A stretch of DNA of 22,767 nucleotides, from IMG/VR virus record IMGVR_UViG_3300048552_000112, positions 1 through 22,767 of that record. The stretch is one strand, 5' to 3'. The notes under the pieces were generated by a model. It saw nothing but the letters and a program-made list of their open reading frames with translations, was not told where the DNA came from and did no database searches. The position numbers and the translations under genes are program-made. How positions within the stretch are numbered: position 1 is the stretch's first letter; each line of letters opens with the position of its first letter. This DNA is from a virus. Positions 1-22,767 of this stretch are shown here, in pieces.

Positions 1-1047
1 AAGTTTAAGTATCCTGTGTTTGATAGGTTGACTCAAACACAACTAGGTTTTTTCTGGCGTCCTGAAGAGGTATCGCTACAAAAAGATCGCGCTGATTATC
101 AAGTTTTAAATGAAGCACAAAAACATATCTTCACGTCAAACCTCAAGTATCAGATCCTCCTGGACTCCGTACAAGGTCGTGGTCCTGGCATGGCTTTCAT
201 GCCTTATTGCAGCCTACCCGAACTTGAGGGTGCCATGAATATCTGGCAGACCATGGAGATGATCCATAGTCGCTCCTACACCCACATTATCAAGAATGTA
301 TATGCTGATCCTTCTGATGTCTTTGACCACATTCTAGACGATGAGAAGATCCTCTCACGAGCACAATCAGTTACCCGTGCATACGATGAGTTTATACAAG
401 CAGCACAAGAATGGGGTGCTGGTAATCAATGGCAGCATGCATTGGATGATTGTCAAACCGCACAAGATACACTTTATGACCTCAAAAGAAAACTCTACCG
501 AGCAATGGCTAATGTCTATATCCTGGAAGGCATTAGATTCTATGTCTCGTTTGCATGTTCTTTCGCCTTTGGAGAACTTAAACTCCTGGAAGGATCTGCC
601 AAAATCATCGGACTCATTGCAAGAGACGAATCCCAACACATGACCATCTCTCAGAATGTTCTGAACAAGTGGCGTGATGGTGATGATCCTGAGATGGCAC
701 AGATTGCTAAGGAAGAGCAAGTAAATGTCTACAATATGTTTAAGCAGTGCGTAGAAGAAGAAAAACTTTGGGCGGAATATCTGTTCAAGGATGGTTCTAT
801 CATTGGTTTGAATGATAAGTTGCTTTCTAAGTATGTTGAGTGGACTGCTAATCGCCGTCTAAAATCTATTGGACTTAAGGCAATCTTTGATACTCCAATC
901 ACAAACAACCCTCTACCATGGACTGAACACTGGTTGTCATCTAAAGGACTGCAGGTAGCACCTCAAGAAACAGAAGTAGAATCTTATATCATTGGGGGGA
1001 TCACGCAAGATGTTCAAAAAGATACGTTCGCTGGTTTTCAGTTGTGA
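1..1047 (+). CDS. nrdB: Ribonucleotide reductase class Ia small (R2) subunit, 5' end cut by window
   Basis: Supplies the diiron-tyrosyl radical for reduction of ribonucleotides to deoxyribonucleotides, working with the large subunit NrdA. The frame is open from base 1 with no stop upstream, so the N-terminus is outside the window; the GTG at 16 is not the likely start, because five coding-looking residues (KFKYP) precede it. Numbering from the GTG, the R2 iron/radical residues are all visible: D50 in LLDSVQG, E81-x2-H84 and the radical Tyr88 in the MEMIHSRSYTH stretch, then the second Glu in ILEGIRFY and the Glu/His pair in ARDESQHM. The order and spacing match E. coli and T4 NrdB. In T4-like phages nrdB follows nrdA, which is probably just upstream. 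No frameshift or inserted intron is seen. Confidence 0.97.
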   Translation, partial: KFKYPVFDRLTQTQLGFFWRPEEVSLQKDRADYQVLNEAQKHIFTSNLKYQILLDSVQGRGPGMAFMPYCSLPELEGAMNIWQTMEMIHSRSYTHIIKNVYADPSDVFDHILDDEKILSRAQSVTRAYDEFIQAAQEWGAGNQWQHALDDCQTAQDTLYDLKRKLYRAMANVYILEGIRFYVSFACSFAFGELKLLEGSAKIIGLIARDESQHMTISQNVLNKWRDGDDPEMAQIAKEEQVNVYNMFKQCVEEEKLWAEYLFKDGSIIGLNDKLLSKYVEWTANRRLKSIGLKAIFDTPITNNPLPWTEHWLSSKGLQVAPQETEVESYIIGGITQDVQKDTFAGFQL

Positions 1048-1222
1048 TAAGATATTCTTTACCTGGTTGGAGGGAAGACCTCCTACAGACAAACCTACCC
1101 AATCAAGAGGAGAGAGATCTCCTCTCAAAGGGTCCGTCAAGTCTCGCTCAAGCGTGGAGAATGCAGGCAATAAAATACAAATACGCGACCCATGGGACTG
1201 AATAAATAATGGAGGTTATATC
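1048..1222 (+). other. Non-coding gap after nrdB with strong hairpins
   Basis: No convincing gene lies between the nrdB stop and 1223. The gap holds a GGAGG/CCTCC hairpin (1069-1083) and a perfect 8-bp hairpin, AGAGGAGA (1106-1113) with TCTCCTCT (1118-1125), closed by a GAGA loop of the stable GNRA type. Neither is followed by a T-run, so they are not obvious intrinsic terminators; they could protect the 3' end of the nrdB message or be part of a small RNA. A late-type box AATAAATA lies at 1201-1208, and a GGAGG ribosome site at 1211-1215 serves the ATG at 1223. A transcript started from that box would begin inside the ribosome site, so its use as a promoter is doubtful. Confidence 0.5.
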
Positions 1223-1609
1223 ATGAGTATGTGGAAGAAAATAAAGAGTATCCGAATCCCTGGATCTATTGTGGCAGCGTCTTTGACGGGTCTCTTATTG
1301 GGGACAACTATGGTTTTGTTTACAAGATTACCTGTAGCACCACCAACCGTTCCTACATCGGTAGAAAATACTTCTGGCAAAAACGAAAGCCTAGAACTAG
1401 TTCTAATACTGGAAAGCGGCGAAGAGTTACAAGTGAGAGTAACTGGAAAAAGTACTATGGAAGTTGTCCAGAGCTTACAGAGGATATTAAACAGTATGGA
1501 CGGGAGTCTTTTGCTAGAGAGATCCTCTCCTTACACACCACACCAGGACGAGTCAACTATGAGGAGACCCGTCAACTCTTCGTCAACAACGTTCTTACCG
1601 AGAGCTTGA
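1223..1609 (+). CDS. Possible membrane-anchored protein or upstream part of the SleB hydrolase, overprinted on the GIY-YIG gene
   Basis: This frame has the best translation start in the region: GGAGG at 1211-1215, seven bases, then ATG at 1223. The 128-residue product begins with a basic stretch (MSMWKKIKSIR) and a hydrophobic segment at about residues 15-35, like a signal anchor, followed by a Pro-rich linker and a Val/Leu/Glu-rich region. It overlaps the GIY-YIG frame almost completely. After its TGA at 1607-1609 the same frame stays open and runs, through a Pro-rich linker, into the SleB-type hydrolase. It may be a real overlapping gene, the N-terminal part of a longer membrane-anchored hydrolase interrupted by one stop, or chance. 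I recognise no domain in it. Confidence 0.4.
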   Translation: MSMWKKIKSIRIPGSIVAASLTGLLLGTTMVLFTRLPVAPPTVPTSVENTSGKNESLELVLILESGEELQVRVTGKSTMEVVQSLQRILNSMDGSLLLERSSPYTPHQDESTMRRPVNSSSTTFLPRA

Positions 1610-1710
1610 CAGACCACACCCCCGCCTACTATAATAGCAACATACTCGGACGTTACTACAGGAAAGATTATTTTGATTTTGGAAACGATTCTGGCGTTGA
1701 CGCCTGCTGA
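1231..1710 (+). CDS. GIY-YIG superfamily endonuclease-like protein
   Basis: The product resembles the small GIY-YIG proteins of T4-like phages (the homing-endonuclease fold). The GIY equivalent is GFVYKI at residues 28-33 and the YIG equivalent is SYIGRKYFW at 41-49. These are followed by a basic linker, W..YYGS (72-78) and NYEETRQ (109-115), which holds a candidate metal-binding Glu. A conserved-looking C-terminal block NSNILGRYYRKDYF follows. The start is GTG at 1231, since an in-frame TAA at 1207 excludes anything much longer; the ribosome site at 1211-1215 is 15 bases away and fits the ATG at 1223 better. Translation may therefore be weak or coupled to that overlapping frame. The 3' end overlaps the hydrolase by 38 bases. 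A homing role next to nrdB is inference. Confidence 0.75.
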   Translation: MEENKEYPNPWIYCGSVFDGSLIGDNYGFVYKITCSTTNRSYIGRKYFWQKRKPRTSSNTGKRRRVTSESNWKKYYGSCPELTEDIKQYGRESFAREILSLHTTPGRVNYEETRQLFVNNVLTESLTDHTPAYYNSNILGRYYRKDYFDFGNDSGVDAC

Positions 1711-2062
1711 CTATGACCACCTTGCACGAGCAGTGCAAGTTGAGGCAGCAACTGGAACTAAAGATGAATACTGCGTTGCGGTTTCTATCCTTAACAGGGT
1801 CAACTCTCCTGTATTTCCTAACAATGTTGCCGATGTAGTTTATGCTCCTGGACAATATGAAGGGTTTCTTTATCGCCGTCCAGCAGCAAAGTCAAGTGTT
1901 GTTGCTAGGTTAAAAAACACAGATAATCTTCTGGAAGCGTATTCAATTATTGGAGACAGGACCAGTTTCAAAGGACAACGTATGTTGCCTTATCGTGTAG
2001 TTACAGAAGATCCTATGTGTGATCGTAAAGGAAACTTTTACCACTATCATTGGCAAACATGA
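1673..2062 (+). CDS. SleB/CwlJ-type cell wall hydrolase
   Basis: Predicted peptidoglycan hydrolase of the SleB (Hydrolase_2) family. The family core is visible: LARAVQVEAA with the likely catalytic Glu24, then VAVSILNRV (35-43) and VVYAPGQYEGF (55-65). A lysis or entry role is inferred from the family. The only canonical-type starts are TTG at 1673 and TTG at 1679, preceded by an AGGAAAG ribosome site at 1660-1666. TTG starts are rare among the genes here, and the reading frame is open upstream to a TGA at 1607-1609, so the true N-terminus is uncertain. At 129 residues it is about the size of the bare catalytic domain. The TGA stop overlaps the ATG of the next gene (ATGA). Confidence 0.8.
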   Translation: MILETILALTPADYDHLARAVQVEAATGTKDEYCVAVSILNRVNSPVFPNNVADVVYAPGQYEGFLYRRPAAKSSVVARLKNTDNLLEAYSIIGDRTSFKGQRMLPYRVVTEDPMCDRKGNFYHYHWQT

Positions 2063-2298
2063 CATATCCAGCACCAAAATATCTTGAAGACGATCCATGG
2101 TTTGGACCGGCTACTTTTTCTCTTAATCAGAAGGAATATAAACTTGCTTACGATCAAGCAGTAGCAGAAAACCTTTTACTTGCTGATAACTATACAGAAG
2201 TAAAAAATATACATCAAGTGATGTATGATATTGCCACTGGTCATGGTAAAACAACCACACAACTTAACCCTACTGGTTGGATGTCTGGTATAAGTTAG
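2059..2298 (+). CDS. Small conserved-looking hypothetical protein
   Basis: A 79-residue acidic to neutral protein beginning MTYPAPKYLEDDPWFG. The ATG at 2059 overlaps the hydrolase stop in an ATGA junction, the usual coupling in this genome, and is preferred over the in-frame TTG at 2050. It contains no transmembrane segment or metal-binding cluster. The middle looks helical (KEYKLAYDQAVAENLLLADNY) and the C-terminus is Gly/Thr-rich. It sits between the hydrolase and the tRNA cluster. I do not recognise the family. Confidence 0.75.
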   Translation: MTYPAPKYLEDDPWFGPATFSLNQKEYKLAYDQAVAENLLLADNYTEVKNIHQVMYDIATGHGKTTTQLNPTGWMSGIS

Positions 2299-2313
2299 GC
2301 AACTAACTTTTAT

Positions 2314-2387
2314 GACTCAGTAGCTCAGCTGGATAGAGCAACTGCCTTCTAAGCAGTCGGTCATAGGTTCAAATCCTATCTGAGTCG
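2314..2387 (+). tRNA. tRNA-Arg (TCT)
   Basis: Full cloverleaf: acceptor GACTCAG/CTGAGTC with discriminator G2387, D-stem GCTC/GAGC, anticodon stem ACTGC/GCAGT around loop CTTCTAA (anticodon TCT at 2348-2350), T-stem ATAGG/CCTAT with TTCAAAT loop. No CCA is encoded. It would read AGA/AGG, AT-rich arginine codons common in this phage. Confidence 0.96.
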
Positions 2388-2390
2388 CTT

Positions 2391-2473
2391 GTCGGTATGG
2401 CGGAATTGGTAGACGCGCCAGGTTTAGGTTCTGGTGTCTTTATGACGTGGAGGTTCAAGTCCTCTTACCGACA
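2391..2473 (+). tRNA. tRNA-Leu (TAG)
   Basis: 83-nt class II tRNA with acceptor GTCGGTA/TACCGAC, discriminator A2473, and anticodon stem CCAGG/TCTGG around loop TTTAGGT (anticodon TAG). It has a long variable arm (TGTC...GACG type) and T-stem GGAGG/CCTCT with a TTCAAGT loop. It begins three bases after tRNA-Arg. No CCA is encoded. Confidence 0.96.
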
Positions 2474-2476
2474 TTA

Positions 2477-2548
2477 GGGTGAATAGCTCAGTGGTAGAGC
2501 ATCTCCTTTACACGGAGGCGGTCGGGGGTTCAAGTCCCTCTTCACCCA
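2477..2548 (+). tRNA. tRNA-Val (TAC)
   Basis: 72-nt cloverleaf with acceptor GGGTGAA/TTCACCC, discriminator A2548, D-stem GCTC/GAGC, anticodon stem TCTCC/GGAGG around TTTACAC (anticodon TAC), and T-stem GGGGG/TCCCT type with TTCAAGT loop. It lies three bases after tRNA-Leu, so the three tRNAs are surely one transcript. Confidence 0.96.
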
Positions 2549-2575
2549 TTAATTAAAGAGGTTAAATGCTGAATA

Positions 2576-2824
2576 ATGTTATCTGCAAGATGCAAACTAT
2601 GTAATATTGAACTGACGAGTACAAGTAAAGTTCAGTTCTGTGGTTGTCCTAACCAAATGAGGGTTGTGGATGACCACGTTGGTGCTGTTGATTTAAGTCA
2701 AGTAGTTCTAACGAATCATAACAGTTCTGTTAAATATAATGGTATCCTGACAAATTCTGATTTAGAATACCAGGAGGCACGTAAGAAAAGACGTGTCCGT
2801 AAAATTAATTTTGAGGAACGGTAA
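2576..2824 (+). CDS. Small cysteine-cluster protein, possible zinc ribbon
   Basis: An 82-residue protein starting MLSARCKLCNIELTSTSK. Cys6-x2-Cys9 and Cys22-x-Cys24 form a likely four-cysteine metal site in the first 25 residues, followed by an acidic/hydrophobic middle and a strongly basic tail (ARKKRRVRKINFEER), which would suit nucleic-acid binding. It resembles a short zinc-ribbon-type protein frequent in T4-like cyanophages, function unknown. The ATG at 2576 is 27 bases after tRNA-Val; the nearest purine-rich ribosome site (AAGAGGT) is about 14 bases away. The stop overlaps the next start (TAATG). Confidence 0.8.
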   Translation: MLSARCKLCNIELTSTSKVQFCGCPNQMRVVDDHVGAVDLSQVVLTNHNSSVKYNGILTNSDLEYQEARKKRRVRKINFEER

Positions 2825-3060
2825 TGATTAATCTGGATGAACGCTATCACGATTACCTTCATACAGATAAATGTTTTACCATTGACGATGTGTGTGAACA
2901 GGTAATCGGTTATGGATTTACGTGTGATGGTAAGGACATTGACGGATATTATGTCTTGACAAATGACCACAAGTTGTTCTATAATCTTAAAGAACAGTTC
3001 GTTAAACTGGAATCTCGGAAAGGTGGCAGAGCGGTTGAATGCATCAGTCTTGAAAACTGA
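2824..3060 (+). CDS. Hypothetical protein whose 3' end lies inside tRNA-Ser
   Basis: A 78-residue acidic protein beginning MINLDERYHDYLHTDK. It starts in a TAATG overlap with the previous gene. There are no transmembrane segments, and no domain is recognised; hydrophobic/acidic alternation suggests a small globular fold. From about residue 65 the reading frame runs through the tRNA-Ser gene and stops with a TGA inside the tRNA (3058-3060), so the last 14 or so residues (KGGRAVECISLEN) are encoded by tRNA sequence. The tRNA probably landed on the 3' end of this gene, or the gene decayed onto it. Confidence 0.7.
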   Translation: MINLDERYHDYLHTDKCFTIDDVCEQVIGYGFTCDGKDIDGYYVLTNDHKLFYNLKEQFVKLESRKGGRAVECISLEN

Positions 3061-3101
3061 CGATGTGAGAGCATCCGTGGGTTCAAATCCCACCCTTTCC
3101 G
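3017..3101 (+). tRNA. tRNA-Ser (TGA)
   Basis: 85-nt class II tRNA: acceptor GGAAAGG/CCTTTCC, discriminator G3101, anticodon stem TCAGT/ACTGA around loop CTTGAAA (anticodon TGA). The long variable arm pairs GATG/CATC, and the T-stem is GTGGG/CCCAC with a TTCAAAT loop. It overlaps the 3' end of the preceding protein gene by 44 bases. No CCA is encoded. Confidence 0.96.
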
Positions 3102-3127
3102 CTTGGTACACTCACCAATATAATTAA

Positions 3128-3787
3128 ATGAAAATTTTTCTTGATACAGCAGACGTAGATTCTATTGCCAGTCGTTTTGCGACTGGACTTATTGATGGTG
3201 TAACTACCAACCCAACTCTAATTAGAAAAAGCGGTAAAGATCCACATGATGTTTACCGTGGACTAGCAGATTTAGGTATTGTAGATATCAGTATGGAGGT
3301 TGTCGGTACTGTTGGTGAGATGTACAGTGAAGCAATTAATTTACATCAGGAGTACAAGGAAGTTGCTACAATTAAACTTCCTTGTACTCCAGATGGTCTT
3401 CAGGTCTGTAAATCTCTTAGTGATGTTGGTATTCGTACCAATGTTACATTGATTTTCAGTGCTGCTCAGGCAATTCTTGCTGCTAAAGCAGGTGCAACTT
3501 ATGTGTCTCCTTTTGTTGGTAGATATGATGACAATTCTATCTCTGGATTAGAATTGGTACGTTCTATTACTAGTATCTACCAGGTACAGGGTGTTCGTAC
3601 TCAGGTTCTTGCTGCATCTCTTCGTGATGTGTATAAAGTATCCCGTGCATTTTATAATGGTGCTCATATTGTTACTATGCCGTCAGGTATTTTTGATAAG
3701 ATGTACAATCATGTCCTAACTGATAAAGGATTAGAACTTTTTCAGAAAGATTATGATGAAACCATGGCAACCCTATCTGTAGTATAA
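3128..3787 (+). CDS. talC: Transaldolase, TalC/fructose-6-phosphate aldolase-like type
   Basis: Auxiliary metabolic gene of cyanophages: a short transaldolase that feeds the pentose phosphate pathway, giving NADPH and ribose-5-phosphate for nucleotide synthesis during infection. The 219-residue length fits the small TalC/FSA class and not the roughly 330-residue host enzyme. Visible signatures are FLDTAD with Asp6, GVTTNPT with Asn28, the Schiff-base lysine Lys83 in TIKLP, the RTNVTLIFS strand (about 103-111) and GATYVSPFVGR (about 126-136). The ATG at 3128 has little ribosome site; a TATAAT at 3119 is too close to be its promoter, so expression probably comes from the tRNA region upstream. 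The stop overlaps the glutaredoxin start (TAATG). Confidence 0.97.
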   Translation: MKIFLDTADVDSIASRFATGLIDGVTTNPTLIRKSGKDPHDVYRGLADLGIVDISMEVVGTVGEMYSEAINLHQEYKEVATIKLPCTPDGLQVCKSLSDVGIRTNVTLIFSAAQAILAAKAGATYVSPFVGRYDDNSISGLELVRSITSIYQVQGVRTQVLAASLRDVYKVSRAFYNGAHIVTMPSGIFDKMYNHVLTDKGLELFQKDYDETMATLSVV

Positions 3788-4029
3788 TGTTTACTATCTA
3801 CTCTAAAAAAGGATGTAAGTTCTGTGCTAAAATTAAACAAGTAATGGACTTGTCTGAATTAAAGTACGTTGTCTATGAGTTAGACCGAGATTTTTCTTAT
3901 GAAGAATTTTATGAGGAGTTTGGAGACAACTCTACGTTCCCTCAGATTGTCCTTGATGGCATCAAACTTGGTGGATGTCAAGAGTCAATTAAGTATATGC
4001 AAGAACAATCTATTTGTTGTGTAGTATGA
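3787..4029 (+). CDS. Glutaredoxin
   Basis: An 80-residue thioredoxin-fold protein of glutaredoxin size. The dithiol active site is Cys10-Lys-Phe-Cys13, the cis-proline motif is TFPQIVLDG and the glutathione-binding stretch is LGGCQESIKYM. It likely keeps ribonucleotide reductase or other phage thiol enzymes reduced, as T4 NrdC does. It is coupled to talC by a TAATG overlap and to the next gene by an ATGA overlap. The C-terminal CCVV is unusual but may be only a tail. A second, different glutaredoxin lies at 18844. Confidence 0.93.
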   Translation: MFTIYSKKGCKFCAKIKQVMDLSELKYVVYELDRDFSYEEFYEEFGDNSTFPQIVLDGIKLGGCQESIKYMQEQSICCVV

Positions 4030-4232
4030 TTGAAGTAACACTAGAAGAGTTTGAAAAAAACTTTGATTCTTACATGGATCGTATTGAATCTAAAAAAGAA
4101 CAGTTTATAGTTCGTAAATCTGATGGCACAGCAGTCATTGCTATGCCAGCTGAAGAACTGGACCAAGCAGCAGCGCAAATGGATGATGATGAGTGGTACA
4201 ATAGTTATAACGAACACAATGATGCTTCATGA
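4026..4232 (+). CDS. Phd/YefM-like (prevent-host-death) small protein
   Basis: 68 residues. The pattern MIEVTLEEFEKNFDSYMDRIE, a basic/hydrophobic strand EQFIVRKSDGTAVIAMP, then EEL resembles the N-terminal DNA-binding fold of Phd/YefM antitoxins: an E.F..NF..Y...V helix, then two strands with a charged turn. The C-terminus is very acidic (MDDDEWYNSYNEHND). No toxin gene of the Doc, YoeB or RelE type is adjacent, so it may be an orphan antitoxin-like protein, a decoy, or a transcriptional regulator. ATG 4026 overlaps the glutaredoxin stop; the in-frame TTG at 4014 is rejected. Confidence 0.75.
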   Translation: MIEVTLEEFEKNFDSYMDRIESKKEQFIVRKSDGTAVIAMPAEELDQAAAQMDDDEWYNSYNEHNDAS

Positions 4233-4504
4233 ACAAACCGACAGTCATTCTTGAGCGGTCTCCTTACCGCTACGTCCAGTGCGGTCTTTTGGAGATCAAC
4301 GGTAGACCTGACTATCGCATTCAAAAAATAAATGAATGGACTAAACGTTATCAAGACATGTACTATCTTGATAACCAAATGCAACTTGACACATGCCTTG
4401 AAGATCCAGAGTACACCAAATGGTTAGACCCTGATCCAGATGTATGTGCATATCGTAAATTTAATTCTGTGAGAAATCCTTATGTCAATGCAATCACATC
4501 TTGA
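4229..4504 (+). CDS. Hypothetical protein in the talC operon
   Basis: A 91-residue soluble protein, MNKPTVILERSPYRYVQCGLL at the start, rich in Tyr, Asp and Pro, with LDPDPDVCAYRKFNSVRNPYVN near the end. No signal peptide or known domain is seen. The start forms an ATGA overlap with the upstream gene and the end overlaps the next gene by 23 bases, so it belongs to the same translationally coupled run. I do not recognise the family beyond its general cyanophage look. Confidence 0.8.
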   Translation: MNKPTVILERSPYRYVQCGLLEINGRPDYRIQKINEWTKRYQDMYYLDNQMQLDTCLEDPEYTKWLDPDPDVCAYRKFNSVRNPYVNAITS

Positions 4505-4865
4505 AACTGCAGAAGAATCTGTTCGTCAGGCACTAATCAATGCTCTTGCTGAGGGTGATGATTCATATCTGTCTGAACTATTTGATCTTCTTAATACGGT
4601 TCGTAATCTAAAAAATAAAATTAATAATACTATTAGTTTTACTGACAATACATCGCAGTGGGAAGAAGATAGACTTGAATATAACTTCAATCTTTCGTCA
4701 GATTATCTCATTCGTCCTGGTGGTGACATGGATGCCCTAGATAACATTTCGTTTTCTTCTGCTGCCGATGCTCCTCATGCTGCTGGTCCTGTAGATTATC
4801 CTAGTTCTTTCGGGCAAGATGTAATTTCTTTTGGTGATTACAAAGAGTCTCGGGATGACTCATAA
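4482..4865 (+). CDS. Hypothetical acidic protein, last gene of the talC operon
   Basis: 127 residues. The N-terminal half is a predicted helical region (HLETAEESVRQALINALAEGDD and SELFDLLNTVRNLKNKIN), perhaps a short coiled coil. The C-terminal half is acidic and low in order (DALDNISFSSAADAPHAAGPVDY). Start ATG 4482, with an in-frame alternative ATG at 4488. It overlaps the previous gene out of frame. No catalytic motif is seen. It ends the operon; the next 350 bases hold no firm protein gene. Confidence 0.8.
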   Translation: MSMQSHLETAEESVRQALINALAEGDDSYLSELFDLLNTVRNLKNKINNTISFTDNTSQWEEDRLEYNFNLSSDYLIRPGGDMDALDNISFSSAADAPHAAGPVDYPSSFGQDVISFGDYKESRDDS

Positions 4866-4938
4866 AACTCGCCCTGGTGGAGCTGGGTAGATTCGTCTTC
4901 TGGTCCAGTCTCGGATGGACTCTAAACTTGCCCTGGTG
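4863..4938 (+). repeat. Duplicated 16-bp module in a gene-poor stretch
   Basis: The string TAAAACTCGCCCTGGTG at 4863-4879 recurs as TAAACTTGCCCTGGTG at 4923-4938, about 60 bases on. In one frame both copies would encode KLALV. Between them lies an inverted repeat, GTCCA...TGGAC. The wider region 4866-5067 has no firm protein gene and may be a decayed gene duplication or a structured RNA. Confidence 0.5.
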
Positions 4939-4995
4939 CGGGTGAAGATTTTGCCGCCTGGTTTATATGTTCCAGTAAAAATATATTGGTGGTAA
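4915..4995 (+). CDS. Possible 26-residue small protein
   Basis: An ATG at 4915 opens a short frame reading MDSKLALVRVKILPP, then a tail of alternating hydrophobic and aromatic residues ending KIYWW, and a TAA at 4993. The composition looks more like a real peptide than a random frame, and the first residues lie on the duplicated module. There is no good ribosome site. The upstream frame reaches an in-frame TAG at 4888, so a longer product would need read-through. It could be a genuine microprotein or a remnant of a gene once read from the upstream copy. Confidence 0.35.
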   Translation: MDSKLALVRVKILPPGLYVPVKIYWW

Positions 4996-5067
4996 ATCCC
5001 CTTCCGTGTGGTTGTTTTCTTGTTTAGCATCTGAAATAATAAAACAAGTGGCGTGCATGAGTCTAGT

Positions 5068-5092
5068 GAGGGATTGACCTCCCTCCTTTTTT
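5068..5092 (+). terminator. Intrinsic terminator directly before tRNA-Gly
   Basis: Stem GAGGGA (5068-5073) with TCCCTC (5080-5085), six-base loop, then a CTTTTTT run ending at 5092. It closes the talC operon and its T-run touches the first base of tRNA-Gly, so that tRNA needs read-through or a promoter within the terminator region. Confidence 0.85.
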
Positions 5093-5164
5093 GCGGGTGT
5101 AGTTCAGTGGTAGAACGCTATCCTTCCAAGTTAGATGTCGTCGGTTCAAATCCGATCTCCCGCT
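5093..5164 (+). tRNA. tRNA-Gly (TCC), with two T-T mismatches
   Basis: Cloverleaf of 72 bases: acceptor GCGGGTG/CTCCCGC with one T-T mismatch, D-stem GTTC/GAAC, anticodon stem CTATC/GTTAG with one T-T mismatch around loop CTTCCAA (anticodon TCC), T-stem GTCGG/CCGAT with TTCAAAT loop. Discriminator T5164. The two mismatches suggest relaxed selection, though the loop sequences are intact. It would read GGA, a favoured glycine codon in the following tail-fibre genes. Confidence 0.88.
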
Positions 5165-5167
5165 CTT

Positions 5168-5175
5168 TATAAATA
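5168..5175 (+). promoter_or_regulatory. T4-type late promoter TATAAATA
   Basis: Perfect match to the T4 late promoter box, four bases after tRNA-Gly and 38 bases before the ATG at 5214. It would be recognised by a gp55-like sigma with the sliding clamp in T4-like phages. It likely drives the virion operon starting at 5214. Confidence 0.8.
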
Positions 5176-5213
5176 TTTGATAGATAATAGCAGCATTCTG
5201 AGAGACTAGAAGT

Positions 5214-7250
5214 ATGTCTAAATTACTAGCAAATCAAATTGCTAACTACAATGATAATGGTCCTGTTGAAGCAAAGGAAGGTTTGAATTTTCCTACTGGC
5301 AAACCCTTAGAAGTAAATGGTGCTTCAGGTAATGTCGGTCAGTTTCTTAGATCAACCGGTAATGGTGTTAGTTGGGATGATGTTTCTATCCCTGCTGCTC
5401 AAGTTAATGCAGACTGGTCATCATCATCTGGTGTTACACAAATTCTTAATAAACCTACAATCTCTGCAGTAGGACAAAGCGGAGACTACGGTGATTTAAT
5501 TAATAAACCTATTATTCCTCCTAATCAAGTTCAATCTGATTGGAATGAGACTTCTGGTCTTGGTGTTATTTTAAACAAACCAGCTTTGTTTTCTGGTTTG
5601 TATAGTGATCTTATTGGTAAACCTCAGATTCCATCTACGGTTACGGATCTATCTGACGTTAATCTTCCTAGTCCAATTCTTGATGGTACATATATTAAGT
5701 GGGATGCAGCGCAGGCAAGATGGATAGCATCTTCAGGTTCTGCTGGCATCACTGAACTCAAAGAAGATACTACACCTCAACTAGGTGGCAATCTAGACAT
5801 CCAAGGACATAATATTAATGGTCAAGGAATCATTGATATCAGTAGTCAAAGTAATAGAATTAGATTTCATTTTGATACTACTGCTGATCTTCCTAGTCCA
5901 AGTACTTATCATGGCATGTTCGCACATGTTCATTCTACTGGTGGTGCATACTTTGCCCATAGTGGAAACTGGGTTGAGTTGGCAAAACTAACTGATATCC
6001 CTGTTGATGTTGACACAACATATTCTCAGTCTGCTGCTTCAATTGCAACTGGTGCTGCGTTAAGACTGACTTCAAGTAACGGTACGATTGATGATATCAA
6101 TGTAAACGCAGGTACTGGAATTACTATTGATCAGGTAACATCGTCTGGATTTAGAATTAATTCTGTAGGTGGTGGAAGCGGTGGTGGTGCTACTGTTACT
6201 ACATCTGATGATGCACCAACGTCTCCAGTTGATGGAGATCTTTGGTGGAAATCAAATGAAGGTAGACTTAAAGTCTATTATGCTGACGGTAGTAGCAACC
6301 AGTGGATTGATGCATCTCCACCATTAGCACCTACTAATATTTCTAATCAATCATCTAGTATTGCAATTGGAGCACATAATACTGGACCATTTGGTAACAG
6401 TCCTGATAGTATTATAATCAATCCTAATACTGGAAGTATTATTAAAACTGCTGCTGGCATTGAAATCAATGGTCATATCTTACCATCTTCTAATGCTGCA
6501 TATGATTTAGGATCTGCTGAGTATAAAATTCGTCACTTGTTCTTGTCTGATAACTCAATGTGGTTAGGTGATGAGAGTAAAGTTACTACATCAAGTGGAA
6601 AAACTCAGATTAGAAAACGTAAGAAGAGAGATGGATTTGTACCCAGTTTAATTGTATCTCAGTTGATTAGTGCTGGATTAATTTCAACCAATACTCAGGC
6701 ACCTGCTCACGCACTTAACTGGTTTAATGCTAATGTATATGAACCAGACAAAGCAGATCTTTCGCTAGTTACTCTGTCTCAATGGTATCAATATGCTATA
6801 GCTGTTGGAATTGATACTAACGTAGTAACTACTGCAGGAGAATTATTCCCATCACCAGGTGATTCAAACTTTGAAGAGTCTGACTATGAAGAATCTGTTG
6901 AACTTGGACAATCAGGATTTACTCAATCACCTATAACTGATAGTTCAGATACGATTACAGTTGATCTTAGATCTCCTGCTTATGTTTTAAAAACACCAAA
7001 TGGAAACTTCCAAATTCAAGTTGCAGAATCTAAATTTGAAGATGGATATACTATTGAGTTTACTGTTTATGTTGATCAAGGAACTACCGCAGGCACTGTT
7101 AGTTCTATTTTAATTAAAGATTTTGCAGGCAGTTCTATCTCAACAACTCAACTTCGTGTTGTTGGAACTACTGCAGGAAATACCCTTCAGGTTTTCAATG
7201 TCAAGATGGTTTACCTGTCTGGTTGGAAAGCAGTTGTTGAAATTGTTTGA
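5214..7250 (+). CDS. Tail-fibre-like virion structural protein
   Basis: A 678-residue protein, Ser/Gly/Asn/Thr-rich with almost no Cys, typical of phage fibres. The N-terminal part carries short repeats ending in N/GKP: LNKP at about 78-81, INKP 96-99, LNKP 120-123 and IGKP 134-137. Two longer units (QVNADW...ILNKP and QVQSDW...ILNKP) resemble the repeats of cyanophage tail-fibre-like proteins. A DGDLWWKSNEGRLKVYY segment follows around residue 340, as in many marine phage fibre proteins, then a basic patch RKRKKR near 465 and a beta-rich C-terminus. The late promoter and the two downstream genes place it in a virion operon. The exact role (fibre, whisker or baseplate-associated) cannot be told. 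Confidence 0.85.
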   Translation: MSKLLANQIANYNDNGPVEAKEGLNFPTGKPLEVNGASGNVGQFLRSTGNGVSWDDVSIPAAQVNADWSSSSGVTQILNKPTISAVGQSGDYGDLINKPIIPPNQVQSDWNETSGLGVILNKPALFSGLYSDLIGKPQIPSTVTDLSDVNLPSPILDGTYIKWDAAQARWIASSGSAGITELKEDTTPQLGGNLDIQGHNINGQGIIDISSQSNRIRFHFDTTADLPSPSTYHGMFAHVHSTGGAYFAHSGNWVELAKLTDIPVDVDTTYSQSAASIATGAALRLTSSNGTIDDINVNAGTGITIDQVTSSGFRINSVGGGSGGGATVTTSDDAPTSPVDGDLWWKSNEGRLKVYYADGSSNQWIDASPPLAPTNISNQSSSIAIGAHNTGPFGNSPDSIIINPNTGSIIKTAAGIEINGHILPSSNAAYDLGSAEYKIRHLFLSDNSMWLGDESKVTTSSGKTQIRKRKKRDGFVPSLIVSQLISAGLISTNTQAPAHALNWFNANVYEPDKADLSLVTLSQWYQYAIAVGIDTNVVTTAGELFPSPGDSNFEESDYEESVELGQSGFTQSPITDSSDTITVDLRSPAYVLKTPNGNFQIQVAESKFEDGYTIEFTVYVDQGTTAGTVSSILIKDFAGSSISTTQLRVVGTTAGNTLQVFNVKMVYLSGWKAVVEIV

Positions 7251-7251
7251 T

Positions 7252-7258
7252 CTAAATA
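7252..7258 (+). promoter_or_regulatory. Late-type promoter box CTAAATA
   Basis: CTAAATA, the short form of the late box, two bases after the stop of the tail-fibre-like gene and 22 bases before the ATG at 7281. A strong AAGGAAGGAG ribosome site follows at 7261-7270. Probably boosts the next two genes. Confidence 0.55.
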
Positions 7259-7280
7259 AGAAGGAAGGAGTACTCTAAGC

Positions 7281-8303
7281 ATGGCAATTAATTTTCCAAC
7301 ATCACCAAACAATGGTGATATCCATACCGCTGAAGGTATTCAGTGGCAGTGGGATAATACTGGATCAACCTGGAAATGTCAGGGTGTTACTGGCGTATAT
7401 ACATTAGGTATTGCATCTGTCAATTCACTTGGCGGAATTAAAATTGGAAATAATTTAAGCATTAATGGCACTGGAGTTCTTAGTGCAGTAATGAATCTCA
7501 ATAACGAGAGTATTTCCGAACTTATTGACGTTACTTTTAATAGTGTCACTCTTAATGGTAGTAGTGGTGGAGGTAAAGTTCTCGCATGGGACCAATCACT
7601 ACAGGCATTTGCACCAGTTGACCAGTCAGGTGGCGGCGGTGGAGGTGGCGGTATCGCATTGTCAGATCTCTCTGTCACATCAAATTCTGTTGGTGCTGCA
7701 TCTCTTTCTTATAATAATAGTAGTGGAGTGTTTTCATACACTCCTCCGGATTTATCCGGATATTTAACTGCAGTCACTGCATCAGATTTGAATGGTATTT
7801 CAATTGATGCATTATCTGATGTAGACACTACAACTACAGCACCTAGTGCTAATGATGTATTAACTTGGGATGGATCTAAATGGGAACCAGCAGCACCATC
7901 TGGTGGTGGTGGTGGATCAGGTCTTACTAGTAGAACAACTGCTCAAGCAACTTATAATGCTGCTGCTGATGGACAGAGTTACTATCTTGATATTACTGCA
8001 GCAAAAACATACGCATTACTTAAGATTCAAACATCACATGCTGCATGGGTAACACTTTATACATCATCTACTGCTAGAAGTAATGATATATCCAGAAATG
8101 AAGTTACGGATCCTCAACCAGGATCTGGTGTAATTGCTGAGATTATTACGACCGATGGTGGTACGCAACCTATTACTCCAGGTACTATTGGTTGGAATGA
8201 TGATGGAACACCATCAACAACTGCTTATGTTAAGGTTGTAAATAAAAGTGGTGGCACTCAAAATATTACAGTAACTCTACACTTTGTACAACTAGAGGTC
8301 TGA
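7281..8303 (+). CDS. Tail-fibre-like structural protein with poly-glycine hinges
   Basis: 340 residues with fibre-type composition. The N-terminus, MAINFPTSPNNGDIHTAEG followed by a Trp-rich stretch, is like the entry module of many phage fibre proteins. Two glycine runs (eight Gly at 117-124, five at 208-212) look like flexible hinges between beta-rich domains. A short motif (LSDV...W...KW.PA) near 178-204 echoes the neighbouring gene. The C-terminal third is a beta-sandwich-like region. Start ATG 7281 has an excellent ribosome site. It is directly followed, after one base, by the protease gene, so the two are probably made together. Confidence 0.8.
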   Translation: MAINFPTSPNNGDIHTAEGIQWQWDNTGSTWKCQGVTGVYTLGIASVNSLGGIKIGNNLSINGTGVLSAVMNLNNESISELIDVTFNSVTLNGSSGGGKVLAWDQSLQAFAPVDQSGGGGGGGGIALSDLSVTSNSVGAASLSYNNSSGVFSYTPPDLSGYLTAVTASDLNGISIDALSDVDTTTTAPSANDVLTWDGSKWEPAAPSGGGGGSGLTSRTTAQATYNAAADGQSYYLDITAAKTYALLKIQTSHAAWVTLYTSSTARSNDISRNEVTDPQPGSGVIAEIITTDGGTQPITPGTIGWNDDGTPSTTAYVKVVNKSGGTQNITVTLHFVQLEV

Positions 8304-8304
8304 T

Positions 8305-10698
8305 ATGAAAGAATATATTGTCTCATGTAGATCGTATGAAGATCTACAGAGTCTCTATAATGACATGGAGACAGAAGGTGGTGCGCTATACATTCCAGAT
8401 AGAGCAGTAGAACTTTTAGATCGTAGATCAGTTAGTAGGAATACACACTACAAATTAACAGAAGAAGAATCTGTATTAGTTTCTCAAGATGAGAGAGTTA
8501 TTGCTTGTGAATTATCCCCGGAAGAACTTGGTTTAGAACCAACACTTTGTGGATATACTAATCAAAGTCCATATGATATCGTTGGTGACTTTACAAAGTA
8601 TAGTACTACTAATGTTGCTCAACAAAATGATCGTCAGTGGGGACATCTTCATTCAGCTGGAACTATTGCTGAGAGAATGAAAGGTGTTTGGGGAACCAAT
8701 CAAAGAACAGTAGGTAAAGATGTAAATATTTTTAATGATGGTCGTCATGTTGATGTAGTTATTGTTGATGGTGAAGTTGGATTTGATTCTGATGAATGGG
8801 AAAGCGAAGCGGTTACTCCAGGACAAAGTAGATTTGTTCAGTACGATTGGTATGTAGAACATTCTAATCTAGGTTATGGTGGTAATTATTCACACCCTCC
8901 TATTAGTAATGCCGATGATCATGGGTGTCATGTTGCAGGTACTGTTGCTGGAAAGTATTATGGGTGGGCAAAAGAAGCAAACATTTATGCGCTTACCTTT
9001 GGAGGATCACATGGAGCTCTGAGAATTTTTGATTATGTAAGAGAGTTTCATAGAACTAAACCGATCAATCCTGTAACGGGTAGAAGAAACCCTACTATAT
9101 GTAATAATAGTTGGGGATATGCTTATACTGGTGATTGGAATTCTGGTGATGTAGAGTATATTACTTACCGAGGAACGACATATGATGCTAATAATCCCGG
9201 TCCTTCAGGGTGGACTAATGATGGAATCCAAGCTGACTTTGGTGCTAGATATAATCCAAATGGATATCCTTCTAGATATGAAGCTCTAGATCTAGATGCT
9301 ATTGATGCTATGGAAGAAGGTGTTGTTATGGTTGGTGCTGCCGGTAATGCAAATACATATTCTGTCCGTGAAGGTCATCAAGATTATAATAATAAAATTA
9401 AGATAAGTGGGTATATCCGTAATATGCATAGAGGGAGCTCCCCTTGCCATGCAAAGGGTTTCATTTGTGTAGGTTCAATTAATACTACTAGCGATCATCG
9501 CCGGTCATCGTTTACAAACTTTGGAGAAAGGATTGATGTCTTTGCTCCTGGTTCAAATATTCTTTCTATTGGTGGTGATGGAGCCAAGGGAAAGAATAAG
9601 GGACCTATTACAAGACCAGGATATCCTGCTGGTATTGATAACATGCTAACGATTAGTGGTACTAGTATGGCATCGCCTCAGGTATGTGGTATCCTTGCCT
9701 GTGCTGCTACGGGTAGAGAAAGATTTACTAATGATGATGCAATTCAATTCATTAGAAATTTTTCTCGTGATGACTTGATGGACTTTGATATTCTTGGTGC
9801 TACTGGTAACAGCTACAACATCTCTATTGATAGAGCTCAAACTACATCTCAAGATTACTACCTAACCGGAACAGATAGTAATGGTAATATTAATGGACTT
9901 GATCCGACTATAACTATTGATCCTAACGATACTTTGACTATCACTCTTCCCTCCGCTGGCGGGTATGTTTACTATCAGGTAGATGCTGGTCAAACTAGTA
10001 ATGGTTATCAAATGACTGATACTAATGGATCTCAGAGTTGGAACCCTACCATAAACCTCACCGTAGGTGACTCACTTGATATGGAGTTAGCTGCAAACAT
10101 GACCACTCACCCAATATATCTTAGAGATAGTAGCGGAAATAATCTTACGACCGGGGTCACTGGTCAGGGAGCTAATTCTCAAGGGAACCAAATTCTATGG
10201 GACACAAGTGGATATTCCTCTGGAACATACAAGTATCAGTGTGGTGCTCACCCTGGTATGCAAGGAACTATTAATTTAACTGCAGGAGCATCTTGGACTC
10301 ACCCTCTTTACATTAGAGATTCAAGTGGTAATAACATTCCTGGTGTAACTGGTCAAGGATTTGCTAACAATGCCACTCAAGTTATTTGGACACCGGGAAG
10401 TACATACTCTGGACAGACAGTTAAGTATCAGTGTGGTAGTCACAGTAATATGGAAGGAAGTATTGTTATAAATGCTGTAAGTAATATAGGACAGCAAGGT
10501 GGATATGATGATTACACTTGTTCAAAAGGTAGTCCTAACCGAGAAGTATTTTGTAGCAATCCAAGACCAACTACTGGATATATTTCTGGGTTTAAACAAT
10601 CTACTTTGAATGGTAGACGCACTACAGATAGGGAAGATAATAATCTTAATTACAATAGACAAATTTACCCAAGAGTTAATGGACTTTATAAACAATAA
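8305..10698 (+). CDS. Subtilisin-like (S8) serine protease with two C-terminal cupredoxin-like domains
   Basis: 797 residues. The N-terminal 140 residues look like a propeptide or virion-binding part. The S8 catalytic domain shows Asp155 (VVIVDGEVGF), His206 (DDHGCHVAGTVAG), oxyanion Asn348 (GAAGNAN) and Ser454 (SGTSMASPQVCG), so the triad is complete. After a beta-rich linker come two tandem copies (about 588-658 and 662-722) of a plastocyanin/amicyanin-like motif. Copy one has His602, Cys646, His649 and Met652; copy two has His666, Cys710, His713 and Met716, with 44 residues from the first His to the Cys in both. The CxxHxxM spacing equals that of amicyanin. There is no signal peptide, so it is probably a virion component that meets the cell surface. 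Copper binding is inference. The tail has a further Cys pair (739, 750). Confidence 0.9.
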   Translation: MKEYIVSCRSYEDLQSLYNDMETEGGALYIPDRAVELLDRRSVSRNTHYKLTEEESVLVSQDERVIACELSPEELGLEPTLCGYTNQSPYDIVGDFTKYSTTNVAQQNDRQWGHLHSAGTIAERMKGVWGTNQRTVGKDVNIFNDGRHVDVVIVDGEVGFDSDEWESEAVTPGQSRFVQYDWYVEHSNLGYGGNYSHPPISNADDHGCHVAGTVAGKYYGWAKEANIYALTFGGSHGALRIFDYVREFHRTKPINPVTGRRNPTICNNSWGYAYTGDWNSGDVEYITYRGTTYDANNPGPSGWTNDGIQADFGARYNPNGYPSRYEALDLDAIDAMEEGVVMVGAAGNANTYSVREGHQDYNNKIKISGYIRNMHRGSSPCHAKGFICVGSINTTSDHRRSSFTNFGERIDVFAPGSNILSIGGDGAKGKNKGPITRPGYPAGIDNMLTISGTSMASPQVCGILACAATGRERFTNDDAIQFIRNFSRDDLMDFDILGATGNSYNISIDRAQTTSQDYYLTGTDSNGNINGLDPTITIDPNDTLTITLPSAGGYVYYQVDAGQTSNGYQMTDTNGSQSWNPTINLTVGDSLDMELAANMTTHPIYLRDSSGNNLTTGVTGQGANSQGNQILWDTSGYSSGTYKYQCGAHPGMQGTINLTAGASWTHPLYIRDSSGNNIPGVTGQGFANNATQVIWTPGSTYSGQTVKYQCGSHSNMEGSIVINAVSNIGQQGGYDDYTCSKGSPNREVFCSNPRPTTGYISGFKQSTLNGRRTTDREDNNLNYNRQIYPRVNGLYKQ

Positions 10699-10701
10699 AT
10701 A
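10694..10701 (+). promoter_or_regulatory. Late-type promoter box AATAAATA
   Basis: AATAAATA overlapping the stop region of the protease gene and 21 bases before the ATG at 10723. It matches the NATAAATA form of late promoters and likely starts a message for the four small membrane or linker genes that follow. Confidence 0.55.
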
Positions 10702-10722
10702 AAAGAGCCTTGCTGTTGATGT

Positions 10723-11148
10723 ATGTCAGAAGAAGTAAAGAAGGAAGAACCTAAAAAGAAAGGTCTTCTCGGTAAAATTAAGGAGGCAGCAGATGATAAA
10801 GAAGAGCAGCTTGCTATTCTGTCTACTTTTGTTAGGCTCGGCATCCTTGTTTGGTCTGGCGGAATACTCACGCTGGCATACATCAAACTTCCACCAGCAC
10901 TTGGAATTCCTGAACAAAAACTAGATCCAACTTTTATCGCCAGCGTCTTCACTGGAGTTTTAGCTACTTTTGGTGTCCAGGCAGCGAAGAAAGCAGGAGA
11001 AGGTGGTAGTAGTAATGGTGGTGGTGGTATCACCAAAGAACAGATGGAAAGATTGATTGAGAAAGCAGCACAAACTGCACCTGGACAAACTATTCGTATT
11101 GAACAGGCACCAGTCAAAATTTCTACTGATGAAAAATATAAAATGTAA
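10723..11148 (+). CDS. Small membrane protein, two predicted transmembrane segments
   Basis: 141 residues: a basic, soluble N-terminus (EVKKEEPKKKGLLGKIKEA), a hydrophobic segment at about 31-54 (LSTFVRLGILVWSGGILTLA), a second at about 69-86 (FIASVFTGVLATFGVQ), a Gly/Ser linker at 93-101 and an amphipathic C-terminal helix. Size and topology would allow a holin or a virion membrane protein; neither is proven. The late box is 21 bases upstream and the ribosome site is weak. First gene of a run of four on the plus strand. Confidence 0.8.
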   Translation: MSEEVKKEEPKKKGLLGKIKEAADDKEEQLAILSTFVRLGILVWSGGILTLAYIKLPPALGIPEQKLDPTFIASVFTGVLATFGVQAAKKAGEGGSSNGGGGITKEQMERLIEKAAQTAPGQTIRIEQAPVKISTDEKYKM

Positions 11149-11159
11149 CGGAGAATAAA

Positions 11160-11423
11160 ATGCAAAAAGTAATTAATGTTTTAGCAGTACTATCATTTGT
11201 AGGAACTGCAGGTATCATCGGTGGAGGCACCGCACTATATCTCAATAAAGATTCTATTGTTGAGAATATTAAATCTCAAGTTGCATCTGCAGCAGCAGAA
11301 GCAATTGCTGGACAACTTCCTGGAATGATGGACTCTGCAATGCCAGAACTCCCTGGTGCTACTGGTGGTGCTATAGGTATGCCTGCTGCTACTGGTGGTG
11401 CTATTCCTTCCTTGCCATTCTAA
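11160..11423 (+). CDS. Small single-pass membrane protein with Ala/Gly/Pro-rich repeats
   Basis: 87 residues. A hydrophobic N-terminal segment (VINVLAVLSFVGTAGIIGGGTALYL, shown here as residues 4-28) is followed by an amphipathic helix and a repeated tail, LPGATGGAIGMP then PAATGGAIPSLP. An ACGGAG ribosome site lies just before the ATG. Between two other membrane genes of the same operon, it may be a minor virion or membrane component. No family is recognised. Confidence 0.75.
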   Translation: MQKVINVLAVLSFVGTAGIIGGGTALYLNKDSIVENIKSQVASAAAEAIAGQLPGMMDSAMPELPGATGGAIGMPAATGGAIPSLPF

Positions 11424-11425
11424 CT

Positions 11426-12058
11426 ATGACTAACGAAACATTTAGAGTAGATGGAACTGAAAAAGTTGGGGCACCAAATAAGTCTCCTATCAAAGGTATT
11501 GCACTGACACTAGGTGGACTCTTTGCTTTAGCACATGTTGGTTTGTTGGGTTATGTAATCCATAGACCAGAAGAACCACAAGTTCCAAACGTACCCACAA
11601 TCAATATCCCTCGTGGAGATTATTCATCATATACCATTAAAGCTGGTAAGGATGGATATGAGATTGAGTATCGTGCAAACGATCCTAAAGTTCTCCAGTC
11701 CGATAGATCCTTAGAACTTCAAAAAAATCAAAGTGGATTCTTTGGTGGTAAGAAATACGAGAACCGTCGTGAGTATCGTAGCGATCAGTTCACTATGGAA
11801 GGCACCAGAAATATGGGAGGTGCAACAGATGATGAGGGAAAGTTGACTGCAAAAGAAGCAGAGTGTTTAGTGGCGGACGCTGGCGCACGGAGTCAAGGTG
11901 CAATGGCAGGTAGTGCTATCGCTGCTGGTGTTGCTGTTCCTGCTGCTGTTGGCATCCCATACGTTGGATGGTTAGCAGGTGGATGGGCACTTCTACTAGG
12001 ACAAAAGGCAGGATCCTCACTTGGTTCTACAGTTGGTAGTGTATTTAATGATTGCTGA
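11426..12058 (+). CDS. Membrane protein with Gly/Ala-rich hydrophobic C-terminus
   Basis: 210 residues: N-terminal cytoplasmic part, a transmembrane segment at about 24-46, a motif VPTINIPRGDYSSY (57-70), a charged middle, and a glycine-zipper-like C-terminus (about 152-206, GAMAGSAIAAGVAVPAAVG and similar). Glycine zippers of this kind occur in phage proteins that perforate or span membranes, so a role in genome delivery or membrane contact is possible but is inference. The stop overlaps the start of the next gene (TGATG). The INIP motif recurs in the next protein, which suggests that the two interact or share an ancestor. Confidence 0.75.
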   Translation: MTNETFRVDGTEKVGAPNKSPIKGIALTLGGLFALAHVGLLGYVIHRPEEPQVPNVPTINIPRGDYSSYTIKAGKDGYEIEYRANDPKVLQSDRSLELQKNQSGFFGGKKYENRREYRSDQFTMEGTRNMGGATDDEGKLTAKEAECLVADAGARSQGAMAGSAIAAGVAVPAAVGIPYVGWLAGGWALLLGQKAGSSLGSTVGSVFNDC

Positions 12059-12864
12059 TGGACATACCTAATATTAATATACCGAATAATGATATTCGTG
12101 TTGGTGATATTCGTGATTTGAATATTAATGTAATGCCTGATTGGATGACTAATCCTCCACAGGCACTACCAATTTACCCACCCGTAACTACACAGGTGGG
12201 TATTCCTATTATTAATATACCAGGGTGTGTTGAGTCCCATAGGGATAGTAGTGAGAATCAAACACTCAAAGAAGAAGATAGAGATGGTGTACAAGTATTC
12301 TGTGATGCAGGAACACCTAGTTATAATCCAATAGATTATGATCCACGTAGGTTAACTATAACAAATGAGGGTCCACCACCTCCACCAATCATTCCACCAG
12401 ATACAAAAACACCAGAGACTCCTGCTACACCACCAGCTCCTAAAACTGATGCTGCATTAGCAGAGTGTCCTAGTAGAGCACAAGAATTAAAAAACCCTGT
12501 AGGAAAAATCCTAGAGGGTAATAAAAAGATTACTGGGTATGAGACAGTCGGAAAAGAATGTCTCCCTGTATTTGAAAACCTTACAATACCTGATCAGATT
12601 GTACAGAACATACCATCAGCAGGTATGATAACTGTTACCGCCTCAATTGCTGTAGTTGCGACGACCTCTGCACTGCTTGCAAAGCCTCTTGCTGATCTTT
12701 TGTTAAAAGTGGTGAAACCTGTGACGAAGAAGGTTGTGAAGAAGATTGCTGCCTTACGGGGTAAGAAGCCCCCTGTATTGTCTGCGACTGAGAGGAAGGC
12801 GGAGCAACGGGATCGGAACCGGGCGATAAAGATCTTACGTTCGGCACTGAAACCGAAGGGATAG
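12058..12864 (+). CDS. Proline-rich protein with C-terminal membrane segment and basic tail
   Basis: 268 residues from ATG 12058, which overlaps the previous stop; the in-frame TTG at 12052 is less likely. The N-terminus repeats the INIP motif (IPNINIPNND, then IINIPG). The middle is Pro-rich (PPPPPIIPPD, PATPPAPK) and has four Cys, suggesting an extended, disulfide-stabilised linker. A hydrophobic stretch at about 188-218 (ITVTASIAVVATTSALLAKP) is followed by a very basic tail. The last 230 bases are also read by the minus-strand gene. In that part codons such as CGG, ACG and GCG become common, unlike the rest of the operon. Probably a virion or membrane linker protein. Confidence 0.8.
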   Translation: MDIPNINIPNNDIRVGDIRDLNINVMPDWMTNPPQALPIYPPVTTQVGIPIINIPGCVESHRDSSENQTLKEEDRDGVQVFCDAGTPSYNPIDYDPRRLTITNEGPPPPPIIPPDTKTPETPATPPAPKTDAALAECPSRAQELKNPVGKILEGNKKITGYETVGKECLPVFENLTIPDQIVQNIPSAGMITVTASIAVVATTSALLAKPLADLLLKVVKPVTKKVVKKIAALRGKKPPVLSATERKAEQRDRNRAIKILRSALKPKG

Positions 12865-13651
12865 AGTGACGATGTTGCTTGACGGTATTAACATTGTTAA
12901 CTACCACGTCTGCACATATTTTAAAGTATGGGCTACGTGGGTGGAAACTGATACCTGCCTGCATTAACTGACCGCAATTCTTAAGTCTCGCAATCTCAAA
13001 ATCTAATCTTTTATTAGCAATCATCTGTTGCTGCATTTGAATCTGAGTATCTGCTGCTTGCTTACAACGCTCTTGCATTCCACCATCAAGTGGGAAAGAG
13101 ATTGTTGCAGATAATCCAACGCTTGTGCTATAATTTCTAGTGTCTCCAGTTCTTACTGGTTTCCTCCAGAGTTCGTGACCTGGATTATCAGGCACACCAT
13201 CACCCATCATTTCCATGGTAGTGATAGTCATGTCTGCACCATCTTCAAATGCACGAACAGTCTCACCATCTGAGTTGGTATATGTTCTATCATCATACCA
13301 AGATTCCCATGGCCAGTTCTTCACATTTTTTTGAGTCTCTACCATCTGACCTTCAAAATCTCTGTTGTCGTATTGAGGTTCCATGTAGTGTGTCTCAAAT
13401 GGATCCTTCTCATTACGAGCATGAGTAATGAATGGTGTTATGTTAGCAGTAGGTCCTTGACATGCGATACCACCACCATATTGGTTAGTGATATATGGTC
13501 CTTGTAATACCTGAATAGCTTGGTTCGTAACTGAGCCTGAACTATTAGCTATCGGATTTGCTGTTGCACTTACACCCCCGACATCTGCCGCCAGTGTGGC
13601 AGGGACAGTCGCAAGTTGAGTTAGACATAATACTACTGGGTAAAGATACTT
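12635..13651 (-). CDS. Secreted-type protein without a canonical start codon
   Basis: The frame encodes a signal-peptide-like segment (KYLYPVVLCLTQLATVPATLA, first residue at 13651) and then about 315 residues. Those include PTANITPFITHARNEKDPFE, a Trp-rich stretch, and a long helical segment (ERCKQAADTQIQMQQQMIAN); the tail is Ser/Gln/Pro-rich. There is no ATG, GTG or TTG near the signal peptide; the only canonical start in frame is an ATG at 13924, and the 90 residues from there look like a shadow of the overlapping gene. The start given here is therefore the beginning of the convincing coding sequence, not a known start codon. Frameshift from the upstream gene, a rare start, or a sequence error are all possible. 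The 3' end overlaps the convergent gene by 230 bases. Confidence 0.65.
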   Translation of the reverse strand, partial: KYLYPVVLCLTQLATVPATLAADVGGVSATANPIANSSGSVTNQAIQVLQGPYITNQYGGGIACQGPTANITPFITHARNEKDPFETHYMEPQYDNRDFEGQMVETQKNVKNWPWESWYDDRTYTNSDGETVRAFEDGADMTITTMEMMGDGVPDNPGHELWRKPVRTGDTRNYSTSVGLSATISFPLDGGMQERCKQAADTQIQMQQQMIANKRLDFEIARLKNCGQLMQAGISFHPRSPYFKICADVVVNNVNTVKQHRHSIPSVSVPNVRSLSPGSDPVAPPSSQSQTIQGASYPVRQQSSSQPSSSQVSPLLTKDQQEALQAVQRSSQLQQLRR

Positions 13652-14103
13652 GTGGTGTCGGTTACGCTGGTAACCTCTGTTGTTCTTTGAATCACAGTTT
13701 GATTCGTTACACCCGGTCCCATGTAGGTCTGAGTGAACTGGAATGCTGCTCCTGGTTCTGCGATCGTGAAACTCTGTCCATTTAAATTTAGACCAGAGTT
13801 CGCGCTTGTTACTTGCCCCTCTGTTCCTCCTAATGGATTCACTATCACTGAGTTTGTTGTTGGGTTGGGACTTAGAGATTGTCCCCCATTGGTCACGTTT
13901 GTGCCCGATACTGAATATTGCCATCCTGTTGCATAATCTATAGAGTTAATCGTCTCAGTCACCTTTGACGTTGTTTCTGTGTGGCTCGTCATGGAGCCCT
14001 GGCTGAAGTTTGGGACCACGGGGACCGCCAGGGCAGTTGCAGGTATGACACTTGCAACCACCGCACTTAGGACATACCAGAGTGTTATCCTTCCAGAAGT
14101 CAT
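13633..14103 (-). CDS. Secreted beta-rich protein, middle gene of the minus-strand trio
   Basis: 156 residues with a clear signal peptide (MTSGRITLWYVLSAVVASVIPATALA, cut about residue 26; given here as positions 1-26). The mature part is Ser/Thr/Asn/Gly-rich, with QYSVSGTNVTNGGQ and EPGAAFQFTQTYMGPG. It shares a pattern with the upstream gene product: YSVSG, then a Thr/Gly-rich loop, then PG(S/A)AF.(Y/F)(S/T)Q(S/T)Y. The two are probably paralogues. A CTAAATA late box lies 18 bases before the ATG on this strand. Function unknown; export to the envelope or periplasm is predicted from the signal peptide. Confidence 0.78.
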   Translation of the reverse strand: MTSGRITLWYVLSAVVASVIPATALAVPVVPNFSQGSMTSHTETTSKVTETINSIDYATGWQYSVSGTNVTNGGQSLSPNPTTNSVIVNPLGGTEGQVTSANSGLNLNGQSFTIAEPGAAFQFTQTYMGPGVTNQTVIQRTTEVTSVTDTTSIFTQ

Positions 14104-14120
14104 GATCTCTGATCCCCATT

Positions 14121-14127
14121 TATTTAG
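14121..14127 (-). promoter_or_regulatory. Late-type promoter box CTAAATA on the minus strand
   Basis: Minus-strand CTAAATA overlapping the TAA stop of the upstream minus-strand gene and 18 bases from the ATG of the next. The pairing of stop and box is compact and repeats the arrangement seen at 14645-14651. Confidence 0.55.
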
Positions 14128-14618
14128 TGTAGAATCGTGAGTTCAGAGACAAATTGTCCCGTAGCATTTGTACCAGCTCCACCAGCTGTTATCGTGAGAG
14201 CACCAGCAGTACTAAGAGTACCAGCTAGAGAACCAGCAGATCCTGCAGTTGTAGATGTAATATTGCCGAAGTTTGCTACATCACCAACAGTGACTGCACT
14301 CGTTGGAATTGCATCACCTTGTGTGTAAGACTGTGAATAACTAAAAGCACTTCCTGGGTTATCTTGAGTGGCAGCAATAGTACCAGGAGACATTATTCCA
14401 CTAGTAATTGCACCAGTAGAAATTGTGTTAACTGTGGTTCCGTCAGTAGTATCTACACCACTACCAGAAACAGAGTATGTACTTCCTAATCTTGTAACGT
14501 TAGTAGCAGCAGCATCAACGGTTAGTTGAACACTGGAAGATAATCTATGTGTAAGAGCACCTGCATTCGCTGCTGGTGCCGTCATCAGTAACATTATGAT
14601 AGGTAAAAACCTTTTCAT
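14124..14618 (-). CDS. Secreted Ser/Thr/Gly-rich protein, first gene of the minus-strand trio
   Basis: 164 residues from the ATG at 14618, chosen because a clean signal peptide follows directly (MKRFLPIIMLLMTAPAANA, cut after residue 19) and because a CTAAATA box is 26 bases upstream. The frame is open further but the added residues do not look like protein. The mature part is repetitive, rich in Thr, Ser, Gly and Ala, with almost no charged residues, like adhesive or fibre proteins. It is a probable paralogue of the next minus-strand gene (YSVSGSGV, NPGSAFSYSQSY). No domain recognised. Confidence 0.8.
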   Translation of the reverse strand: MKRFLPIIMLLMTAPAANAGALTHRLSSSVQLTVDAAATNVTRLGSTYSVSGSGVDTTDGTTVNTISTGAITSGIMSPGTIAATQDNPGSAFSYSQSYTQGDAIPTSAVTVGDVANFGNITSTTAGSAGSLAGTLSTAGALTITAGGAGTNATGQFVSELTILH

Positions 14619-14644
14619 ACGATTTACCAAAGCGGTATATATTT

Positions 14645-14651
14645 TATTTAG
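14645..14651 (-). promoter_or_regulatory. Late-type promoter box CTAAATA for the minus-strand trio
   Basis: Minus-strand CTAAATA 26 bases before the ATG at 14618. Together with the box at 14121 it suggests the trio is expressed late, like the virion genes on the other strand. Confidence 0.6.
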
Positions 14652-14653
14652 CG

Positions 14654-14679
14654 GTGTGCCACTGTTCAAAATGGCACAC
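14654..14679. promoter_or_regulatory. Inverted repeat between divergent promoters
   Basis: Perfect 8-bp arms GTGTGCCA (14654-14661) and TGGCACAC (14672-14679) with a 10-base spacer. It lies between the minus-strand late box and the plus-strand -35 box of the hli promoter. No T-run follows on the plus strand, so an operator or a barrier hairpin is as likely as a terminator. Confidence 0.5.
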
Positions 14680-14686
14680 TTTATGC

Positions 14687-14715
14687 TTGACATAAGCTCT
14701 GACTTACTATATACT
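14687..14715 (+). promoter_or_regulatory. Sigma-70-type promoter of the hli operon
   Basis: TTGACA (14687-14692), 17 bases, TATACT (14710-14715). The start would fall about 14722, giving a 20-base leader to the ATG at 14743. The TATACT box recurs in the other strong promoters of this window. Confidence 0.88.
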
Positions 14716-14742
14716 ATGTAAAGATTCATTACGAAACGTATC

Positions 14743-14961
14743 ATGACTGTAACAACTGAAGATGGTGGACGGACAAACATGTTCGCCAGAGAACCACAAA
14801 TGTACATCTCCCAGACCGACGCAGAACGTTACGGTTACGAGACATATGCAGAGAAAGCAGAGAAATTAAATGGACGGACTGCTATGGTTGGATTTGTTGC
14901 TGCTGTTGTCTCTTATGCTTTCAGTGGTAGCGTATTTTTCTTTGGAGCGTTCGGATTCTGA
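14743..14961 (+). CDS. hli: High-light-inducible protein (Hli)
   Basis: 72-residue chlorophyll-binding stress protein, thought to protect photosystems and bind free chlorophyll during infection. The ExxNGRxAMxG motif spans Glu40-Gly50 (EKLNGRTAMVG) and opens the single transmembrane helix (about 46-68, very aromatic at the end). The soluble N-terminus of about 35 residues is of the cyanophage type. It has its own strong sigma-70 promoter and overlaps the next gene by TGATG. Confidence 0.96.
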   Translation: MTVTTEDGGRTNMFAREPQMYISQTDAERYGYETYAEKAEKLNGRTAMVGFVAAVVSYAFSGSVFFFGAFGF

Positions 14962-15176
14962 TGATTGAACTACTGACTTATTATGTGATTGGAGGTGCCC
15001 TTATCATTGGACCACCTGCAATCTTCCTGATCATTGCTATGATGGGAGCGATCCAAAATACGAAAGGTCGTATGGTTGGATACAAAGACCACAAAGAGTA
15101 TGGTGATAGTTCCATCTACGAGAACTCACCATCAGACCAAACCAAATTTTATCTTACACTAGGAGAAAACTCATGA
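14961..15176 (+). CDS. Small membrane protein between two hli genes
   Basis: 71 residues. One hydrophobic segment at about 3-29 (LLTYYVIGGALIIGPPAIFL, then a short continuation) is followed by a polar tail with Tyr, Lys, Asp and Ser. It is coupled by a TGATG overlap to the Hli gene before and by an ATGA overlap to the short Hli gene after. That tight position suggests a thylakoid or photosystem-related role, but the sequence shows no known motif. Confidence 0.78.
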   Translation: MIELLTYYVIGGALIIGPPAIFLIIAMMGAIQNTKGRMVGYKDHKEYGDSSIYENSPSDQTKFYLTLGENS

Positions 15177-15280
15177 ACGAAAACGCAGAACGCATCAACG
15201 GTTGGGCAGCAATGCTCGGAGTCATCGCTGCTATCGGTAGCTATGCAACTACAGGACAACTCATCCCAGGTATTTGGTGA
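15173..15280 (+). CDS. hli: Short high-light-inducible protein (35 residues)
   Basis: Minimal Hli: MNENAERINGWAAMLGVIAA followed by a short tail ending IPGIW. The ExxNGxxAMxG chlorophyll-binding pattern runs Glu6-Gly16 and the rest is the single helix, with almost no N-terminal extension. The ATG overlaps the previous stop (ATGA), with AGGAG at 15161-15165. The stop overlaps the next ATG (TGATG). It is shorter than most automatic gene-calling limits and easily missed. Confidence 0.9.
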   Translation: MNENAERINGWAAMLGVIAAIGSYATTGQLIPGIW

Positions 15281-15423
15281 TGGACACCTCTAACTTCCTA
15301 GCATTAATAGTTGGATTTATGGTAGCAAATTTTATGCTATTGATTATAAGACAATCTGATGATGATGGTGATGGTGGAGGTGATGGCGGAATGATGACAC
15401 CTATTATGGTTCCTACCAACTAA
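15280..15423 (+). CDS. Single-pass membrane microprotein with Asp/Gly tail
   Basis: 47 residues: MDTSNFLALIVGFMVANFML continues a transmembrane segment to about residue 23, then RQSDDDGDGGGDGG and a short hydrophobic C-terminus ending VPTN. The start overlaps the stop of the short Hli (TGATG), the usual coupling. The size and topology recall small photosystem subunits, but the Asp/Gly-rich tail is unlike any I can name. It is the last gene before the terminator. Confidence 0.75.
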   Translation: MDTSNFLALIVGFMVANFMLLIIRQSDDDGDGGGDGGMMTPIMVPTN

Positions 15424-15429
15424 TAAATA
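15422..15429 (+). promoter_or_regulatory. Late-type box AATAAATA after the hli operon
   Basis: AATAAATA overlapping the stop region of the preceding gene. A terminator starts 18 bases downstream, so a transcript from here would be very short unless read-through occurs. It may be chance. Confidence 0.25.
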
Positions 15430-15446
15430 GAATATATCGTCGCCGC

Positions 15447-15486
15447 AAGGGACCTCTGCCACATAACAGAAGGTCCCTTTTTTCTT
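15447..15486 (+). terminator. Intrinsic terminator of the hli operon
   Basis: Stem AAGGGACCTCTG with CAGAAGGTCCCTT, one bulge, followed by a run of T. Closes the hli operon before the small gene at 15500. Confidence 0.88.
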
Positions 15487-15499
15487 TTCAATAAATTAC

Positions 15500-15676
15500 A
15501 TGAACGACAGAGTATTTCACATTTATAAAAAAAATGTTAAGTCAACGGAAGTCATCAAGCACAGTGTGACAACCGAAGAACTGGAACAAATGCTGGCAAA
15601 AAAAGAGGTGGATTGGGAGCACTGGGAGATAGAATCATGCTATACTGAATACAGTGTTGAGGACGCATCATTCTGA
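15500..15676 (+). CDS. Small hypothetical protein (58 residues)
   Basis: Begins MNDRVFHIYKKNVKSTEVIK and ends EYSVEDASF. The sequence is charged, with a helical TEELEQMLAKKEVDWEHWE stretch, and reads as a normal soluble protein with typical codon use for this phage. No clear ribosome site. It is too short for many gene callers. It lies between the hli terminator and the psbA promoter, and appears to be followed immediately by another small frame at the TGATA junction. Confidence 0.72.
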   Translation: MNDRVFHIYKKNVKSTEVIKHSVTTEELEQMLAKKEVDWEHWEIESCYTEYSVEDASF

Positions 15677-15810
15677 TACCATCCACCAACACCAAGCAGC
15701 ACCTTAGGTTTCTTGCGGATCTTAAAAAGGATTTGAAAAGAAACCCAAAGCACAAGGTCCCCAAGCACCCCCTTAGAAATAAGTACAAGTACTCATCTTT
15801 TAAGGGTTGA
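15676..15810 (+). CDS. Possible basic small protein with ATA start
   Basis: A stop-free frame of 44 codons reading PSTNTKQHLRFLADLKKDLK and then a basic tail with KHKVPKHPLRNKYKY. The composition is coherent and basic, like a small RNA-binding or ribosome-associated protein. There is no ATG: the expected coupled start is TGATA where neighbours have TGATG, so either ATA is used, CTG at 15673 is used, or the start has been lost by one mutation. The stop TGA (15808-15810) lies within the -35 box of the psbA promoter. Confidence 0.45.
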   Translation: MPSTNTKQHLRFLADLKKDLKRNPKHKVPKHPLRNKYKYSSFKG

Positions 15811-15840
15811 CGGGAAACCGACCACCTGCTATACTAAATA
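15807..15840 (+). promoter_or_regulatory. psbA promoter: sigma-70 type overlapped by a late box
   Basis: TTGACG (15807-15812), 17 bases, TATACT (15830-15835), immediately fused to a late-type CTAAATA (15834-15840). The two elements share CT. This would let psbA be transcribed by the host polymerase early and by the phage-modified polymerase later. Start near 15842 or 15847, giving a leader of about 155 bases. Confidence 0.85.
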
Positions 15841-15999
15841 CATCGGTTAGTTAAGGAATCAACATATTTCTTAACGGTTCGTAACACTCCTCAAACCAAG
15901 ACCTATAGGGTGTATAAACACGTCTTTCATACCTCTGCCTAGGGCGCAGAGGAATAGTAAAACCATCATCTCCCTGATGATCTTACTTTTTTCAAAACA
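15841..15999 (+). promoter_or_regulatory. Structured psbA 5' leader
   Basis: About 159 bases without a gene. Hairpins: GTTAAG/CTTAAC with a long loop, CCTCTGC (15932-15938) with GCAGAGG (15946-15952) around CTAGGGC, and ATCATC (15965-15970) with GATGAT (15976-15981). The last is followed by CTTACTTTTTTC close to the ATG, which resembles an attenuator. PhotoRC-type RNA motifs are known upstream of psbA in marine cyanobacteria and phages; this leader may be one, but I cannot check the consensus here. Confidence 0.5.
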
Positions 16000-17079
16000 A
16001 TGGCTTCAACTCTTTCAAGGCAACAATCTGCCTCTTCGTGGGATAACTTCTGCGAGTGGGTAACTTCTACCAACAACCGTCTGTATGTTGGTTGGTTCGG
16101 CGTACTGATGATTCCTACGTTGCTTGCTGCAACTATCTGTTTCATCGTCGCTTTCGTCGCTGCTCCCCCCGTGGACATTGACGGTATCCGTGAACCCGTA
16201 GCTGGTTCACTCATGTATGGTAACAACATCATCTCTGGTGCAGTTGTTCCTTCTTCAAACGCAATCGGTCTTCACTTCTACCCCATCTGGGAAGCAGCAT
16301 CTTTGGATGAATGGCTTTACAATGGTGGTCCTTTCCAACTGGTTATCTTTCACTTCCTCATTGGTATCTTTGCATATATGGGACGTGAATGGGAACTGTC
16401 ATACCGTTTAGGTATGCGTCCATGGATCTGTGTTGCCTACTCGGCACCAGTCGCTGCTGCGAGTGCAGTATTCCTCGTCTATCCTTTCGGTCAAGGTTCT
16501 TTCTCCGATGCTATGCCTCTTGGTATCTCTGGTACTTTTAACTACATGCTTGTATTCCAAGCAGAACACAACATCCTTATGCACCCGTTCCATATGCTCG
16601 GTGTTGCTGGGGTATTCGGTGGATCTCTTTTCTCTGCTATGCATGGAAGTCTCGTTACTTCCTCACTTGTTCGTGAAACAACTGAAACAGAGTCACAGAA
16701 CTACGGTTACAAGTTCGGTCAAGAAGAAGAGACATACAACATCGTTGCTGCCCACGGGTACTTCGGTCGCTTGATCTTCCAATACGCATCATTCAACAAC
16801 TCACGTTCATTGCACTTCTTCCTTGCTGCATGGCCAGTTGTTGGCATCTGGTTCACCGCACTTGGTGTCTCCACGATGGCGTTCAACCTCAACGGTTTCA
16901 ACTTCAACCAGTCCATCCTTGATGGTCAGGGTCGTGTGCTCAACACCTGGGCAGACGTATTGAACCGCGCAGGTTTGGGTATGGAAGTTATGCATGAGCG
17001 TAACGCACACAACTTCCCACTTGACCTAGCAGCTGTTGAGTCAACTCCTGTTGCACTTCAGGCACCTACCATTGGATGA
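16000..17079 (+). CDS. psbA: Photosystem II reaction centre protein D1
   Basis: Full-length 359-residue D1, five transmembrane helices. It binds the electron-transfer cofactors and part of the oxygen-evolving cluster; phage copies replace host D1 as it is photodamaged. Residue 130 is Glu (GREWELS), as in high-light D1 forms, whereas the low-light form has Gln. Tyr161 (YZ), Asp170, and His332/Glu333/His337/Asp342/Ala344 of the manganese site are all present in [11 protein letters not shown] and [13 protein letters not shown]. The C-terminal extension after Ala344 is the standard 15 residues. No intron interrupts it. It has its own promoter and leader, and a strong terminator follows. Confidence 0.99.
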
Positions 17080-17100
17080 TACAACCTCTGGTAGTCTCCA

Positions 17101-17128
17101 CCCCCTCACATATGTGGGGGGGTTTTTT
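17101..17128 (+). terminator. Intrinsic terminator after psbA
   Basis: CCCCCTCACA paired with TGTGGGGGGG (one wobble), very short loop, then TTTTTT. A very strong hairpin separating psbA from psbD. Confidence 0.93.
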
Positions 17129-17193
17129 ATAGGCATTCTTACTCTAGTAGTTCCCATACTCTGTGTGCTACTATTCTAATGTGTCTGAACATT

Positions 17194-17201
17194 TTTAAAT
17201 A
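17194..17201 (+). promoter_or_regulatory. Possible late-type box upstream of psbD
   Basis: TTTAAATA, one mismatch from NATAAATA, 13 bases before the ATG at 17215. The AAAGGA ribosome site begins at its last base. No good sigma-70 promoter is visible in 17129-17190, where a TATTCT at 17172 lacks a -35 partner. Confidence 0.35.
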
Positions 17202-17214
17202 AAGGAAACAAAAA

Positions 17215-18270
17215 ATGGTAGCGTCAACATTACAACAACAACGGAGGGGATGGTTTGATATCCTGGATGACTGGCTTAAACGGGATCGCTTTGTCTTTGT
17301 GGGTTGGTCTGGATTACTTCTTCTTCCCACTGCTTATCTTGCAATTGGTGGCTGGCTTACGGGCACAACATTTGCTACGAGTTGGTACACCCACGGACTT
17401 GCAAGTTCGTACCTTGAGGGTGCTAATTTCCTTACAGCGGCTGTCTCAACGCCTGCTGATGCTATGGGTCATTCTCTTCTTCTACTTTGGGGTCCTGAAG
17501 CTCAGGGCGATTTCGTCAGGTGGATCCAACTTGGGGGACTATGGAATTTCGTGGCTCTCCACGGTGCCTTCGCCCTAATTGGTTTCATGCTCCGTCAGTT
17601 TGAACTGGCACGTCTCATTGGTATCCGACCGTACAATGCTATTGCGTTCTCTGGGCCTATCGCTGTTTTTGTCAGTGTGTTTCTCATCTATCCTCTCGGA
17701 CAGTCCAGTTGGTTCTTTGCACCGTCGTTTGGTGTTGCAGCGATATTTAGGTTCCTACTCTTCCTACAGGGATTCCATAACTGGACGCTCAACCCATTCC
17801 ATATGATGGGTGTTGCTGGTATCCTAGGCGGTGCATTGTTATCTGCTATTCATGGCGTAACTGTGGAGAATACACTGTATGAAGACGGAGATCAAGCAAA
17901 CACCTTTAAGGCGTTTGATTCAACACAAGAGGAGGAAACTTACTCTATGGTCACTGCAAACCGCTTCTGGTCGCAGATCTTCGGCATTGCGTTTTCTAAC
18001 AAGCGGTGGCTTCATTTCTTCATGTTGTTTGTGCCTGTTATGGGTCTATGGACATCCTCTATTGGCATTATTGGTCTTGCTCTCAATCTTCGTGCTTACG
18101 ATTTCGTGAGTCAAGAGATCAGAGCAGCAGAAGATCCAGAATTTGAGACCTTCTACACCAAGAACATCCTATTGAATGAAGGACTACGTGCATGGTTGGC
18201 ACCAGTTGATCAACCACATGAGTCATTCGTATTCCCTGAAGAAGTTTTACCAAGAGGTAACGCACTGTGA
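17215..18270 (+). CDS. psbD: Photosystem II reaction centre protein D2
   Basis: 351-residue D2, partner of D1 in the reaction-centre heterodimer. It has the expected five-helix pattern; the redox-active tyrosine YD is Tyr159 here ([10 protein letters not shown]), one position before the usual 160 because the N-terminus is one residue shorter. The His-containing helix [15 protein letters not shown] and the C-terminal block [19 protein letters not shown] are intact. It is separated from psbA by a terminator, so it is not simply co-transcribed with it. The stop overlaps a GTG start of the next gene (GTGA). Confidence 0.99.
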
Positions 18271-18512
18271 TCAAATCACTCTTCACTTTTATGTTTGCTG
18301 CATTGATGTGGGTGCAAGTCCCACAGTGGCAGGATGATTGGTCCAAGTGTGCAGTAGATGTACCAGACACAGCATGTCATTGGTATATCACAGCACCTGA
18401 TAGCACCATGGGTGAAGGATTTAGTTGGGCGAATGCCCCATGGTTCAGCGTTGAAGGTCTCCGTGACATTGGAGAACTTCACAACACAGTTCAATCTCTT
18501 CAGGAGGCATGA
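18267..18512 (+). CDS. Small exported or membrane-anchored protein downstream of psbD
   Basis: 81 residues. The N-terminus [20 protein letters not shown] is a short signal or anchor. The rest is a Trp/Asp-rich domain with two Cys ([10 protein letters not shown]) that could form a disulfide, and FSWANAPWF. It starts with GTG inside the psbD stop (GTGA), so translation is coupled to D2. An export signal plus position suggests a lumenal or thylakoid-associated partner of photosystem II, which is inference. No family is recognised. Confidence 0.78.
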
Positions 18513-18718
18513 TGAATAGTTTTGAAGTCACACTTTACTTTGTATGCTTCGCTCTCATTACTGGTGGTGCTTTTGCTCTTATGTACTACAATCTTAAATC
18601 TATTTACTGGGGTGCTAGATCTCGGAGACATCCTGAAGCACCTCAACTAGGTGAAAAGGTGTTGTATGTAGATTTGTCTAGAGAAAAACTGGAAGAACTT
18701 TACAAACAAACTGAATAA
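18512..18718 (+). CDS. Small single-pass membrane protein, psbD operon
   Basis: 68 residues from the ATG at 18512 (an ATG at 18509 overlaps the prior stop but leaves too little space after the AGGAGG at 18502-18507). [20 protein letters not shown] leads a transmembrane segment of about 22 residues. After it come YNLKSIYWGARSRRHPEAPQ and a helical C-terminus EKLEELYKQTE. The tail would be cytoplasmic. It looks like a conserved cyanophage protein of unknown role; co-expression with D2 hints at photosynthetic membranes. Confidence 0.82.
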   Translation: MNSFEVTLYFVCFALITGGAFALMYYNLKSIYWGARSRRHPEAPQLGEKVLYVDLSREKLEELYKQTE

Positions 18719-18724
18719 TACATC

Positions 18725-18746
18725 AAGGGTCCTTTGACCCTTTTTT
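18725..18746 (+). terminator. Intrinsic terminator of the psbD operon
   Basis: AAGGGTC (18725-18731) with GACCCTT (18736-18742), CTTT loop, followed by TTTT. It closes the photosynthesis block. Confidence 0.92.
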
Positions 18747-18790
18747 AGTATTTGATTTCCTTAAACTCGTAAAAATTTCTCTGGCAAAAT

Positions 18791-18819
18791 TTGACACAAA
18801 AAAGTTTTTATGGTATACT
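18791..18819 (+). promoter_or_regulatory. Sigma-70-type promoter of the second glutaredoxin operon
   Basis: TTGACA (18791-18796), 17 bases, TATACT (18814-18819). Context TATGGTATACT is shared with the promoter at 20188-20216. The leader to the ATG at 18844 is about 18 bases. Confidence 0.88.
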
Positions 18820-18843
18820 TAATTAGTTTAATGCTCATATCTT

Positions 18844-19095
18844 ATGGAGATCAAAGCGTACACATCTAAAGGATGTTTTTATTGCGATCAACTAAAAGAA
18901 TTGTTTAAGAGAGCTGAATTAGAATACGAGACATCTTTAGTTGATTCTCCTTCTGAGAGAAGTGATTTTAGGATGAAGTATCCTAACGCCCTAGGGTTTC
19001 CTCATGTTATTATTGATGGAGTAGAACATGGTGGATTAGTTAACGTAGCAAAGTACCTTGTTAAGAATGGATATGTCTCAACCAAGAAAGGGTGA
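18844..19095 (+). CDS. Glutaredoxin (second copy)
   Basis: 83-residue glutaredoxin with dithiol site Cys11-Phe-Tyr-Cys14, cis-proline motif GFPHVIIDG and a glutathione-site-like HGGLVNVAKYL. It differs clearly from the copy at 3787 (only the motifs match), so it is not a recent duplication. A strong early-type promoter suggests use at the start of infection, for example in redox support of ribonucleotide reductase. The 3' end overlaps the next frame by 29 bases. Confidence 0.92.
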   Translation: MEIKAYTSKGCFYCDQLKELFKRAELEYETSLVDSPSERSDFRMKYPNALGFPHVIIDGVEHGGLVNVAKYLVKNGYVSTKKG

Positions 19096-19255
19096 TGATC
19101 TTCACATAAATAAAGGCATAGAGCTCATGTTAAGGAGGGCTAAACCGAAAGATTCATCACTTAAACCCAAGGGTGGGTTTGGGTTAACGAAAACGATCAC
19201 CCTCCTCAAACGTAAGTTATATTTTAACGTTGAACTGAGGTGGGAACGTAACTAA
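19067..19255 (+). CDS. Small basic protein, start uncertain
   Basis: 62 residues if ATG 19067 is used; ATG 19073 and ATG 19127 are also possible. The conserved-looking part is MLRRAKPKDSSLKPKGGF followed by a short link and LLKRKLYFNVELRWERN, strongly basic, as in small nucleic-acid or ribosome-binding proteins. A late-type CATAAATA at 19105-19112 would give a message starting at 19127. That raises the possibility of two products from two promoters: a longer early form and a 42-residue late form. Confidence 0.6.
   Translation: MDMSQPRKGDDLHINKGIELMLRRAKPKDSSLKPKGGFGLTKTITLLKRKLYFNVELRWERN
19105..19112 (+). promoter_or_regulatory. Late-type promoter box CATAAATA
   Basis: CATAAATA inside the 5' part of the small basic gene, 14 bases before an in-frame ATG at 19127 and upstream of three further genes. 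Fits the NATAAATA late form. The leader for 19127 would be only a few bases, so it more likely serves the genes from 19275 onward. Confidence 0.45.
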
Positions 19256-19274
19256 ACCACTAAGGAGTTGAACA

Positions 19275-19508
19275 ATGGAAACGGCAACAATCCTATTTTT
19301 CTCGGCAACCGCATCTTTTTTGTTCTTATGTGTCGGACTTGTCGTAGGGTGGGTAGGAAAGCAGTTCATGCATGACTACTTCTATTCTAAAGAAGAGATG
19401 CAGGCAATGCATCCAGAAATGTATGATGGTGATGGTATGATTATTAACGAAGAACTTTTATCCGTGAGATTTATAGAGGAAGAACCAGATGAAACTTTTG
19501 ATGCATGA
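19275..19508 (+). CDS. Small membrane protein with acidic cytoplasmic tail
   Basis: 77 residues. Transmembrane segment at about 5-27 (ILFFSATASFLFLCVGLVVG), then a soluble part with YSKEEMQAMHPEMYDGDGM and LLSVRFIEEEPDETF. An AAGGAG ribosome site precedes the ATG. It looks like a widespread cyanophage hypothetical protein; its function is unknown. The 3' end overlaps the next gene by 20 bases. Confidence 0.82.
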   Translation: METATILFFSATASFLFLCVGLVVGWVGKQFMHDYFYSKEEMQAMHPEMYDGDGMIINEELLSVRFIEEEPDETFDA

Positions 19509-19920
19509 GATACTACAGAAAGTATCAAACGCAAAAACGAAACCCGAAAAGATTAAACTTCTTAGAGAATACAACACACAACCGTTGCGATCTCTTTTGA
19601 TTATTAATTTTGATGAGAGTATTATCTCATTGCTTCCAGAAGGAGATCCTCCATACAAAAAGAATGAATCTCCTGATGGAACTGAGCATACAATCTTAGA
19701 AAAAGAAGCACGTTTATTACATCACTTCTTTAAAGGTGGGTCTAATATTGCTAAAACAAAACGTGAAACTATGTTTATCCAAATGCTGGAAGGTCTCAGT
19801 CAAGGAGAAGCAGGAGTTTTGGTTCTAGCAAAGGATAAAAAACTTGGGAAGCGTTGGAAGATCACTAAGCAGTGTGTTGAACAAGCATTTCCAGAGATTC
19901 AATGGGGAGGACGATCATAA
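19489..19920 (+). CDS. Conserved phage protein, DUF6433-like
   Basis: 143 residues, soluble. The pattern MHEILQKVSNAKTKPEKIKL, then RSLLIINFDESI...LLPEGDPPY, then TMFIQMLEGLSQGEAGVLV matches my recollection of the T4-like-phage family DUF6433, of unknown function. Start ATG 19489, with ATG 19501 as alternative. The 3' end joins the next gene through TAATG. The family name should be confirmed by a profile search. Confidence 0.82.
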   Translation: MKLLMHEILQKVSNAKTKPEKIKLLREYNTQPLRSLLIINFDESIISLLPEGDPPYKKNESPDGTEHTILEKEARLLHHFFKGGSNIAKTKRETMFIQMLEGLSQGEAGVLVLAKDKKLGKRWKITKQCVEQAFPEIQWGGRS

Positions 19921-20168
19921 TGGGAAAAGGATGTACGATTTTACATAAAAATTGTGATCCATCATTAGCACAAGACAAAAGTCTTCCTACTAATGCTTTT
20001 TTAATTGAGTATTCTCAAGCAGGTATTTCTCAGTTTGATATTGTTACTGCTGCAAAGCAAGTAGATATTTTTGATGACTATTGGGATAATTATAAGACAG
20101 ATTTTAAAAATATGTCACAGGCAGAAGGTAGGATAAGTCCTCGCCTTTGGAAAGCACCCAAAAAGTAA
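19920..20168 (+). CDS. Small hypothetical protein
   Basis: 82 residues from ATG 19920 (TAATG overlap with the previous stop; the in-frame ATG at 19902 would extend it by six residues). MGKGCTILHKNCDPSLAQDK starts it; a central ISQFDIVTAAKQVDIFDDYWDNY and a basic end ISPRLWKAPKK follow. No membrane segment. It looks like a conserved cyanophage protein without known role and ends the operon begun at 18844. Confidence 0.8.
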   Translation: MGKGCTILHKNCDPSLAQDKSLPTNAFLIEYSQAGISQFDIVTAAKQVDIFDDYWDNYKTDFKNMSQAEGRISPRLWKAPKK

Positions 20169-20187
20169 ACAGTATCAACAGATACAG

Positions 20188-20216
20188 TTGACATCATATA
20201 CATAGTATGGTATACT
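20188..20216 (+). promoter_or_regulatory. Sigma-70-type promoter before the riboswitch-like leader
   Basis: TTGACA (20188-20193), 17 bases, TATACT (20211-20216). Transcription should start about 20223, right at the 5' edge of the folded leader at 20225. Confidence 0.9.
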
Positions 20217-20224
20217 AATACCAT

Positions 20225-20272
20225 CGTTCATCCCACTCTTGGGTGGGACGCAAGTAAGTCGCGGAACGGAGC
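20225..20272 (+). promoter_or_regulatory. Glutamine-riboswitch-like leader (Downstream-peptide type)
   Basis: P1 pairs CGTTC (20225-20229) with GAACG (20264-20268). P2 pairs TCCCAC (20231-20236) with GTGGGA (20243-20248), and P2 is followed by the conserved-looking GACGCAAGTAAG. This order matches my memory of the glnA/Downstream-peptide aptamers, which bind glutamine and occur in cyanobacteria and marine phage-like DNA. The leader begins at the predicted transcription start and is followed by a 54-codon ORF, as the motif name implies. The purine-rich GGAG (20268-20271) that would serve the ATG at 20283 lies at the 3' edge of P1, so ligand-stabilised P1 could limit translation. An alternative hairpin uses the same GAACGG with CCGTTC at 20272-20277. 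Confidence 0.75.
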
Positions 20273-20282
20273 CGTTCATCCC

Positions 20283-20447
20283 ATGCTAGAATTATTATTC
20301 TATACAACACTCTCATGTGCTCAAGCCGATTCAATTATGTTTCGGATGAAAACAAATGAGAATATTCCTCCTGAAATGAAGGTGGAATTGATTGAAGTTA
20401 TGAAGGAATCAACCCCCGATTGCTATCCATGGGACGCAAACGACTAA
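20283..20447 (+). CDS. Downstream peptide controlled by the riboswitch-like leader
   Basis: 54 residues, MLELLFYTTLSCAQADSIMF at the start and PDCYPWDAND at the end. Mildly hydrophobic at the N-terminus, acidic overall, with two Cys. It is not like the basic glutamine synthetase inactivating factors of freshwater cyanobacteria. Its position directly after the aptamer is the hallmark of the Downstream-peptide motif, so it is likely a regulator or sensor linked to nitrogen status; the activity is unknown. The length is below common gene-calling limits. Confidence 0.82.
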   Translation: MLELLFYTTLSCAQADSIMFRMKTNENIPPEMKVELIEVMKESTPDCYPWDAND

Positions 20448-20487
20448 AGGAACGGATTAAATTCCAACTACTTTAGGAGTAACTACA

Positions 20488-20655
20488 ATGAACACACTTA
20501 ATCTGATTCGTAAGCAGATCAACAAAGCATCTGCACTTCACGACGCACAAATTACTCACACCTCATATCGTGGTGTTGAGTATAATACACGTTGTGTAGA
20601 ATCCAAAGAGACCCATGGTACATTCTGTTATCGTGGTAAACTTTACACCAAGTGA
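20488..20655 (+). CDS. DUF4278-like small protein
   Basis: 55 residues. MNTLNLIRKQINKASALHDA leads into SYRGVEYN and then GTFCYRGKLYTK, the paired YRG-x-x-Y motif typical of the cyanobacterial and phage family DUF4278. TAGGAG at 20475-20480 is a good ribosome site. It lies in the same transcript as the downstream peptide and ends before a clear terminator. The function of the family is unknown. Confidence 0.82.
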   Translation: MNTLNLIRKQINKASALHDAQITHTSYRGVEYNTRCVESKETHGTFCYRGKLYTK

Positions 20656-20670
20656 ACAACTTACTTTAGG

Positions 20671-20696
20671 GAGAGGGTTAACCCCTCTCTTTTTTT
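20671..20696 (+). terminator. Intrinsic terminator after the DUF4278-like gene
   Basis: GAGAGGG (20671-20677) with CCCTCTC (20683-20689), TTAAC loop, then seven T. It closes the riboswitch-led operon. Confidence 0.93.
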
Positions 20697-20726
20697 ATGA
20701 GTATAAACTAGTAGGCAATAATATTC

Positions 20727-20755
20727 TTTACAACAGGTGTTGATTTCAATATAAT
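20727..20755 (+). promoter_or_regulatory. Sigma-70-type promoter
   Basis: TTTACA (20727-20732), 17 bases, TATAAT (20750-20755), a perfect -10 box. Expected start about 20762, 28 bases before the ATG at 20790. Confidence 0.8.
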
Positions 20756-20789
20756 TCTATTAAATAGTGGTAGAATTAGAGGAGAACCA

Positions 20790-20870
20790 ATGAACCCACG
20801 CCCTCACTTTATTATGTGTTCTATGTTACGAGGTGTTCAATGCACAATCTTTTATCCCGTTCTCAGTTAA
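20790..20870 (+). CDS. Short leader ORF overlapping the next gene
   Basis: 26 residues, beginning MNPRPHFIMCSMLRGVQC. It has the best ribosome site here (AGAGGAG at 20778-20784, five bases before ATG). It overlaps the following gene by 31 bases in another frame, so it may be a leader peptide for translational coupling, or the true N-terminus of the next protein if a frameshift occurs. The peptide itself has no recognisable domain. Confidence 0.5.
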   Translation: MNPRPHFIMCSMLRGVQCTIFYPVLS

Positions 20871-21004
20871 ATGAGTGGACGAGTTTTGAAAATTCACAGG
20901 AAGAGGACAATTATAAATTAAATGATTACTATGAGTGTCTAATTGAATGTGATTCTTTAGATCAACGTCAATGCAAACGAATATGCAGGAGTATTTTAGA
21001 TTAA
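20840..21004 (+). CDS. Small Cys-rich acidic protein
   Basis: 54 residues from ATG 20840, preceded by GAGGTG (20830-20835). The C-terminal part NDYYECLIECDSLDQRQC then RICRSILD places four Cys as C-x4-C and C-x3-C, which could form a disulfide hairpin or metal site. This CLIEC...C..iC pattern looks familiar from small cyanophage proteins, function unknown. A strong terminator follows. Confidence 0.75.
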   Translation: MHNLLSRSQLNEWTSFENSQEEDNYKLNDYYECLIECDSLDQRQCKRICRSILD

Positions 21005-21011
21005 TTTTTAC

Positions 21012-21037
21012 GAGGGGTTGCGACCCCTCTTTTTTTA
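21012..21037 (+). terminator. Intrinsic terminator overlapping the next promoter
   Basis: GAGGGGT (21012-21018) with ACCCCTC (21023-21029), TGCG loop, then eight T (21030-21037). Confidence 0.93.
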
Positions 21038-21046
21038 TGTTATAAT
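21018..21046 (+). promoter_or_regulatory. Sigma-70-type promoter embedded in the terminator
   Basis: TATAAT at 21041-21046 with a -35-like TTGCGA at 21018-21023, spacing 17. The -35 box covers the terminator loop. Start about 21053, 15 bases before the ATG at 21068. The -35 matches four of six. Confidence 0.6.
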
Positions 21047-21067
21047 GTATGCATCTGTGATTTAACT

Positions 21068-21304
21068 ATGGACATCGCAACTGATTGGCGCTACAGTGAT
21101 GAACGCATGGATATCAGAACACAGGGACTAAACATTCTACTAAAGAAGTTTGGATCTGAAATATGCTCTGATGGATCACCTAGATATTCTAACCAGAGCA
21201 TTTATGAATGTGTTCATGACTGGGTATCTCAAGGAAACCTAAGAACAGATGGCATTGTTGCCTACTACAAAGCGTACTATGACCCGACTAAAAGATCAAA
21301 TTAG
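21068..21304 (+). CDS. Small hypothetical protein upstream of thyX
   Basis: 78 residues, soluble and mixed charge: MDIATDWRYSDERMDIRTQG, then LNILLKKFGSEICSDG and YECVHDWVSQGNLRTDG. A helical small domain is likely. It overlaps the next gene by 26 bases. It appears to be a conserved cyanophage protein; no function can be assigned. Confidence 0.8.
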   Translation: MDIATDWRYSDERMDIRTQGLNILLKKFGSEICSDGSPRYSNQSIYECVHDWVSQGNLRTDGIVAYYKAYYDPTKRSN

Positions 21305-21551
21305 ATTAGCAAAAAAAGCAATCAAAGAAGCAAAGACAAATCCAAATCTGTATACAGCAGAAGAGATTTCTTACATGGTAATTCAATTAACTCGTGCTAA
21401 GATAGCATTGAAACTCAAACAACAACGTCGCAAACAGGAGAAAGGTTTTAGTAATGAATTCAGTGAAACTCATAACAGTGACTCCCGATGCGGAGAAGAT
21501 GATGGGATACGTAGCGAGGGTGAGCAACCCGAACAACCAGGAGAACCCTAA
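21279..21551 (+). CDS. Small basic helical protein running into thyX
   Basis: 90 residues from ATG 21279 (the in-frame TTG at 21249 is rejected). The first 55 are helical and basic: MTRLKDQIRLAKKAIKEAKT and RAKIALKLKQQRRKQEKG. After that the frame crosses the thyX start (21454) and continues 98 bases within it, giving a polar, low-complexity tail (SDSRCGEDDGIRSEGEQPEQ). The tail is probably not selected; related genes would be expected to stop near thyX. A lost stop or an indel near 21445 would explain it. Confidence 0.7.
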   Translation: MTRLKDQIRLAKKAIKEAKTNPNLYTAEEISYMVIQLTRAKIALKLKQQRRKQEKGFSNEFSETHNSDSRCGEDDGIRSEGEQPEQPGEP

Positions 21552-22092
21552 GGTCGCTGGTCTGCTATCCTATTGCATCAAACACAACCATTGGAGCGTC
21601 TTTGAGCAGGCACACATGACGCTTGAGATTGAAACCACGCGGGGTCTAGCGGCTCAAATCCTTCGTCATAGGAGTTTCACATATCAAGAGTTTTCTCAAC
21701 GGTATGCTGACAGTTCTATGCTTGCAGATACAATTCCTCTTCCAGAACTTCGGCGTCAAGACACCAAGAATCGTCAGAATTCTATTGATGATATTGATGC
21801 GTTTACCCGTCAAGAGTTTCAAATTAAAATGAAAGCTCATTTTGATGAGGGAATGAAACTCTATCAAGAAATGCTTGATAGAAATATTGCAAAGGAGTGT
21901 GCTCGTTTTGTACTTCCTCTTGCCGTACCAACCAAAATCTATATGACGGGCTCAGTCCGCTCATGGATTCATTATATCCAATTGCGTTCTGCTAATGGAA
22001 CGCAGAAAGAACATATGGATATCGCATTACAATGTCGCGATGTCTTTGTGAAAGAATTACCTATTTGTGCTGAAGCACTGGAGTGGACATGA
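21454..22092 (+). CDS. thyX: Flavin-dependent thymidylate synthase
   Basis: Makes dTMP from dUMP with methylenetetrahydrofolate and FAD, supporting phage DNA synthesis. The ThyX signature is RHRSFTYQEFSQR at residues 71-83; Thr76 and Gln78 replace the usual Ser and Asn, and the Ser81 and Arg83 positions are kept. Other family blocks are seen: NPKVAGLLSYCIKHNHWSVF with substrate-binding His, and YMTGSVRSWIHYIQLRSANGTQKEH near the end. At 212 residues it matches the family. AGGAGAAAGG provides a good ribosome site. The stop overlaps the next ATG (ATGA). Confidence 0.98.
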   Translation: MNSVKLITVTPDAEKMMGYVARVSNPNNQENPKVAGLLSYCIKHNHWSVFEQAHMTLEIETTRGLAAQILRHRSFTYQEFSQRYADSSMLADTIPLPELRRQDTKNRQNSIDDIDAFTRQEFQIKMKAHFDEGMKLYQEMLDRNIAKECARFVLPLAVPTKIYMTGSVRSWIHYIQLRSANGTQKEHMDIALQCRDVFVKELPICAEALEWT

Positions 22093-22316
22093 AACTATTA
22101 ACACTTGAAGACTATCAAAAAGCAGGCGAAACATTCTGGCCTAAGTATTGGTACATCGCTAAGGAACTGGGGGAGGATGCCAAACCTGAGCAAGTCCTTA
22201 AAGTTATGGAAGCGATTGGTGGTGTTGCATTAAAGGTAGCACTAGAAGAAAAACTAGCGGGTCCATTTGGATTTAATAAAAAGAAGGAGGGGGAAGATGC
22301 CGACTTATCCAGTTAA
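22089..22316 (+). CDS. Small hypothetical protein after thyX
   Basis: 75 residues from ATG 22089, which overlaps the thyX stop (ATGA). MKLLTLEDYQKAGETFWPKY, a Trp/Tyr-rich helix, then EQVLKVMEAIGGVALKVALE and GPFGFNKKKEGED. A soluble helical protein of a kind frequent next to thyX in cyanophages; no function known. The 3' end overlaps the next gene by 20 bases. Confidence 0.82.
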   Translation: MKLLTLEDYQKAGETFWPKYWYIAKELGEDAKPEQVLKVMEAIGGVALKVALEEKLAGPFGFNKKKEGEDADLSS

Positions 22317-22560
22317 AAATCTCACGACAGGTGAAGAAAAAGAACTTCATATGTCTATGAAAGATTACATGGTATGGAAAGAAGAGAACCCTGATTGGGA
22401 TAAAGATTGGTCAAAAGGTTGTGCTAGTGCTGGTGAAGCCGGTGACTGGCGTGATAAAATGTCTAAGTCTCACCCCGGTTGGAAAGATGTCATGTCTAAA
22501 GTAAAAGAGGCACCCGGTTACGGTATGTCTACCAAACATAAAGATAGTTATCAGTGGTAA
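22297..22560 (+). CDS. Small conserved phage protein, MPTYxVxN type
   Basis: 87 residues from ATG 22297 with a strong AAGGAGGGGG ribosome site; the longer in-frame start at 22267 is rejected. MPTYPVKNLTTGEEKELHMS resembles the N-terminal beta unit of the FmdB-like small phage proteins, though it lacks their paired Cys. The middle DYMVWKEENPDWDKDWSKGC and the tail SHPGWKDVMSKVKEAPGYG match this group in cyanophages. Function unknown. Confidence 0.82.
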   Translation: MPTYPVKNLTTGEEKELHMSMKDYMVWKEENPDWDKDWSKGCASAGEAGDWRDKMSKSHPGWKDVMSKVKEAPGYGMSTKHKDSYQW

Positions 22561-22563
22561 ATT

Positions 22564-22767
22564 ATGGCTAGAGGAAGATCAAATCGGACACCTGGTCAAG
22601 GGATGTCTAAGAAACAACTGAAGCGCAGGAAGCCAATCAACGAAGCATATCTTCTTGAGATTGAATCCCTAACAGATAACCAAGAAGTTTTCTTCACCGA
22701 GTGGGCAGAAGGAAAGAACATGTTTGCATATGGTGCAGCAGGAACAGGTAAAACTTTTATTGCTTTG
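22564..22767 (+). CDS. phoH: PhoH-like ATPase, 3' end cut by window
   Basis: The first 68 residues are visible: basic start MARGRSNRTPGQGMSKKQLK, then LEIESLTDNQEVFFTEWAEG and the Walker A loop GAAGTGKTF. The EGKNMFAYGAAGTGKTFIAL block is typical of the PhoH family of predicted RNA-linked ATPases carried by most marine phages. The gene continues past 22767. The start ATG is three bases after the previous stop. Confidence 0.93.
   Translation, partial: MARGRSNRTPGQGMSKKQLKRRKPINEAYLLEIESLTDNQEVFFTEWAEGKNMFAYGAAGTGKTFIAL

Follow-up and report, generated by a model that had tools for sequence, protein, structure and literature searches.

From its sequence alone, one gene of a 22,767-base virus record (the window, by which we mean the whole stretch of DNA analyzed here) had been read as a subtilisin-like protease in a virion-type operon, followed by two tandem repeats of about 65 residues that each carry His, Cys, His, and Met in the order of a type 1 copper site. 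This raised the question of whether the C-terminal region of a phage protease is a cupredoxin, whether it would hold copper, and what such a region would do on a phage protein.

A predicted S8 protease encoded among tail genes

The source of the window is a cyanophage, as indicated by the products that we took by eye, on the translations, to be those of psbA, psbD, transaldolase, two glutaredoxins, and thyX, together with a ribonucleotide reductase small chain detected by a Pfam match; going by related records, this cyanophage is T4-like. A reading-frame check of the window returned an uninterrupted frame of 797 amino acids at 8305 to 10698 on the plus strand, and an identical protein was found in a 192,818-base virus contig. 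The gene, its parts, and its upstream neighbors are the following.

5214 to 7250, plus strand: upstream gene of a tail fiber family (PHROG 9729 tail fiber protein, E 4e-69)
7281 to 8303, plus strand: tail-fiber-related gene directly upstream (PHROG 9627, unknown, E 6e-49; PHROG 9729 tail fiber protein, E 3.5e-28)
8305 to 10698, plus strand: predicted subtilase with a C-terminal cupredoxin cassette, 797 amino acids (open frame; PHROG 9158, E 1e-147)
8767 to 9759, plus strand: S8 catalytic region, residues 155 to 485 (PF00082, 89.7 bits; best stretch, residues 183 to 485)
8767 to 8769, 8920 to 8922, and 9664 to 9666, plus strand: catalytic triad Asp155, His206, and Ser454 (residue positions read directly)
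10477 to 10695, plus strand: conserved C-terminal tail, residues 725 to 797 (retained in a relative, L012, that is without the cupredoxin region)

The gene at 7281 to 8303 stops one base short of the start of the protease gene, and both upstream genes match tail fiber families, in agreement with the virion-type operon described earlier. The S8 relative of S-CREM1 immediately follows a gene for a tail pin and precedes, by one gene, one for the baseplate wedge; going by both sets of neighbors, the protease gene is placed among tail genes. The S-CREM1 relative is without the cupredoxin module. Elsewhere in the window, three ORFs at 12635 to 14807 on the minus strand, opposite to the long genes around them, have starts that look by eye like signal peptides, and two of the three gave no Pfam match at the cut-off. 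A short ORF at 11160 to 11423 matches PHROG 568 (E 5e-33), whose label, "plasmid stability," is odd for a conserved cyanophage gene.

Pfam assigned the first 500 residues to the subtilases, with a PF00082 score of 89.7 bits (cut-off, 21.8), and the three triad residues were exactly those named in the sequence-only reading. The product belongs, by sequence, to Peptidase S8 and is a predicted protease. The Asp/His/Ser triad was complete in 81 of 91 related ORFs; the remaining 10 had at least one triad position outside the alignment, and one of these had Glu replacing Asp. PADLOC labels the catalytic part "subtilase," and no defense role was inferred.

Relatives of the protease were carried by 53 records of the phage collection. 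In 18 of these, one place covered ≥80% of the protein, and in several more the match went only as far as about residue 483 to 502. Subtilases with one module were also present in S-H9-1, ACG-2014e/i/j, and S-CAM4. The ORF of L012 (603 to 2327) matched residues 1 to 498 (66% identical) and 732 to 797 (76%) only, and its catalytic domain is thus joined straight to the conserved tail, with no cupredoxin region between them. The tail itself (residues 725 to 797) gave no Pfam match.

The C-terminal region belongs to the cupredoxin superfamily

Searched as a single sequence, the protein scored weakly against copper-protein families. For PF00127 (Copper-bind), it reached 12.8 bits as a whole and 15.9 bits for the module region, below the gathering score of 21.2, which one relative (L147) passes with 23.4 bits. 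Scores for the amicyanin model TIGR02657 were 17.6 and 21.7 bits against an equivalog cut-off of 110.2, and the protein is therefore not filed as an amicyanin. Other weak single-sequence matches (CofB beta-repeat, 2C_adapt, PPC, and para_beta_helix) were discarded, as was a match to complement factor H, with which no common ligand layout was seen.

A profile built from 13 modules of phage proteins (A1, 95 positions) gave 63 matches among PDB sequences at E ≤0.1, and the best 60 of these all carried copper-protein or cupredoxin-domain names. At the top were copper nitrite reductase (3.5e-7), plastocyanin (7.2e-6), and amicyanin (8.7e-6). In the plastocyanin alignment, the His, Cys, His, and Met of the module fell on the known copper ligands; the amicyanin rows shared the same C-x2-H-x2-M loop, but with the first His out of register.

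The structure predicted for residues 505 to 724 had a mean pLDDT of 92.4. Since the PDB rows returned by Foldseek were mostly two-domain laccases at an rmsd of 16 to 17, these were left unused and we relied on single-domain alignments, obtained by re-aligning Foldseek's own top list. The best 50 structural rows were all cupredoxin domains of copper proteins (Z 8.9 to 10.6, rmsd 2.7 to 3.0, 93 to 104 aligned residues), and they fell in model residues 46 to 159, i.e., in one of two domains described below, the inner one; none of these 50 covered the other, split domain. The inner domain is, in the model, a Greek-key β-sandwich of the cupredoxin kind. Among virus structures, three β-sandwiches of giant viruses (pithovirus- and marseillevirus-like; BFVD A0A481Z6J5, A0A481Z7Q7, and A0A481YVH3) also matched the model, with E values of 7e-5 to 2e-4. 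By family profile and predicted fold, the C-terminal region of the protease belongs to the cupredoxin superfamily and has a putative copper site, as the earlier reading had supposed.

A complete cupredoxin probably inserted in a second one

Profile A1 matched the window in three places: 9883 to 9960 (profile positions 6 to 31), 10012 to 10284 (positions 2 to 94), and 10294 to 10476 (positions 32 to 94). The first and third matches are complementary halves that flank a complete module, which gave the following layout.

9832 to 9951, plus strand: probable N-terminal half of the outer cupredoxin, residues 510 to 549 (A1, 9 bits; extended model, 26.6 bits; four model strands)
10012 to 10284, plus strand: inner complete cupredoxin, residues 570 to 660 (A1 positions 2 to 94, 121 bits; Z up to 10.6)
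10108 to 10110, 10240 to 10242, 10249 to 10251, and 10258 to 10260, plus strand: inner ligands His602, Cys646, His649, and Met652
10294 to 10476, plus strand: C-terminal half of the outer cupredoxin, residues 664 to 724 (A1 positions 32 to 94, 58 bits; four model strands)
10300 to 10302, 10432 to 10434, 10441 to 10443, and 10450 to 10452, plus strand: outer ligands His666, Cys710, His713, and Met716

The strands of the predicted structure divided in the same way. In model numbering, those at 63-67, 73-75, 79-82, 86-91, 100-103, 125-129, 136-142, and 149-155 make up the inner domain, and those at 15-20, 23-28, 32-34, and 40-43, then 164-167, 188-191, 201-206, and 213-218, the outer one, with two further strands (2-4 and 50-59) outside both sets. 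From the complementary halves and the strand sets, it is probable that the second repeat forms the C-terminal half of a domain and that residues 510 to 549 form the first half. The sequence-only reading of two tandem repeats was thus right about the periodicity, which is real at 64 residues, and needs correcting in that the second unit is not by itself a whole domain. We consider it quite probable that a complete cupredoxin was inserted in the outer one, just before the first His ligand of the latter.

An extended model trained without the window family gave 26.6 bits for the N-terminal half (E 3e-7 for one protein) and matched the C-terminal half from position 45 onward, or 52 in some relatives. 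When the structure was predicted without the N-terminal half, the inner domain still had block pLDDT values of 96 to 97, the blocks of the outer C-terminal half went from 92, 92, 80, 95, 94, and 95 to 91, 77, 85, 93, 88, and 90, and one strand was shortened to a single residue; this drop lends mild, model-based support to a split outer domain. Against nesting, the first A1 match has only 9 bits, and in most members of the window family the N-half match runs to position 72 to 77 and not to about 50, with a stop at 49 to 52 in L169, L185, and L010. The profile of the outer C-terminal half reached amicyanin only at E 0.02 to 0.11.

The same layout was sought in other proteins. Nineteen ORFs had an A1 C-terminal half of >20 bits beside a complete copy, and 18 of them (all but L090) were scanned with the extended model, whose training had included the complete modules of L169, L190, and L196 and none from L001 to L011. 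A separate N-terminal half of at least 15 bits was present in 15 of the 18, counting L001 and L002, which are the same protein; at that threshold, none was found in L011, L190, or L196. Two subtilase ORFs (L169:226-3300 and L185:181-3303) run, like brackets, from an N-terminal half through two complete modules to a C-terminal half, with one more complete module after it. If one cupredoxin was inserted in another, as is probable, this illustrates clearly how module insertion may enlarge phage tail proteins.

The four ligands are conserved and are lost together

Residues 602, 646, 649, and 652 were confirmed as His, Cys, His, and Met, as were 666, 710, 713, and 716, so that both ligand sets and their C-x2-H-x2-M spacing are exactly as first reported. 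A search of 208 loci yielded 271 module copies in 215 ORFs of 194 loci, 252 of them scorable after 19 with an unaligned ligand column were left out. Exactly H-C-H-M was found in 240 of the 252 and deviations in 12, counts that show conservation rather than abundance because the loci had been found through the module itself or its relatives. Homologues thus keep the ligand set, more than chance would give. Of the outcomes that the earlier reading had named as refuting, neither a fold other than a cupredoxin nor homologues without the four residues was seen. The C-x2-H-x2-M spacing of the amicyanin loop was seen in all but one of the intact copies (239/240). Among copies from loci not picked by the ligand motif, 104 of 112 were intact, as were 53 of 59 after thinning at 80% identity and 29 of 32 at 60%. 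In 66 thinned copies from such loci, the four ligand columns were 92 to 94% kept, a conservation equal to, and not above, that of the structural P, Y, G, and I positions.

Ligand losses occur together within copies and not independently. At least two ligands were missing in 5 of 173 thinned copies, compared with 0.8 expected, a number reached in 2 of 20,000 shuffles; with thinning at 60%, it was 4 of 96 copies, reached in 45 of 20,000 shuffles. L208 to L210 carry ligand-poor copies (E-S-N-A or E-S-S-A), and in the nested L185 the second His of the outer set is replaced by Asn, which suggests that the fold is usable without a full site. In L027:3250-6234 (S-SSM5, the gene after gp9) and similar ORFs, the module match ends at the strand before the Cys; this ligand-poor sister class perhaps has the same fold without the metal site.

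The module recurs on other tail proteins and in bacteria

The sequence-only reading had put its emphasis on the protease; a subtilase with this module is not unique, and the module was found in many other tail-type proteins. A significant module was present in 117 of 120 loci picked by the motif only, in 133 ORFs, of which 8 also had S8. Seventy of the 133, complete and ≤1300 amino acids long, were scanned for families. The T4 gp9/10 N terminus was matched by 18, collagen by 11, S8 by 4, and S74 by 3, and 59 matched PHROG 677 (baseplate wedge tail fiber connector), a count that is partly circular because this profile itself includes the module. At E ≤0.01, at least one module match was found in 10 of 11 records searched whole, and none in S-CREM1. 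The 192,818-base contig had four matches in three ORFs, one being the identical protease; in both of the remaining ORFs, all four ligands are intact. One of these two matches the tail fiber family PHROG 9729, and the match of the second, to PHROG 677, covers a stretch in which the module may be included. The protease is one of the proteins that carry this conserved tail module, which probably binds metal. The module was also seen in Actinomycetia phage DSL-LC01, from a lake (L026:2038-3408), beside collagen-like genes and one for a tryptophan halogenase, and it is thus not confined to cyanophages.

With one phage module as the query, 30 bacterial loci were found, 28 full-length at 53 to 61% identity and two partial. 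By record title, these are mainly marine Flavobacteriaceae. The module lies at or near the protein end in the bacterial ORFs, and C-x2-H-x2-M is kept in the ORFs listed. The one bacterial ORF scanned (L213, 2978 to 4243) has the secreted repeat PF03640, which would fit an exported site accessible to copper.

What the sites may bind and do

We think it moderately likely that the module provides a tail-associated protein with a true metal site of the copper type. Counted against this were the assembly of phages in the cytosol, which contains very little free copper, the persistence of ligand-poor copies, the single-sequence scores below the Pfam and NCBIfam cut-offs, and the S-CREM1 relative that has no module. 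Assembly in a cytosol low in copper would suit sites that, in the particle, bind mainly zinc or another cytosolic ion and only stabilize the fold, for which conservation of the ligands would be equally expected; we regard this as unlikely in view of the retention of all four ligands, Met included, with the amicyanin spacing, and of the copper proteins or cupredoxin domains that make up the best 60 of the 63 profile matches in the PDB. Somewhat less likely still is a β-sandwich that has ceased to bind metal and retains these residues because they serve folding or the binding of a ligand on the host surface. It would account for ligand-poor relatives in the same kinds of genes and for ligand columns no more conserved than the structural P, Y, G, and I, but sits poorly with concerted ligand losses and a spacing that is exact in 239 of 240 copies.

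The sequence-only reading had also ventured redox sensing at the cell surface; in this case, redox sensing or electron transfer there would switch the protease. Cupredoxins elsewhere are electron carriers, and fold and ligands fit, but S8 was found in just 8 of the 133 module ORFs of the motif-picked loci, which excludes switching of a protease as the role of the module in general, and we hold this idea to be very improbable. That a tandem repeat resembles copper motifs by chance might be argued from single-sequence scores below the Pfam and NCBIfam cut-offs, and from a PDB search in which complement factor H, an unrelated chain, ranked over amicyanin; the family profile, the predicted fold, and the ligand conservation contradict this, and we give it practically no credence.

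With a copper-type site as the preferred reading, the protein would be a subtilase that a T4-like cyanophage carries on its virion, associated with the tail or baseplate, with an exchangeable cassette between the catalytic domain and the conserved tail. The cassette would comprise two cupredoxins, each with a full type 1 ligand set, one contiguous (about 570 to 660) and one probably split (about 510 to 549 and 664 to 724). Cellular subtilases have C-terminal sandwiches, and by comparison with these the modules would be β-sandwich accessories, binding copper once the particle is out of the cytoplasm. The bound metal would stiffen an outward-facing part of the tail protein, and the sandwich would help to hold the protease at the host surface. 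This stabilizing or surface-holding role is a tentative suggestion, and we infer it, like the identity of the metal and its loading outside the cytosol, from the fold, the ligands, and the gene context.

More generally, marine tailed phages might commonly build a mobile, sometimes nested cupredoxin cassette into baseplate connectors, fibers, and a protease of their tails and take up copper with it, although we consider this doubtful as a whole. Were it true, particles released by lysis could acquire copper and use it at the host surface, as proposed for iron in other tails, and seawater would contain a pool of particles that bind copper strongly. Provided that the sites do hold copper, some marine phage tails would form a class of copper proteins. 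They would be the copper equivalent of the iron Trojan Horse that has been proposed and candidates for a biological ligand of copper in seawater, and a tail protein would have a way to be stabilized or to engage a cell.

Comparison with known systems

In the open-licence literature, which covered few subscription papers and no bioRxiv preprints, no account of a cupredoxin as part of a phage virion was found, and the sole match for cyanophage together with cupredoxin was on Borgs. An S8 peptidase is mentioned for P-HM1/P-HM2, and 41 proteins are reported for S-SM1 particles, in a paper (Sullivan et al. 2010, PMC3037559) whose main text is without the word copper and has two plastocyanin passages, both on the metabolic petE gene. 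For S-CREM1, 14 virion proteins are reported (PMC9964418), and the word peptidase is absent from the main text. The accessible parts of two further papers (PMC9602691 and PMC10665884) contain no cupredoxin, plastocyanin, or subtilisin and use "copper" solely for microscope grids.

The subtilisin-like serine protease of S-H9-1 (QPB08157.1, PHROG 9158) is 38.6% identical over residues 2 to 659 and likewise has a C-terminal module, but only a single one, without the nested second site and without the C-terminal tail behind it. The module shares its fold and ligand order with amicyanin and plastocyanin, and the C-x2-H-x2-M loop with amicyanin. Whereas those are free-standing secreted electron carriers, the window module forms one domain in a protein of the phage tail region and scores below the equivalog cut-offs. 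The purple cupredoxin of Nitrosopumilus maritimus (PDB 5fc9; Z 8.9, rmsd 2.8 over 93 residues, 16% identity) is a single domain that, unlike the window module, is cellular and free-standing. Lipoproteins of marine Flavobacteriaceae (e.g., L213) have the same C-terminal module as the phage protein; they differ in being cellular, and in L213 the module is joined to PF03640 repeats and not to a protease. A metal in the host-facing part of the tail, as proposed here, has a parallel in the iron of T4 gp37-type tail fibers, the subject of the Ferrojan or Trojan Horse idea proposed for marine phages; the iron fibers use HxH pairs, whereas the window module has the Cys/His/Met site of a cupredoxin (PMC11705849).
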